A program made the position numbers and the translations under genes. This document shows positions 1 to 64,000 of a stretch of 64,000 nt of DNA, piece after piece. The first letter of the stretch is position 1. Every line of letters starts with the position of its first letter. The DNA is from Tessaracoccus coleopterorum (lineage in GTDB: Bacteria > Actinomycetota > Actinomycetes > Propionibacteriales > Propionibacteriaceae). The notes beneath the pieces are model-generated. The model was given only the letters and a program-made list of their open reading frames with translations. It had not been told where the DNA came from and ran no database searches. The stretch covers positions 3,224,001 through 3,288,000 of the forward strand of contig NZ_JAANIJ010000001.1 in NCBI RefSeq assembly GCF_011174705.1, written 5' to 3'.

Positions 1-953
1 GGCGGGCCGCCCGAGGATCGCCGAGATCGAGCGCGCCGAGCGGTGGGGCAGCAGCGCGCTGTGCACCTCATTGGCGATGTCGCCGAGGCGCACCAGGGAC
101 CGGTGCAGGCGCGATGCGCTGCCGTCCGCCAGCACGGCGAGGGCGAGGTTGAGCGCCGGCTCCTCAGCCGATGATGCCAGCGGCGCCCCCACGACAGGTA
201 GCTGAGGGAGTGGGGCACCGGGCGGCTGACGGTGGTGGTGCCCGGGGTCGCCGCGGTGGGCTCGGGCATCGCGGCCCGCATGGGTTTGGGGACCATCGGC
301 AGGTGGCCGAAGTGCTTCTCGGCCAGGGCGATGCCTTCGTCGGCGCCGACCGGGCCGCACAGCACCAGCCGGAGGTTGCTCGCCGGGTACCAGGCCCCGA
401 AAAACGTGGCGACGTCCTCGAGTGGGGCGTCGTCGAGGTCCTGCATGGAGCCGATCGTGAGGTGGCCGTAGGGATGGTCGGAGGGGAAGTGCTGGCCGGT
501 GAGCAGTTCGAGGAGGTCACCGTAGGGCTGGTTGTCGTAGCGCTGCCGCTTCTCCTCCTTCACCACCTGGCGCTGCGTCTCGAAGTTCTCCCCGGTGATG
601 GCGAGGCTCGAGAACCGGTCGGCCTCCAACCAGAGGGCGAGGTCGAGGGCTCCGTGGGGCACTGTCTCGAAGTAGTTGGTGCGATCGGTCGACGTCGTCG
701 CGTTGACGGTGCCGCCGAGCGCCTCGACGGTGGCCATGTGCTCGCCGGAGGCGACGTTGGCCGAGCCCTGGAACATGAGGTGCTCGAAGAGGTGCGCGAA
801 GCCGGTGCGGCCGGGCGTCTCGTCGGCCGAGCCGACCTCGACCCAGATGTTGACGGCGACACCGGGGGCGTCGGCGTCCGGTGCAACGACCACCTCGAGC
901 CCGTTGTCGAGCCTGTGTCGCGCCATCGGGTAGTGGAGCCTGGCCTGGGTCAT
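1..953 (-). CDS. M16-family zinc metallopeptidase (insulinase/pitrilysin type), partial
   Basis: The gene runs leftward from an ATG at 953 and leaves the window, so only about 317 N-terminal residues of a usual 420-450 are seen. The inverted zinc motif HxxEH is present (HLFEH, about residue 55), followed by the conserved EALGGTVNA region and, about 75 residues after the zinc motif, a segment containing the distal metal ligand. These are family signatures of processing-protease-like M16 peptidases, which cleave peptides using Zn2+. The frame shifts near 180-195. Downstream of that point the sense reads EEPALNLALAVLADGSASRL, as expected for the family, so I treat it as a one-base sequence error. 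It is divergent from the aldo/keto reductase. Substrate and localisation cannot be inferred; no signal peptide is visible. Confidence 0.85.
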   Translation of the reverse strand, partial: MTQARLHYPMARHRLDNGLEVVVAPDADAPGVAVNIWVEVGSADETPGRTGFAHLFEHLMFQGSANVASGEHMATVEALGGTVNATTSTDRTNYFETVPHGALDLALWLEADRFSSLAITGENFETQRQVVKEEKRQRYDNQPYGDLLELLTGQHFPSDHPYGHLTIGSMQDLDDAPLEDVATFFGAWYPASNLRLVLCGPVGADEGIALAEKHFGHLPMVPKPMRAAMPEPTAATPGTTTVSRPVPHSLSYLSWGRRWHHRLRSRRSTSPSPCWRTAAHRACTGPWCASATSPMRCTARCCPTARRARSRRSSGGP

Positions 954-960
954 GGGACGA

Positions 961-1009
961 GACACTATCGCCTGCGCGCCTGCGGCGGGTTCATGCCGGC
1001 GATAGTGTC
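961..1009. repeat. 12-bp perfect inverted repeat between divergent genes
   Basis: GACACTATCGCC (961-972) is repeated as its exact reverse complement at 998-1009, separated by 25 bp. It fills the 62-bp space between the divergent starts at 953 and 1016. It could be a regulator operator or two symmetrical promoter elements. No T-run follows, so a terminator is unlikely. Confidence 0.6.
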
Positions 1010-1015
1010 GGGGAC

Positions 1016-2015
1016 ATGTTGTACCGCTATCTCGGCAAGTCCGGACTCAAGATCACCGAAATCACCTACGGCAACTGGCTCACCCACGGCTCGCAGGTGG
1101 AAAACGATGCCGCGAAGGCGTGCGTGCGGGCCGCCCTCGACGCGGGGATCACCACCTTCGACACGGCCGACGTGTACGCCAACACCGTCGCGGAGTCGGT
1201 GCTGGGGGACGCGCTGGCGGGGAGAGGCGCGAGTCGCTCGAGATCTTCACGAAGGTGTACTTCCCGACCGGACCGAAGGGGCCAACGACACCGGCCTCAG
1301 CCGCAAGCACATCATGGAGTCGATCAACGGGTCACTCCGGCGGCTCGGCACCGACTACGTCGACCTGTACCAGGCGCACCGCTACGACGTGTCGACCCCT
1401 CTCGAGGAGACGATGACGGCGTTCGCCGACGTCGTCCGCCAGGGCAAGGCGCTCTACATCGGCGTGTCGGAGTGGAACGCCGAGCAGATCCGCGAGGGTG
1501 CCCGGCTCGCGGCCGAGCTGAACATCCAGTTGATCTCGAACCAGCCGCAGTACTCCATGTTGTGGCGCGTGATCGAGGACCGGGTCGTCCCGGCGTCGGA
1601 GGAGGCCGGTCTGTCGCAGATCGTCTGGTCGCCCGTCGCGCAGGGCGTGCTGACGGGCAAGTACCTGCCCGGTGCGACCGCCCCCGCGGGCTCGCGGGCC
1701 ACCGACACGAAGGGCGGGCAGCAGATGATCGGCCGCCTGATGCGCGACGACGTCCTCGAGCGGGTGCAGTTGCTGCGACCCGTCGCCGAAGAGCTCGGCC
1801 TGACGATGGCGCAGTTGGCGGTGGCCTGGGTGCTCCAGAACCGCAACGTCGCCACCGCGATCATCGGGGCCTCGCGCCCGGAGCAGATCACGGAGAACGT
1901 GGCCGCGAGCGGCGTGGAGATCCCGGCCGAGCTGATGGCGCGGATCGACGCGGCCCTGGGTGACATCGTCGAGCGCGACCCGTCGCTCACCCGGGCGCCG
2001 GAGCCGCGTCACTAG
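1016..2015 (+). CDS. Aldo/keto reductase (Kv-beta/YghZ-like), one frameshift
   Basis: The start MLYRYLGKSGLKITEI and the segments FDTADVYA, GTDYVDLYQAH, YIGVSEW and QPQYSML are typical of the potassium-channel-beta-like aldo/keto reductases, which reduce aldehydes or ketones with NADPH. In FDTADVY the D and Y are the expected catalytic residues, and the late GASRPEQI segment is the cofactor-phosphate region. The frame breaks at 1215-1235, where GCGGGGAGAGG has lost one G; restoring it gives LAGERRESLEIFTKVYF. The reconstructed protein is about 333 aa, the normal family length. Physiological substrate unknown. Confidence 0.9.
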
Positions 2016-2044
2016 GGTCCACGGGAGGGTGCGGAGTCCCCGAT

Positions 2045-2074
2045 TTGTGCTTCCGTCGAGGCTTGTCCTATAGT
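2045..2074 (+). promoter_or_regulatory. Probable promoter of initiator tRNA gene
   Basis: A good -10 hexamer TATAGT (2069-2074) lies 18 bp after TTGTGC (2045-2050), a fair -35. The predicted start of transcription, about 2081, is a few bases upstream of the mature tRNA at 2087. Confidence 0.5.
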
Positions 2075-2086
2075 TGGTCAAGCCGA

Positions 2087-2160
2087 CGCGGGGTGGAGCA
2101 GCTCGGTAGCTCGCTGGGCTCATAACCCAGAGGTCACAGGTTCAAATCCTGTCCCCGCTA
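2087..2160 (+). tRNA. Initiator tRNA-fMet (CAT)
   Basis: A full cloverleaf can be folded with acceptor CGCGGGG/CCCCGCT, D-arm, anticodon loop CTCATAA and T-arm ACAGG-TTCAAAT-CCTGT. Two features identify it as the initiator: an unpaired C1:U72 end and three consecutive G:C pairs at the base of the anticodon stem (GGG/CCC). The 3' CCA is not encoded (CGA follows). A hairpin terminator follows directly. Confidence 0.97.
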
Positions 2161-2169
2161 CGAACGGAA

Positions 2170-2199
2170 GATCCCGTCCTGATTCTTCAGGGCGGGATC
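2170..2199 (+). terminator. Intrinsic terminator after tRNA-fMet
   Basis: GATCCCGTCCTGA pairs with TCAGGGCGGGATC around a short TTCT loop, followed by a weak T-containing tail. It begins ten bases after the tRNA. Confidence 0.75.
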
Positions 2200-2493
2200 T
2201 CTGCTTCCCCGTGAACACCGAACTCCCGCCAGCCGGCGTTGTGATGGCGCCCGGGGCAGGCGCGTTGACCATGCCAGCAGCATCCTTGACCATCCAGTGA
2301 AGCCTTGTCCGGGGTCACCTGAACATGACCTCCTGACCGTCAGGTGAGGCAGTCGGCTGCTCAGGCAACCCGGTGGAGGAGTCCGAAGGCCACCGACGGC
2401 GTCCCGAAAGGTCGGGACCTGGTGCCCTCGCGCCCGGGTCATCGGGGGACGGAGAGTTGTGGAAAGGGTCGAACGCTCACCAGGAAGGGCAAT
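2200..2493. other. Non-coding stretch with small hairpins
   Basis: No convincing gene is visible here on either strand. Two small palindromes are present: CACCTGA/TCAGGTG (2316-2322 and 2340-2346), and a perfect 7-bp stem with a 4-base loop at 2401-2418 (GTCCCGA-AAGG-TCGGGAC). The second lies about 75 bp upstream of the histidine-kinase remnant and may be part of its old leader. Confidence 0.4.
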
Positions 2494-2990
2494 CATGACC
2501 GACACGCTCCGCTCAGCACCCACCGACAACCGCACAGGTGTCGTGGGCACACGCACTCGTTTCGCCTGGCTCGCCTTCGCGTCCGCGCATCATCGACGGT
2601 CTTCGCCCGCCCGCCCTGACCGAGCTCGGGCTGGTCGGCGCCATCGACGAGTTCTGCCGCCTGATGTCCGTGTCACCCTCGCCCACGATCTCCCGTGAAA
2701 CACCCGAGTCGTTGCCGGACCTGGCACCCGCGGTCGAGGTGGCCGCCTACCGGGTCACGAGCGAGGCCGTCACCAACGCCGTCCGCCACGCCGATGCCGC
2801 CAGGATCCTGGTCACGCTGGCCACGACCGCGGAGGGGATCAGCGTCTCAGTGACCGACGACGGCTCCGGCTGGGACGCGAGCCCCGACGTGACCCACGCC
2901 GGGCTGTCGACGATGAGGGAACGCACGGAAGAGATCGGCGGCCGGCTGAGCATCCAATCGGGCCGCGCTGGGACGTCGGTGCACGCCTGA
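2494..2990 (+). pseudogene. Remnant of NarL-type sensor histidine kinase (internal deletion)
   Basis: A start with a good ribosome site (AGGAAGG before ATG 2494) gives an N-terminus MTDTLRSAPTDNRTG. After about 30 residues the sequence jumps, in another frame, into the C-terminal part of a HisKA_3-type kinase: LRPPALTELGLVGAI, N-box VTSEAVTNAVRHAD, G1 box VTDDGSGWD, and GLSTMRERTEEIGGRLSI. The membrane region and the phosphoacceptor helix with its histidine are absent. This cannot be a one-base error; several hundred bases are missing. I infer a kinase gene that suffered an internal deletion, or a misassembly. The neighbouring LuxR-type regulator may once have been linked to it, but the large kinase at 3719-5951 is its present partner. 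Confidence 0.7.
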
Positions 2991-3080
2991 CACCTTAACG
3001 AGGTTGTCGAGGTGGCACCCATCAGGACCACCCCGCTGGCAGTCACACACGCCGACGGAACCTGCCCCCGGCGGCGCACG

Positions 3081-3722
3081 TCAGACGTCGAACCAGCCGT
3101 CGGCCGCGGCCTCCATCGTCGCCTGCGTCGTGTTGGCCACGGAGCGACCGACCGCCGCGTACTTCTCGTAGGCACGGGCCAGGTATGTCTTGACGGAGCC
3201 GAGCGAGATGGGCGGGTCGAACTGGCGGCCGATGGCCTTCACCGGCACGCCTTCCCGGCGAGCCGGAGGCAGACCAGTTCCTGCTTCGTCAGCGCGGGGA
3301 CGTCCTCGCTGTCGGCCAGCACGGCCGCGGCGAGGGCACTCGACTGGGCCCAACCCGTATCGTGGACCTCCTCGATGGCCCGGTGCAGTTCCTCGGGCCG
3401 GTCGCCCTTCAGCACGAGCCCCTGCTGCCTGCCTGCATGGCCAGCCGGACGGGCAGGCGCCGCTGGTCGGCCGTCAGCACGATGCTGCGGATCCCGAGGG
3501 CAGTGAGGGCCTCGATCGTCTCGTGGCCCGTCACCCGGCCCTCCATCTGCAGGTCGATCACCGCGACGTCCGGTGGCGTCGCAGCGGCGGTCTCGAGGAA
3601 GGCCCGGCTGTCCGTGCCGGAGAACACGATCTCGATGCGGGGATGTCCTCGGCGAGCGCCCTCACCGAGTGCAGGATGAACTCGTGGTCATCCAGGATGG
3701 CGACGCGGATCAGGCCGGTCAT
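3081..3722 (-). CDS. NarL/FixJ-family response regulator (REC-LuxR HTH), frameshifted
   Basis: The N-terminus MTGLIRVAILDDHEFILHS is a receiver domain, with the DD acidic pair and then AVIDLQME carrying the phosphoacceptor Asp. The C-terminus KAIGRQFDPPISLGSVKTYLARAYEKY is a LuxR-type helix-turn-helix. At least three frameshifts (about 3270, 3430 and 3630) break it; each segment continues the family pattern, so sequencing error is likely. The start codon overlaps the kinase stop as ATGA (3719-3722), showing they are co-transcribed and translationally coupled. It is expected to be phosphorylated by the upstream kinase and to bind DNA. Confidence 0.85.
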
Positions 3723-5951
3723 GCGGAAACCTCCTCGCCGACGGGCGGCCGTAGCTGGGTGAAGTCCTCGTCGACGACGTCGACCCATGGGGCGACGCCT
3801 TCGAGTTGATCGGGGACAGTGCCGGGGCGGTGACCGTGATGACGGCACCGTCGCCCCGCGGTGAGATGGCCAGCTGCTGTCCGGGTTCCTCCGCGTGGAG
3901 AGCTGTCGAAGCACGGTGGCGAGGCCCTTGCGTGACTCGAGGCCGGGTGTCTCGAGGTCGAACCGGCAGCGCCAGCCACGCCCCCGCAGCCTGTCCAGCT
4001 CGGCGGCGACGCCCGCCTCGCCCGGCCACAGCCGCAGCTCGTCGCGCAGGCGTGCCTCGAGCCGGAGCGCCTGCGCGGCCGTTGAGGGCGAACCGGTGAG
4101 CAGCCGGCCGCTGGCGACGCCGTCCAGGAACCCGCCGGCGAGCGAGTTCGCCCGGGTGAGCCAGTCGCGCCAGATGCCCTCGCGCTCGGCGCTGATGCGC
4201 TGCTGCTGGGCGATCCGGGCGCGCTGTTGGAGGTCGCGCCACTCGTAGCGCGCGACCGCCGCGGTGCTGAACACCAGTACCAACGTGATGATGACATCGA
4301 TGCCGAGCGAGACGATGGCGCCGAAATGGCCGACGAAGGTGGTCTGCCAGCCGAGCGTGACGATGCTCATCAGGACATGCCCGCCGACGAGGACCCCTGC
4401 CATCGTCAGCGCCGTACCGATCCGCCTGCCCGGCAGCGCAAGGATCGCCATCGACCCCGCCAGGCTCGGCACCCAGATGGACCACACATCCTCCCCGGCG
4501 CTGCCGACGATCAGATAGTTGTAGGCGAGGCCGACGAGGGCGACGGCGCAGAGGATCCAGGCCTCGGCGTCGCTGAGGCCCCGCCTCCGCACCCTGCCAC
4601 AGGCCAGCAGCACCACGGCCGCCAGCAGCGCCCACGGGACGAAGGTCTGCAAGGTGCTCATGCCGGGATGCGTGATGGTGACGTGGATGAGGCTCGCGAA
4701 CACCAGCGGGAGCGGTACGAGGGAGAGCATGCGCCGGGCGCGGGGCCCGAGCACGTTCCTGGCCTGCGGCTCGGCGGCCGGCCAACTGAGCGTCACCGTC
4801 GTCCCCGTCGGATCGGACACGATGTGTGCCTCCCCACCGACCGCCACCATGCGGGCACCGATCGACTCGCGGATGCCCATCGAGGAGGCGGGGACCGCGG
4901 CCGTGTCGAACCCGGGGCCGTGGTCGCGGATCTCCAGTCGCACGGACTGCGGGGTGGAACGCAGCGTGACGACCGCGCCGGGGTCCGGGGTGTGCTTGAC
5001 GACGTTGCGCACGGCCTCCAGGCCGGCGCCGATCAGCGCGTCTGCGATGTGCAGAGGAACCGACACCCGCTGCAGGTCCCATTCGAGCTTCGCGGGCCCG
5101 GCAGCGAGCCGATTCCGGAGGGACTCATCCAGGTGCTCGGAGTGGTCCTCCGCGGCGACCTCGGGGAGCCCGGTCAGCATGCTCCCGGTGGTGCGGCATG
5201 AGCTGCGGATCTGCTCCGGCGCCACACCCGACGGGCCACGTGCCACCAGCTGGAGAGAGTGCAGGATCGAGTCGTGTGCATCGCGCCGGATCGTGGACAG
5301 CGCCTCGGCACGGGCCCTCGCCAACTCGTGCGCGCGCTCCTCGCGAACGCGGTCCTGCTGCGACCTGAGGTAATCCTCTGCGATCGCGGAGACGAACAGA
5401 CGGCCCAGCGCGAGAAGCACCAGAGAGCCGATGAGGAACAAGATGGAGAGGAACTGCAGCTCCCAGTCCAGGTCGCGGGCGGTGGCCAACGTCAGGAACC
5501 CGACGAGCGCGGACGCGCCCAGCACCGGGAGCTGCCAACCCTTGGGGTAGAGGAGCGCGAGGTAGACGAGTTGGGTTCCCAGCCAGACGTCGGTGCGCCA
5601 GACCGCCGGACCCTCCGGCTGCCCCAGCTGTCCGAGCACCAGGACCGCGGTCGCGATGATCGAGAGCGCGACGACCATCCAACTCCGGTTGCGCGGCACG
5701 AGACAGTCCACCGCCACCAGCAGTTGTGCCGTGAAGATCACCACGAGCCCCAGCGCCAGGATCGGGTCCCGGGTCTCGAACAGGGCGATCAGCGGGCGCT
5801 GCAGGAAGACGATGGCAACGATGGCCAGGGCGAGTTCGATGGGGCGCTGCACCGTCCGCTCGGTGAACTCCGAGGGAAACAGAAGGCGACGGAGCCTGTC
5901 TGCGGGCGCGGTCAGCCAGGGACGGCGGACCCAGGCGCCTCGGGTGTGCAT
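3719..5951 (-). CDS. Large membrane histidine kinase with two TM modules
   Basis: The protein of about 740 aa starts at ATG 5951 (MHTRGAWVRR). Residues about 30-210 form a block of membrane helices, followed by a HisKA_3-like helix with the likely phosphoacceptor His (IRRDAHDSILHSLQL). Then comes an HATPase domain with N-box EAVRNVVKH, G1 box RDHGPGFD and MGIRESIGARM. A second membrane block follows (LPLVFASLIHV to VIITLVLVFSTAA), with another helical segment (QQQRISAEREGIWRDWL) and a region resembling a decayed ATPase domain without recognisable N or G boxes. It looks like a tandem duplication of a sensor-kinase module whose second copy lost catalysis. The last 60 residues are frameshifted (about 3780-3890). 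The stop overlaps the response-regulator start (ATGA). Confidence 0.8.
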
Positions 5952-5971
5952 TTCGACAGGATAGCTTGGAC

Positions 5972-6024
5972 GACTCGAACCCCGCCGGTATTTTCCCCCA
6001 AAGAACACCGGCGGGGCTCGAGTC
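5972..6024. repeat. 18-bp inverted repeat upstream of the kinase gene
   Basis: Positions 5972-5989 (GACTCGAACCCCGCCGGT) and 6007-6024 are reverse complements with a single mismatch, around a 17-base loop containing TTTTCCCCC. It lies 21 bp upstream of the kinase start and 140 bp beyond the VOC gene end. It could be a VOC terminator or an operator/leader hairpin of the kinase operon. The rest of 5952-6162 shows no gene. Confidence 0.6.
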
Positions 6025-6162
6025 TGGAAGAACTCTCACGGAAAGTGGACCCTTCTTGGAAGACGAGTCTGGTGCACCCACGCCCCGCGTCACGTCGGCC
6101 GAATGGACGACGGTGCCCCGGGACACCTCGTCCACGCCTGGGACGGACGGTGAACAGCCCAG

Positions 6163-6523
6163 TCAGGCGCCGGTAGAGCCCTCGTAGAGCCCGATCACGT
6201 TGCCGTCAGGATCCTCGAATGCCGCCCACCAACTGGTGGCGTCGATGGGGCCTTCTCCATCACGATCCGGGCCCCGTTCGCGGTCGCCCTGCCGAGCACC
6301 TCGTCGATGGAGTCCACCTCGACGTAGGAGCGGGCTGGGTGAAGGCCGCATCCCGGGGAGCCAGCCCACCGCCGCTGATCTTGTTGGGGGCCTGCCACAT
6401 CGGGTAGCCCTCGAAGCCTGGGACCTCCGCGATCTGCCAACCGAACAACTCGCTGTAGAAGGCGGACGCCTTCGCCATGTCGCCGACAGGGATGTCGATG
6501 TGGGTGATGTCTCCGTGGGCCAT
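6163..6523 (-). CDS. VOC-family (glyoxalase/bleomycin-resistance fold) protein, frameshifted
   Basis: The start MAHGDITHIDIPVGDMAKAS is preceded by a strong AGGAGG ribosome site. FYSELFGW and the C-terminal FEDPDGNVIGLYEG are classical vicinal-oxygen-chelate signatures; the His near the start and the Glu in LYE are usual metal ligands. The length of about 120 aa is that of a one-domain VOC protein. Frameshifts near 6255 and 6345 split it and are probably technical. Function is uncertain: members range from antibiotic-binding to glyoxalase-like enzymes. Confidence 0.8.
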
Positions 6524-6653
6524 CGCTGGCCTCCTCTCGGTGGGGTTGACGATCCCGAGCCTAGGTCGGTGGGAGCTGCCCGGGAAGCGCTGGCGACAGG
6601 CGTCGCGGAGCGCCACGCCGGGCAGGTGCGGGGTCGCTCAGCGGAGGACCTTC

Positions 6654-8566
6654 TCAGATGTCGAAGCTGTCGTGCGTCGCGACGCAGGCGAACTCGATGA
6701 CATGGTCGGGAAGCACCCAGTAGTGGATGCGGCGGGCCGAAGGCGAGCTCACCTGGAGGCTGGCGCGCCAGGCTACGGCACCGTCGGGCCTGATGCGGAC
6801 GGGAGCGCCGCCGCCCGACCCGGTCCGCAGCTGGTGCACCTCGCGCCCGGCCACCTTGGGAGCGACCCCGGTCACGATCTCGACCACCACGGCGGCCACC
6901 TTCTCGTCCTTGATCCCCTCCAGGGCGGTAAGGCTCGACAGGAACCGCGGGCCGAGCCGGTACTCGACGAGTGGTCGGTCCTTCTGCTCGGCTGCCGGGA
7001 AGCGGGAGGCCCACTGGCTCAGCACCAGGAAGCGGAAACCCTGCTCCGGGTCGGCGAAGCTGGGCGCCGACGGCGCGGTGTTCGGCCGGACCCTGCTGCC
7101 TGCCTTCCGGAGCCGGGCCCGCGACTGCCTGACGTCGAACTCCAGCTTGGCGGCGTCCCGCACCCTGAGATCGAGGAGGACCCGCAGCTGTTCGGTCCCG
7201 CCCTGGGCCGCGGCCAGTTCGGCCTCGAGCGTCGCGTTGACGCTCGTCAGGCGGGAGACCTCGGCGGACAGAGCGTCGATCTTGCGCAGCAGCAACTTCG
7301 TCGACCCCGACGGGGTCGACGGGCCGGCCGGGGGTGGATGGCCGCGGCCGCGGCAGGCGGGCCGGGTTTCGGCGTGGCCGGGTGGCCCGGCTTCGGCGTC
7401 GCGGGTGCGGCGGGGTCCGGCTCCTTGAGCGCCGTCGGGCTCGGCGTCGTCTGCGGCGCAGGCCGTTTGCGGTTGCGGTCGAACATCCCCGGTGTAGGGG
7501 CCGGCGCGCGCGGCGCCCCGCAATCGGCCCGGGCTTCGGGTTCGGCAGCCGGTTGCGGTTCCGCCGGGGCGAGGTCGTCGGGGCGGGCGGCAGCTCCCGG
7601 CCCATCGTCGGCTCCGCATCCCGGTCCTCGACGAGCCAGGCCGGGCCGCCCGGCAGCAGCGGAGGCGCGGTGACGATGGATTCGTCATCGTCGACGTCGA
7701 GCAGCGACAGGGCCCATCCCGGCGCGACGGCGGTCACCCGCGCCGGGATGACCTCGTCGACGGTCATCAGCGTGGTCAGGTCGTCGGCGGGGTTGCTGGT
7801 GACGTCGGCACGGGTGACCCGGACCACGACGGCGGGCGAGGCCGTCCTGGGATAGAGGACGAGGTCGGCGGCCCCGGCGGCCACCATCTGCACCCTCGTG
7901 AGCACCACGTCACCGACGGCGTAGACCATGAGCGCCTCGTCGGCCGGACGCAACGCCCGCGTGACGTCGAGACGGCGGCTCTGCCCGTCGAAGGTGCCTT
8001 CCAGCCGCTGGCCGATGGCCACCAGCCTGCCGATGGGGACGTCGGCGGTGGTCAGTTCCTCGGCGATGGTGGCCAGAGTCCCTGCCCCGAGGTCCACGGC
8101 CGCCCTGCCCGCAGCCACCCACTTGACGGTTCCGGACACCGCCCTGAGCTGGTCTTTCGGAGGCGCGTTGAGCAGACCGGCCGACATCGCCATCCGCAGG
8201 GCGTCGGAGATCATCTCGGTGGTCGCCTCGAGGCCGTCGCGCTCGTTGAAGGCAAAACGGAGGGGGATTCGGACCGGTTCGTGACCCAGCCCAGCCCGAT
8301 CGGGTAGACGCGACCCGCGCCCCGTACACCTGCGTGCCGTCGGCCATGCGCCGCGAGAACTCCCAGGTGATGGCCCCGGTCGGGAGGAGGAACACGTCCG
8401 CGAGGTTTCCCGCCTGGGCGGCGATCTGCCTGGCGTCGATCCACGGGGTGTCCCGTCCGGCGGGGACGGTGACGACCGCCGTCGGCTTGCGTCTCGTGTC
8501 GCCGTTGAGGTGCCGGGCGAGGTGGACGGCCTCGTCAGCGGTGTCTACCAGGTGAACCGTTCCCAT
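6654..8566 (-). CDS. Uncharacterised ~635-aa protein with Pro-rich linker and coiled coil
   Basis: I do not recognise a named family. The start MGTVHLVDTADEAVHLARHL leads into a domain with VTVPAGRDTPWIDARQIA and FLLPTGAITWEFSRRM. A mixed beta-rich region follows to about residue 300 (LATIAEELTTADVPIGRLVAI, ALMVYAVGDVVLTRVQMVA). Next is a low-complexity linker with repeated ATPKPG units, a coiled coil (KIDALSAEVSRLTSVNATLEAELA) and a C-terminal domain of about 200 aa ending near HYWVLPDHVIEFACVATHD. No signal peptide or membrane helix is visible, so it is probably cytoplasmic. Frameshifts occur near 8280, 7560-7600 and 7310. The architecture suggests a scaffold or regulatory protein, but that is only inference. 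Confidence 0.6.
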
Positions 8567-8653
8567 GATGAGAGGTTAGGGGGTGCGCGTGTCGATCGGT
8601 GGGAAGCGTGACAGACCGCCCGGCTCCGGCCGGGCGGTCTGTCGAGGGGACTC

Positions 8654-9648
8654 TCAGAAGATGCGGGTCACGATGTCCGCAGGCGCCTCCAGGAGGCGCT
8701 CGATCTCGTCGTCCAGCTTCACCAGCGTCAGCGATGCGCCTGCCATCTCGAGCGACGTGCAGTAGTTGCCGACGTAGCTGCGCGCCACCGTGATGCCCTG
8801 CTCCGCCAGCTTCGCGGCGGCGATGCCGAACAGGATGTAAAGCTCGCTGATGGGCGTACCTCCCAGGCCGTTGACCATGAGCGCGACACGATCGCCGGAC
8901 GCGTAGGGGAGGTCGGGGACGATCGCGCCGAGGAGCTCGTCGACGATCTCATCCGCCGACACGAGCTCGGCGCGGCGCCGCCCCGGCTCACCGTGGATGC
9001 CGACGCCGACCTCCATCTCGGTGTCACCGAGCTCGAACAGGGGCTGCCCTTCGCCGGCGGGGTGCATGCGGTCAGCGCGATGCCCATCGTGCGGGTCACC
9101 GAGTTCACCCGCTCGCCGATCGCCTTGACCTCCTCGAGGGACGCGCCCTCCTCGGCGAGGGCGCCGCACGCCTTCATCACGAAGAAGTTGCCCGCCACGC
9201 CGCGACGGCCGACCGTGTACAGCGAGTCCTGGACGGCGACGTCGTCGTTGATGAACAGGGTGTCGCAGCGCACGCCGTCGGCCTCGGCCATCTCCTGGGC
9301 CATCTCGAATGCCATCCGGTCACCCGTGTAGTTGTTGACCAGCAGCAGCACGCCCTTGTCGGAGGCGACGCGCTTCGCCGTCTCGTAGACGTACTCGGCG
9401 GGCGGGGCTGCGAACACGTCGCCGGGGCAGGCGGCGTCGAGCATGCCCTTGCCGACCACCATGACGTGGGCCGGCTCGTGGCCGGAGCCGGAGCCCTGGA
9501 CGATGCTCACCTTGTCGTGGTTCGGGGCGTCCGAGCGCATGATGAGGTTGTATTCGGGCACGTAGACGATCGTTTCGGGGTTCGCCAGCGCGATGCCCTT
9601 GAGCATCTCGGGGACGAAGTTCCTGGGATCGTTGATGAACTTCTTCAC
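8654..9648 (-). CDS. dhaK: Dihydroxyacetone kinase-like subunit DhaK
   Basis: The protein begins MKKFINDPRNFVPEMLKG and carries GSGSGHEPAH (substrate pocket), NNYTGDRMAFEMA (Asp that helps deprotonate the substrate) and GVGIHGEPG, whose His forms the hemiaminal bond with dihydroxyacetone. The C-terminus ends ADIVTRIF. The reconstructed length of about 330 aa is normal. One frameshift near 9056 interrupts it. It binds a short ketose covalently for phosphorylation by DhaL. It is the last gene of an operon with dhaL, a HAD phosphatase and a class II aldolase. Homologues acting on erythrulose are known, so the substrate is not certain to be dihydroxyacetone. Confidence 0.9.
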
Positions 9649-9687
9649 GGGTCTCCTTTGACTCTGAGGTGGTGGATGGGCGGGGTG

Positions 9688-10323
9688 TCAGGTGGTGGGC
9701 CAGGTGTCGGCGAGTCGCTCGGCGAGCACGGCCACGGCCATGGCGCCGGCGTCGACCGAGCCGATGCTGCGCTCTCCGGTGTAGGCGGCGCGGCCGCGCA
9801 TGGCCTGCATCGACTGGGTGGCCTCGGCCGCGGTGCGGGCGGTGGTGGCGAATGCGCGGGCGGCGTCCGCCTGCGTGGCGCCGTCGGCCATCGCCGCCTC
9901 GAGCGCGTCGGTGGCCGGCGAGAGCGCGTCGAGGAGCGTCTTGTCCCCGAGATCGGCCTGGCCGCGGGTCTTGATGCCTTCGATGGCGGCCCTCAGCCCC
10001 TGCACGACGTCGTCGCTGCCGAAGGAGTCCGAGCCCTTGAGGGCCATGCCCATCCGGAGGAAGGCCGTGCCCCAGATGGGGCCGGAGGTGCCGCCGATGC
10101 GACTGGAGATGGCCATCGCCACCTTGGTGACGAACACCCCCGGGTCGCTCCGGTCGTAGTCATCCCAGTGTTCGAGGACGATCTCGAAGCCGCGGGCCAG
10201 CGAATAGCCGAAGTCGCCGTCGCCGACGACGGCGTCCAACTCGCCGAAGTACTGCTCGTTCTCGACGATGGTCTCTGCGAGCGTGTGGATGACGCGTTCG
10301 ACGTCGGTGAGGGTGCCGCTCAT
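9688..10323 (-). CDS. dhaL: Dihydroxyacetone kinase-like ADP/ATP-binding subunit DhaL
   Basis: This intact 211-aa protein begins MSGTLTDVERVIHTLAETI. It has the metal-nucleotide motif VVGDGDFGYSLARG, with Asp residues that hold Mg2+ ions, and the late segment RGRAAYTGERSIGSVDAGA typical of the subunit. DhaL carries the nucleotide and passes phosphate to the ketose held by DhaK. Its start overlaps the stop of the HAD gene by four bases. No gene for the PTS-linked phosphotransfer protein DhaM lies nearby, so the phosphate source (free ATP, or DhaM encoded elsewhere) is open. Confidence 0.92.
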   Translation of the reverse strand: MSGTLTDVERVIHTLAETIVENEQYFGELDAVVGDGDFGYSLARGFEIVLEHWDDYDRSDPGVFVTKVAMAISSRIGGTSGPIWGTAFLRMGMALKGSDSFGSDDVVQGLRAAIEGIKTRGQADLGDKTLLDALSPATDALEAAMADGATQADAARAFATTARTAAEATQSMQAMRGRAAYTGERSIGSVDAGAMAVAVLAERLADTWPTT

Positions 10324-11091
10324 CGTGCCTCCTGTCGTGGGATGAGATGGGTGAGGTCGTCCAGGGTGACGAAGCGGCCCGCCAGGTCTCCCAGTGCCGG
10401 ATCGGCGGGGAGCGGGTTGTCGGGGTCGCCGAGGTGTGGCAGGACGATTGCCGCGCCCGTGAAGTCCTCGTCGCCGGTGTAGCTGCTGGTGGTGATCAGG
10501 GTTGTGAGCCCCGCGGCGCAGGCCGCCGCGCAGCCGATGCCGCTGTCCTCGACGACGAGGCAGTCGGCCCGGTCGAGGTCGAGATCCGCGAGGACGAGCA
10601 GGTAGATGTCGGGCGCCGGTTTCTTCTGGGCGACGACGTCGCCGGCGTAGACGTGGCAGCGGGACGCCGCCTGCTCGCCGACGGCGTTGGTCAGGACGGC
10701 ACGCACCGACGGCTCGGCCGAGGTGGACGCGATCGCCACCGTCCAACCCGCATCGAGCGCGCCCGTGATGACCCGTCGGATACCGGGCCGGGCGGGGAGC
10801 TCTCCTGCCCGTGCGCGCTGTTGGAACAGCTCCGACTTCCTGCGGTGTAGCGAGGCGATCAACGCGGTGCGCGCCTCCTCACCCGGGTGGCCGTGCGCCG
10901 CGCAGAACCCGGGGTGAGGTCGCTGGCCATCCGCTCCTTTCCTCCGCCGATCGCCAGCTTCTCCCCGTACACCTCCTGCGACCAGTTGAGGGGAGCCCGA
11001 ACTCGGCGAACGCCTCGTTGAACGCTGGCAGGTGGCCGTCGCGTTCGGTGTCGGCCAGCACGCCGTCACAGTCGAAGATGAGCGTCGGCAC
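10320..11091 (-). CDS. HAD-superfamily phosphatase (CbbY/phosphoglycolate-phosphatase-like), frameshifted
   Basis: The GTG start at 11091 gives MPTLIFDCDGVLADTERDGH, the HAD motif I (DxDG) of beta-phosphoglucomutase/CbbY-like enzymes. Later come VAIASTSAEPSVRAVL (motif II region), KKPAPDIYLL (motif III Lys) and CLVVEDSGIGCAAACAAG (motif IV). About 255 aa, with frameshifts near 10910-11000. It starts three bases after the aldolase stop and overlaps dhaL, so it belongs to the same operon. It probably dephosphorylates a sugar phosphate in the same pathway; the substrate cannot be read from sequence. Confidence 0.85.
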
Positions 11092-11094
11092 GGT

Positions 11095-11950
11095 CAGGCC
11101 CTACCCGCGCTGCCGAAGGTGTGGGCGAGGTCGGACGCCAGCTTGCGCATGGCTCCGGCCTGGGCGGCGAACAGGTTCACCGGCTCCCACTTCCGCCCGC
11201 CTCGCACTCCTTCAGGTGCGCGAGCCCGGTCTGCATGAAGGTGAGCTTGAGGGCGGTGGAGATGTTGACCTTCGCCGTACCGCGGGCGATCATCTCGCGG
11301 AACTGGTCGTCGCTGAGCCCCGATCCGCCGTGCAGCGCGATGGGGACCGGGTGGGCCTCGACGATGGCGCTGACCCGTTCGAAGTCGAGGGTGGGGGTCT
11401 TCCGGTAGACGCCGTGTGCATTGCCGAGGGCCGGGGCGAACACGTCGACCCCGGTGGCCTCCAGATAGCGCAGTTGGATCTCGAGCGACTGCCGCTCACC
11501 CTCGTGCTCGCTGCCCAGGCCGTCCTCGACCCCGGTGATGGCCTCGATCTCACCCTCCACGTCTGCGCCGTACCTGCGTGCCTCGGCGACCACCTCGACG
11601 GTCTGGCGCTGGTTCTCCTCCACGGGCAGTTCGTGGGCGTCGAACAGCACGGAGTTCCAACCCACCTCGAGGCATTCGCTGATCACCGCGCGGTCGGGGC
11701 AGTGGTCGAGGTGCAGGGCGACGGGCACGTCGATGTTGCGCGTCAGCTCGCTCCACACCGCGAAGAGCACGGGCGCACCGACCTGCTTGACCGTCTTGAC
11801 CGAGGTCTGGATGATCATGGGGGAGCGGGCCTCCACCGCGCCCGCAAGGACGCTGGCCATGCTCAGTTCGTTGAAGACGTTGACGGCGGGTACGCCGTAC
11901 CGCTCCCGGAATGCGGGGGCGAGGATCTCTCTCAGCGGTGTCACGGGCAT
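11095..11950 (-). CDS. Class II ketose-bisphosphate aldolase (Fba/GatY-like)
   Basis: The start MPVTPLREILAPAFRERYGV follows an AGGAG ribosome site. The motifs PVALHLDHC (zinc His and catalytic Asp), VEGEIEAITGVEDGLGS, APALGNAHGVY and ALHGGSGLSDDQF (zinc His) define a class II aldolase, which splits a ketose bisphosphate to dihydroxyacetone phosphate plus an aldehyde. About 284 aa. A frameshift near 11195 removes the last 35 residues; in the correct frame they read KWEPVNLFAAQAGAMRKL. As first gene of the operon with a HAD phosphatase and DhaK/DhaL it points to catabolism of an unusual sugar or polyol rather than core glycolysis. Confidence 0.9.
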
Positions 11951-12044
11951 CGTTGCTCCTGGGGTTGTGTGACCTGGGCCACACGCTAGATCGGTGCGCG
12001 GGTGCGCTCAATGGGGAAACCCCACCACGGGATGGGGGAGCGCA

Positions 12045-12655
12045 TCAGGTCAGCGCCAGCAGCTCGGTGCGGCTGCGCACACCGTGCTTGCGGAGCACCG
12101 CGCCGACATGCTTCTCGACGGTCTTCGTCGCGATCCGCAGCCTGCTGGCGATCTGCTTGTCCGCAAGCCCCTGCCGCACAAGTTCCAGCACCTCACGTTC
12201 CCGCGCCGTCAGCCTGTCGGACAGGTCCCCCAGTGGCGAGGCCCCGAACTCCCGCAGCAGGCCGCTGAACACGAGCACGTCACCCTGCGCGGCGGCCACG
12301 ACGGCGCGGCCGAGTTCCGTGGCGTCCGCATCGCGCGGCACCACTCCCCGCACACCGGGCAGCGCCCAGCCGCGCATCGCGTGCGAGGGCTCATCCAGGT
12401 AGACGAGGATCGGCAGGTCGGGGTCGACCCGGTTGAGCCTCCCGATCAGCCCACCGTCGCCGTCCGGGCGATGCGTGACCCGAGCAGCACGACATCCGGT
12501 GCGAGCAGCCCCACGGCGTCCGCCGCGGCGGCCGCCTCGCCGATCTCCGCCACCACCTGGACGCCCGGCTCGCTCGCGTCGAGCAACCGCACCAGCCCCG
12601 CCCGCATGGCCGGCTGGTCGTGCAGCACGACGATGCGCTGCCTCGCCGCGCCCAT
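12045..12655 (-). CDS. LuxR/NarL-family response regulator, frameshifted
   Basis: MGAARQRIVVLHDQPAMRAGL opens a receiver-like domain (APDVVLLGSRI region). The C-terminus LTAREREVLELVRQGLADKQIASRLRIATKTVEKHVGAVLRK is a canonical LuxR helix-turn-helix. The expected acidic DD pair near the start reads HD, so phosphorylation may be atypical. A frameshift lies near 12450-12470. It lies immediately after the GAF kinase; after repair of the kinase frame there is no stop between them (see findings), so either overlapping genes or a fusion is possible. It is transcribed towards the aldolase operon, 94 bp away. Confidence 0.82.
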
Positions 12656-13808
12656 CAGGTCGTCCGGGGCCGTGCGGTAGGGGAGATCGGCCCGCACCCG
12701 GGTGCCCCACCCGGGGTCGAGTCGACCTCCACGCGCCCGCCGACCTGGGTGGCCCGCGCGACCAGCCCGGACAGCCCCCTCCCGACGGGTCGGTCCTCGG
12801 TGAGATCGAACCCGCAGCCGTCGTCCTCGACGATGACCGCGACGGTGTCGCTCAGGTAGACCAGGCCGAGTCGGACGGTGTCCGCGCCCGCGTGCTGGGC
12901 CACGTTGGTGAGGCTCTCCTTTGCGATGCGCAGCAGTTGGGCCGCCACATCGGGCTGCAGGGTGCGCGGGTCGCCGAACGTGCGAAACGACGTCTGACAG
13001 CCCGCGATGGCATGTGTCCACTCCAGCTCGAGCCGGAGTGTCTCGGCGAGTGGCCGCGACTCGAGGGCCTCGACCCGCGCCCAGGCCGCCTGCCTGCCCT
13101 CAGCCAGGATCGCCTCGGCGGAGCGGCGGAGCCGTTGCAGCGCGACGGTGACGTCGTGGCCGGTCCGGGCCGCCTCCTCGGCCTCGCGGATGAGAAGCAG
13201 GATCGTAGCCAACCCGCGTCCGAGGGTGTCGTGGAGGTCGAGCATGGCCCTCTCACGTTCCGCGAGCACAGCCGCGGCGTGCGACTTCGCGTCGGCCTCT
13301 GCATGCAGGCGGGCGGTGGTGATGGCGATCGCGGCATGGGTGGCGAAGCGGCTCAGGAGCTCCACGTCTGCGGGGTGAAGGAGCGCACGTCGTCGGCGGC
13401 GAACACGACGAGCGAGCCGGTCAACCCGGCCCTGGTGCGGATCGGCACGCCGAGCACTGCGCGCTCGAACAGCTCGCTGGACGGTTCCACGTGGCCGCCC
13501 GGAACGTCGGCGTAGTGGGCGAACGCGACCGGGCCTCCGGTGCGGGTCACCGCGCCCGTGACCCCTTCGGTCAGCGGGAACACCCGGCCGGCCTGGCAGC
13601 CCGCCTGCATGTCGATCACCTTGCGGTAGGTGTTCGACGGCTGGTCGACAAGGCACAGCGATCCCGATTCGCAGCCGAGCAGCGTGACGGCGCTGCGCAG
13701 CACCAGCTCGAGCAGCGGCTCGAGTCGGATGCCCACGGCCAGGTTGTCCGCGACGCGACTCAGGGTGTCGAGCGAGGCGCGGTCGTTGTTGTTGTCGGTG
13801 TGCTCCAT
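12655..13808 (-). CDS. GAF-domain sensor histidine kinase (DevS/NarL type)
   Basis: The N-terminal 150 residues (MEHTDNNND to ADDVRSFTP) form a GAF sensor domain. A HisKA_3 helix follows with phosphoacceptor His in LDLHDTLGRGLATILLL, then an HATPase domain with N-box KESLTNVAQHA, G1 EDDGCGFD and GRGLSGLVARATQVGG. No membrane helix is seen, so it is probably cytoplasmic. Frameshifts occur near 13375 and at 12720, where a C is missing from CCCCGGG. It pairs with the LuxR regulator directly downstream. The signal is unknown; related GAF kinases sense redox, NO or ligands. Confidence 0.85.
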
Positions 13809-13912
13809 CGCACGCTCCCCGGATACCCGATCCCCCGGTAGGTGACCCGTCCCCGATAGTAGGGCCGAAGATCGCGGCCAGGTCACAATCGGTCGGAAAC
13901 GGCGCGTGACGG

Positions 13913-13941
13913 TTGACAGCCGTGCCCGGGGTGGATGATGG
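13913..13941 (+). promoter_or_regulatory. Possible promoter of the LacI gene
   Basis: A perfect -35 TTGACA (13913-13918) is followed after 17 bp by TGATGG (13936-13941), a weak -10. It sits 36 bp before the probable GTG start at 13977. Confidence 0.4.
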
Positions 13942-13976
13942 TGCAGCAACATTTGAACGATCCATCGGAGGGTCAG

Positions 13977-14975
13977 GTGAACCAGCCGACGCTCGCATCG
14001 CTGGCGGCAGAGCTCAAGGTCTCGCGGCAGACGGTCTCGAACGTGCTCAACTTCCCCGACCGCGTGCGCCCCGAGACGAGGGCCCGCGTGCTGGAGGCGA
14101 TCGAGCGCTCCGGGTACCGCCCGTCGGCCGCGGCCAGGGCCCTGCGCAACCAGCGGGCCATGGCGCTCGGCCTGCGTCTGAGTCAGCGACGCAACGGAAT
14201 CTCGGGCACCATCGTCGACGGTTTCATGCACGCGCTGGTGGGTCTGGCCGACCGGCGGGCTACCGCATCGTGGTGTTCCCGGCGGCGAGCAACGACGAGG
14301 AGGTTGCCAAGCTCGTCGACCTGCGCCGCAGCCTCGCGATCGACGCGTGCATCCTCACCGACACCTGGTTCGGGGACGTCCGCCCGGCCGGGCTCGCCGC
14401 CGAGGGGTGCCGTTCGCGTCCTTCGGCAGGCCGTGGGACGGCCCTGACCACGGCCGTTGGGTCGACGTCGACGGCCGGTCGGGGCCGTCAAGGCGGCCAC
14501 CCACCTGCGCGGCCTCGGGCACGAGCGGGTGGGATTCATCGGATGGGACGACGGGTCGCCCGTCGGGCTCGACCGACGCGACGGCTGGAGCCGGGCGCTC
14601 GGGCTGGACGGCGACGAGGAGCGCAGACTGACCGCCGCGGGCGACGACACCATCCTCGCCGGGGCCGAGGGTATGGCGCGGCTGTTGGAGCAGGGCGCGG
14701 ACGCGGCGGTCTGCGCGAGCGACACCCTCTCGATCGGCGCCTTCACCGAGGTGCGGCGGCGTTCCCGTGATGACGTCGACCTCGTGGGCTTCGACGACAC
14801 CCCCGTGTCCCGCACCCTGGGCCTTGCCAGCATCCGGCAGCCCGTCGAGGCGGTGGCGGCCGCGGTTCTCGACATGGTCCTGGCCCAGCTCGCCGACCCC
14901 GACGTGACGCACTCGGGCCTGCTGATCGAGCCCACCCTCGTGACGCACGAGCGCCCCGACTTCCTCTTGTCCTAG
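13977..14975 (+). CDS. LacI-family transcriptional regulator, frameshifted
   Basis: The GTG at 13977 has a GGAGGG ribosome site and starts exactly at the DNA-binding domain: PTLASLAAELKVSRQTVSNVLNFPDRVRPETRARV, followed by the hinge GYRPSAAARAL. The remaining 260 residues form a periplasmic-binding-like effector domain (GHERVGFIGWDDGSPVGLDRRDGW, VCASDTLSIGAF, DDVDLVGFDDTPVSRT). Frameshifts near 14255, 14405 and 14480 are probably technical. Such regulators repress sugar-use operons and are released by a sugar ligand. The nearest carbohydrate operon is the aldolase/dhaKL set, but a kinase/regulator pair lies between, so the target is uncertain. Confidence 0.88.
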
Positions 14976-15101
14976 TCGCGAGGATCGGAAAACCAATCCG
15001 GTCACATTGCTGTACATGGCCCGGTAGCGTGGCAAGCTGTCGATGAGTCAGAGCGGTCAAACCACGTGCCGACTTTGGCCCCTTCTTGAAGGGAAACTGC
15101 C

Positions 15102-15897
15102 ATGGCACGTGGGCCTGTTTCTTTCCCCATCGTCACGGAGCGCGAAGAGCGCACACACGTCCTCTTCGCCCGACTGGAAGCCTGCACCGATGCCCCTTCC
15201 CGTCATCAGATCGTTTCCGCCATAGCCGAGCTCAATCTTGCGTTGAGTGACGCACTTGCGAGGCGCTACACACGTCGAGGCCCGGACAACGACGACCTGT
15301 TGCAGGTGGCGCGCACGGGTCTGGTTCTCGCGATCCACCGATACCGACCCGGGAAGATACGTCGTTCGTGCGGTTCGCCGTCCCGACAATCACCGGCGAA
15401 ATCAAGCGGTACTTCCGGGACCACTGCTGGACGGTGCGGCCTCCTCGAGCGATCCAGGAGCTGCGGCCCAGGTCGAGGGTGCCCGGGAGGAACTCACCCA
15501 GGAGATGGGGCGGGAACCGCGCGATGTCGACGTGGCCCGCAGGATCGGTACCGACGCGACGTCTGTGCGCAGCTGCACCGAGGCGGTTCGCGGGTTCCGG
15601 GCCGATTCGCTCGACGCGCCGGGTTTCAACGGCGGCCCGTGCCTGGGTGATGTGCTTGCCTCAACCTTCGGCGATCCTGAGAACTGTCTTGATCGGGTGG
15701 TGCTGCGCAGGGCGATGGCGACTCTGACCAGCCGCGAGAGGCGTGTCCTCAGTTGGCGCTTCTGTGATGACCTCACCCAGGCTGAGATCGGAGAACTGCT
15801 GGGCGTCTCCCAGATGCAGGTCTCACGCATCCTCCGCGCCGCGCTCGCGCGGCTGCGGAGCATGCTGATCCCTGACGAAGAGCCGGAAGCCGCATGA
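15102..15897 (+). CDS. SigB/SigF-family general-stress sigma factor, frameshifted
   Basis: Sigma-70 region 2 is seen in RYTRRGPDNDDLLQVARTGLVLAIHRY and FAVPTITGEIKRYFRDHCWTVRPPR, a hallmark of the SigB/SigF/SigG group. Region 3 follows (EGAREELTQEMGREPRDVDVAR) and region 4 (LTSRERRVLSWRFCDDLTQAEIGELLGVSQMQVSRIL). About 265 aa, with frameshifts near 15355 and 15460. The ATG at 15102 has a GAAGGGAAA ribosome site. No anti-sigma (RsbW) or anti-anti-sigma (RsbV) gene is adjacent. The next seven kilobases carry seven SigB/SigF-type promoters, so this is the likely regulator of the whole island. Confidence 0.9.
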
Positions 15898-15904
15898 GGG
15901 CGGC

Positions 15905-15930
15905 GTTTACCCTTCCCGGGACGCGGGTAG
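15905..15930 (+). promoter_or_regulatory. SigB/SigF-type promoter of the DUF892 gene
   Basis: GTTT (15905-15908), a 16-bp spacer and GGGTAG (15925-15930) match the actinobacterial SigF/SigB consensus GTTT-N14-17-GGGTA. It starts just after the sigma gene stop and leaves a leader of about 25 nt before ATG 15963. Confidence 0.75.
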
Positions 15931-15962
15931 GGATCCATACACCCGAAGCAAGGAGCTTGAAA

Positions 15963-16463
15963 ATGCAAGAAAAGAACCTCGACTCGCTGTTCTACGACAC
16001 CCTGCGTGACATGTACTACGCCGAGCGGCACATCCTGAAGACGCTTCCCAAGCTGCAGGAGGCGGCCGTTTCGGACGAGTTGAAGAGCGCGTTCAAGACG
16101 CATCTGGCGGAGACGAATGGTCACGTGGAGCGGCTGGAACAGGTCTTCGCCATGCTCGACCGCAAGCCTGTGAGCAAGCGCTGTCTGGCGATGGACGGCA
16201 TCCTGAAGGAGGGCGACGAGCATCTGGAGGAGTTCAAGGGCACACATGCCAACGACGCAGCTCTGATCGCTTCTGCGCAGGCCGTTGAGCACTACGAGAT
16301 CACCCGGTACGGCACCTTGCGGCGCTGGGCCGGAATGCTCGGTTTCAGTGACGGTGCCGATCTTCTGGATGCGACGTTGGACGAGGAGATCCGTACCGAC
16401 GAACTGCTGTCCAGGATCGCCGACACCGAGGCCAACGCACGGGCCAAGAGCGGCCGCAGGTAG
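15963..16463 (+). CDS. DUF892/YciF-family ferritin-like protein
   Basis: This intact 166-aa protein starts at ATG 15963 with AAGGAG upstream. Its pattern of helices with Glu/His ligands (LRDMYYAERHILKTLPKL, LAETNGHVERLEQVF, AQAVEHYEITRYGTLRRWAG, LDATLDEEIRTDELL) is that of the YciF/DUF892 four-helix ferritin-like family. Members are stress-induced and may bind di-iron centres; the precise reaction is unknown. It has its own SigF-type promoter directly behind the sigma gene, consistent with general-stress expression. Confidence 0.9.
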   Translation: MQEKNLDSLFYDTLRDMYYAERHILKTLPKLQEAAVSDELKSAFKTHLAETNGHVERLEQVFAMLDRKPVSKRCLAMDGILKEGDEHLEEFKGTHANDAALIASAQAVEHYEITRYGTLRRWAGMLGFSDGADLLDATLDEEIRTDELLSRIADTEANARAKSGRR

Positions 16464-16486
16464 GCCCGTGCCTGCTCGGAGAGGAC

Positions 16487-17568
16487 TCAGTCGTCGTCCG
16501 GGTCCTCTCCTGACTCCACCACCATGGCGGCGACCTCACGCAGCCTGACGTTACGTCGCTGGCTGGCTCTGCGTAGGCGCTCGAAGGCGGCCCAGGAAGG
16601 AGTCTGTGTCTCTCGACCAGGATGCCTGTGGCCTGGCCGATCAAGCGGTGGCTCTCCACCGCGGTCTGCAGGTTGCTGATGCGTTCTGAGGCCTCCTGTT
16701 GTGCGCCCAGGCGCACCAGGGCCGCGGCGAAGGCGGATGCCAGGAGGTCTGCGGCCACCATTTCGTCGACTGAGATACGGCGGGGCCGGGGAAACTGGAC
16801 CCAGGCTCTGGCGCTGACTCCCGGAGTACGGGAACAAGCAGGATCCCAGGCCGTAGTGAGACCGAGTCGGGGTTGGGTGAGCCCTCCAACCCCGCCTGAA
16901 CCTCCGGAGGGATCGTGTCACTGGCCCCAGCCGGGCGGCATTGAACCAGTTGGGCCTTCAGCCCCGCCGAGTCGGATGGTGCACTCCCCGTCGAAGAGGA
17001 GCGCGAAGCCGTGCTCGGCAATTCCGATCAGGTCCTCCAGATCGTCCACGACCGCGAAACCGTGACTGACGTCCACGGCTGCCGCGCGTCGACGTTGGGC
17101 CTCGCGCTGCCTCGTGATGTCTCGAACTATGCGTAGGTGGGTCGTGCCGAGCGAGCCGTGGTGGATTGCGGTTCCCGTCGTGTGCACCCAGATCCGGGCC
17201 CGGTCGCGGGTCAGGAAGGGGAAGTCGCGTTCCGGCGCCACACCCTGGCAGATCTCCTCGAAGAAGCACTCGAGGTCGTGGAGCGTGTCGCCGTCCTCCT
17301 CTTCCGTGGGCCACCACGGGTAAGGCGGATGGTACGGGCCTTCCTCCAGCGGGTACCCGAAGAGATCGACGAAGGCCTGGTTCATGTCGAGCACGAGGCC
17401 TGTGGGATCCAGGAGGAGCAGACCGTCGCTGATGGATTCCATCACCGCCCGACGCCACTGTGCGTCGAGCGCGTAGGACTTGATGTCCTGGTCGGGATTG
17501 ATGTCCTGGTCGGGAGAACTGTCGGGGTCTGGGAATGTCGACTCGCTGGTAGCCGAGGTCAGGTCCAT
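16487..17568 (-). CDS. PAS-domain protein with C-terminal ANTAR RNA-binding domain, frameshifted
   Basis: MDLTSATSESTFPDPDSS starts after an AAGGAG site. Residues about 45-160 form a PAS domain (MESISDGLLLLDPTGLVLDMNQAFVDLFGYP, RARIWVHTTGTAIHHGSLGTTHLRIVRDIT). A GAF-like middle follows (DLLASAFAAALVRLG). The C-terminus after frame correction reads AVESHRLIGQATGILVER...AFERLRRASQRRNVRLREVA, a clear ANTAR domain, which binds two-hexaloop RNA and antiterminates transcription. Frameshifts lie near 16590-16630, 16740 and 16930. It stands alone between DUF892 and YihY genes, facing them tail to tail. No SigF-type promoter was found upstream. Confidence 0.85.
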
Positions 17569-17695
17569 GGTGGGGATCTCCTTCCGCGATTCCACGGGGG
17601 TCCCGCGCATCGCACGCCTACACCCAGTATGACCACAAGCCAAGGGCTTCGATGGGCCCGGATGATGCGGCAGTCGACGCTGCAACCTGACGGGG

Positions 17696-18802
17696 TCAGT
17701 CTGCGGCGTGGGTGCGTTCCGCTGCCTCACCACGCAGTCGTCGCCCAGCTTCGACAAGGGCGATCTGGCGTGCGGCCAACTTGTCGGCGGCACCGGTGTC
17801 ACGCGGAGGCAACAGGATCGTCTCCTCGGCGGCGAGACCGCCCTGCAGTTCACGAACGCGTTCGATCTCCGCGTCGATCTCTGCACCGAACAGGAGCACA
17901 TTGTTGATGATCCACAGCCCGAGCAGTAGAACGATCACCGACCCGATCGCTCCGTAGGTGGCGTTGTACGAGGCGAAGTTCGACACGTAGAAGGAGAAGC
18001 CCAGGACGGCCAGCGCCGAGACGACCAGCGCGACCATGGCACCCAGGCTGATCCAGCGGAATCTCGGCTGCTTCACATTGGGGGTGAAATAGTAGAGGAC
18101 GGCCACGGCCAGAATCGCAAGCGCCACCACCACCGGCCACTTGACGATGTTCCACAACAACACGGTGGAATCACCCAGCCCGATGAGGTCGCCGACGCCG
18201 CGGGCCACCGGGCCGGTCAGGACCAGCGCTGCCAGGATCAGGGCCAGGATCACCACCAGCAGGGCCGTCAGAAGCAGCATCTGGGGCTTGTGCTTCCAGA
18301 ACGGACGACCTTCCTCGACCTCGTAGATCCGGTTCATCGCGTGGGAAAACGCCCCGACATAGCCTGACGCAGCCCACAGGGCGCCTGCCAGTCCCGATAC
18401 CAGCACCCAACCCGCCCGGCATGGTTGGCCAGGCCCGTCAGGGTGTCACGCAGGAGCCGGGCGAGATCTGCGGGTGCATACGCCTCCACCCAGTTGTTGA
18501 GAGTCCTCGCTGTCTGTTCACCCTGACCGAACACGCCCAGAAGTGAGACCAGTGCGAGCAACATCGGAAACAGGGACAACACGGCGAAGTACGTGAGCCC
18601 GCCGCAAGGTCGGTGCCCGATCCCTGGAGAACTCGGCAACGGCCCGCCTGATCGCGTACCACCAGGCGGATCCCGGGATGTCTGTCGGGGAGTCCGGCTT
18701 CCTCGGGTCCTCAGGTGGGGGCGCGGACGCCGCCTTCTGCCTGGTCTGCCTCACACTCTCGGGCTCCGAGGCCCGTTCCCGATCTCCTCCTGTGCCCTCC
18801 AC
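17696..18802 (-). CDS. YihY/BrkB-family inner-membrane protein, frameshifted
   Basis: The start is a GTG at 18802 behind a GGAGGAGAGGAG stretch. After a hydrophilic N-terminus come about six membrane helices: GLTYFAVLSLFPMLLALVSLL, ALWAASGYVGAFSHAMN, LLTALLVVILALILAALVL, VALAILAVAVLYYF, ALVVSALAVLGFSFYV and VIVLLLGLWIINNVLLFGAE. YEVEEGRPFWKHKP and WSxxYxxxxxYGAIG-like segments are family hallmarks. About 365 aa; function unknown (earlier mis-called RNase BN). The charged C-terminal tail ends RTHAAD. Frameshifts lie near 18415 and 18615. A SigF-type promoter precedes it. Confidence 0.88.
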
Positions 18803-18846
18803 TGCCGAACTCCTCTCCTCCGTCTGTCGGTCATGTCTTGAGATTT

Positions 18847-18871
18847 GTACCCACCAGGTGCTCCGGCAAAC
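18847..18871 (-). promoter_or_regulatory. SigB/SigF-type promoter of the YihY gene
   Basis: On the minus strand, GTTT (18868-18871), a 15-bp spacer and GGGTAC (18847-18852) lie about 45 bp before the start at 18802. It is back to back with the topoisomerase promoter. Confidence 0.72.
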
Positions 18872-18889
18872 CTGTGCGGCCGTCCGGGA

Positions 18890-18915
18890 GTTTGGCCGCG
18901 GCGCCTAACGGGTAC
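18890..18915 (+). promoter_or_regulatory. SigB/SigF-type promoter of the topoisomerase IB gene
   Basis: GTTT (18890-18893), a 16-bp spacer and GGGTAC (18910-18915) match the SigF consensus. The start codon with a GGAGG site is at 18972. Confidence 0.72.
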
Positions 18916-18971
18916 TCCTTTTGCAGGACCTGCATAAGGGATGGTCAACGGTGATCGTGTGGAGGGTGAGC

Positions 18972-20032
18972 ATGACGAAGACCCGGCACCATGCCTCCGG
19001 TGGACCCCGCTGATGGCGGGTCCACGGGTGAGGCAGGTGATCACGCGCGAGTTGGAGGGCGACGTCGTGATCTACCGGCTGCATGGTCGGCGGATCCGGC
19101 GCAAGGCCGAGCTCGATCGGATCGCCGCACTCGCGGTGCCACCTGCATGGACAGAGGTGGAGATCGCGGTGTCTCCGTCGGCGAAGGTGCTTGCGCGGGT
19201 CAGGACGCCGAGGGACGCACTCAACGGATCTACAACCCGGCCTTCCGACGGAGGCGCGAACGGCGAAAGTTCGAGCGGATGCCCCGGTTCGGTCAGCAGT
19301 TGGCGCAACTCCGCGGTCGGGTCGACCGCGACCTGTCAGGTCGGCGCCTGAACCGCCGGAGGGTGACCGCCTGCGCCGTACAACTCATCGACGCACAGTT
19401 GCTGCGGGTGGGCAATCGGCGCTCCGCTGAGCGGCGCGGAAGTTACGGTGTGACGACGCTCCGCAAGGAGCATGTCACCTTGTCATCCCGGGGGTCAAGC
19501 TCGACTTCATCGGCAAGAGCGGCCGGCGTCAGCGGTGCAGAGTCCAGGACCTCGGATCGCGCGGCTGCTCGCTCGCCTTGTGGAGGGCCAGACGATGGAC
19601 TCTTCTGGTTCAGGGACGATGACGGGGGCGACACCGGCTCCGGAGCACTGACATCAACCGCTACCTCGCCCGCCATCTTGGCCCGGAGTTCACCGCAAAG
19701 GACTTTCGGACCTGGGGTGGGACGGTCACCGTGACCGCGGTACTTCTGATGGCTCCTGAGGAGGACATGGACTCCCCAAGGCCAGGGCGACCACCATGCG
19801 CGCGGCCGTGCGTGCCGCGGCCGCGCGTCTCGGCAACACACCCGCAGTCACCCGCACGTCCTACGTCGACCCCAGGGTCCTCGCCTCCATCGACCATCCC
19901 GCTGTGCTGGATGAGGTCCGGAAGGCAAGGGCACGGATGCGACCCAGACGCTATCTGGGAGTCGATGAGCAGGCGACGCTCGCGTTGCTCGAGGCCATGG
20001 ACGGCCGACGTACCCGAAAGCGCCGGACATGA
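18972..20032 (+). CDS. DNA topoisomerase IB (poxvirus-like), heavily frameshifted
   Basis: The segments RRKAELDRIAALAVPPAWTEV, RTQRIYNPAFRRRRERRKFERM, VTACAVQLIDAQLLRVGN, GSYGVTTLRKEHVT, NRYLARHLGPEFTAKDFRTWGGTV and the C-terminal AAARLGNTPAVTRTSYVDPRVL follow the order of bacterial type IB topoisomerases, which relax DNA through a 3'-phosphotyrosyl intermediate. The C-terminal TSYVDP tyrosine is the candidate nucleophile. Five or more frameshifts (19000-19790) spread these pieces over three frames. The density is higher than in neighbouring genes, so real decay cannot be excluded. The start at 18972 is chosen for its GGAGG site; a SigF-type promoter lies upstream. Confidence 0.8.
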
Positions 20033-20066
20033 ATGGCCGGTCGCCGCGTGGGCGACGACCGGCCAT
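20033..20066. terminator. Shared hairpin between convergent topoisomerase and CsbD genes
   Basis: ATGGCCGGTCG (20033-20043) pairs perfectly with CGACCGGCCAT (20056-20066). It begins at the topoisomerase stop and lies 17 bp beyond the CsbD stop, so it can serve both strands. Confidence 0.6.
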
Positions 20067-20083
20067 CGGGGAGGGGGAGCGGA

Positions 20084-20302
20084 TCAGCGCTGCACGGGGC
20101 CGTCCGTGCCTCGACCGAGGGTTTCGTTCAGCTCGGCCTGCTGCTCCTGCCGGGCACCTTCAGCCTCAAGGCGCTCATCATCCGTGAGGTCACCCCACTT
20201 CTTCTTCGCCTTGCCTGCGACCTTGTCTGCGGCGTCGCGGACCTTGTCACCCAGGTCGCGGTCGTCGTGGCGGAGGTCGTCGTCACGAGGGTCTGTTGTC
20301 AT
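20084..20302 (-). CDS. CsbD-like stress protein
   Basis: This intact 72-aa, highly charged protein (MTTDPRDDDLRHDDRDLGDKV) contains DKVRDAADKVAGKAKKKWGDLTDDERLEAEGA. That matches the CsbD pattern of a GK-K--G-LT-D--L-AEG core. CsbD is a SigB-dependent general-stress protein in Bacillus; its biochemical role is unknown. AAGGAG precedes the ATG at 20302 and a SigF-type promoter lies 35 nt further up. Confidence 0.88.
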   Translation of the reverse strand: MTTDPRDDDLRHDDRDLGDKVRDAADKVAGKAKKKWGDLTDDERLEAEGARQEQQAELNETLGRGTDGPVQR

Positions 20303-20343
20303 GGTCGCTCCTTATGCTGTCGGCGGGTTCCGATATCGGTTCG

Positions 20344-20368
20344 GTACCCGGTCTCGTCCGGTCCAAAC
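20344..20368 (-). promoter_or_regulatory. SigB/SigF-type promoter of the CsbD gene
   Basis: On the minus strand, GTTT (20365-20368), 15 bp and GGGTAC (20344-20349). Confidence 0.75.
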
Positions 20369-20419
20369 GTGGCATCGTCAGCCGACGCATGGCTCACCGA
20401 ATGTCTGGACACGGAGCCG

Positions 20420-21343
20420 CTAGAAGACGGGTCGCCCACCGGTGACGCCGATGACCGCTCCCGAGACGTACGAAGCCTCAAGTGGTGAAGCCAGGAACAC
20501 GAATGCACCAGCGAGTTCGGCGGGTTGTCCCGGTCGTCCGAGTGGCGTGTTCTCGCCGAAGGAAGGCATCTCCCCGCCGTCGCGGGTCGCGGGTTGCAGA
20601 GGGGTCCAGATGGGTCCGGGCGCCACAGCGTTGACCCGGATCCCTCGTGGACCGAGCTCCCCCGCAAGATTCGCGGTGAAGTTGTTGATCGCGGCCTTGG
20701 TGGATGCGTAGTCGATCAGCACCGCCGACGGATCCTCGGCCTGGATGGAGCTGACATTGATGATGCTGGCGCCGCTGTGCATATGTTTCAGCGCCTGTTG
20801 GGTGATCCAGATCAGCGCATACAGATTGGTCTTGAACACCCTGTCCATCTGCTCGGTGGTGACATCCTCCAGACCGTGCTCACGACGCCCCACTGGAAAC
20901 CGGCGTTGTTGACCAGCACATCGAGACCCCCAACCGGCTGGCTGCATCGTCGACCAGCTTCCGGCAGGTCGCCTCGTTGCGGATGTCCCCCGGCAGAAGG
21001 ACGCACAGCGAACCTTCCTTCTCCACCCACCGGGCGACCTCCTCGGCGTCGGCCTGTTCCTCGGGGAGGTAGCCGATCGCCACATCGGCGCCCTCGCGGG
21101 CGAAAGCGATCGCGACCGCGCGCCCGATACCGGAGTCGCCGCCCGTGATCAGGGCCCCCAGGCCGGCCAGGCGCCCTCGGCCCACCCAGGTCTCCTCGCC
21201 GTGGTCCGGCACGGGGTCATCTCCCTGGTCAGTCCCGGTGCCTGCTGCTCCTGGGGTGGGATTCCGCCGTCGCGGGTTGCGAGGTCCTCGGCAACTTCGG
21301 TGACGTTTGCATCTTCAGTGGTCTGTCCATTCATCTCACTCAT
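20420..21343 (-). CDS. Short-chain dehydrogenase/reductase of the stress-linked YghA/YhdF type, frameshifted
   Basis: The N-terminal extension MSEMNGQTTEDANVTEVAED with GGIPPQEQQAPGLTREM is typical of the roughly 290-300-aa stress SDRs. LITGGDSGIGRAVAIAFAREGADVAI is the nucleotide-binding TGxxxGIG motif, LVNNAG the NNAG motif, and YASTKAAINNFT carries the catalytic Tyr and Lys. Frameshifts near 21190-21210, 20940 and 20870 split it. It probably reduces or oxidises a small carbonyl/alcohol with NAD(P)(H); the substrate is unknown. Its SigF-type promoter is so close to the ATG (-10 ends 9 bp upstream) that the transcript is expected to be leaderless. Confidence 0.9.
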
Positions 21344-21352
21344 GCCATTGCC

Positions 21353-21378
21353 CTACCCGGATGGCGGACCGTCCACAC
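21353..21378 (-). promoter_or_regulatory. SigB/SigF-type promoter of the SDR gene (one mismatch)
   Basis: On the minus strand, GTGT (21375-21378), 16 bp and GGGTAG (21353-21358). The -35 has one mismatch to GTTT. The expected transcription start falls at or just before the ATG at 21343. Confidence 0.6.
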
Positions 21379-21445
21379 GTCAGGGGTTCGCCTGACAGCA
21401 TCGAGGGCGGCGGATGAGATATCCACCGCCCTCGTGCCGGTTGTG

Positions 21446-21598
21446 TCAGGATCCGATGTAGCTCGCGGGATCCTGCAGGAACTTCTCGCGGCAGCCGTCC
21501 GAGCAGAAGTTGTACTGCTTTCCCCGGTAGTTCTCGGACGGGGAGCTCTGCGGGTCGACGTCCATGTGGCAGACGGGACACTGGGTGGCGTCTTGCAT
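21446..21598 (-). CDS. Small YHS-domain (metal-binding) protein
   Basis: This intact 50-aa protein, MQDATQCPVCHMDVDP, has the YHS pattern: CPVC near the start and later YNFCSDGCREKFLQDP. The four cysteines likely bind a metal; YHS modules occur in copper-handling and other metal proteins. The ATG at 21598 follows a purine-rich site (GGAGAAGGAGAAGG). A SigF-type promoter lies upstream. Confidence 0.85.
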   Translation of the reverse strand: MQDATQCPVCHMDVDPQSSPSENYRGKQYNFCSDGCREKFLQDPASYIGS

Positions 21599-21639
21599 GT
21601 CCTTCTCCTTCTCCTGGTGGTTGATCGGACATGTTCGCT

Positions 21640-21663
21640 GTACCCGCGGGACGTGGCACAAAC
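21640..21663 (-). promoter_or_regulatory. SigB/SigF-type promoter of the YHS gene
   Basis: On the minus strand, GTTT (21660-21663), 14 bp and GGGTAC (21640-21645), about 42 bp before the ATG. Confidence 0.72.
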
Positions 21664-21694
21664 CTGCAAACCGATATGCGGCGCAGTCGAGGGA

Positions 21695-22141
21695 TCAGGC
21701 TTCCGACGCGGCGGGAGCGGAAGGCCCGTCAGGATCGCCCTCGCTGAGCTGTCGTGCCGAGCCGAGGCCGGAGGCCTCACGCGCCTCCCGGGCAAGGCGT
21801 TCGTACGGCTCACGGATCCGGGTGATGTCCTCCTCATCGAGTTCCTCGAGATCCAGCAGAGCCTTGTGTGCATTTGCCGTCACCCTGATCAGCTCGTCGA
21901 GCTTTGTCTGCAGCGCCGCCGTGTCCCGGTTCTGCGTGTTCTGGATCAGGAACACCATGAGAAAGGTCACGATCGTGGTCGACGTGTTGATCACCAACTG
22001 CCACGTGTCACTGAAGCCGAAGATCGGCCCGAGCGCCGCCCACAGGACCACCAATGCGACTGCCGCGACGAACGTCGTCGCCTTCCCCGCGAACCTCGAG
22101 AGACCATTGGCCACCCTCAGAAACCAACTCCGGTTCTTCAT
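21695..22141 (-). CDS. Low-affinity iron permease-family membrane protein
   Basis: This 148-aa protein starts MKNRSWFLRVANGLSRFAGK and has two membrane helices (FVAAVALVVLWAALGPIFGF and INTSTTIVTFLMVFLIQN). Then comes NTQNRDTAALQTKLDELIRV, the signature of the PF04120 low-affinity iron permease family, and a charged tail. Transport itself has not been shown for most bacterial members. Intact. GAGAGGAAA precedes the ATG at 22141. A SigF-type promoter lies about 100 bp upstream. Confidence 0.85.
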   Translation of the reverse strand: MKNRSWFLRVANGLSRFAGKATTFVAAVALVVLWAALGPIFGFSDTWQLVINTSTTIVTFLMVFLIQNTQNRDTAALQTKLDELIRVTANAHKALLDLEELDEEDITRIREPYERLAREAREASGLGSARQLSEGDPDGPSAPAASEA

Positions 22142-22241
22142 GTCCGTTTCCTCTCCCGGTCTGCCGTCCAGCCTCCGGCCGGAGACGCGATGCCTGGCTG
22201 CCACCGTGATCCACCGGCCATCGCAGATGAGCGCAATCCCT

Positions 22242-22266
22242 TTACCCCCTGAAGAGACGCCCAAAC
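22242..22266 (-). promoter_or_regulatory. SigB/SigF-type promoter of the iron-permease-like gene
   Basis: On the minus strand, GTTT (22263-22266), 15 bp and GGGTAA (22242-22247). The stretch from here to 22512 contains no gene that I can see on either strand. Confidence 0.68.
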
Positions 22267-22466
22267 GTTGCGGACAGGTGGTCAGGTCACGGTTCGAAGA
22301 GATGTTGGGCCTGGGTGCACCGTGTTCGTGCCCTTTCGCGCACCCGGACCGATACCCCGATGGGCGGGCAGAGCCGGTGTAGTGGGGAGCGTCGCGGTTG
22401 AGATTGCGCTGAAGGCTCATAACCCGGGCGTGGACGCGGTCCACGCGGGAGATGTGTCCCTGCGGC

Positions 22467-22472
22467 TAGAAT
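22467..22472 (+). promoter_or_regulatory. -10 element of the peptide-transport operon
   Basis: TAGAAT preceded by GGC matches the actinobacterial vegetative -10 (TANNNT). It lies 40 bp before the ATG at 22513, which has GGAAGGG about 12 bp upstream. No clear -35 is seen. Confidence 0.5.
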
Positions 22473-22512
22473 GACCCTCGCCGTACACCCCTCGGAAGGG
22501 ACACCGAAGACC

Positions 22513-24008
22513 ATGCGCCGTAGCCGTGCCCTACTCGGCTTACTCCTTGCGTTCGCCATGGCAGTCACGCTGAGCGCGTGTGTGCGGCCTGAGACGCCGG
22601 ACGACTCGGGCCGTGAGTTGAACATCGGGGCCACCGCGGAGCCGGCCGGCCTCGACATGATCACCGTCCCCGGGCGGGTACCCCTTCGTGCTGCTCTACA
22701 ACGTCTACGAGACGTTGCTGAAGCTCGACAACGAGGGCAGCATCAAGCCGTTGCTGGCGACCGAGTGGTCGGTGACCCCGACATGCTCACCTACATCTTC
22801 AGCCTCGAACCGAAGGCGAAATTCGCCTCGGGGCCCGGTGGATGCGGACGCCGTGGTCGCGAGCTTCGAGCGGGCCCGCAGTGACAAGGCCACCGAGACC
22901 GTCCGTGGCAAGTGGGCGGTCGTCGACACCATCGTCGCGACCGACAGGGACACAGTCACCGTGACCCTGACGCGGCCGTCCAACCAGTGGCTCTACGATC
23001 TCACCGGCCCGTCAGGCATCGTCACCGACCCGACGGCGACGGCCGATCTCAACACGACGCCCGCAGGTTCGGGCCCCTACAAGTTCGTCCGCTGGGACCA
23101 GGGCTCGCTCGTCCAGCTCGACGCGAACCAGGACTACTGGGGCACCCCGGCACGGTTCAGCCCGGTCAACTTCCGGTACTTCGCCGACCCCAACGCCATG
23201 AACACCTCCATGCTGTCGGGGCAGCTCGACATCATCTCCAACCTGACGGTGCCGCAGTCGCTGGGCCAGTTCAGCGACACATCCAAGTACACGGTGCATG
23301 AGGGCACCACCGAGGGCGAGGTCGTCCTCGGGTTCAACCACGCCAGCGAGGCGCTGAAGGACCTGCGGGTCCGGAGGGCCATCAACCACGCCATCGACCG
23401 GCAGGCCCTGATGGACTCCGTGTGGGGCGGGAAGGGCATGCTCATCGGCTCGATGGTGCCGCCCACCGATCCCTGGTTCGAGGATCTGTCGAACACCTAC
23501 CCCTACGACCCGGCCAAGGCCAAGGAACTGCTCGCGGAGGCCGGATACGCCTCGGGGCTCACGCTCCGGCTGCGGGTTCCGAACCTGCCCTACGGGCCCA
23601 CATCGGGTCGCTTCATCGCGGCCCAGCTGCAGGCCGTCGGGATCAAGGTGGAGTTGGAGGAACTCGAGTGGGCGAGGTGGCTCGACCAGGTCTACGGCAA
23701 ACACGACTACGACATGACCGTCGTGGCGCACGTCGAACCCGCGACATGGGGGCCTTCGCGGCCGAGGGCAACTACTGGAACTACGACAATCCCGCGTTCG
23801 ACCAGTTGCTGGTCGAGGCGGATGAGGGAACAGAGGCGGTCCAGATCGCCAAGCTGAAGGAGGCTGCGCGGCTGCTCGCCGACGACGCCGCCGCCGACTG
23901 GCTGTTCCTGCTGCCGAACCTCATCATCTCCACCCCGAGATCTCCGGTATCCAGGCCAACCAGATCAGCCTGTCCTTCGACCTGACCACGCTGGCGGCCC
24001 GGAGCTAG
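22513..24008 (+). CDS. ABC transporter substrate-binding lipoprotein, peptide/nickel type (SBP_bac_5)
   Basis: The N-terminus MRRSRALLGLLLAFAMAVTLSAC is a lipoprotein signal with lipobox LSAC, so the mature protein is anchored outside the membrane. The body follows the DppA/OppA family: LLYNVYETLLKLDNEGSIKPLLATEW, PAGSGPYKFVRWDQG, LRVRRAINHAIDRQALMDSVW and YPYDPAKAKELLAEAGY. About 495 aa, with frameshifts near 22675, 22785, 23750 and 23940. First gene of a five-gene import operon. The ligand may be oligopeptides or another small solute. Confidence 0.9.
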
Positions 24009-24014
24009 TGCCCC

Positions 24015-24973
24015 ATGACCGTCCTACGTCGCGTGGGGCTGCGGGTTGCCTGGCTGGCCGGTAGCCTCGCCCTTGCGTCGTTCCTGATCTTCCTCGTCAC
24101 CAACGCACTTCCGGGCAACATCGCCCATGTCATCCTCGGCACCAATGCCAGCCCGGGGAGGTGGAGGCGCTCGAGCAGCGGCTCGGCCTGCACCGCCCCT
24201 TCCTGACCCGGTACGCCGAGTGGATCTCCGGCGTGCTGCGGTTCGACTTCGGCATCTCCTACTACACAGGAGAGCCGGTCAACCCCCTGATCGCGGCGCG
24301 GCTCGAGGTCTCGGGCTCGCTCATCGTGCTGGGCATGCTGCTCGCCATCCTCATCGCCATTCCGGTGGGCGCGTACTCGGCGGTGCGGCGTCGCCATCTG
24401 GACGGGGTGGCGGTCTCGGCGCTGTCGCAGATCGGGCTCGCGATCCCCGCCTTCTGGGCCGGCATCTGGCTTGTGATCGTGTTCGCCGTCCAGTTGCGCT
24501 GGCTGCCCGCGGGCGGGTACGTGTCGTTCTGGAAGGACCCCGCCCAGTGGGCGGTGCACCTGGTCCTGCCTGTGACGTCGCTTGCGGTGGTGCAGGCCTC
24601 CGTCATCTCACGCTATGTCCGTAGCTCTGTCATCGACGTGCTGCACGAGGACTGGTTCCGCACCGCGCGCGCCGTCGGCTGGTCGCGGATGGGGCGCTGT
24701 GGCGGCACGGGATGCGCAACATATCCATCTCTCTGCTCACGGTGATCGGGCTCCAACTCGCGACGCTGCTCGTCGGTGCCATCATCATCGAGCAGGTTTT
24801 CGCCCTGCCGGGCTCGGGTCGACTCTCCTGATGGCGGTGTCGCGTCGGGATCTGGGCATCGTGCAGGCGATCGTGCTGCTGCTGGTGTGGTCGGTGCTGC
24901 TGATCAACTTCCTGGTCGACATCACCTACCAGGTCGTCGACCCGCGGCTGAGGCGGAGGGGGAGGTCGAATGA
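24015..24973 (+). CDS. ABC transporter permease, DppB/OppB type, frameshifted
   Basis: MTVLRRVGLRVAWLAGSLALASFLIFLVTNALPG is the typical first helix plus periplasmic start of DppB. LRFDFGISYYTGEPV, IPVGAYSAVRRRHLDG and DVLHEDWFRTARAVG follow; the last is part of the EAA loop that contacts the ATPases. LVGAIIIEQVFALPG and LLINFLVDITYQVVDPRL close the protein. Frameshifts lie near 24155, 24700, 24820 and 24955. With the last corrected, the stop overlaps the dppC start as ATGA. Confidence 0.9.
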
Positions 24974-25762
24974 AGCGCGGCACGCTCGTGCTCAGCCTCG
25001 TGCTGATCGGCATCGTGGTGGCTCTGGCCGTCGTCGGGATCTTCTGGACACCGTTCGACCCCTCGGAGATCTCCGGGCCGCGGCTGGAGCCTCCGGGTGG
25101 CCGCACGTGCTGGGCACCGACGGGATCGGGGCGGATGTCGCGTCGCGGATCATGAGCGGCGCGAAGATCTGCCTGCTCGTGGGTATCGTCTCGGTGGCGG
25201 GCGCCGCGCTGGTGGGCGTGCCGGTCGGCATCTTCTCGGGCATGACGAGGGGCTGGATCAGCGAGATCCCGGCCAGGCTCTCCGACATCCTCTACGGCTT
25301 CCCGCGCTGCTGCTCGCGATCCTGCTGGCCGCGGCGGTCGGCGGTTCGACGTGGACGGCGATGGTCGCGATCTCGATCGCGACGGTGCCGGCGTTCGTCC
25401 GGCTGTCCCGTGCCGCGACCTACCAGGTGATGAGCCTCGGCTACGTCGAGGCGGCCCGGGTGTCGGGTACCCCGCGACTGGCGATCGCCTGGCGGCACGT
25501 GCTGCCCAACATCGCCCCGGTACTCGGGGTTCAGGCCTCCGTCAGCTTCGGCATCGCGATCCTGGCGGAGGCGGGCCTCAGCTACCTGGGGCTCGGCTCG
25601 GGCCCGGACGCCCCGACGTGGGGTCGGATGCTGCGCGAGGCACAGGACAACCTGTTCAACGCCCCCGCGCTCGCTCTCTGGCCAGGGCTGGCCATCGCCA
25701 TCGCGACGATGGGCTTCAACCTGCTGGGTGACGGCCTGCGTGACCTGCTCGACCCCGCCTGA
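24970..25762 (+). CDS. ABC transporter permease, DppC/OppC type, frameshifted
   Basis: After one N-terminal helix (LVLSLVLIGIVVALAVVGIFW) come the DppC landmarks HVLGTDGIGADVASRIMSGAKI, the EAA loop YVEAARVSGTPRLAIAWRHVLPN, and the C-terminus GFNLLGDGLRDLLDPA. About 265-270 aa. Frameshifts lie near 25100 and 25305. It forms the membrane pore with DppB. Confidence 0.9.
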
Positions 25763-25772
25763 GGGAGGTGTC

Positions 25773-26545
25773 ATGACCCTGCTCGAGGTGACGGATCTGA
25801 CGGTCCGGTTCGGGAAGAACCGGCCGGCCGTCGACGGGATCAGCTTTTCGCTCGGCAACCACGACCGCCTCGGCATCATCGGCCAGTCCGGCTCGGGCAA
25901 GTCGGTCACGTCGCTCGCGATTCTCGGCCTGCTGCCGGAGCATGCGCAGGTGACCGGGTCGATCCGGTTCATGGGACGCGAGCTGGTAGGCCTCCCGAAA
26001 GGGAGTACCGCAGCCTGCGCGGCAACGAGATCTCGATGGTGTTCCAGGAACCGATGACCGCGCTCGACCCCACGATGCGGGTGGGCAGGCAGTTGGGCGA
26101 GGTGGTCGCACTCCACCACGGCGACCGGCGCGGGTCGATCCATGACGGTGTCCTCGCGTGGCTGGCCCGGGTGGGGATCGTGGAGCCGGCCCGGATCGCC
26201 GACTCCTATCCGCACGAGCTGTCCGGTGGGCAGCGGCAGCGGGCCCTGATCGCGATGGCGCTGGCCAACGAGCCTGCACTGGTGCTGTGTGACGAGCCGA
26301 CGACCGCTCTCGATGTGCTCGTCCAGCGGCAGATTCTCCAACTTCTCGCGGAGCAGTTGAGGCAGCGGGCGGCGGTGTTCGTCTCGCACGATCTGGCGGT
26401 CGTGCGGGAGGTCTGCCCCCGGGTCGCCGTCATGCTGGACGGCCGGATCGTCGAGGAGGGCGCCGTTGAACAGATCATCTCCGAGCCGCGGCATCCCTAC
26501 ACGCGCAACCTGATCGCGGCCGCGCGGATGGGGGTGCAGCGGTGA
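25773..26545 (+). CDS. ABC transporter ATP-binding protein, DppD/OppD type
   Basis: ATG 25773 has GGGAGG upstream. Walker [11 protein letters not shown]-loop [11 protein letters not shown], signature LSGGQRQR, Walker [14 protein letters not shown] and H-loop VSHDLAVV are all visible. The C-terminal [13 protein letters not shown] is typical of peptide-type ATPases. One frameshift near 26005. About 258 aa, shorter than many OppD, so the C-terminal extension is minimal. Confidence 0.92.
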
Positions 26546-27313
26546 GCCTCGTGGAGATGTACGGCGCCAGCGCCACCTACCGCCGCTCCGGGACGGAGTT
26601 CGTCGCGCTGAGCGGGGTCGACCTCACGGTGGAGCCGGGGAGAAGGTCGGCATCGTCGGAGGCTCCGGGTCGGGGAAGACGACGCTTGCCCGGCTGATGC
26701 TCGGCCTCCTGAGGCCGTCGGCCGGCGACGTGCGGTTCCAGGGCCGCTCGATCATCGGGTTGCCGGAGCGGAGGCGGGCTGGTTGCGGGCCTCGGCGTCG
26801 ATGGTGTTCCAGGACCCGAACTCGTCGCTGAACCCGCGGATGCGGCTCCGCGACATCATCGGCGAGCCGCTGCGCTCACCTGTGCTGCGGAACCGTCCCG
26901 ACGTGCCTGAGCTCAACGAGGAGGCATTGCGGGCGGCGATGCAGGGCGTCGGGCTCGGGCTCGATCTCCTTGACCGCTATCCGCACCAACTCTCGGGTGG
27001 ACAGCGGCAGCGCACCGCGATCGCGCGGGCCCTGATCAACGATCCGGCGCTTCTGGTTGCCGACGAGCCGGTCTCGGCGTTGGATGTGATGGTGCGAGCC
27101 CAGGTGTTGAACCTGCTCTCCGAGGAGGTGGCCCACCGCAACCTCGCCCTCGTGCTCGTGTCGCACGATCTGGGCGTCGTCTCGCGGCTGTGTGACAGCG
27201 TCGTGGTGGTGGAGCGGGGCCACGTGGTTGAGCGTGGCCCGGTGGGCAGCGTACTCACTGCGCCGTCGCACAGGTACACCAGCGAACTGATCGAGGCGAC
27301 GTTGTCGCTGTGA
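26542..27313 (+). CDS. ABC transporter ATP-binding protein, DppF/OppF type, frameshifted
   Basis: The GTG start overlaps the preceding stop (GTGA). Walker [11 protein letters not shown]-loop [20 protein letters not shown], signature LSGGQRQR, Walker [14 protein letters not shown] and H-loop VSHDLGVV are present. The second ATPase of the importer, about 257 aa. Frameshifts lie near 26642 and 26780. Confidence 0.92.
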
Positions 27314-27366
27314 GGGGTTCGCCGAGGGCGGAGTGGGACGCGCGTCGGCCCGGGTCGCCGGAGAAG

Positions 27367-27372
27367 TAGAAT
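27367..27372 (+). promoter_or_regulatory. -10 element of serA-like gene, leaderless geometry
   Basis: TAGAAT ends eight bases before the GTG at 27381, so transcription should begin at or next to the start codon. No ribosome site is visible. Confidence 0.5.
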
Positions 27373-27380
27373 CCCTCTCC

Positions 27381-28572
27381 GTGAAGGCACTGCTACTCGA
27401 GAACATCCACGCCGAGGCCGAGAAGACGCTGCGCAACCGCGGCTTCGAGGTCGAGACCCGTCCCGGCGCCCTCAGTGAGGACGACCTGATCGCCGCCCTC
27501 GAGGGCGTCGAGTACCTGGGGATCCGGTCCCGCACCTATGTGACGCGCAAGGTCATCGAGTCGTCCCCGACCCTGGAGGCGATCGGCGCGTTCTGCATCG
27601 GCACCAACCAGGTCGACCTCGAGGCGTCCGCGGAGGCCGGGGTCGCCGTGTTCAACGCGCCCTACTCCAACACCCGTTCCGTTGTCGAGTTGGCGATCGC
27701 CGAGATCATCTCGATGGCGCGTCGCCTCACCGACCGGAACCGTGACATGCACGAGGGCCGCTGGGACAAGTCGGCGGTCGGTTCCCACGAGGTGCGTGGC
27801 CGCACGCTCGGCATCGTCGGCTACGGCAACATCGGTTCGCAGCTGTCGGTGGTGGCCGAGTCGCTCGGCATGAGCGTGATCTTCTACGACGTCGTCGACC
27901 GGCTCGCGCTGGGCAACGCCCGCCGCGTGGACTCGCTGGATGAGCTCCTGGCGCAGGCCGAGACGATCTCGCTGCATGTCGACGGTCGCGCCTCCAACAA
28001 GAACCTGTTCGGTTCCCGGGAGTTCGCCAGGATGCGGCCCCGGTCGCTGTTCCTGAACCTGTGCCGCGGCCCCGTGGTCGACCTGGACGCGCTGTACGAG
28101 AACCTCGTCAGCGGGCACATCGCCGGGCGGCGATCGACGTCTACCCGACCGAGCCGAGGTCGAAGGACGAGCCGTTCGTCTCGAACCTCCAGAACGTGCC
28201 CAACGTCATCCTGACGCCCCACATCGGTGGCTCGACGCTCGAGGCGCAGGTCGACATCGGCCGCTACGTGGCGGGCAAGCTGGCCGACTACCACGAGTTG
28301 GGCGGCACCTCGATGTGCGTCAACATCCCGAGGTGGCCGCGGGCCCGAAGAACTCCGACGCCCGCATCGCGCACCTGCACCGCAACGTGCCCGGTGTGAT
28401 GGGTCGCCTCAACTCGCTGCTGGCGGAGTTCAACATGAACATCGCGTCGCAGACGCTGGCCACGAAGGGCCACCAGGGTTACGCGATCACCGACGTCAGC
28501 GGGGTGGGCTACGAGGGCCTGCAGGCCCGCCTCGAGGCGTTGGACGAGACGATCGAGGTCCGCGTCATCTGA
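27381..28572 (+). CDS. serA: D-3-phosphoglycerate dehydrogenase with C-terminal ACT domain
   Basis: VKALLLENIHAEAEKTL begins a D-2-hydroxyacid dehydrogenase. RGRTLGIVGYGNIGSQLSVVAESLGM is the NAD-binding Rossmann motif, FLNLCRGPVVD and AIDVYPTEP follow, and TPHIGGSTLEAQ carries the catalytic His. The C-terminal 85 residues (NVPGVMGRLNSLLAEFNMNIASQTLATKG) form an ACT domain, as in the SerA branch that makes 3-phosphohydroxypyruvate for serine synthesis and is inhibited by serine. About 397 aa. Frameshifts lie near 28125 and 28335. In NLCRGPVV the usual Ala/Ser is replaced by Cys. Confidence 0.88.
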
Positions 28573-28593
28573 CGCGGGGAAAGATCCTCAGAG

Positions 28594-28618
28594 GGGCGCC
28601 GGCGGGAAGCCGGCGCCC
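28594..28618 (+). terminator. Terminator after serA
   Basis: GGGCGCCGGC (28594-28603) pairs with GCCGGCGCCC (28609-28618) around a GGGAA loop, followed by a CTCCTT tail. It lies about 20 bp after the stop. Confidence 0.75.
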
Positions 28619-28675
28619 TCCTTCCACGTCTGGGCGACGTGACCTGGGAAGGGTGGGGCGACGGCGCGGGCGGCG

Positions 28676-29463
28676 TCAGCCCAGATAGCGCAGGGCGGCG
28701 TCGTGCAGGTGGCCGTTGGTGGCGAGGGCCCCGGGCCCATGGACCCCGTCGACCCCGGCCAGGTTCGTGAACCTGCCGCCCGCCTCGCGCACGATGATGT
28801 CCAGTGCGGCCATGTCGTAGAGCGCCAGATCCGGTTCGCAGGCGATGTCCACGCAGCCCTCGGCCACCATCATGTAGCTCCAGAAGTCCCCGTAGGCCGG
28901 CTCCTCCAGCACTCCCGCATCAGGTCGATGAAGCCCTGCCCTCCGCCTGCCTCCACCCACTCGGAGATCTCGGAGTACGACAGCGACGCGTCGGCGACCT
29001 GCTCGACCTTGCTGACCCTGAGCTCTGTCGCGTTCAGGATGGAGCGACCCGTGAAGGCTCCGCCGCCCTCGCTGGCCCACCACCTGCGCCCGAGCGCGGG
29101 CGCTGACACGACCGATGCGACGATCCGCCCCTCGACCTCGAGCGCGATGAGGGTGGCCCAGACGGGCACGCCCCTGAGGTAGTTCTTGGTCCCGTCGATG
29201 GGGTCGATGATCCACCGCCTGGGTGCGTCACCGGTGTCGGCGAACTCCTCGCCGTGTACCGCGTCCCGCGGCCTGGTGCGGGCCAGCGTGCGTCGGATGG
29301 ACTCCTCGACGGCTGTGTCGGCCTCGGTGACCGGGGTGTTGTCGGGCTTGGAGGAGAACCGCAGATCAAGGGCCTTGAACCGGTTCATGGAGAGCGAGTC
29401 GGCGTCGTCGGCCATCAGGTGCGCGAGGCGCACGTCGTCGGTGAGGTCCTTGGTTTGAGCCAT
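28676..29463 (-). CDS. hisN: Inositol-monophosphatase-family phosphatase, probably histidinol-phosphatase HisN
   Basis: [24 protein letters not shown] starts the protein. The metal-binding motifs are [43 protein letters not shown] and [25 protein letters not shown]. The phrase [20 protein letters not shown] is characteristic of the actinobacterial HisN branch, which removes phosphate from L-histidinol phosphate. Other members act on inositol phosphate, so the assignment is probable rather than certain. About 262 aa with one frameshift near 28915. Confidence 0.8.
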
Positions 29464-29511
29464 GGCACCAACTTAGCGAAGCGTGGCCACGGTCGTGGTG
29501 AGGCGCTCCGT

Positions 29512-30626
29512 GTGGTTCAGTTGCCCCGTGGGCAACAGGACAGGGCGTCGCATGGGCTGTGGCTCGCGCTCGCCTTCTTCGTGGTGTCGCGCCTGGCCGT
29601 CCTGGCGGGGGTGTGGCTGAGGGGCGGGGATCCGACGACGTTGCTGGTCAGTTTCGATGCGGCCTGGTATCTGCGGGTGATCGAGGACGGCTACATCGTC
29701 GTTCCGGGTGAGCGTTCCGGACTGGCGTTCTTCCCGTTGGTGCCGGTGGCGGCCCGCGCGCTGGTCGCGGCCGGGATGCCGGCGGAGTTCGCGCTCGTCG
29801 GACTGGCGGTGCTGGGTTCGCTGCTCGCGGTGGTGGCGGTGTGGCTGGTCGGCCGTGAGGTGGCCGATCCCGGGGTCGCGACGTGGCTTGCCCTGCTGTG
29901 GTTGATCGCACCGCGGTCCCACGTGCTGATGATGGGGTACACGGAGGGGCGTTCACCGCCGCGGCGATGTTCGCGTTGCTGGGGGTGCTGCGGCGTCGCT
30001 GGGCTCTGGTGGCCGTGGCGGGCTTGTGGCCGGGCTGGTCCGGCCGACGGCGGCGCCCCTGATCGCGACGCTGGGGCTCGTGTGGCTGGTGGATGTCGCG
30101 GTGACGTGGCGCAGGGAGGGCAGGCTGCGTCCCTTCACGCCGCAGTTCTGGGCACTGGCGGTGGCCTCGTCCGGGTTCGCGGCCTACCTGGCGTACGTGG
30201 CCTGGAGGATGGGTTCGCTCACGGGCTACCTCGAGGTGCAGGCGGCCTGGAACCAGCGGCTCGGTACCCCGCTGGACACGCTGCGCTGGTACGCGGCCCT
30301 GGAGCCGGGGCAGCCGGGGTTCGCGCTGTATGCGAGCGTCGGTGTCGTCGTGCTCTGCTACCTCGTGGGTGGGGGCTGATGTTCGTCACCCGGGAGCGGT
30401 GGGAGCTGATCCTCTATGCGGGCCTGAGCATCCTGCTGGTCCTGTTGCAGCAGAACTACTTCTACTCCTCGGCCCGGTTCCTGCTTCCGACGGTGCTGCC
30501 GTTGCTTCCGGTGGCGCGGTTCGCCGGGCGCGGGCGCGGGCGCTGTGGGTGCCGCTGTTCGCGGTGCTGACCGTCGCCTGGATGCTGTGGTCGGTGTCGG
30601 TGATGCTGGCGGACCACTCGCCGTAG
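29512..30626 (+). CDS. PIG-V-like integral-membrane mannosyltransferase, frameshifted
   Basis: The first helix (LWLALAFFVVSRLAVLAGVWL) is followed by the periplasmic motif SFDAAWYLRVIEDGY with the conserved Asp, and by GLAFFPLVPVAARALV. Both are PIG-V-type features of polyprenyl-phosphomannose-dependent transferases. About eight further helices follow, ending LFAVLTVAWMLWSVSVMLA. Roughly 370 aa. Frameshifts lie near 29950, 30020, 30370 and 30535. The start is uncertain: the GTG at 29512 is the nearest codon in frame and no ribosome site is seen. The acceptor glycan is unknown. Confidence 0.72.
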
Positions 30627-30627
30627 C

Positions 30628-31594
30628 TCAGCTGAAGGCGCGCTCCATGCGGCGGAACGACGCGAGTCGCTCTGCGGTGAGACGCCCGTCGGTGACGGCG
30701 TCATCGAGGGCGCATTCAGGGGCGCCCGTCCCATGTCGGCAGCCCCGGGGACAGCCCTCGGCATAGTCGGACAGGTCCTGGAAGGCGCCGAGGATCGACT
30801 CGGTGCGGACGTGGCTGATCCCGAACGACCGGACGCCGGGGGTGTCGATGATCCAGCCGCCGTCCGGCAGCTCCATCGCCACGGCGGACGTCGACGTGTG
30901 GCGTCCCTTCCCGGTGAGCTCGCTGACCTCCGCCGTGGCGCGGTTGGCGTCGGGGATCAGGCGGTTGACGAGGGTCGACTTGCCGACGCCCGAGTGCCCG
31001 ACGAACACGGTCACGTGGTCGGTGAGGGTGTCGACGACGTCGGTGAGGTCTGAGCCCGGCTCGGTGACGACGATGCCGACGCCGAGCGGCTCGTAGGCCT
31101 CGCGCAGCGCGTCGGGGCTTGCGAGATCGGACTTGGTGAGGCAAAGCGTGGGGAGATGCCCGCGTCGAAGGCGGCGACCAGGATGCGGTCGATCATGCCG
31201 ACGCGCGGTGGCGGGTCGGCGAGTGCGGTGACGATGAACAACTGGTCGGCGTTGGCGACGATCGGCCGTTCGAAGGTGTCGGCGTCATCGGCGCTGCGGC
31301 GCAGCACCGTGGTGCGCCCGAGCACGTCGACGACCCGGGAAAGGGTGCCCTCGTCGCCCGAGGTGTCGCCGTCGAGGCGGACCCGGTCGCCGACGATGAT
31401 GCCCTTTCGGGAGATGAGCCGGCCGCGCACCGCCGTGACGAGGGTGTCGTCGATCAGGCAGCGGTAGCGGCCACGGTCGACCGAGACGACGCGGGCCACG
31501 GGGAGCGCCGTGTAGTCGGGGCGCTCCTTGGTGCGGGGCCGTGACTTCCTGCGGGGCGGTCGAATCCGGTGTGGTCGTCCTCGTGGATGCTCAT
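30628..31594 (-). CDS. rsgA: Ribosome small subunit-dependent GTPase RsgA
   Basis: [14 protein letters not shown] opens a basic N-terminus, then an OB-fold (ALPVARVVSVDRGRYRCLIDD to GDRVRLDG). A circularly permuted GTPase follows: G4 LTKSD, G1 GHSGVGKSTLVNRL, G3 DTPGVRSFG. A zinc-type C-terminus reads EGCPRGCRHGTGAPECAL. RsgA helps mature the 30S subunit. About 320 aa with frameshifts near 31150 and 31545. Its start overlaps the aroA stop (ATGA), an arrangement typical of actinobacteria. Confidence 0.93.
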
Positions 31595-32843
31595 CCGATG
31601 AGACCGGCCCAGTCACCGGGAAGCGGGGCATCGTCTTGGAGACGCAGTCGATGTCGTCGATCCGCACGCCCGGCACCCGCAGTGCGAGGAGGGCGGCGAA
31701 GTGGACCATCCGGTGATCGGCGTATGCGTGCAGCACGGCGGGGCGCAACTCGCCGCCGCCGATGATGCGCAGGCCGTCGGCGGTCTCGGACGCGTTGACG
31801 CCCAGGCGCCGCAGTTCCGTCTCGAGGGCTGCGAGCCGGTCGGTCTCGTGGCCGCGGATATGGGCGACGCCCGAGATGATGGTGGTGCCGTCGGCGAGGG
31901 CACCGAGGGCGGCGACGACGGGGTGAGCTCGGAGGCGGCCGAAAGGTCGACGTCGATTCCGCGGAGGGTACCCGTGCCGTGGAGCGTGACGCTGCCCGCG
32001 TCGCGTTCGATGCGCGCGCCCATCCGCTCGGCGATGGCGAGGAACAGGGCGCCGGGCTGGATGCTGCGCTCGGGCCACCCTGGCACCGTCACCGAGCCGC
32101 CCGCGACGGCGGCCGCCGCAAGGAACACCGAGGCGTTGGTCAGGTCGGGCTCGATGGTGGTGTCGGCTGCAGCGATGCGCCCGGGAGCAACCCGCCAGGA
32201 TGTGGCATCCGGCTGGGACACGGCCACGCCGCGTTCCCGCAGCATCTGGATGGTCATCTCGATGTGTGGGCGTGACGGCAGATCGTCGCCCGTGTGCCGC
32301 AGGGTGAGGCCCTCCGGCAGCCGGGCGCCGACCAGCAGCAGCCCGGAGATGAACTGGCTCGAGCCGGACGCATCGATGTTGGCGGTGGCGTGGTGCTCGG
32401 CGGGTGGCGTGATCCGGAACGGCAACCGGTCGGAACTGACGATGCAGCCGAGCTGCCGCAGTCCGTCGAGGATCGGGCCCATGGGGCGTTCGCTCGCGTG
32501 GGGTCGCCGAAGAAGCCGGACGGGCCGTCGGCCAGCATCGCGACGGGCGGGACGAAACGCATGACGGTGCCCGCGAGGCCGCAGTCGATCTGGCCCGCGC
32601 CCGTGAAGCGTGCGGGGGAGAGACACGGAGCCGGTCACCGTGGGGTTCGATCGCGACACCGAGCGCGCGGAGCGCATCGATCATGAGGCTCGAGTCGCGT
32701 GATTCGAGCGCGCCGGTCAGCAGCGACGGGCCGTCGGCGAGGGCGGCGAGCACGAGGGCCCGGTTGGTCTCCGACTTCGATCCGGGGACGCTGACCCGTC
32801 CGACGACGTGGGCACGGGCATGGGGAAGGGCTGCCTCTGTCAC
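31591..32843 (-). CDS. aroA: 3-phosphoshikimate 1-carboxyvinyltransferase (EPSP synthase)
   Basis: [36 protein letters not shown] carries the PGSKS-NR substrate motif. Later come [44 protein letters not shown] and [22 protein letters not shown], all EPSP-synthase landmarks of the shikimate pathway. About 425 aa. Frameshifts near 31615, 31925, 32490 and 32610 are probably technical. The GTG start overlaps the DoxX stop (GTGA), and the stop overlaps rsgA (ATGA), giving a DoxX-aroA-rsgA operon. Confidence 0.93.
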
Positions 32844-33453
32844 GAGGTTGCGGCGTCGATCTTCTTGGTGATCCGGCGGGCCTGACGCTTGGCCCTGCGG
32901 GCGAGTTTCTTCGCCTTCTTCTCGGTCCTGGCGACGCTCGCCCTGGCCGATTTCGAGATGTCCTGGCCGAGTTCCTCGGCCTTCTTCCCCGTGAGCTTCG
33001 CGGCGTTCTCCGCGCGCCAGGTGAAGCTCGGCTGCCCTGGGTGTCCAGGATGCCGAGGACGGACGCGCCCAGGAGGGACACGTTGAGCAGCACGCCGGGG
33101 CGGGCCGCCTCCCTGGCCTCCACGGTGGCGTTGCGGCCGGGCAGCGCCATCGCGACGTTGAGGACGCTCGCCTTCGCGAGGAGCAGCGCGCCGATCCTGC
33201 GCCCGAAGCCGGTGGCGAACATGGCGCCGCCCGCGATCTGGGCGACCCCTGCGATCCGGACCCACGTCTCGGCCTTCTCGGGCACATAGGACGACATGTC
33301 CGCGGGCACCACACGCTGGATCAGCGGCGTGACCTTCGACGCGAAGGCCTCAGCATCCGGAGCGCTCTCGGCGGGCCTGGTGACCGCCTTGACGCCATCG
33401 AGGATGAAGTGACCGGCGAACATGGTTCGGGCAACGAATCGCAGGAGGCTCAT
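32840..33453 (-). CDS. DoxX-family membrane protein with basic C-terminal tail
   Basis: MSLLRFVARTMFAGHFILDGV starts a DoxX-type four-helix membrane protein (VRIAGVAQIAGGAMFATGFGRRIGALLLA, PGVLLNVSLLGASVLGIL). After a frameshift near 33035 the last 65 residues are lysine/arginine-rich and probably coiled or disordered (KKAKKLARRAKRQARRITKK). DoxX proteins are linked to redox and membrane stress but have no firm reaction. The link to aroA is structural (GTGA overlap), not evidently functional. Confidence 0.82.
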
Positions 33454-33466
33454 GCGCCCACCCTAC

Positions 33467-33472
33467 TAGGCT
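33467..33472 (+). promoter_or_regulatory. -10 element of SRAP gene, leaderless geometry
   Basis: TAGGCT ends six bases before ATG 33479. No ribosome site lies between, so the mRNA probably starts at the AUG. Confidence 0.45.
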
Positions 33473-33478
33473 GGCACC

Positions 33479-34171
33479 ATGTGCGGACGGTATGCGGCCA
33501 CTGCCAATCCGGATGAGCTCGTCGAGGAGTTCGAGATCTCCTTCGTGGACGACGGGATGGATGAGGTGTGCGCCCCGCGGTACAACATCGCACCCACGGA
33601 CACGGTGCCGGCCGTGGTCGAACGGGCGAAGGACGACGCCGTCACCCGCAAGCTCGTCGGGCTCCGGTGGGGCCTCGTGCCGGGCTGGGCGAAGGCGCCG
33701 ACCGCGACCATGATCAACGCGCGGGTGGAGACGCTCACCGTCAAGCCGTCGTTCCGGAAGGCCGCATCGGCGAGGCGCTGCCTGCTCCCGGCGAGCGGCT
33801 ACTACGAGTGGCGTCCCGAGACCCCTGCAGGCGGGCGACGGCCGGTCAAGCAGCCCTACTTCCTGCACCCGCCGTCCGGCCCGATGGTGATGGCCGGGAT
33901 CTACGAGTTCTGGAAGGGGCCGGACGGGTGGATCGCCTCGACGGCGATCATCACGACCGACGCCACCGACGAGCTCGGCTGGGTGCACGACCGGATGCCG
34001 ATGGTGGTGCCGGCCGACTCACGCGACGACTGGCTCGACCCCGGCCTCACCGATGCGGCCGCCGCTGTGGCGCTGCTGGCGACGCCGTCCAACCTGGCGC
34101 ACCGCAAGGTCTCCCGGGCGGTCAGCACCGTCGGCAACGACGGGCCGGAGTTGATCCTTCCGCTGGCCTGA
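33479..34171 (+). CDS. SRAP-domain protein (YedK/HMCES family)
   Basis: This intact 230-aa protein starts MCGRYAA. Cys2 is the nucleophile that forms the thiazolidine link to abasic sites in single-stranded [43 protein letters not shown] (catalytic Glu) and VHDRMPMVV (catalytic His) are all present. It shields abasic sites during replication. It is divergent from DoxX-aroA-rsgA and sits directly upstream of sigR, as in mycobacteria. Confidence 0.95.
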
Positions 34172-34175
34172 GCGC

Positions 34176-34201
34176 GGAATACCGCGGCGCGATCCGTGGT
34201 T
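34176..34201 (+). promoter_or_regulatory. SigR/SigH-type autoregulatory promoter
   Basis: GGAAT (34176-34180), exactly 18 bp, then GTT (34199-34201) is the consensus of redox-stress sigma factors SigR/SigH. It lies upstream of sigR itself and predicts a start of transcription near 34207-34209. Confidence 0.75.
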
Positions 34202-34272
34202 GTCCAATGGCATGAAGCTCGCGCAGGAACAGTCGGTGGTGGTCGAGGCCGAGACCCTGGTGCGCACGGCGC

Positions 34273-34278
34273 TATTGT
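34273..34278 (+). promoter_or_regulatory. Candidate vegetative -10 giving a leaderless sigR transcript
   Basis: TATTGT ends eight bases before ATG 34287, the same geometry as at the serA and AtpZ-like genes. No strong -35 is visible. Confidence 0.4.
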
Positions 34279-34286
34279 TTCTCCTG

Positions 34287-34909
34287 ATGGAAGAGCAGGA
34301 TCTGGCCACCGTGCCAACGACATCCGACCTCGACGACGCCGAAGCTGCGGCCGCGTTCGAGGAGGAGGCGCTGAGCCATCTCGACAAGCTGTACGCGGCT
34401 GCGCTCCGGATGACCCGCAACCCGGCCGATGCCGAGGATGTCGTCCAGGACACGTACGCGAAGGCATTCGGGTCGCGTCACACCTTCACCCGGGCACCAA
34501 CCTGCGCGCGTGGCTGTACCGGATCCTGACGAACACCTACATCAACGCCTACCGCAAGGCCCAGCGGAGTCCGCAGACCAGCGGCGACGAGAACGTCACC
34601 GACTGGCAGCTCGCCAAGGCCGCCTCGCACGACTCGGCCGGGCTGCGCAGCGCGGAGATGGAGGCGCTCGACCAGACGCCCGACGCGATGGTCGCCGAGG
34701 CGATGGCGCAGCTTCCGGAGAACTTCCGCACGGCCGTCCTGCTCAGCGATGTCGACGGTTTCTCCTACAAGGAGATCGCGGAGATCATGGGCACACCGAT
34801 CGGCACCGTGATGAGTCGCCTGAACCGCGGACGTGCCCAACTACGCGAACTGCTCGCGGACTATGCACAGGAACGGGGAATCGGTCGCAAGGAAGGAGGT
34901 CGACGATGA
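34287..34909 (+). CDS. sigR: Redox-stress ECF sigma factor SigR/SigH, one frameshift
   Basis: Region 2 is [34 protein letters not shown], then [23 protein letters not shown], and region 4 is [46 protein letters not shown]. These match SigR/SigH. The following gene encodes a zinc anti-sigma factor, and a GGAAT-N18-GTT promoter lies upstream, both supporting the assignment. The frame slips near 34473. ATG 34287 gives the standard-length protein of about 207 aa; an in-frame ATG at 34212 would add 25 residues ([16 protein letters not shown]...). Confidence 0.92.
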
Positions 34910-35171
34910 GCACCATGGGTATGTCCCAGGAGCACGACGAGATGGACGAGTGTGTCCAGGCTCTCGCGCGCGTCCACGCCTTCCTGCACCACGAGCTCGT
35001 CGAGGCCGACGCCGACCTGATCCGTGTACACCTGCACGCATGCGAGCGATGTATGGAGAACTTCGAGATCGAATCCACGATCACCGAGATGATCGTGCGT
35101 AGCCAGCCCGTGGAGAAGGCCCCACATCGCTGGCCGCGAGGGTCCAGACGATGCGCATCTCGCGTCACTGA
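34906..35171 (+). CDS. rsrA: Zinc-containing anti-sigma factor RsrA
   Basis: The ATG overlaps the sigR stop (ATGA) behind a strong AAGGAGGT site. The about 88-aa protein has an early Cys (MDECVQAL) and the ZAS motif HLHACERC (HxxxCxxC). In RsrA-type proteins these bind zinc and form a disulphide under oxidative stress, releasing SigR. A frameshift near 35125 alters the tail; in frame it ends [14 protein letters not shown]. Confidence 0.92.
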
Positions 35172-35185
35172 TCCAACCGAAGACA

Positions 35186-35210
35186 AAGCCCCGCTGAGAC
35201 AGCGGGGCTT
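35186..35210. terminator. Bidirectional terminator between rsrA and the bL37-like gene
   Basis: AAGCCCCGCT (35186-35195) and AGCGGGGCTT (35201-35210) form a perfect 10-bp stem around GAGAC. It ends in TT on the plus strand and, by symmetry, on the minus strand. Confidence 0.8.
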
Positions 35211-35234
35211 CAGTGCCTCTGGGAGGCGGACGGC

Positions 35235-35309
35235 TCAGGCGTTGGGACGCTTACCGTGGTTGGCCTTGTTCTTACGACGCGCGCGGCGCTTGCGACCGGT
35301 CTTACCCAT
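35235..35309 (-). CDS. 24-residue basic protein, probable ribosomal protein bL37
   Basis: The peptide MGKTGRKRRARRKNKANHGK with tail RPNA is almost entirely basic. A GAGGAGT ribosome site precedes the ATG at 35309. The closing ANHGKRPN is, from memory, the hallmark of the tiny mycobacterial large-subunit protein bL37. The location beside rsrA/sigR is shared by other actinobacteria. It is too short for most gene finders. If not bL37 it is still very likely an rRNA-binding peptide. Confidence 0.7.
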   Translation of the reverse strand: MGKTGRKRRARRKNKANHGKRPNA

Positions 35310-35420
35310 GATGGGACTCCTCGAGAGTGGTGTGCTGACCTGCACATTCTGCCAGAACCGGCACTGCAGGAAAAAGCGCGACGTGGCAGAGTGTGCTCCG
35401 TGGGACGTGCAGTGGAACGG

Positions 35421-36849
35421 ATGACAGACGACGAGTGGCTCGACACCTTCGTCACGCAGTGGCAACTCCTTGCCGATCTGAGCTTCTCGGATCTCGTGCT
35501 GTGGCGGGCCTTGACGCCCGAGGGGACGTGTTCGAGTGCACCGCGCAGATCCGGCCGGTCACCGGGCCCACGGCGCTCGAGGACGACATCGTGGGGAGCG
35601 GATCGAGTACGACCCGGAGCACCAGGTCACCGTCTCCTACATGACCCATGAGATCTGCGAGACGAGCAACAACGCGCTGAGCGCGGGCATCCCCGTCGAC
35701 GTCTGGGCCATCCCCGTGCTGCGCAACGGGCAGCCGATCGCCGTGATCGAACGGCACACCAACCAGATGGGGATGCGGGCCACCGGTGCGCTGGAGGAGA
35801 ACTTCGTCGAGGCGGCCGAGATTCTCACCCAGATGCTGATGCGGGGCGAGTTCCCGTTGGTGCCGCCGTCGGACAACGCGCTGGCACCCAGACCTGCGGA
35901 CGGCGTGCTGCGGGTGCAACCTGACGGGATCATCAGCTACGCGAGCCCCAACGCCATCACCGGGTACCGCAGGCTGGGCGCCCTGGGTGACATCGAGGGT
36001 GAGCACTTCCGGGAGCTCACGCGGCGCCTCAGGGAGGGTGTCGAGTCGATCGGGCAGACGGTCAACGCCGACATCGACGGGCGCCTGACGCTCGAGTTCG
36101 ACGTCGAGACCAGGAGCGCGTCGATGCGCTTCGTGGTGCTGCCGCTGTGGTTCGAGTACACCTCGGCGGGCATGCTCGTGCTGTGCCGCGATACGACCGA
36201 TCTGCGGCGCCGTGACCGGATGCTGCTGACCAAGGATGCGACGATCCGGGAGATCCACCACCGGGTGAAGAACAACCTCCAGACGGTCGCCGCGCTGCTG
36301 CGGATGCAGTCGAGGCGGCTCGAGTCGCCCGAGGGCAAGGACGCGCTGCGCGACGCCATGCGGAGGGTGTCGTCGATCGCCATGGTCCACGAGACGCTGT
36401 CATACTCGCTGGTCGAGGAGGTGGCCTTCGACGAGGTGTGTGACAAGATCCTCGACATGGTCGGCGACCTCGCCGCGTCGCACGGAACTGTGCGGGCGGT
36501 GCGTCGCGGCTCGTTCGGGGTCGTTCCCGCCGACATGGCCACGTCGCTGTCGATGATCATCACCGAGCTCTGCCAGAACGCGATCGAGCACGGCCTCAGC
36601 AGTTCATCCGGCCTCGTCGAGGTCGTCCCGGCGCGTGAGGGCGCACGGCTCGAGGTGCAGATCCTGGACGAGGGCCACGGCCTGCCGGATGGGTTCAAGC
36701 TCGGCAACCAGAAGTCGCTCGGTCTTTCCATCATCTCGACGCTGATCCACGACCTGCACGGCACGCTCACGATCGCGAACCGGGAGGATTCCCCGGGCAC
36801 CATGGCGCGCATCGAACTCCCGTACCGAGGGGCTAGGGGAGCGACCTGA
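35421..36849 (+). CDS. pdtaS: PdtaS-like sensor histidine kinase (HisKA_2)
   Basis: MTDDEWLDTFVTQWQLLADLSFSDLVLW begins a GAF-like sensor (HQVTVSYMTHEICETSNNA, VIERHTNQMGMR). A PAS domain follows (LRVQPDGIISYASPNAITGYRRLG). Then comes the HisKA_2 helix IREIHHRVKNNLQTVAALLRMQSRRL with the phosphoacceptor His, and an HATPase domain (MIITELCQNAIEHGL, ILDEGHGLPDGF). About 475 aa, with frameshifts near 35525 and 35600. PdtaS phosphorylates the ANTAR antiterminator PdtaR; PdtaR is not in this window. Convergent with whiB. Confidence 0.92.
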
Positions 36850-36855
36850 CGACGA

Positions 36856-37107
36856 TCAGGAGTTGCGCAGGCGGGAGCGTGCTGCGCGGCGCTTGATGGC
36901 GCGGCGCTCGTCCTCGCTCAGGCCACCCCACACACCGTGGTCCTGGCCGGCCTCGAGGGCCCAGGCGAGGCACTGTTCACGGACCACACAGCGCGCGCAG
37001 ATCTTCTTGGCTTCTTCGATCTGCTGCAGAGCCGGGCCCGTATTTCCGACGGGGAAGAACAACTCCGGATCCTCAGTGAGGCAGGCAGCCTTGTGGCGCC
37101 AATCCAT
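36856..37107 (-). CDS. whiB1: WhiB1-like iron-sulphur transcription factor
   Basis: This intact 83-aa protein, MDWRHKAACLTEDPELFFP, has the four [4Fe-4S] cysteines (Cys9 and the CARCVVREQC cluster), the turn GVWGG and the basic tail RRAIKRRAARSR. Size and N-terminus are those of WhiB1, an NO-sensitive regulator that binds SigA. Convergent with pdtaS, as in Mycobacterium. Confidence 0.93.
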   Translation of the reverse strand: MDWRHKAACLTEDPELFFPVGNTGPALQQIEEAKKICARCVVREQCLAWALEAGQDHGVWGGLSEDERRAIKRRAARSRLRNS

Positions 37108-37259
37108 AGTTGTGCTCCTTCTTTTGGTGGGTGTTCATGGGCCGCGGAACCTCCGCAAGCTCAAGCAGGCTACCCCGGGAACAAGGATAGGCAATAGGAC
37201 GGCTGGAATGTGACCGGTTGGCGAGATCCGGGTGGAACGGCTGACTTGATCGTGCAGGC

Positions 37260-37276
37260 CGAGCCTGAAAGGCTCG
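37260..37276 (+). other. Short perfect hairpin before a membrane-protein start
   Basis: CGAGCCT-GAA-AGGCTCG forms a 7-bp stem four bases before the GTG at 37281. It would occlude the usual ribosome-site region. The remaining 37108-37259 is the whiB upstream region; TATCCT on the minus strand (about 37186-37191) may be its -10. Confidence 0.4.
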
Positions 37277-37280
37277 ACCC

Positions 37281-37670
37281 GTGAACCTACCAGCACTGCG
37301 CCGCCCCTGCCAGCCGTTGCCGCCGTCCTCACGTTCGTGACGGGCGTGGCGTTCGTCGGCGTCGGCATCGCCTCGGTGGCGGCCAACTCGAAGACGTTCG
37401 GGTGGGGGTCGCCGTCATGCTGATCGGGTACGGCCTCGTGCTCTGCCTGATCGCATGGGTCGTGGCCAGCGGACGCAGGTGGGCCTGGGGCTGATCGTGG
37501 CCTCCTCGCTGCTGCACGCCAGCGCGATCGGCAGTTTCCTGACGAGCCAGGACCGGACGCAGTTCGTCCTCATGCTGACCATCGCGCCGTTCGTCCTGGC
37601 CACGCTCCTGGCGTCGGTGATCGCCTTCGGCCGCGGGGAACTCACGGCCGAAGACGGACGTTCCGACTAG
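37281..37670 (+). CDS. Small integral membrane protein of unknown function, frameshifted
   Basis: After repair of slips near 37310 and 37400 the protein of about 130 aa shows four membrane helices: [61 protein letters not shown] and [22 protein letters not shown]. It ends [11 protein letters not shown] do not recognise the family. It is convergent with galK, whose end overlaps it by about 30 bp. Confidence 0.6.
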
Positions 37671-38801
37671 GACAGCCGGCCAGCTCCGGGGCGGGCACGA
37701 CGGTGAACCAGGTGGGGCCCCGAACCCGGCGCCCGCAAAGGCCTCCGCGATCTCGCCGCCGATCCGGTCGCCCTCACCCGCACGCACCAGCGCGATGATG
37801 CAGCCGCCGAAGCCGCCGCCGGTCATCCGCGCGCCGAGTGCGCCCGAGCGACGGGCCTGATCGACCGCGAGGTCGACGGTGGGCACCGTGATCTCGTAGT
37901 CGTCGCGCATCGACTCGTGCGAGGCGTCGAGCAGGGGGCGAGGGACGCGAGCTCGCCCGTGCGGGCCACCTCGAAGGCCTGCAGCACCCGCTCGTTCTCG
38001 GTGACGACGTGGCGGACGCGCCGCCTCATCGTCTCGTCCCCGAGCGCGGCCAGCGCCGCGTCGAGGTCGGTGACGTCGCGCAGCGCCGGGACACCGAGGA
38101 TGGCGGCGGCCTCCTCACAGGAGGCGCGCCGGGCGCCGTACTCGCCGTCCACATGGCTGTGCGGGGTGTGGGTGTCGAGGACGAGGACCTCGAGCCCCTG
38201 CTCGGCGAGGGGAGGGGCACCTGCTGCGCCTCGAGCGAGCGGCAGTCGAGGAAGAGGCCCGCGTCCTTCTCGCACAGGGTGCTGGCCGCCTGGTCGAGCA
38301 GCCCGGTGGGGCCCCGACGTAGGCGTTCTCCGCGACACGGGCGAGCTTCGCCCGGTCCATCGGTGCGATGTCGAGCCCGTACAGACCCGACAGCGCCGCG
38401 ACGGTGGCGCACTCGATCGCGGCGGAACTGGAGAGACCCGCCCGAGGGGCACGTCGGATGTCAGCACCAGCGTCGCACCGCCGACCCGGTGGCCGGCCTC
38501 GCGCAGCGCCCATGCGACGCCCGCCAGGTAGGCCGACCAGCCCTGCTGCCCGGGGCGAGCCCGGAGAGCGGAAGCTCCACGTCCTCGTCCAGCTCGAGGG
38601 AGACGACCCGCAGAGTGTCGTCGTCCCGGCGGCCCGCGGCGATGACCGCCTTGCGGTCGAGCGCGAAGGGCAGCACGAAGCCGTCGTTGTAGTCGGTGTG
38701 TTCCCGATCAGGTTCACGCGTCCGGGCGCGAACCAGAGACCCTCGGGCGCCTCACCCGCCACCGACTCGTAGCGGCTGCGCAGCGCGTCAAGGTCGATCA
38801 T
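37642..38801 (-). CDS. galK: Galactokinase GalK, frameshifted
   Basis: Segments in order are APGRVNLIG (galactokinase signature, interrupted where GGGGAACAC lost a G), [29 protein letters not shown] (ATP loop), [40 protein letters not shown] and [13 protein letters not shown] (motif 3). It phosphorylates galactose in the Leloir pathway. About 385 aa; frameshifts at least near 37710, 37935, 38215, 38310, 38445, 38550 and 38700. The start follows the DUF6104 stop directly (TGA ATG). The C-terminal frame is uncertain. Confidence 0.9.
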
Positions 38802-38978
38802 TCAGTCCTCCTCGTCGTCGAGGCGGGCGAGCCAGGAGGCCAGCCGCTCGACAGGCGTCTCAAATTCCGGGAACAGGTCAACAAAGGTGCGCAACTGGTC
38901 GGCTAGCCACTCGAAGGTGATCTCCTCGTGGCCGCGCCGATCCGCGAGCTCCTCGAGCCCGCGATCCGTGAAGTACAT
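38802..38978 (-). CDS. DUF6104-family small protein
   Basis: This intact 58-aa acidic protein starts MYFTDRGLEELADRRGHEEI and ends ASWLARLDDEED. The opening MYFTDRG-EEL is the family hallmark in actinobacteria, where the gene commonly lies next to kgd, as here. Function unknown. It sits 5 bp after kgd and abuts galK, so the three are probably co-transcribed. Confidence 0.8.
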   Translation of the reverse strand: MYFTDRGLEELADRRGHEEITFEWLADQLRTFVDLFPEFETPVERLASWLARLDDEED

Positions 38979-38983
38979 GGAAG

Positions 38984-41900
38984 TCAGCCTAGCGCCGCGT
39001 CCATGAGGTCGTCCTCCTGCGCCTTGTGCACCTTGAGCGACCCGACCGAGGGCGCCGACGACCATTCGCGGGTCACGGGAACCATGTCCAGACGGAACTC
39101 CGGGAAGTGCGTTGCGACGGCGTCGGGAAGGTGGGCCGCCATGAAGGGCCAGCCGCCCTGGTTGGCGGGCTCATCCTGCACGTATCGCACGTCGGTGACG
39201 TGGGCGTAGCGACGGAGGACCTCGGCCAGCTCCGCACCGGGCAGCGGGTAGAGCCGCTCGAGCGCCACGATGGCGATGGATCCGTCATGGCCCTTCGCCT
39301 CCCGGGCCGCCACCAGATCCCAGCGCACCTTGCCCGAGCACAGCAGCACACGGGTGACCTTCGAGGGGTCGGTGATGCTCGGATCATCGAGCACCGGATG
39401 CCACGCGCCTGAGGTGAAGTCGCTCGGCCGCGAGGTCGCCAGCTTGTTGCGCAGCATCGACTTGGGCGTCGCGATCACCACGGGGCGGTGGTAGTTGACG
39501 TAGGCGTGCTGGCGCAGCAGGTGGAAGTAGCTGGCGGGCGTCGACGGCTGGCACACGGCGAGCGCGTTCTCGGCGCACAGCTGGAGCCACCGCTCGATGC
39601 GGGCGGAGCTGTGGTCGGGACCCTGCCCCTCGTAGCCGTGTGGCAGGAGCAGCACGACGCCGGACTTCTGACCCCACTTGGCGTTGCCTGCCGCGACAAA
39701 CTCATCGGAGATCGTCTGGGCGCCGTTGACGAAGTCGCCGAACTGGGCCTCCCACATGACCAGCGCGTCGGGGCGCGCCACGGAGTAGCCGTACTCGAAG
39801 CCGAGGGCGGCGTACTCGCTGAGCAGCGAGTCGAACACGTCGAAGGAGGCCTGGTCGTCCGCCAGGTGCTTCAGCGGCACCCACGCCTCGTTGGTCACCC
39901 GGTCGACGATCGCGGCGAAGCGCTGCGAGAACGTGCCACGCCGCGAATCCTGGCCGGCGAGGCGCACGGGACGGTGCTCCATCAACAGGGAACCGATGGC
40001 GATCATCTCGGCGGTCGCCCAGTCGATGGGACCCTCCATGATCGCCTTGGCGCGGCGCTCCAACTGCGGCTTCACCTTCGGGTGCACCATGAACCCCTCA
40101 GGGAACTGGGTGTGCACGTCGGCGATGGTCTGCAGCATCTCCGAGGTGATCTCGGTGAGGCGTGCGTCGGGCTTGGTCGGGTAGTACGGCACGCGCGTGT
40201 AGTCGTCGTCGGAACCGGACTTGTCGCGCACCTCACGGAACACGTTCTCGAGCCGGCTGCGGAACCGGTTCATGACGTCCTCAGCGTCGGCCATCGAGAT
40301 GTCACCGCGACCGATCAGCGACTCGGTGTAGAGGCGCCGCGTCGAGCGCTTCTGCTCGATGAGGTCGTACATGTTGGGCTGCGTGAAGCTCGGGTCGTCG
40401 CCCTCGTTGTGGCCTCGGCGGCGGTAGCAGACGAGGTCGATGACCACGTCGCGGTGGAACTTCTGCCGGTAGTCGAATGCGATCCGGGCGGCCCTGATGC
40501 AGGAGTCCGGATCGTCGCCGTTGACGTGCAGCACGGGCGCGGAGATCGCCTTGGCCACGTCGGTGGAGTAGATCGAGCTGCGCGACTCGGTGGGGCGGTG
40601 GTGAAGCCGACCTGGTTGTTGACCACGACGTGGATGGTGCCGCCGGTCTTGTAGCCGCGGAGTTGGCTCATCTGCAGGGTCTCGAACACGACGCCCTGGC
40701 CGGAGAACGACGCGTCACCGTGCAGCGTGAGCGCGAGCACCGGGTAGTCGTCGGCGGCGATGGTGTCCTGCTTGGCGCGGGTGATGCCCTGGAGGACCGG
40801 GTTGACGGCCTCGAGATGCGACGGGTTCGCCGCCACGGACGCCTTGATGGTGGCCCCGTTCGAGGACACGAAGGTGCCCTCGGCGCCGAGGTGGTACTTC
40901 ACGTCACCGGTGCCGGTCACATCGAGGACACCGTCGAACTCGCGGAAGATCTGGGCGTACTTCTTGCCGACGATGTTGGCGAGCACGTTCAGGCGGCCGC
41001 GGTGCGGCATGCCGATGCAGACCTCGTCGAGCGAGTCGTTGGCGGCGAGCTGCGCGATCTCATCCAGCAGCACGATCATCGACTCGCCGCCCTCGAGGGA
41101 GAAGCGCTTCTGACCGACGAACTTCGTCTGCAGGAACGTCTCGAAGACCTCGGCCTCGTTCAGCTTGTCGAGGGCGTGCATGTGCTCCTCGTGCGTGAGG
41201 GGACGGTGCGGCACCTCCATGCGCTGCTGGAACCACTCGCGCTGGCGCGGGTCGGCGATGTGCATGTACTCCACGCCGACGGTGCGGGTGTAGGAATCCT
41301 GCAGGATCGAGATGATCTCGCGCAGCGTCAGGTAGACGCGGTCGGTGCCGCTGAGCGTCCCGACGGCGAACTCGCGGTCGAGGTCCCAGATGCTGAGCCC
41401 GTGGCTCTCGAGGCGCAGATCCTCCTGGGTGCGCTGGCGGTACTCGAGCGGATCGGTGTCGGCCACCATGTGACCGAACGTGCGGTACGCGTTGGCGAGT
41501 TCGAGGACCCGGGCCGTCTTCGAGACCTGCTGGTCGCGGTGCGCCGAGATGTCGGACGACCAGCGCAGCGGCTCGTAGGGGATGCGCAGCGCGGTGAAGA
41601 TCTTGTCGTAGAAGCCGTCCTCGCCGAGCAGCAGAGCGTGCATCTTCTTCAGGAACTCGCCGGAGGTGGCGCCCTGGATGACGCGATGGTCGTAGGTGCT
41701 GGTCAGCGTCGTGACCTTGCTGACACCCAGTTCGGTGATCCGCGACGGGCTCATGCCCTGGAACTCTGCCGGGTAGTCGATGTTGCCGACGCCGAGGATG
41801 AGGCCCTGACCGGTCATCAGACGCGGCACCGAGTGGTTCGTGCCGATGCCGCCGGGGTTGGTGAGCGACGCGGTGGTGCCAGCGAAGTCGCTCACCTGCA

Positions 41901-42713
41901 GCTCGCCGGCCCTCGCCTTCGCGATGACCTGCTCGTAGGCCGACCAGAACTGGGAGAAGTCGAGGTTCTCGCAGCCCTTGATGTTCGGCACCAGAAGCTG
42001 ACGGGTCTCGCCCTTCTTCAGGTCGATCGCGATGCCGAGGTTGATGGCCGGGTTGTCCACCATGTTCGGCTTGCCGTCGATGACGGTGTAGGCGTTGTTC
42101 ATGTCGGGCAGCGCCTTCAGCGCCTGCACCATGGCATAGCCGATGATGTGGGTGAAGGAGACCTTGCCACCCTTGGAGGTGCGCAGGAAGTTGTTGATCG
42201 TGGTGCGTTGGTCGATCACGAGCTTCATGGGGACCGACCGGACCGACGTTGCCGTCGGGACCGTCAGCGACGCATCCATGTTCTTCGCCGTACGCATCGG
42301 CGCGCCCCGCAGCACCGTGTACTTCGGCTCGGCCGCGGTGGGTTGGGGGCGAAGTGACGGGTTCGGGGCGTTGGCCGACAGGCCGGCCCCGCTTCCGGGG
42401 TTGTTGGGTGCTCCCGCGCCGCGGCGGACCGGCTCGACCTGTGGCTTGGAGGCGGCGGGCTTCGGCTCGGGCTGGGCCGCCGGCTGCTGGGTGGGCGGCT
42501 GGGCCGTCACCGTCGGTTCGGCCGGTGCGGGTGCGGCGACCGCTGCAGGTGCGGGCGCTGAGGGCGCTGGGTGCGCCGCGGTGGGCTGCTCGGCCGCGAA
42601 ATAATCCCGCCAGGTCTGGTCGACGGACTGGGGGTCGGCCTCGTAGGCCTCCCGCATTTCGTCGATCAGCCAGGAGTTGGCCCGAATGCGTCGATGGAGT
42701 CAGGTGCTGACAT
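38984..42713 (-). CDS. kgd: Multifunctional 2-oxoglutarate dehydrogenase E1/E2 (OdhA/Kgd)
   Basis: MSAPDSIDAFG begins the E1 N-terminal helix (WLIDEMREAYEADPQSVDQTWRDYF). An Ala/Pro-rich linker follows (about residues 45-125), then an E2-type acyltransferase core (VPTATSVRSVPMKLVIDQRTTINNFLRTSKG to STYDHRVIQGATSGEFL), then the ThDP-dependent E1 (CIGMPHRGRLNVLANIVGK, GDASFSGQGVVFET, VVNNQVGFTT, RRRGHNEGDDPSFTQP). The fused layout is specific to actinobacteria. It decarboxylates 2-oxoglutarate in the TCA cycle and is controlled there by a FHA-domain protein not present here. About 1,240 aa; frameshifts near 42680 and 40602. Confidence 0.95.
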
Positions 42714-42788
42714 ATGCCTAGTGGCGCTGGCCACGATCCCCTCTGTCTGGATTCCGGCCGCAGGCGCCTGCGGCTGCTGAACGGAAGC

Positions 42789-44082
42789 TTACCCAATCTC
42801 CCGGGACAACGTGTCACGAAGTCTGGTGCTGGACTTCACAGTCAGCCACAGCGCGTATCCCGTGAGCACCACCAGGCCGGTGTTGCGCAGAATGAGCACC
42901 GCCGTCTCAGGGCCGGAGCCCAGCGGAACGGCCATGATCCCGAAGGCCGCCCACGGGTAGGTCACCTGCGTGAGGGCGCCCAGCAGGATGAGTGACGCGG
43001 CGAGCACGTTGAGATGCCTCCGCAGCCATCCGCTGACGCGGTGCAGATAGAGGGCCGCCACCGGGCCGCCGAGCCACACGATGTACTGCGGCGAAAGGGT
43101 CTTGTTGGCGATGACCGTGGCGAGCACGATGGTCAGCACGGCCAGCGCCATGGCCTCCGGGAGCCGTGAGTCGCCGGTGCCGAGGTTGCGGATCAGCCGG
43201 TAGCTCAGATAGGCGGTGAGCAGGATCGCCGCCACCGTGAGCACCGACGACACCGTCAGGAGCAGGGCCACCCGGGCTGCCCCGACAGGATCTCCAGCGC
43301 ATTGAACTCGGTGAGATCGATGTTCCAGGACGCGTTGTCCGTGAACGTGCGCAGGAGCATCAGGGGGTGGCGGGGACCGACTCGATCTGCAGGCCCGGTC
43401 GCCCTGCCAGGTGATGGGTGAGGCTGAACGATCCCAACCGCTGGTGAGCAGTGACGCTGCGGCGAGCCCGAACCCGACGACCAAGAACCCGATCACCCTG
43501 CGGCGCGCCACGGTGTCCCTGAACGGATGTGGGGCCAGCAGGGGCCGATCAGCAGCGCGGGCCACAGCTTGACAGCGGCGCCCAGCCCGATCAGCCCGCC
43601 CGCGATCCGCGGTGGGTCATCAACAGAAGGCAGGCCCAGGCGACGAGCGCGGCGGGGATCAGGTCGAAACGCGACCACAGCACGGCGCCCTGGACGCCGG
43701 TGAACAGGATCCAGAAGAGTGACGCCGCGGGTTGCGCCTGCGGTAGAAGGAGATGGCAACGGCGGCGTCGAGCACGACGAAGGCGACCATGAACGGGACG
43801 GTCCACTCGTAGAATCCGCCGAACGCCTTGTACAGCGCGCCCAGGATCCACACCGCGGGCACCGGGTACTCGGTCATCGTGTCGGGGCGCCCTGCTCGAA
43901 CATGGCCCACAGGTTGGCGCCGTAGTAGGAGATGTCGTTGATGACGAACTGGACGGAGCCGATGCGCAGTGTCAGCGCAGTGAAGATCCGGGTGACCAGG
44001 AAGGCGACCATCAGGCCTGCGACGGTGAGGGCATCGCGCGAGGAGAACCCGTCCGATCGGGAGTCCGTGCGATGTGCGACAA
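42789..44082 (-). CDS. GT87-family (DUF2029) polyprenol-phosphate-mannose transferase, frameshifted
   Basis: Helices and motifs appear in order: DALTVAGLMVAFLVTRIF, YPVPAVWILGALYKAFGGFYEW, FTGVQGAVLWSRFDLIPAALVAWA, GLIGLGAAVKLWPALLIGP and ANKTLSPQYIVWLGGPVAALYL. The K-LSPQY motif is characteristic of GT87 mannosyltransferases that build phosphatidylinositol mannosides or lipoglycans. About 420 aa with at least five frameshifts. The start is unclear; a TTG at 44082 six bases after AGGAGG is the best candidate. It is separated from kgd by 75 bp. Confidence 0.75.
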
Positions 44083-44128
44083 CTCGACCTCCTCAACCGG
44101 CCGATGTGCAAAGGCCAGGCGCCGGTCG

Positions 44129-44199
44129 GCGCCCCGCGAGGATTCGAACCTCGGCTCCCGCCTCCGGAGGGCGGTGCTCTATCCCTGAGCTACGGGGCC
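44129..44199 (-). tRNA. tRNA-Arg (CCG)
   Basis: On the minus strand the D-arm GCTC-AGGGATA-GAGC, the anticodon arm CCGCC-CTCCGGA-GGCGG (anticodon CCG) and the T-arm CGAGG-TTCGAAT-CCTCG fold well. The acceptor GGCCCCG pairs with CGGGGC except for the first base, and the D-loop is one G shorter than usual. The 71-nt length and the mismatch suggest a missing base, as in the nearby genes. CCA is not encoded. Confidence 0.9.
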
Positions 44200-44331
44200 G
44201 ACGCACCGTCAGGCGCGACGTCGGAAAGGTTAGCACCACGGACGCCACCCTGTCGCACCGGCGCCCGCGCGGCGCCCGAGCAGTGGGACGACCATGGCGT
44301 GGCTCCGCGGCACTCTGGCAGGCTTGCGCGC

Positions 44332-45730
44332 ATGACGCACATGCACATCGCCGGGTCGATCCATGCCGACGCGGCCCAGGGGGACCCACGTGGCTGCGCG
44401 TGCCCGATGACCTGAACGAGCTCGACCTGAAGCTGTGGCCGCGGGCACCGAGCGCGATGAGCAGGGCCGGATCGTGGTGGCGGGGCGGCCCTGACAGACG
44501 TCGTGGCCGAACACGGGACGCCGACCTATCTGATCGACGAGGACGACTTCCGCTCCCGGGCCCGCGACTTCCGGGACGCATTCCCCGGCTGGGAGATCTA
44601 CTACGCGGGCAAGGCGCTCCTCACCCGGCGGGTCGCCCGCTGGGCGGCCGAGGAGGGGCTGAACCTCGACGTCACCACCATGGGGAGATGCGCATCGCGC
44701 TCGCAGGCGGCATGCCCGCGGCCCGCCTCGGACTCCACGGCAACAACAAGTCGGATGAGGAGATCGCGTTCGCGCTGGAGCAGGGGTCGGGCGCATCATC
44801 GTCGACTCGTTCGACGAGATCGAGCGGCTCGAGGCCGCCTGCAGGGCCGGCGGGCACCGGGCGAGCGTGCTGGTGCGCGTCACCACAGGCGTCGAGGCGC
44901 ACACCCACGAGTACATCGCCACCGCCCACGAGGATCAGAAGTTCGGGCTCAGCATCATGGGAGGCATGGCGCTGACGGCGCTGGTGCGCTGCCACTCGTC
45001 CGAGTTCCTGGAACTGCGCGGCATCCACAGCCACATCGGCTCCCAGATCTTCGAGACCCTGGGGTTCGAGGTCGCGATCCGTCGCACCATGAAGCTCGCC
45101 AGCCAGTTCCGCACCGCCACCGGCGTCGAACTGCCCGAACTGGACCTCGGCGGCGGGTTCGGCATCGCCTACACGGCGGGCGACACCCCGCAGACGACCA
45201 CTGACCTCGCCGCGGCGTTCGAGGAGATGGTCGAGCACGAGTGCCGGGCCCTCGGGCTCGGCCGCCCCGCACTCTCGATCGAACCCGGCCGTGCGATCTG
45301 CGGACCCTCCGGGGTCGCGATCTACCGCGTCGGGACGGTCAAGACCGTCGAGCTCGAGGGTGGTCGCTCCCGCGTCTACATCAGCGTCGACGGCGGCATG
45401 AGCGACAACATCCGACCCGCGCTGTACGCGGCGGAGTACTCGGCAGCCATCGCCGAGCGCACCTCCGACGCCGAGGCGGTGCTCTGCCGCGTGGTGGGCA
45501 AGCACTGCGAGGGCGGCGACATCCTGATCCGCGACGTGTTCCTCCCCTCGGATGTCGCCATCGGTGACCTGATCGCCGTGCCGGGTTCGGGCGCCTACGC
45601 CAGGAGCATGGCGAGTAACTACAATCAGATCCCGAAGCCGCCGGTGGTCAGCGTGAAGGACGGCGTCACATCCGTGATGCTGCGCCGCGAGACGCTCGAC
45701 GACCTCATGAGATTGGACGTGGGACAGTGA
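44332..45730 (+). CDS. lysA: Diaminopimelate decarboxylase LysA, frameshifted
   Basis: After MTHMHIAGSIHADAA the enzyme shows PTYLIDEDDFRSRARDFRDAF, EIYYAGKALL (PLP-binding Lys), RLGLHGNNKSDEEI, RGIHSHIGSQIF, LDLGGGFGIAYT, SIEPGRAICGPSG and the C-terminal GAYARSMASNYNQIPKPPVV. It makes lysine from meso-diaminopimelate. About 465 aa; frameshifts near 44388, 44450, 44490, 44690 and 44790. Its stop overlaps hom (GTGA). Confidence 0.93.
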
Positions 45731-47027
45731 CAAGGCCACTCAAGGTCGCCCTTCTCGGAGCCGGCGTCGTCGGCTCCCAGGTGGCACGCATCATCGTCGA
45801 ACAGGGCGACACGCTCGAGTCCCGGATCGGGCGCAGGCTCGAGCTCGTGGGCGTGGGGGTGCGCAATCTCGACATCCCCCGCCCGGCATCGACCCGGCCC
45901 TGCTCACCGACGACCTCGAGGGCTCGTCACGCGCGGTGACCTCGACGTCGTCATCGAGCTGATCGGCGGAATCGAACCCGCCCGCGGCCTCGTGTTGAAG
46001 GCCATCGGGCATGGTGCATCCATCGTCACCGCGAACAAGGCGATGCTCGCCGACGACCTCGGGTCGCTCTCGCGCGCCGCCGAACGTCAGGGCGTCGACC
46101 TGTTCTACGAGGCCGCCGTCGCGGGCGCCATCCCGATCATCCGGCCGCTGCGCGAGTCGCTCGTCGGTGACGAGATCACCGAGGTGATGGGCATCGTCAA
46201 CGGCACCACCAACTTCATCCTCGACAAGATGTCCACGGAGGGCGTCGACTTCGGCGAGGCGCTGGCGGAGGCGCAGGCCCTGGGCTACGCGGAGGCCGAC
46301 CCGACGGCCGACATCGAGGGCCACGATGCAGCGGCGAAGGCCGCGATCCTCGCAGGCCTCGCGTTCCACACCGAGGTCAACCGCGCCGAGGTGTTCTGCG
46401 AGGGGATCTCGCATGTGACGTCGGCCGACATCGCCGCAGCCGACCAGATGGGCTGCACCGTCAAGCTCCTCGCCATCGCCAAGCTGACCGACGACGACCG
46501 GATCATCGTCAAGGTCCACCCGGCCATGGTCGCGGACAAGCATCCGCTGGCATCGGTCTCCGGCGCCTACAACGCCATCTTCGTCAACTCCCGCGAGGCG
46601 GGCGAACTGATGTTCCTGGGCCAGGGCGCCGGCGGCAACCCGACCGCCTCGGCTGTGATGGGCGACGTGGTGACGGTGGCCCGCAACCGGGCCCGCGGCA
46701 CCGCGGCCCACTTCAGCCCGCCTACACCCGTCGCCCGGTGGCGCCGATCTCCGAGTCCCTCGCCCAGTTCTACGTGAACTTCGACGTGGTGGACCGGCCC
46801 GGCATCCTGGCCAAATGCGCCGCCGTTTTCGGTAGGCACGGGGTGTCGCTGCGGATCGTCCAGCAGTCGCTGCAGGACGACGCCTCGCCGACCGACGGGT
46901 TCCCGCGCGGCTGGGCATCATGACGCACCAGACCCTCGAGGCGAACCTCACAAAGGTGCTCGAGGAACTCCACGAGGCCGACTTCGTGGGCTCGAACGTG
47001 CGCGTGATGCGGGTCGAGGGCTTCTGA
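45727..47027 (+). CDS. hom: Homoserine dehydrogenase with C-terminal ACT domain
   Basis: TRPLKVALLGAGVVGSQVARII is the NAD(P)-binding motif. VIELIGGIEPARGLVLKAIGHGASIVTANKAML, YEAAVAGAIPIIRPLRESL, GIVNGTTNFILDKM and ADPTADIEGHDAAAK complete the catalytic core. The C-terminal segment from FYVNFDVVDRPGILAKCAAVF is an ACT domain, which gives threonine feedback control. About 433 aa; frameshifts near 45885, 45925, 46720 and 46905. Confidence 0.94.
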
Positions 47028-47028
47028 G

Positions 47029-47920
47029 GTGGGGCGCCGCCTCACCGTCCGGGTCCCTGCGACAACGGCGAACGTCGGCTCCGGCTTCGACTGCCTCGGT
47101 ATGGCCTTCGACCTGTTCGACGAGCTCGAACTCGAGGTGACCGACCGGCCGGGGGAGCTCAGCGTCGTCGTCGACGGCGCCGGCGCGGGTAACGTCCCGC
47201 TCGATGAGCGCCACCTCGTCGTGCGCTCGCTGCTCGAGGGCTGTCAGAGTGGGGCGCTGAGCGGCCGGGGCTACGCCTGATCTGCCACAACCGCATTCCC
47301 CACTCCCGGGGCCTCGGGTCGTCCGCCGCGGCCATCGTCGCGGGACTGGCCTTCGCGTGGGCCATCGCCCGGCCCGGCCGGGAACTCGACCGCGCCGAGC
47401 TGACCCGCGTCTCCAGCCGCCTCGAGGGCACCCCGACAATGCGGGGGCCGCTGCCTGGGGCGGGGCGATCCTCGCCTGGTTCGACGGCGACGACGTGCGC
47501 CTCGTGAATCTCGAGGTGCACGCGTCGCTCGGGATCCGGGTGTGGGTGCCCGACTTCGAGGTCGCGACAGCCGGGGCCCGCTCGGTGCTTCCCGAGTCTG
47601 TGCCCCGGACGGACGCCGTCGCCCAGGCCGTCGCGGCGGCCGCGTTGCCGCTCGCGCTGGAGCGCAGGCCCGACCTGCTGCTCGCCGCCACCGAGGACCG
47701 GCTGCATCAGGGATACCGGGCGGCCATGATGCCGCAGTCCTGGGAACTGCTGACGAGGCTGCGGGCCTCGGGCGTGCCGCGGCCATCTCGGGGCGGGTCC
47801 CGCCGTGCTCGCCGTCGGCTCCGATGCTGAGCTGGCCGCCGCCGACGCCGTCGCGCACGACGGCTTCCGTCGCCTCGAGCTGGCGATCGGCCCCGGGTCG
47901 AGCTCCGCGAGCCTGCCTGA
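47029..47920 (+). CDS. thrB: Homoserine kinase ThrB, frameshifted
   Basis: VGRRLTVRVPATTANVGSGFDCLGMAFDLF is the GHMP-kinase start, and IPHSRGLGSSAAAIVAGLAFA the ATP loop (P-x3-GLGSSAA). VPAAISGAGPAVLAV is motif 3. Frameshifts lie near 47270, 47435, 47780 and 47895; at the last, CCCGGG(G)TCGAG repaired gives the ending GPGVELREPA. About 297 aa. It follows hom after one base, without the threonine synthase gene often found between them. Confidence 0.92.
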
Positions 47921-47930
47921 CGACACAGGT

Positions 47931-47963
47931 CCGGCCCCATCGGCAGCAGGCCGATGGGGCCGG
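47931..47963. terminator. Strong hairpin after thrB
   Basis: CCGGCCCCATCGG (47931-47943) and CCGATGGGGCCGG (47951-47963) form a perfect 13-bp stem. It lies between convergent thrB and the binding-protein remnant and can terminate either. Confidence 0.7.
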
Positions 47964-47964
47964 T

Positions 47965-48430
47965 TCATGGAGCGGCGATGGTCGCGTTGTCGGAGGTGGC
48001 GAAGAACCCGGCGAGGTCCGGATGGGCCTGCAGGATGCCCTGAGCCTTGTTCAGGGAGATGGTGCGGTCGGCCTGACCGTCCTGGACGTCGACCACGGTG
48101 ATACCGGGCGCGACCGCCTGCAGGTGCTCGAGGAACGCGTCACGGCGAAGCGCGGCGTCGCCGACCAATCCGTTGGTGATGGCGGCCTGCAGCTGAATCA
48201 GCTGCTTCTCGCCCTCATTCTCGGTGTCGGGTCCATTGAAGGTCACCTCGACCCCGCAGGTGGGCGAGGCGGTTGGACGACGACTCCTCGACAGGCTCGG
48301 CGGCGACAGGGGTGAGCCGACCCGCACGATCATCGCTCCGGAACTGGTGGTGAGGTCGTCGAGCGGCCGGACCGTGCCGCCGACGGCCTGACCCGGCCGG
48401 CTTCGGCTTTGCCTCTGGGCGGGCGGTGCT
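47965..48430 (-). pseudogene. Deleted remnant of a sugar-type periplasmic binding protein
   Basis: Readable pieces are VEVTFNGPDTENEGEKQLIQLQAAITNG, matching the N-terminal lobe of ribose-type binding proteins (GP-TE---Q--QL--AI). These run directly into ALRRDAFLEHLQAVAPGITVVDVQDGQADR and ILQAHPDLAGFFATSDNATIAAP, from the far part of the protein. The middle is missing, no transporter genes are adjacent, and it stops early. This is more than a one-base error, so I call it a pseudogene. Confidence 0.65.
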
Positions 48431-48435
48431 AACCT
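48430..48435 (+). promoter_or_regulatory. Possible -10 of the rho operon
   Basis: TAACCT matches TANNNT and would give an mRNA leader of about 130 nt before GTG 48573. The leader holds no gene. A long leader would fit Rho autoregulation but this is inference. Confidence 0.35.
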
Positions 48436-48572
48436 TGCGATGTTCACTGATCGATGGCGCCCAGCTGCGACTTGGAATCCCCGCCTGTGCAGCGCCGGAG
48501 TGATCCTCATTTTCTTGAGCCGAGAGGCCGCAATCCTGTCCTCGCCTTTCGGTGTTTTGTGGAAGGAAGTCC

Positions 48573-50419
48573 GTGACCGAAAACGGTTCCCACCTGGACA
48601 GCATGAAGCTGCCCGAACTGAAGTCCGTCGCCTCCGGCCTCGGGATCAAAGGCATCTCCGCGATGCGTAAGGGCGACCTGATCGCCGCGATCCAGTCCGC
48701 CGGTTCCGGCCAGCCGCAGCAGCGCCGCAGGGCGAGTCGCCCCGCAGGCGAGGCCGCGCCCGCCGCAAAGGCGGAGCCGCAGGCGGTCGAGACCGCGGCG
48801 CAGCAACCGAAGGGCGAGCAGGGCGGGCCCCGCCAGCGCCGTGACGAACAGCGCGGCGACGAGCAGAAGCACGAGCGTGCCGCGGAGAACCAGCCTGAAC
48901 TGGTGGCCCGGGACGGCGGCCGCCCCGAGACCCAACGCCATGACGCTCCGCAGGGTGAGGGAGGCTCCGAGGGCGGCTCCCGCAACCGTCGCCGCCGCGC
49001 CCGTGACCGGACCCCGTCCGGCACCCAGGGCGTCCAGCAGGACACCATCAACGTCGTCGGTGAACTGCTCGACGCCGCGATGGGCCAGCCCGCCACCGCC
49101 ACCGTCGCCGTCCCGCCACCCGCCCCGCCGCGCAGATCGACTCGTACGACGACGAGCCCGGCGGTTCGCGCCGCAGCCGCCGCCGCCGCAACCGCGAGCG
49201 TCCCGGAAACAGCAGCAACAACCGTCGCTCCGGCCGTGGTGGACAGGGTCTCGACCGGATGGAGACCGAGCCCACCGTGAACGAGGACGATGTGCTCGCC
49301 AACGTTTCCGGCATCGTCGACATCCTCGACAACTACGCGTTCGTCCGCACCACCGGTTACCTGCCCGGATCGGCGGACGGCTACCTGCCGATGTCGACCG
49401 TGCGCCGCTACGGGCTGCGCCGCGGAGACGTGATCACCGGCGCCATCCGCGCCCCGCGTGAGGGGGAGCGCAAGGAGAAGTTCAGCCCCATCGTCCGGCT
49501 CGACACCGTCAACGGTGACGACCCGGAGAAGGCGAAGGGACGCGCCGAGTTCGCGAAGTTGACCCCGCTGTACCCCAGGAGCGGCTGCGCCTCGAGACGG
49601 TGCAGAACAACCTGACCGGGCGCATCATCGACCTCGTGTCGCCGATCGGCAAGGGCCAGCGCGGCCTGATCGTCTCGCCCCGAAGGCGGGCAAGACCATG
49701 GTCATGCAGGCCATCGCCAACGCGATCGCCGCGAACCATCCCGAGGTGCACCTCATGGTCGTCCTCGTCGATGAGCGCCCGAGGAGGTCACCGACTTCCA
49801 GCGGACCGTCTCGGGCGAGGTCATCGCGTCGACGTTCGACCGTCCCGCCGAGGACCACACGATGGTCTCCGAGCTCGCCATCGAGCGCGCCAAGCGCCTC
49901 GTCGAGCTGGGCCACGACGTGGTCGTGCTGCTCGACGGCATCACGCGCCTCGGCCGCGCCTACAACCTGGCCGCGCCCGCGTCGGGCCGCATCCTGTCAG
50001 GTGGTGTCGACTCCGCGGCGCTGTACCCGCCGAAGAAGTTCTTCGGCGCTGCCCGCAACATCGAGCACGGAGGATCACTCACCATCCTCGCCACGGCCCT
50101 CATCGAGACCGGCTCGAAGATGGACGAGGTCATCTTCGAGGAGTTCAAGGGCACCGGCAACATGGAACTGCGCCTGCGCCGTGAGCTTGCGGACAAGCGC
50201 ATCTTCCCCGCCATCGACGTCGATGCGTCGAGCACCCGCCGCGAGGACCTGCTGCTCGGCCGCGACGAGCTGAACATCATCTGGAAGCTCCGCCGGGCAC
50301 TGTCCGGGCTGGACGACCAGTCGGCTCTGGAGATGCTCAAGTCACGCATGACGAAGACGGCCACCAACCACGACTTCCTGCTGAGCGTCCTGAAGACGAC
50401 GCCCGCGCAGGAAGGGTGA
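48573..50419 (+). CDS. rho: Transcription termination factor Rho, actinobacterial form
   Basis: The GTG at 48573 follows [39 protein letters not shown] is the Rho N-terminal helix bundle. About 190 residues of Ala/Arg/Gln/Glu-rich insertion follow ([26 protein letters not shown]), typical of actinobacterial Rho. The RNA-binding domain ([22 protein letters not shown]) and helicase core (GLIVSP-KAGKT P-loop, [59 protein letters not shown]) come next. About 614 aa; frameshifts near 49130, 49255, 49570, 49685 and 49785. Confidence 0.95.
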
Positions 50420-50534
50420 CGCGCCGACTTGGATTTCGCCCCGCGAGGGCAGAATTGACCGTCGTGCCGGTTCACGCACTTGTCCCGTCCCGCCAGGGAG
50501 GGAGCGACCCGGCCACCCTAGAAGGAGAACCACC

Positions 50535-50741
50535 ATGAAGCAGGGCATCCACCCTGAATACGTGGACACCCAGGTGACCTGCACCTGCGGCAACACGTTC
50601 ACCACCCGTAGCACGCTGACCAAGGGCAGCATGAGCGCCGATGTGTGCGCCGAGTGCCACCCGTTCTACACCGGCAAGCAGAAGATCCTCGACACCGGCG
50701 GCCGCGTCGCCCGCTTCGAGAAGCGCTACGCCAAGAAGTAG
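50535..50741 (+). CDS. rpmE: 50S ribosomal protein bL31, zinc-binding form
   Basis: This intact 68-aa protein, [20 protein letters not shown], has the zinc cysteines (TCTC and [13 protein letters not shown]) of the C+ type. It ends [20 protein letters not shown] precedes the ATG. The 50420-50534 gap holds only its upstream region. Confidence 0.97.
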
Positions 50742-50828
50742 CTTCCACGGACGAACGCCTCGTCGGGTCATGGGCCCGGCAGGCGTTCGTTTCATTTTGT
50801 CCCCAAGCCAGCACCATCGAGGATCTCC

Positions 50829-51894
50829 ATGTTCGACAACGCGCAGCCCTCATCGACGAGTTCCACGACCTGGAGGCGCAGCTGGCCGACCCGGAGCTGC
50901 ACGCCGACGTGACCCGCTCCCGCAGGGTGGGAAGGCGCTATGCGGCGCTCCGCCCCATCGTGGAGGGCATCGAGGAGTTCCGCCGCCTGACCGACGACCG
51001 TGAGGCGGCGGCCGAACTGGCCCTGGACGACGCGTCGTTCGCAGACGAGGTGGCCGAGCTCGACGCCGCGTTGGAGGCGTCGACCGCGAAGCTGACCAGG
51101 CTGTTGGCCCCGCGCGATCCCAACGACGACGCCGACGCACTGCTGGAGATCAAGTCGGGGAGGGCGGCGAGGAGTCGGCGCTGTTCGCCGGAGACCTCCT
51201 GAAGATGTACACCCGCTACGCCGAGCAGGTGGGGTGGAAGGTCGAGGTGCTCGATGCGCAGGACACCGACCTCGGCGGCTACAAGTCCGTCACCGTCGCG
51301 GTGAAGGCCACCGGCCACCAGGAGGGCGGCCCCTACGGCAGACTGAAGTTCGAGGGAGGCGTACACCGCGTGCAGCGCGTCCCCGTCACCGAATCACAGG
51401 GACGCATCCACACGTCGGCCGCCGGTGTCCTCGTGATGCCCGATGTGGAGGCCGACGAGGTCGAGCTCAACGACGACGACCTGCGCATCGACGTCTACCG
51501 CTCATCTGGCCCCGGCGGCCAGGGGGTCAACACCACCGACTCGGCCGTGCGCATCACGCACCTGCCCACCGGTGTCGTGGTGAGCTGCCAGAACGAGCGC
51601 TCGCAGCTGCAGAACCGCGAATCGGCGATGCGGATGCTGCGGGCCCGGCTGACCCAGCTCGCGGAGGCGCAGGCGGCCGCGGCCGCCTCCGACGCCCGCA
51701 AGTCCCAGGTGCGCACCGTCGACCGCTCGGAACGCATCCGCACCTACAACTTCCCCGAGAACCGCATCACGGACCACCGGATCGGCTACAAGGCCCACAA
51801 CCTCGACCAGGTGCTCGAGGGCGCCATCGGCCCGGTGCTGGACGCGCTCGCCGAGCAGGACCTCGCCGAACGGCTCGCGGAGGTCGGCGGGTGA
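50829..51894 (+). CDS. prfA: Peptide chain release factor 1
   Basis: The ATG at 50829 (MFDN) is followed by [21 protein letters not shown] after a slip near 50840. [37 protein letters not shown] (PVT, the stop-codon-reading tripeptide of RF1) and [21 protein letters not shown] (catalytic GGQ) identify RF1, which reads UAA and UAG. About 355 aa; second frameshift near 51160. Its stop overlaps prmC (GTGA), which modifies the GGQ glutamine. Confidence 0.95.
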
Positions 51895-52712
51895 GTGAGG
51901 CCGCCTTCCGGCTCGCGGACACCCTGGCACGCACCGGTTCCCGAGCCCCGGCCCGAGGCGCGCACGATCGTGGCGCACGTGCTCGGGGTTCACCCGGCGC
52001 GCCTCATCCTCATCGACGGCGTCACCCCCGCCCAGCAGGAGCGGATCGACGAGCTCGCCGCGCGCAGGGCGGCCGGTGAACCCGTGCAACACCTGACGGG
52101 GTCGCCCACTTCCGGCACGAGACGCTGGCCGTCGGGCCCGGCGTGTTCATCCCCGCCCCGAGACCGAGGTCATGGTGGGCTGGGCCCTCGACCGGCTCGC
52201 GGCCCGGGACGGCCGCCGCGTGGTCGAGCTGTGCGCCGGCTCCGGCGCCATCACGGCCGCGCTCACCGGCGAGATCGGCGGCATCGAGGCGCACGCCGTC
52301 GAGGTCGATCCCTCCGCGTTCACCTACCTGCAGCGCAACCTCCACGGCCGCGCCGTCGACCTTCGCCACGGCGACATGGCCGATGCCTTCCACGACCTCG
52401 ACGGCACCGTCGACCTCGTGATTGTCAACCCGCCCTACGTGCCGGAGGGGCTACGGCCGTTCCTGCCGAGCGATGTCGTCGACCACGACCCGGAGCTCGC
52501 CCTCTTCTCCGGCGCCGACGGGCTCGATGCGATCCGGGTGGTCGCCGACGTGGCCATGCGGCTCCTGGCCCCGGCGGCCTGCTCGCCACCGAGCACGACG
52601 ACTCGCACGGCGACGCCGTTCTCGAGGTGCTCGGTTCGGCCGGCCTCGCCGATGTCGCCGGGCATCCGGATCTCACGGGTCGGCCCGATTCGCCACCGCC
52701 TGCAAGCCCTAG
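51891..52712 (+). CDS. prmC: Release-factor glutamine methyltransferase PrmC, frameshifted
   Basis: [61 protein letters not shown] (SAM motif I) and the catalytic VNPPYVPEG are all present. It methylates the GGQ Gln of RF1/RF2, encoded just upstream. About 274 aa; frameshifts near 51940, 52105, 52165, 52575 and 52690. In the corrected last frame it ends [11 protein letters not shown] at 52712. Confidence 0.92.
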
Positions 52713-52721
52713 GATGAAGCC

Positions 52722-53473
52722 GTGACTGAACCCGCGCGTGTCTACAACCTGTCGATCGACCCGGACACCGGTCTGGCCGAGGCGGTCGCTGCGGTGCGGT
52801 CCGGTGCGTGCATCGTGTTGCCGACCGACACCGTCTACGGGATCGGGGCCGACGCCTTCGACGGCGCAGCGGTGCAGGGGCTGCTCGACGCGAAGGAACG
52901 CGGCAGGGACATGCCCCACCCGTGCTGATCGCGGAACCCTCCATGCTGCGCGCCGTCGCAGACGCAGTGCCCGAGGCGGCCACTGCGCTCGCCAAGGCAC
53001 TGTGGCCCGGTGCGCTGACGCTCGTGCTGAAGGCCCAGTCGCGCAGCACCATGGACCTCGGGGAGACGAACGGCACCATCGCGGTGCGGGTGCCCGACCA
53101 CGACGGGGCCCGGGAACTGCTCCGCCGCACCGGCCCGCTCGCCGTCAGCTCGGCCAACGTGTCGGGCCAGCCGGCGGGCCTCACCTGTGAGGAGACGCTC
53201 GCGCAGCTCGGAGACCGGGTCGCGGTCTATCTCGACGGTGGACCCGTCAGCGGGGAGTGGCCTCCACCATCGTCGACTTCGCCTCGACCGAGATGGGCCA
53301 GGTGCTCCGTCAGGGTGCCATCGGGCTCGAGACACTGCGGGAGTTCGCCCCGACGTCCGGCCGCTCGAGGAGCCCACCCCGGCCGAGGAAACCACCCCGG
53401 TCGATGAGCCCGGGAGGAAGGAGCGGCCGAGGCGGCCGTCCCGCCCGAGCAGGCCGGGCCAGAGAAGGCCTGA
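52722..53473 (+). CDS. tsaC: L-threonylcarbamoyladenylate synthase (TsaC/Sua5)
   Basis: The GTG at 52722 gives VTEPARVYNLSIDP. GACIVLPTDTVYGIGADAF, KERGRDMP-PVLIAEP, ALWPGALTLVLKAQ, NGTIAVRVPDHDGARELL, PLAVSSANVSGQPA and STIVDFAS define the YrdC/Sua5 fold, which makes the threonylcarbamoyl-AMP for tRNA t6A. A C-terminal Pro/Glu-rich tail of about 40 residues (ending EQAGPEKA) follows. Frameshifts near 52918, 53255 and 53360. It stops one base before wecA. Confidence 0.93.
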
Positions 53474-53474
53474 C

Positions 53475-54619
53475 TTGCGCGAATACCTTCTGGTGCTGCT
53501 GATCGCGGCCGGCGCCACCTACCTCTTCTCAGGCGTGTGCCGGGGTCTCGCCGTGCGCCTGGGCGTGATGGCGAAGGTCCGCAGCCGTGACGTGCACACC
53601 CACCCGATCCCGTACCTGGGCGGGGTGGCGATGTTCGGCGGGCTCGTGGTGGCGTTCCTGATCGCGCTGCAGATGCCGTTCCTCGGCAAGTACGCGCTGG
53701 TCGCGCACGACGCCTCCGCGGTGCTGTGGGCGGGGCTGATCATCACCGTGGTCGGTGTGATCGACGACCGTTACGACCTGAACCCCTCATCAAGCTCTCC
53801 GGCCAGGTGCTCGCCGCCGGCGTCGCCGTGCTGCAGGGCGTCCGGTTGTACTGGATCCCGCTCCCGAACCGGCTCATCGGGCTCGACGACACCTCGAGCA
53901 TCATCATCACGGTCATCGTCATCGCGGTGTGCGTCAACGCGGTCAACTTCGTCGACGGGCTCGACGGCCTCGCGGCAGGCGTCGTCGCGATCGGATCGGG
54001 CGCCTTCTTCAGCTACACCTACGTGCTCGCCTACGTGCAGGGGCTCGAGCGCGCGACCACAGCCAGCCTCGTCACCGTCGCGACCTGCGGTATCGCGGTG
54101 GGCTTCCTTTTCCACAACTGGCACCCGGCGAAGATGTTCATGGGTGACTCCGGAGCGATGCTGCTGGGCCTGCTGATGGCCATGAGCGCCATCTCCTACA
54201 CCGGCCAGCTCGACTCGTCCGCGCTGCCCGGTACCGGCACCGACTTCGTGCCGGCACTGCTGCCGATCCTGCTGCCGGTCGCCGCGCTGGCCCTTCCGCT
54301 GGTCGACCTCATCACCGCGTGGGTGCGCAGGGCGTGGCGCGGGCAGCACCCGTTCTCGGCGGACAAGCAGCACCTCCACCACCGCCTGATCGCCCGTGGC
54401 CACTCGCACTGGGGCGCGGTGCTCCTGATGTACGGCTGGACGGCCGCCGTGTCCGTCGGGCTGGTCGCCGTCGCTCTCGTGCCCGTCACGGCCACCGTCT
54501 GGATCGTCATCGGCTCGCTCGGGGTGCTCGGCGTGCTGACGCTGTGGCCCGTTCGCACCGCCCCGGCCGAACTCGGCGGCGCGGAGGCCGACATCGTCGA
54601 CAAGGTCGATCCGTCGTGA
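53475..54619 (+). CDS. wecA: Undecaprenyl-phosphate N-acetylhexosamine-1-phosphate transferase (WecA/Rfe type)
   Basis: A TTG start (LREYLLVLLIAAGATYLFSG) follows the tsaC stop directly. Motifs of the MraY/WecA family are HTHPIPYLGGVAMFGG, TVVGVIDDRYDL, VNFVDGLDGLAAG, FHNWHPAKMFMGDSGAM and KQHLHHRLIARGHSH. About 11 membrane helices, 382 aa. One frameshift near 53790. It starts lipid-linked glycan (arabinogalactan- or teichoic-acid-like) synthesis. Its position before the atp operon is common in actinobacteria. Confidence 0.93.
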
Positions 54620-55192
54620 GCGGTCGTCGGGTGACGGCCGCCACCCGGCGCGCCAGGCAGATGATGCTCGGCGGTGTCGTGCTCGGCCACGTCGTCGGCA
54701 TCACCATCATCGGGCTCGGCCTGGCGATCGGGGGCCGGACGCGGCCCTGACCGCGGCGCTCGGCTTCGCCGCAGTCGTGATCTTCTACAGCATCGGACAG
54801 GCCCTCGAGGTGGTCGCATCCGAACTCGAGCCCATGCAGGGCCTCGGCCTGGTGCTGGTCAGCTACGCCGTCCGGGTGATCGGCATCGCTGCCGGTCTGT
54901 GGGCCCTGCTGAGCCTGCCCGCGCTGGCGCCCGGATCCTTGACGGGTGGCTGGTGCTCAGCATTGCGGGAACCGTGATCGGCTGGGTGACCGGCGTGGTC
55001 ATTGTCGCCTCGAGGCAACGCGTACCCGTCTACGACACCGATTACGAACCCCCGCAGACAGCTGATCCGACGGGTGGTATGGGACGACGCGCCCCCAAGA
55101 TGAAACAGTGGCGAGTTTCCGCTAGGCTCAACCCCGATGGGCACCACACCAACGCCACCCGGGGACAACGACAAGGGTCCTTCGGGCAATGA
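54616..55192 (+). CDS. AtpI-like small membrane protein, frameshifted
   Basis: The GTG overlaps the wecA stop (GTGA). Four hydrophobic helices are readable: MLGGVVLGHVVGITIIGLGLAI, LTAALGFAAVVIFYSIGQAL, LGLVLVSYAVRVIGIAAGLWALL and WLVLSIAGTVIGWVTGVVIVAS, then VPVYDTDYEPP. Slips occur near 54738 and 54935. Layout and position fit the ATP-synthase-protein-I family of actinobacteria. The open frame runs to 55192 and would overlap the next gene by 55 bp, so the true stop may be earlier. Confidence 0.65.
55123..55128 (+). promoter_or_regulatory. -10 element of the ATP synthase operon, leaderless geometry
   Basis: TAGGCT ends eight bases before the ATG at 55137. No ribosome site is visible before that ATG. 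Confidence 0.45.
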
Positions 55193-55363
55193 GGACGGCA
55201 TGGTCGTTCTCAGCTACATCCTCGCGGGAATCATCTTCTACGGGGGCTGGGTTGGGCCGGTGACTATTTCTTCAACACCTCGTGGCTGTTGCCGGTGGGC
55301 CTGATTCTGGGACTCATCTTCAGCCTGTACTTGATCATCAAACGATACGGGAGCGGTACGTGA
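55137..55363 (+). CDS. AtpZ/AtpI-family ATP synthase accessory protein
   Basis: MGTTPTPPGDNDKGPSGNED is a hydrophilic start followed by two helices (VVLSYILAGIIFYGG and LLPVGLILGLIFSLYLIIKRYG). One slip lies near 55250. About 75 aa, the size of the small F1Fo accessory protein. Its stop overlaps the atpB GTG (GTGA), so it heads the atp operon. Confidence 0.75.
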
Positions 55364-56162
55364 CACTGGGGCTACTTCCGATGGAGACCGGCGGAGGCTA
55401 CACACCGCCCGGCGTCGACGACTTCAAGTGGGATTCCTGGTTCCCCGACCTGGCGTGGCTGAGCTGGCTGAACAAGCCCTCGGCCCAGGCGATCATCGGT
55501 GCCGCCCTCGTCATCGCGCTGTGGCTCATCGCGTCGCGCAGGCTGAAGATCCAGCCCTCCAAGGGCCAGTTCCTCGCCGAGTACGTCTACGAGTTCGTGC
55601 GTAACGGCATCGCCCGCGACATCCTGCACGCCGACTTCCGCAGATTCCTGCCCTACCTCCTCGGCCTGTTCTCCTTCCTGCTGGTGAACAACTGGTTCGG
55701 CGAGTTCTTCCTGTTCATGTACCCGACCTTCTCCAACGTCGGCTACGCCTACGGTCTGGCGATCCTTTCGTGGCTGATCTACGTGGGCGCCGGCTTCAGG
55801 AAGTGGGGCTTCGGAGGCTTCCTCAAGAAGGCACTCATTCCCGAGGGCGTGCCCGGCTACCTGCTGCCGATCGTCATCCCGCTCGAGTTCCTCGCGACCT
55901 TCATCACCCGCCCATCACGCTCGCGCTGCGTCTGTTCGCCAACCTGTTCGCCGGACACCTCGTCGTGCTGGTGTTCGTGGTCGGAGGCGGATTCCTGATC
56001 ACCTACGCCAACAACACGTTCTACAACGTAGCCGGTGGCGTGTCGATGGCCTTCAGCCTGGTGATCCTCCTGCTGGAGCTGTTCATCGGCGCCCTGCAGG
56101 CCTACATCTTCACGGTTCTCACCGCCCAGTACGTGTCGACCTCCATCGCCGAGGCGCACTAA
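55360..56162 (+). CDS. atpB: ATP synthase subunit a
   Basis: The GTG start (VTLGLLPMETGGGY) overlaps the previous stop. Helices include AIIGAALVIALWLIAS, FLPYLLGLFSFLLVNNWFGEF and IPLEFLATFITRP, then after a slip near 55910 ITLALRLFANLFAGHLVVLVF, whose Arg is the proton-channel arginine. It ends VLTAQYVSTSIAEAH. About 267 aa. Confidence 0.95.
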
Positions 56163-56219
56163 ACCCAAACCGACTTCCCGGCCGCCATGGGTCGGGTAAG
56201 CCATCCGAAAGGAAAACGC

Positions 56220-56438
56220 ATGTCCCTCCTCGAAATCGACGGCTCGCTGAACATGATCGGCTACGCGATCGCCACGATCGCCCCGGCCCTGGGTGTCGCC
56301 TGGATCTTCGCCTCCGTCATCAACGGCACCGCCCGTCAGCCTGAGGCCCGTGGCGCAATGATGAGCACCGCCTTCATCGGCTTCGCCGTGGTTGAGGCCC
56401 TCGCCATCATCGCCATCGCTCTCGCCTTCGTTCTCTGA
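56220..56438 (+). CDS. atpE: ATP synthase subunit c
   Basis: Intact 72-aa two-helix proteolipid. NMIGYAIATIAPALGVAWIF and FIGFAVVEALAIIAIALAF carry the ion-binding Glu (VVEAL). The absence of the extra Gln/Thr/Ser ligands of sodium types suggests proton coupling. AAAGGAAAA precedes the ATG. Confidence 0.96.
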   Translation: MSLLEIDGSLNMIGYAIATIAPALGVAWIFASVINGTARQPEARGAMMSTAFIGFAVVEALAIIAIALAFVL

Positions 56439-56446
56439 GCCGCGTC

Positions 56447-56992
56447 ATGGTCCCCACTACCGGGGTGCTCCAGGAGCTCGATCTCGGGCCGCTGTTGCCC
56501 CACCACCTCTCGGAGGTGATCGTCGGCATCATTCTGATGCTGATCATCTTCGTGATCATGTGGAAGGTTGTCGTTCCCGCCTTCGAGAAGATGTACGAGG
56601 AGCGTTCGGACAAGATTGAAGGCGGCATGCAGCGCGCAGCCGCGGCCGAGGCCAAGGCGGAGGCGGCGCTCGCCGACTACACCGACCAGCTCGATGCCGC
56701 CCGTGAGGAGGCGGCCCGGATCCGGGAGGACGCCAAGAACCAGTCCGCCACGATCCTGGCCGAGGCCCGCGACAAGGCGCAGAAGGATGCCTCGCGCATC
56801 CTCGAGTCCGGTCGGGTGCAGTTGGAGGCCGAGCGTGCGCAACTCGTGCACGAACTCCGTGGCCAGGTCGGCGGCATGGCCACCGACCTCGCGGGCAAGA
56901 TCGTCGGCGAGTCGCTCTCGGACGATGAGCTGGCCAAGCGCACGGTTGACCGCTTCCTCGCTGAGCTCGAGTCTGCAGGTCAGGCACGATGA
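56447..56992 (+). CDS. atpF: ATP synthase subunit b
   Basis: This intact 181-aa protein has one N-terminal helix (VIVGIILMLIIFVIMWKVVVP) and a long charged coiled coil (AAAAEAKAEAALADYTDQLDAAREEAARI). It forms the peripheral stalk. The stop overlaps atpH (ATGA). Confidence 0.96.
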   Translation: MVPTTGVLQELDLGPLLPHHLSEVIVGIILMLIIFVIMWKVVVPAFEKMYEERSDKIEGGMQRAAAAEAKAEAALADYTDQLDAAREEAARIREDAKNQSATILAEARDKAQKDASRILESGRVQLEAERAQLVHELRGQVGGMATDLAGKIVGESLSDDELAKRTVDRFLAELESAGQAR

Positions 56993-57786
56993 GCGCCCGC
57001 GACGCAGCAACCGCTGCCCTCGACACGGCCGTGGCAGGCATCGATACCGATGCGACCACGGCGGCCGAGGTGTTCGCCGTCGTCGATCTGCTCGACGGTC
57101 AGCCCATGCTGCGTCGATCGCTGTCGGATCCCTCCGCCACGCCGGAGAACCGTGCCGCGCTCGCCGGGCGACTGTTCGACGGTAGGGTCTCCGCCTCCAC
57201 CGTCGCCGTCATCGCCGAGGCCGTGAAGGCGGCCTGGCCGGGCGCAAACGCACTCGTGTCGGGCCTTGAGCGGCTCGGTGTGCGCATCGCGCTCCGGGCC
57301 TCGAAGGCAGCGGGCTCGCTGGCCCGCGTCGAGACGGAGCTGTTCTCGTTCTCCCGCACTGTGGACGACAACGCGGAGCTCGCGGCGGCACTGCGCAGCC
57401 TCGCCTACCCCCTCGAGGGGAAGCGTGAGCTGGTCGGCAGGCTGCTGACCGGCCGGGTCGATCCCGTGACGGCACAGCTCGCCTCGCGCGCGGTGAGGGC
57501 ACGGCGGCGGACCCTTCCGCTCACGATCGGTTCCTACCTCAAGATGGCCGCGGACATGGCGGGGCAGAAGATCGCCCGCGTCACCGTCGCGCGCCATCTG
57601 GACGAGACGCAGACGGCCCGCCTCAAGGCAGGTCTCGAGGCGCAGGTCGGTGCCGAGGTCACGCTCCAGATCCACGTGGACCCTGATGTCCTCGGCGGTA
57701 TCAGCGTCTCCATCGACGACGACGTGTACGAATCAACCGTTGCTGCCCGGCTCGAAGACGCCCGCAGGCAACTCATCAACTTGTGA
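56989..57786 (+). CDS. atpH: ATP synthase subunit delta (long form)
   Basis: Intact, 265 aa, about 85 residues longer than the E. coli form, as in many actinobacteria. The C-terminus QVGAEVTLQIHVDPDVLGGISVSIDDDVYE is the conserved delta signature. It links the stalk to F1. Confidence 0.95.
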   Translation: MSARDAATAALDTAVAGIDTDATTAAEVFAVVDLLDGQPMLRRSLSDPSATPENRAALAGRLFDGRVSASTVAVIAEAVKAAWPGANALVSGLERLGVRIALRASKAAGSLARVETELFSFSRTVDDNAELAAALRSLAYPLEGKRELVGRLLTGRVDPVTAQLASRAVRARRRTLPLTIGSYLKMAADMAGQKIARVTVARHLDETQTARLKAGLEAQVGAEVTLQIHVDPDVLGGISVSIDDDVYESTVAARLEDARRQLINL

Positions 57787-57806
57787 GAATCAGAAAGTAG
57801 GACGCA

Positions 57807-59443
57807 ATGGCTGAACTCACCATCAGTCCGGACGAGATCCGCAGCGCCCTGGACGAGTTCGTCCAGGCCTTCGAGCCCCAGGGCGCCGAGCGCACCGAGG
57901 TCGGCACCGTCATCAGCTCGGGCGATGGCATCGCCCGCGTCGAGGGTCTGCCCTCGGCGATGGCAAACGAGCTGCTCAGCTTCGAGAATGGCACTCTCGG
58001 TATCGCCCTGAACCTGGACGAGCGTGAGATCGGCGTCGTCGTCCTCGGCGATTCCCAGGGCATCGACGAGGGCTCGATCGTGCACGGCACGGGCGACGTC
58101 CTCTCCGTGCCCGTCGGCGACGGCTACCTCGGTCGCGTCGTCGATGCGATGGGCAACCCGATCGACGGCCTCGGCGAGATCACCGGCATCGAGGGACGCC
58201 GCGCGCTCGAGCTGCAGGCCGCCGGCGTCATGGACCGCCAGGAGGTCCGCGAGCCGCTGCAGACCGGCCTCAAGGCCATCGACGCCATGATCCCGATCGG
58301 CCGTGGCCAGCGTCAGCTGATCATCGGCGACCGCAAGACCGGCAAGACGGCCATCGCGATCGACACGATCATCAACCAGAAGGCCAACTGGGCCTCTGGC
58401 GACCCGAAGAAGCAGGTCCGCTGCATCTACGTCGCCGTCGGCCAGAAGGGCTCGACGATCGCAGAGGTGCGCTCGACCCTCGAGGACGCAGGCGCGCTCG
58501 AGTACACGACCATCGTGCACGCCCCCGCCTCCGATCCCGCGGGCTTCAAGTACATCGCGCCCTACTCCGGCTCGGCCATCGGCCAGCACTGGATGTACCA
58601 GGGCAAGCACGTCCTCATCGTGTTCGACGACCTGACCAAGCAGGCCGAGGCCTACCGCGCCATGTCGCTCCTGCTGCGTCGTCCCCCGGGCCGTGAGGCG
58701 TACCCGGCGACGTGTTCTACCTCCACTCCCGCCTGCTCGAGCGTTGCGCCAAGCTGTCCGACGAGCTCGGCGGCGGTTCGATGACCGGTCTGCCGATCAT
58801 CGAGACGAAGGCCAACGACGTGTCGGCCTACATCCCGACCAACGTGATCTCGATCACGGACGGCCAGATCTTCCTGCAGTCCGACCTGTTCAACGCGAAC
58901 CAGCGTCCCGCGGTCGACGTGGGCGTGTCGGTGTCGCGAGTCGGTGGTGCCGCGCAGGTCAAGGCCATGAAGCAGGTCGCAGGCTCGCTGAAGCTGAACC
59001 TGGCCCAGTACCGCGACATGCAGGCCTTCGCCATGTTCGCCTCCGACCTCGACGCGGCGACCCGCCGTCAGCTCGAGCGCGGCGCGCGCCTCACCGAACT
59101 GCTGCGCCAGGGCCAGTACGCCCCGTACGCGGTGGAGGACCAGGTCGTCAGCGTGTGGGCAGGCATCGAAGGTCTCTTCGACGACGTCCCGGTCGACGAC
59201 GTGCTGCGCTTCGAGCAGGAGTTCATCGACTACCTGCGTCACAACTCCGACGTGCTCCAGGGCATCGCCGGTGACTTCCTCTTCGGCGACGACCGCAAGG
59301 CCGCCACCGAGAACGCGATCGGCGATTTCAAGAAGATCTTCCGCACCTCCGAGGGCAAGCTCCTCGTCGGTCGCGAGGAGCACACGCCGCTCAGCAACGA
59401 GGAAGTCGGCCAGGAGACGATCGTCCGCCAGAAGCGGGGTTAA
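57807..59443 (+). CDS. atpA: ATP synthase subunit alpha, one frameshift
   Basis: [20 protein letters not shown] starts the protein. [19 protein letters not shown] is the P-loop, and [27 protein letters not shown] and [23 protein letters not shown] follow. The frame slips at about 58705 where CCCGGGC reads CCCGGC. The ending [14 protein letters not shown] is normal. About 545 aa. Confidence 0.97.
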
Positions 59444-59448
59444 TCCAG

Positions 59449-60366
59449 ATGGCAAGCAGTCTGCGTGAGCTTCGTCAGCGTCGCAAGTCCGTTACGACGA
59501 CCAAGAAGATCACCCGCGCCATGGAGCTCATCGCGGCCTCGCGGATCGTGAAGGCCCAGCAGGCCGTCCGCTCCGCGCTGCCCTACACCCGTGAGCTCAC
59601 CAAGGCGGTCTCCGCGCTGGCGACCATCCACGACGTCGAGCACCCGCTGCTCGACGACGTGGAGCAGCCGAAGCGCGCGGCGATCCTCCTTGTCACCTCC
59701 GACCGGGGCCTCGCAGGTGCCTACTCGACCAACGTCATCAAGGCGGGCGAGCAGCTCAACGCGAAGCTCACGGGCGAGGGCCAGGAGGTCCTGCACTTCA
59801 TCACGGGCCAGAAGGGCGTCGCGTACTTCGACTTCCGGAACCGTGGGATCGAGCAGTCGTGGACCGGTTTCTCCGACCGCCCCTCCTACGCCGACGCCCG
59901 GGAGATCGCGGACGTGCTGCTCCAGCGCTTCCTGCGGCCCACCGAGGAGGGCGGCGTCGACGAGATCCACCTGGTCTACACCCGCTTCAAGTCGATGCTC
60001 ACGCAGACGGCCGTGGCGATCCGCCTCCTCCCTCTGGTCGTCACTGACGCGCCGGGCAACGGGAACGGTAACGGGAACGGGGAGGTTCTTCCGTTCTACG
60101 ACTTCGAGCCGGATGCGGCCACGGTGCTGGACGCGCTGCTGCCGCTTTATGTCGCCAACCGGATCCACACGGCGCTCCTCCAGGCGAGCGCCTCGGAGCT
60201 GGCGAGCCGCCAGCGCGCGATGAAGTCGGCCACCGACAACGCCGAGTCGCTGATCCAGCAGCTCACCCGCGAGGCCAACCAGGCCCGTCAGGCGGAGATC
60301 ACCCAAGAAATCACTGAAATCGTCGGTGGCGCCTCGGCGCTGGCCGAAACTGCCGGAAACGAATGA
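59449..60366 (+). CDS. atpG: ATP synthase subunit gamma
   Basis: Intact, 305 aa. The N-terminal coiled coil ([30 protein letters not shown]) and C-terminal [16 protein letters not shown] are family hallmarks. A short Gly-Asn repeat ([10 protein letters not shown], about residue 205) is encoded by GGGAAC/GGTAAC units at 60055-60080, in a loop region. Confidence 0.96.
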
Positions 60367-60374
60367 GGTAACAA

Positions 60375-61824
<1,450 letters not shown>

Positions 61825-61827
61825 CCC

Positions 61828-62238
61828 ATGGATCGTGCACCGCTCGAAGTTGAGGTCGTCTCGGCCGACCGGGTTGTCTGGTCGGGTGAGGTCGTCAACG
61901 TCATCGCGCGCACCGTCGAGGGCGACATCGGCATCCTGCCGGGTCACGAGCCGTTGCTTGCGCTGCTCGTGCCCGGGGTCGTCGAGGTCGTGACGGCAGA
62001 CGGTCGCAGTGAGTCGATCGCGATCGACGGTGGCTTCATCTCGGTCGCCGACGGTCACGTGTCGATCCTCAGCCAGATGGCCCAACTCGGCCACGAGGTC
62101 GGCATGGAGGAGGCCCTCAACAAGGCCTCCACCCTGGAGGCCAAGGCGCTGAAGGGCGAGGCCAACGACGACGAACTGCATCACCTGCGGATCCTGCAGG
62201 CCCAGATCAGGGCCGGCAAGTCGGCAAGACCCAACTGA
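61828..62238 (+). CDS. atpC: ATP synthase subunit epsilon
   Basis: Intact, 136 aa. The beta-sandwich (LEVEVVSADRVVWSGEVVNV, GDIGILPGHEPLLALL, IDGGFISVADGHVSIL) and a two-helix C-terminus are seen. It is the last atp gene; a hairpin follows. Confidence 0.95.
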   Translation: MDRAPLEVEVVSADRVVWSGEVVNVIARTVEGDIGILPGHEPLLALLVPGVVEVVTADGRSESIAIDGGFISVADGHVSILSQMAQLGHEVGMEEALNKASTLEAKALKGEANDDELHHLRILQAQIRAGKSARPN

Positions 62239-62248
62239 TGAACATATC

Positions 62249-62282
62249 GCTCAGGGCGGCCTCTCCGGGGGCTGCCCTGAGC
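62249..62282 (+). terminator. Hairpin after the atp operon
   Basis: GCTCAGGGCGGCC (62249-62261) pairs with GGCTGCCCTGAGC (62270-62282) with one mismatch. It lies 11 bp after the atpC stop. The T tail is poor, so readthrough into DUF2550 is possible. Confidence 0.6.
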
Positions 62283-62310
62283 GCATGATAGGGTAGGGGA
62301 GGTACTTCAC

Positions 62311-62764
62311 ATGCCGTGGCAGGTGGTGCTCGTGGCGATCATCGTCGTCGCCGTCGTGATGCTGCCCTTCGTCATGCTCTACCTCCGCCGCCGCTGGCTC
62401 ACCGGCCAGGGCGGCCTCTTTGACTGCGCCTATCAGCTGCCGGACGTGCCGGGGCCCGGCTGGATGCTCGGCGTGGCCCGCTACCGGCGCGACCAACTGG
62501 AGTGGTTCCGGGCGTTCTCGATGAGCCTGCGGCCGCGGTACTCGTTCCCGCGGGCCACCACCACTTACATCCACCAGCGCACCCCCAGGGCCTTGAGGCC
62601 ATCGCGCTGTTCGAGGGATCGGTCGTCGTCACGGTGCAGGACCGCCTGACCGGCGCCACCAGTGCGCTGTCCATGGCGAGCGACGAGGCGTTGGCGCTGA
62701 TGAGCTGGCTGGAGTCGGCTCCCCCGGCAGCCACTACCTGTCGACGTCGCCCGACTCCCCGTAG
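62311..62764 (+). CDS. DUF2550-family single-pass membrane protein, frameshifted
   Basis: MPWQVVLVAIIVVAVVMLPFVMLYLRRRWL is an N-terminal membrane anchor. GGLFDCAYQL, GWMLGVARYRRDQLEWFRAFSMSLRP and GSVVVTVQDR fit the actinobacterial DUF2550 family, which usually lies directly behind atpC. Slips near 62590 and 62728. About 150 aa, ending HYLSTSPDSP. Function unknown. Confidence 0.82.
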
Positions 62765-62768
62765 CCCC

Positions 62769-63368
62769 TCACGCCTTCGCGGGTCGCTCCCGATCGGTGC
62801 CCTGGACCCACAGCACCTCGGCCTCGGTGCCGTTGGCGACCCGGCTCATGATGAACAGCAGGTCGGACAACCGGTTCAGGTAGGTGATCGCCAGCGGGTT
62901 GATCCCTCCGATGTCGGTGCCGAACTCCTCGCGGCAGCGCCATGCCGCCCGCTCCGCCCTGCGGGTGATGGTGCGCGCCACGTGGAGCTGCGCCCCCGCC
63001 GGGGTGCCGCCTGGGAGGATGAAGCTGCGCAGCACCGGCAGCTGCTCCTGCAGCTCGTCGCACCAGGCCTCCAACCGGTCGATGGAACGCTGTTCGATGC
63101 GCAGCGGCGGCCACTTCGGTTCCGGATCGAGCGGCGTGGACAGGTCCGCGCCGACGTCGAAGATCTCGTTTCGGATCAGCGCGAGCATCTCGACCACGCG
63201 GTCGGGGAGGCCGCCGAACGCGACGGCGAGGCCGATGGCGGAGTTGGCCTCGTCGGTGTGCCCGTAGGCCTCGACCCGGAGGTCGGTCTTGGCCACCTCC
63301 GAGTTGTCGGAGAGCCGGGTCGTGCCGCCGTCGCCGGTGCGGGTGTAGATCTTCGAGAGGGTCACCAT
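62769..63368 (-). CDS. ATP:cob(I)alamin adenosyltransferase, PduO type
   Basis: This intact 199-aa protein starts MVTLSKIYTRTGDGGTTRLSD; RTGDGGTT binds ATP. VEAYGHTDEANSAIG, RRAERAAWRC and INPLAITYLNRLSDLLFIMSR are PduO hallmarks. It converts cob(I)alamin to adenosylcobalamin, needed for example by methylmalonyl-CoA mutase in propionic-acid bacteria. Convergent with DUF2550. Confidence 0.95.
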   Translation of the reverse strand: MVTLSKIYTRTGDGGTTRLSDNSEVAKTDLRVEAYGHTDEANSAIGLAVAFGGLPDRVVEMLALIRNEIFDVGADLSTPLDPEPKWPPLRIEQRSIDRLEAWCDELQEQLPVLRSFILPGGTPAGAQLHVARTITRRAERAAWRCREEFGTDIGGINPLAITYLNRLSDLLFIMSRVANGTEAEVLWVQGTDRERPAKA

Positions 63369-63439
63369 GCGCCCAAATCTACCGGGTCGGGGCCCGTCCC
63401 GGTTCGGTCCCGCGGCGGGTGGTGTGTCATGGTTGTGGT

Positions 63440-64000
63440 GTGCAGAAACGAGTCATCCCCCTCCTTGTCGCGTCGCTGTCGCTAGCGGGCCTGACCGCGT
63501 GCGCCGACGCGAACACGTCCAACGCGGGCGGCGAGATCCCGCCAACTCCGTGCAGTGCTCCTACCCGGCCGACGGTTCGCCCGCCAAGCCGGTCGATCCG
63601 CCGTCGGAGTGGGCACCCGCGGCGGGCGAGGTCACGGTGACGCTGCGGCTCACCGCCGGTGACGTGCCGATCACGATGGACAGGGCGAAGGCGCCGTGCA
63701 CCGTCAACTCGGTCGTCTCGCTCGCCGAGCAGGGCTACTTCGACGACACCCAGTGCCACCGCCTCACCGACTACGGCATCTTCGTGCTGCAGTGCGGCGA
63801 CCCGAGCGCAACCGGCACCGGTGGCCCCGGCTACACCTTCGCCGATGAGGTCGATCCCTCGCTCACGTACGGGGCAGGCACCGTCGCGATGGCCAATCGT
63901 GGGAGGGACACCAACGGCTCCCAGTTCTTCCTGGTCTACGCCGACACGCAGCTGAGCCCCGACTACACCGTCTTCGGGACCATGGACCAGGCCGGCATCG
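63440..64000 (+). CDS. Cyclophilin-type peptidyl-prolyl isomerase lipoprotein, partial
   Basis: The GTG start gives VQKRVIPLLVASLSLAGLTACAD, a lipoprotein signal with lipobox LTAC. After a slip near 63540 the frame stays open to the window end. GYFDDTQCHRLTDYGIFVLQCGDPSATGTGGPGYTFADE and GTVAMANRGRDTNGSQFFLVYAD are cyclophilin active-site segments, with the family FHR changed to CHR. It likely assists folding of exported proteins. The last residues lie beyond the window. Confidence 0.9.

Follow-up and report, generated by a model that had tools for sequence, protein, structure and literature searches.

A SigB/SigF-type stress regulon and a conserved, putatively regulatory leader of the sigma factor mRNA in Tessaracoccus coleopterorum

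A compact general-stress module, in which a SigB/SigF-type sigma factor serves the genes beside it and is controlled through the leader of its own mRNA, is the probable explanation of a 7.2-kb island in the 64,000-nucleotide stretch of DNA analysed here (the window). The comparisons establish, at the level of sequence, the promoter sites, the conservation and position of the leader, its two mutually exclusive pairings and the co-occurrence with ANTAR genes. The preliminary description of the island had proposed a sigma factor of this type with a co-located regulon, and this is supported as the best reading of the sequence by the fit to the promoter consensus, recurrence in relatives and enrichment of the motif together with the sigma gene; it had missed the conserved leader. 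Taken alone, the regulon is of an expected kind. A conserved leader predicted to hide the sigma start codon bears on how a SigB-family factor is activated without a visible RsbW/RsbV pair.

Genes and promoters of the island

The following features were assigned, with the method or profile in brackets.

15033–15038, plus strand: candidate -10 element CAAGCT of a housekeeping-type promoter of the sigma gene (by eye, upstream sequences)
15102–15897, plus strand: SigB/SigF-type sigma gene (tblastn pieces, Pfam, NCBIfam TIGR02980)
15905–15929, plus strand: SigB-type promoter of the DUF892 gene (pattern and matrix)
15963–16463, plus strand: DUF892 gene (PF05974, 4e-55)
16487–17571, minus strand: PAS-ANTAR gene, frameshifted (PAS and ANTAR profiles, homologues)
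17696–18802, minus strand: YihY/BrkB membrane protein gene, in two frames (PF03631)
18848–18871, minus strand: SigB-type promoter of the YihY gene (pattern and matrix)
18890–18914, plus strand: SigB-type promoter of the topoisomerase IB gene (pattern and matrix)
18941–20032, plus strand: topoisomerase IB gene, in several frames, 3' end by eye (PF21338, PF01028)
20084–20302, minus strand: CsbD-like gene (PF05532)
20345–20368, minus strand: SigB-type promoter of the CsbD gene (pattern and matrix)
20420–21343, minus strand: SDR oxidoreductase gene, in more than one frame (PF13561/PF00106)
21354–21378, minus strand: SigB-like promoter of the SDR gene, GTGT-N16-GGGTAG (matrix)
21446–21601, minus strand: YHS-domain gene (PF04945)
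21641–21663, minus strand: SigB-type promoter of the YHS gene (pattern and matrix)
21695–22141, minus strand: low-affinity iron permease-like gene (PF04120)
22243–22266, minus strand: SigB-type promoter of the iron permease-like gene (pattern and matrix)

The Pfam matches agree with the gene identities given earlier. The sigma, YihY, topoisomerase IB, SDR and PAS-ANTAR genes are frameshifted, as are many genes of this assembly, whose completeness of 60.9% in two contigs suggests sequencing errors. The sigma gene lies in three frames (about 15102–15356, 15347–15472 and 15469–15894 by tblastn) and thus carries two frameshifts, which were left unmended. Its pieces retain sigma-70 regions 2, 3 and 4 (PF04542 in part, PF04539 and PF04545). 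Their scores with TIGR02980, the model of the SigB/SigF/SigG family with a curated cut-off of 234.35, are 33.1 and 107.4, low because the frame is broken; among five relatives, L047 (236.5) and L048 (234.5) are above the cut-off, and L054 (230.1), L056 (218.1) and L279 (203.4) are below it.

In the 3.59-Mb genome there are 16 exact sites of the pattern GTTT-N14-16-GGGTA, compared with seven occurrences of the reversed pattern used as a control. Six of these sites are in the 7.2-kb island (first bases 15905+, 18871-, 18890+, 20368-, 21663- and 22266-), and the remaining 57 kb of the window contain none. The site of the SDR gene (21378-) deviates, as described earlier, in having GTGT instead of GTTT. 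From the density of the ten sites outside the island, 0.02 would be expected in 7.2 kb (Poisson P ~9e-14). Two of these ten are one identical sequence, which we take to be the 16S 806R region; another two, at 1.291 Mb, precede a CsbD gene and its neighbour; and each of the remaining six is within a stop-free frame of more than 150 codons. In a scan of the window with a matrix trained on 32 sites from other genomes, the seven sites take ranks 1–7 (scores 23.3 to 14.8, the next being 13.0), the flanking bases alone being independent information, since the training sites were chosen by the strict pattern. The SDR site is the last and weakest, and, as 20 simulated windows contained on average 0.65 sites scoring at least 14.8, it is by itself not beyond chance. 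Promoters before these seven genes and the lack of such a pair in the other intergenic regions looked at had been claimed from inspection, and both claims agree with the controlled genome scan and the matrix ranking. Chance as the source of the sites was ruled out by the genome counts, the matrix ranks and the Poisson test, and the island promoters are almost certainly real.

Enrichment of the motif follows the sigma gene across the genus. Copies of the sigma gene number two in T. bendigoensis DSM 12906 and one in T. caeni. Eight Tessaracoccus genomes with the sigma gene contain 126 motif sites against 81 for the reversed control, and 31 genomes without it contain 337 against 428 (Fisher P 2e-5). 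The genome-wide excess is modest, with almost none in G011 and G019, although both have the sigma gene. In relatives the motif is again found upstream of the same families (CsbD, YHS and DUF892), and in the island it fits the SigB-class promoters of PMC8346170, both the B. subtilis consensus GTTTAA-N12-14-GGGWAW and several sites of S. coelicolor.

We infer that the local sigma factor transcribes at least six, and probably seven, of the adjoining stress genes, and also the other cluster, that at 1.291 Mb, from the GTTT-N14-16-GGGTA promoters. Transcription of the sigma gene seems to depend on the housekeeping sigma factor: the pattern scan found no exact GTTT/GGGTA pair upstream of it, and a -35 element matching the candidate -10 is seen in some relatives (e.g. 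L141, TTGATC-N17-CAGGGT), though not clearly here. Its transcript would be expected to begin near 15045.

Conserved leader of the sigma factor mRNA

The leader at 15053–15112 is strongly conserved among 32 leaders, 28 from Propionibacteriaceae and four from Intrasporangium. Its features, all on the plus strand, are as follows.

15053–15074, plus strand: conserved 5' domain, GCGGTCAAACCACGTGCCGACT (leader comparisons)
15054–15058 with 15066–15071, plus strand: stem-loop H1, loop AAACCAC at 15059–15065
15062–15112, plus strand: alternative start-codon hairpin (MFE folds, accessibility, shuffle controls, pair counts)
15062–15070 (CCACGTGCC) with 15104–15112 (GGCACGTGG, codons 1–4), plus strand: pairing P1
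15080–15084 with 15089–15093, plus strand: pairing P2 on the Shine-Dalgarno side, inside P1

Among 391 genomes of the order, TCAAACCACGTGCCGACT has 14 exact matches, 13 of them directly upstream of a SigB/SigF-type sigma gene and the last upstream of a sigma remnant consisting of the first 22 codons only. The 20-nt element is nearly identical despite the sigma proteins of the leader-bearing loci being only 40–56% identical to that of L047, and it is present at up to four mismatches in 15 of the best 80 sigma loci from named genomes. The T. coleopterorum genome contains one other match to the 13-base core of the 5' domain, with one mismatch, and one weak match to the leader model elsewhere (19.9 bits). 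A search with an 18-mer gave 51 matches. Of the 33 in the family of the window, 23 precede such a sigma gene, one (L143) precedes a remnant and nine, all at two mismatches, lack a sigma gene. The other 18 are in two other families, where 17 were examined (the second match of G138 being left out) and had no sigma gene within 1.5 kb.

A sequence model of the leader, R1, run with stricter filters on 394 genomes of the class, is strong only in the T. coleopterorum genome (33.8 bits), the next matches at 20–21 bits being about the chance level for that many genomes. Two of the 29 weak loci examined, both from one genus (L253 and L257), have both a SigB-like sigma gene and an ANTAR gene no more than 1.5 kb away; in L253 it is a GAF-ANTAR gene whose leader contains the element. 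These two loci are suggestive of a wider spread of the leader. In 79 sources that included nine leader loci, R1 recovered the nine leaders and one weak match (L211, 12.7 bits). With E values of up to 10 allowed, the Rfam search of 14800–15400 yielded three matches, none reaching its gathering score, the best with 17.4 bits against a cut-off of 90.

Folding at 37 °C predicts two mutually exclusive conformations. The first is the start-codon hairpin, in which CCACGUGCC pairs with GGCACGUGG across codons 1–4. The second is the small 5' stem-loop H1, with the general form GGU(Y)C-[A(A)ACCAC]-G(U)GCC. Codons 2 and 3 are GCA CGT in 18 of the 32 leaders, and in the same genes GCA makes up 11% of the alanine codons and CGT 13.5% of the arginine codons. 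After synonymous resampling the fold is weaker in 25 of 32 leaders (Wilcoxon P 4e-5), and after shuffling of the spacer in 30 of 32 (P 5e-8). Compared with 156 other open frames from the same loci that have a ribosome-binding-like site, the leaders show lower accessibility from -20 to +10 (P 6e-7); relative to these control frames, neither the MFE of the leaders (P 0.46) nor the accessibility of the Shine-Dalgarno region alone (P 0.18) differs. In 24 of the 28 Propionibacteriaceae leaders the AUG is computed to be unpaired with a probability below 0.5, and the predicted energies range from about -17 to -35 kcal/mol.

Covariation is weak. RNAalifold retains the four H1 pairs only (-1.66 kcal/mol, covariation term -0.11). 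A double-sided change is seen at one P1 pair, a number reached by 277 of 500 shuffles; the count of paired cells and the score of P1 are reached by three and 14 of 500, respectively. The H1 score is reached by 45 of 500, and in four of five sequences H1 folded in isolation does not outperform shuffles. L050, L051, L053, L056, L145 and the four Intrasporangium leaders each lack at least two of the nine P1 pairs. One-base length changes in the element occur where H1 tolerates them (GGTC/GGTTC/GGTCC), an H1 mismatch becomes a U-A pair in L190, and the distance between the two halves of the leader varies. The leader is likely to be an RNA switch despite the weak covariation, and the modelled folds point to control of sigma translation.

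Sensor-ANTAR proteins and control of the sigma factor

ANTAR is an RNA-binding domain, and an ANTAR protein is encoded in the same genome as the leader. The ANTAR match in the window (26.3 bits, the frame being cut) is just below the cut-off of 27.3. Homologues of the PAS-ANTAR protein, some of them the end of a longer kinase fusion, were found in 19 of 24 leader-bearing genomes compared with none of the 24 leaderless Tessaracoccus tested. A close PAS-ANTAR is missing from five leader genomes, of which two have completeness values of 71% and 88%; no ANTAR gene is seen near the leader at 14 of 31 loci. Other sensor-ANTAR genes near the sigma gene encode kinase-receiver (L052), kinase-receiver-PAS (L138 and L144) and GAF (L056 and L193) proteins. 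Among eight fetched loci where PAS-ANTAR is apart from a leader-bearing sigma gene, three (L283, L285 and L286) contain regulon-type genes and motif sites, and the other five contain no regulon gene. Co-occurrence of leader and ANTAR is confounded by shared ancestry.

A canonical ANTAR hexaloop was considered for the leader and rejected: the loop A(A)ACCAC, of 6–7 nt, has A1 and lacks G4. Nor does the leader form the ANTAR dual stem-loop with hexanucleotide loops bearing A1 and G4, the predicted P2 loops being mostly of 4–5 nt. The earlier suggestion that the PAS-ANTAR protein controls the sigma factor gains support from the co-occurrence.

We propose that control of the sigma factor falls on its mRNA. 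By default the leader would fold into the hairpin that buries the start codon. H1 uses the same nucleotides and so excludes this hairpin. A sensor-ANTAR protein, here PAS-ANTAR, would most likely bind the leader once its sensor is triggered, and the putative binding, activating in sign, would shift the balance of folds so that the sigma factor is translated and the regulon switched on. It is possible, and we put it forward tentatively, that the leader represents a new family of cis-regulatory RNAs on SigB/SigF-type sigma mRNAs of Propionibacteriaceae and Intrasporangium. In this bistable leader the sensor of the ANTAR protein (PAS, GAF or kinase-receiver) would be interchangeable, and the protein would stabilise the 5' stem-loop, free the start codon and thereby take the place of partner switching in controlling the general stress response.

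Several other explanations deserve weighing. The conserved 20-mer could be a DNA operator just 3' of the sigma transcription start, bound by a repressor or activator, with the complement at the start codon incidental or a second half-site. Its near-invariance with a CACGTG palindrome, the fairly constant spacing from the -10 region (10–14 nt by eye in seven leaders) and the weak covariation fit an operator, but the length changes tolerated by H1, the U-A pair in L190, the rare codons at positions 2 and 3 and the varying distance between halves fit RNA pairing, and we regard an operator as unlikely. A thermometer or folding-rate device acting without a protein partner would account for the mostly paired AUG; it is improbable, given energies that are high for a simple thermometer, the co-occurrence with ANTAR and a conservation atypical of RNA thermometers, which show little at the sequence level (PMC11182007).

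Alternatively, the regulon may be as described and the leader minor or unrelated, with an anti-sigma factor from another locus holding the sigma factor under post-translational control. SigF of M. smegmatis is reported to be under partner switching (PMC7693655), and anti-sigma factors of other families would escape our searches. The part of the window from 12 to 26 kb has no match to PF13581 or PF01740, so the earlier statement that RsbV/RsbW partners are lacking holds for the neighbourhood; a candidate RsbW at 2757 was rejected as a kinase-like fragment. The genome has ten HATPase_c_2 matches, three of them above the cut-off, and three STAS matches; judged by frame length and, for the short ones, by eye, none looks like RsbW or RsbV as a stand-alone protein. 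Seven of the ten are in frames of at least 343 aa and the others (163, 133 and 106 aa) appear to be pieces of sensor kinases; the STAS frames have 547, 574 and 135 aa, the last appearing to be the end of a sulfate-transporter-type protein. As the conserved leader would also need a separate explanation, we consider a distant anti-sigma factor quite unlikely. The least likely alternative is that another sigma factor reads the promoters and the local gene is a pseudogene. The three frames of this gene and the 24 sigma region-4 matches in the genome, including a 195-aa frame at 603563, could be so understood, but frameshifts are common in this incomplete assembly, motif enrichment follows the local-type sigma gene across the genus, and intact homologues lie near the same motif in relatives.

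The module with its putatively leader-controlled sigma factor resembles the regulons of B. subtilis SigB, mycobacterial SigF and the Streptomyces SigB paralogues in sigma family, promoter consensus and targets such as CsbD. It differs in the packing of several targets beside the sigma gene, the lack of RsbV/RsbW neighbours, the conserved leader on the sigma mRNA and the ANTAR neighbour. In rpoH-type control the start region of a stress sigma mRNA is buried in structure; the same is predicted here, with a different sequence, a different sigma family and a proposed protein partner. About 37% of the actinobacterial ANTAR-target RNAs published in PMC8164766, including examples from Propionimicrobium, overlap the ribosome-binding site or AUG, and the present leader is alike in its position and in the presence of an ANTAR protein in the genome, whereas its loop lacks G4 and its second stem-loop has no such hexaloop; a word search of the main text of that paper did not find "sigma". 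As in EutV-type antitermination (PMC8934654), one of two exclusive folds would be stabilised by an ANTAR dimer, but the excluded fold here would hide a start codon, and that of EutV is a terminator.

If the proposal is true, it would add a new way to control the general stress response, with swappable sensor modules on an RNA-binding output gating an entire stress regulon at the level of translation, and related bacteria could be searched for such regulons with the leader element as a marker. The possibly related element in the GAF-ANTAR leader beside a SigB-like sigma gene in another family (L253/L279) would make the leader a module moving between sigma and ANTAR genes.

SigB-type promoters of the island and of related genomes

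The genome scanned has 3.59 Mb in two contigs, with the window at bases 3,224,001–3,288,000 of contig 1. When the strict pattern GTTT-N14-16-GGGTA was compared with a control, as the preliminary description had proposed, it gave 16 matches versus 7 for the reversed pattern. The island (15102..22266) holds 6 of the 16, and the pattern scan found none in the rest of the window; at the outside rate, 0.02 sites would be expected in the island (P ~9e-14). A promoter matrix was trained on 32 sites of other genomes, which were chosen by the same strict pattern and kept only if an open frame having a ribosome-binding-like site followed. The seven sites originally named in the island are the seven best of this matrix in the whole window on both strands, scoring from 23.3 (CsbD) down to 14.8 (SDR), with the next place in the window at 13.0. 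Since simulated windows (n=20) contain on average 0.65 sites scoring at least 14.8, the SDR site leans on its neighbours. The gene identities proposed for the island are backed by Pfam. The sites are very probably genuine promoters that unite these genes in a regulon.

A second target cluster was observed at about 1.291 Mb of the same genome, made up of a CsbD gene and the set of genes next to it; a search of the 13 kb fetched around it found no sigma homologue.

Second SigB-type promoter cluster
G000 (own genome), contig 1, about 1,285,000–1,298,000 (fetched locus L037, 4000–7000): promoters before the CsbD gene and its neighbours

Eight of the 39 genomes searched in the genus carry the sigma gene (E <1e-16 for the best match; 3e-7 or weaker in the remaining genomes), which is thus an accessory module. 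Same-genus relatives include Tessaracoccus bendigoensis, T. caeni and T. lapidicaptus (Propionibacteriaceae). Strict motif matches outnumber those of the reversed control in the eight sigma-bearing genomes (126 vs 81), as opposed to the 31 genomes without the sigma gene (337 vs 428; Fisher P 2e-5 between the groups), and the excess varies by genome (22 vs 5 in G030, 13 vs 15 in G011, 12 vs 11 in G019). Among the fetched loci (L numbers), the motif near the sigma gene precedes YHS genes in L047, L048, L049 and L054, and CsbD-like genes in L051–L054, L134–L136, L138–L142, L171 and L179. Motif clusters in genomes G010 (L164) and G021 (L165) precede CsbD-like, Dps-like and DUF892-like genes. Gene names in these loci reflect sequence likeness judged by eye. 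For some sites, the gene that follows is small and unnamed, or no frame follows. In L164 (contig C85, 8100–9800), four motif sites lie within 1.7 kb on a contig other than that of the sigma gene; two of these are followed by CsbD-like and Dps-like genes. Two records titled Bifidobacterium breve (MAG; L180 and L222) contain SigB-like sigma factors 49% and 47% identical to that of L047; the species name of these records is probably wrong.

The sigma gene and potential partners

Sigma gene in the window
15102–15356: first frame
15347–15472: second frame
15469 onward: third frame

The sequence was used with its frameshifts unmended, and Pfam recognises region 2 in part and regions 3–4. Sequencing error probably accounts for the frame breaks, given the 60.9% completeness of the two-contig assembly and the presence of several split genes in the island. 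The many genes split by frameshifts at 12045–22444 of the window encode a LacI-type regulator, sigma, PAS-ANTAR, YihY, topoisomerase IB and SDR, which fits an assembly rich in indels. In relatives, the intact L047 homologue (236.5 against the NCBIfam SigB/SigF/SigG cut-off of 234.35) and one L048 homologue score above the family cut-off; three others fall somewhat short of it.

Partner-switching genes, reported as missing beside the sigma gene, were not seen among the HATPase_c_2 and STAS matches of the genome (10 and 3, respectively). Seven of the 10 HATPase_c_2 matches lie in frames of at least 343 aa. Judged by eye, the three shorter frames, considered as RsbW-type candidates, look like fragments of kinases, and the only short STAS frame, considered as RsbV-type, looks like the terminal part of a protein of the sulfate-transporter type. 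The sigma factor may instead be held by an anti-sigma factor of a family other than those searched.

A conserved leader of the sigma mRNA

Comparison of sequences upstream of 12 sigma genes (that of the window and 11 of relatives) revealed GCGGTCAAACCACGTGCCGACT or close variants 40–60 nt before the start codon in all except L054, and ATGGCACGTGG at the gene start in most. In 391 genomes of the order, an 18-mer search with up to 2 mismatches yielded 51 matches in 48 genomes. Thirteen of 14 exact matches lie immediately upstream of such a sigma gene; no sigma gene was found at nine same-family matches with 2 mismatches, nor, among the 18 matches in two other families, at any of the 17 examined. 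The 14th exact match (L143, 6200–6960; genome G048) has the leader and the first 22 sigma codons and then no sigma match, a misassembly or a remnant. Named genomes contain 584 sigma-like stretches, and the element (20-mer, up to 4 mismatches) was sought in the best 80 of these: 15 have it, including four from Intrasporangium (Intrasporangiaceae), one has 5 mismatches and 64 have at least 7. The final alignment includes 32 leaders from 31 loci, 28 assigned to Propionibacteriaceae by their family label or the title of the record and 4 from Intrasporangium. Several leaders have, by eye, a housekeeping-like promoter just 5' of the element, which would therefore be near the transcript 5' end. An Rfam search of the leader region gave no match.

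All seven leaders folded singly form the same long hairpin, in which CCACGUGCC or a variant pairs with GGCACGUGG, that is, the G of AUG and codons 2–4, and which encloses a further hairpin on the Shine-Dalgarno side. Compared with 156 other open frames from the same loci, the −20..+10 region (P 6e-7) and the AUG (P 0.0015) are less accessible; no decrease was found for the accessibility of the Shine-Dalgarno stretch alone (P 0.18) or for total folding energy (P 0.46). The fold becomes weaker in 30 of 32 leaders when the spacer alone is shuffled (P 5e-8), and in 25 of 32 when codons 2–5 are replaced by synonymous ones (P 4e-5). The same 5' segment could form an alternative stem-loop H1, GG(U)(Y)C-[A(A)ACCAC]-G(U)GCC, whose length changes and substitutions are compatible with pairing: a U-A pair replaces the mismatch of others in L190, L185 and L187 have an extra G-C pair, and C-G replaces U-G in L279. 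Formal covariation in the leader is weak, and isolated H1 is no more stable than shuffles in 4 of 5 sequences. As H1 and the long hairpin are mutually exclusive, we infer a bistable leader, whose 5' segment would pair either as H1 or in the start-codon hairpin. The leader seems rather likely to act on translation.

ANTAR proteins as potential leader-binding factors

A PAS-ANTAR gene was seen near the sigma gene in 16 units, convergent with it in 10.

PAS-ANTAR units near sigma genes
window, L047, L048 (two), L049, L050, L054, L133, L138, L139, L141, L142, L144, L149, L170, L179

In L048 (7740–13822), T. bendigoensis has two tandem sigma and PAS-ANTAR units about 4 kb apart, each with a leader.

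At a homology threshold of E 1e-20, 19 of 24 genomes with the leader encode a PAS-ANTAR homologue, which in some of them forms the end part of a larger kinase fusion; of the 31 leaderless Tessaracoccus genomes, 24 were tested and none has a homologue. The co-occurrence has Fisher P 7e-9, uncorrected for ancestry. Genome G046, with the sigma gene but no leader, also contains a homologue. Among fetched loci, an ANTAR domain was detected in 17 of the 31 with the leader, which include several short ones, versus 14 of 69 leaderless sigma loci (P 0.0009). In the ANTAR proteins encoded near sigma genes, the ANTAR domain is kept and the attached sensor varies: PAS in many units, GAF in L056 and L193, kinase-receiver-PAS in L138 and L144, and histidine kinase-receiver in L052, whose genome lacks a close PAS-ANTAR. 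In eight further loci (L282–L289) the PAS-ANTAR gene is away from the leader-bearing sigma gene; three have regulon-type genes with motif sites (YihY, DUF892 and CsbD in L283, YHS in L285 and L286), two a motif site alone (L282, L287) and three neither.

Tentatively, the ANTAR protein might act on the leader. The ANTAR-target consensus, as defined in two papers (PMC8934654, PMC8164766), is a dual stem-loop with A1 and G4 in the hexaloops; the sigma leader shares A1 but not G4, and hence is outside the class so defined. Similarly to the leader, actinobacterial targets in PMC8164766 often overlap the RBS or AUG; the word "sigma" is absent from its main text. Among the papers listed from open-licence literature on ANTAR, SigF, CsbD and RNA thermometers, no title or abstract beginning describes a leader of this kind, and no paper was found there on a Tessaracoccus sigma factor and promoter. 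The regulon itself is a known kind of system; the leader with ANTAR would be a new variation on it.

Two elements in another family (L279 at 9787, genome G438; L280 at 9187, genome G677) resemble the leader 5' domain and lie near SigB-like sigma and GAF-ANTAR-type genes, the former within the leader of the GAF-ANTAR gene and the latter before a glycosyltransferase-like gene.
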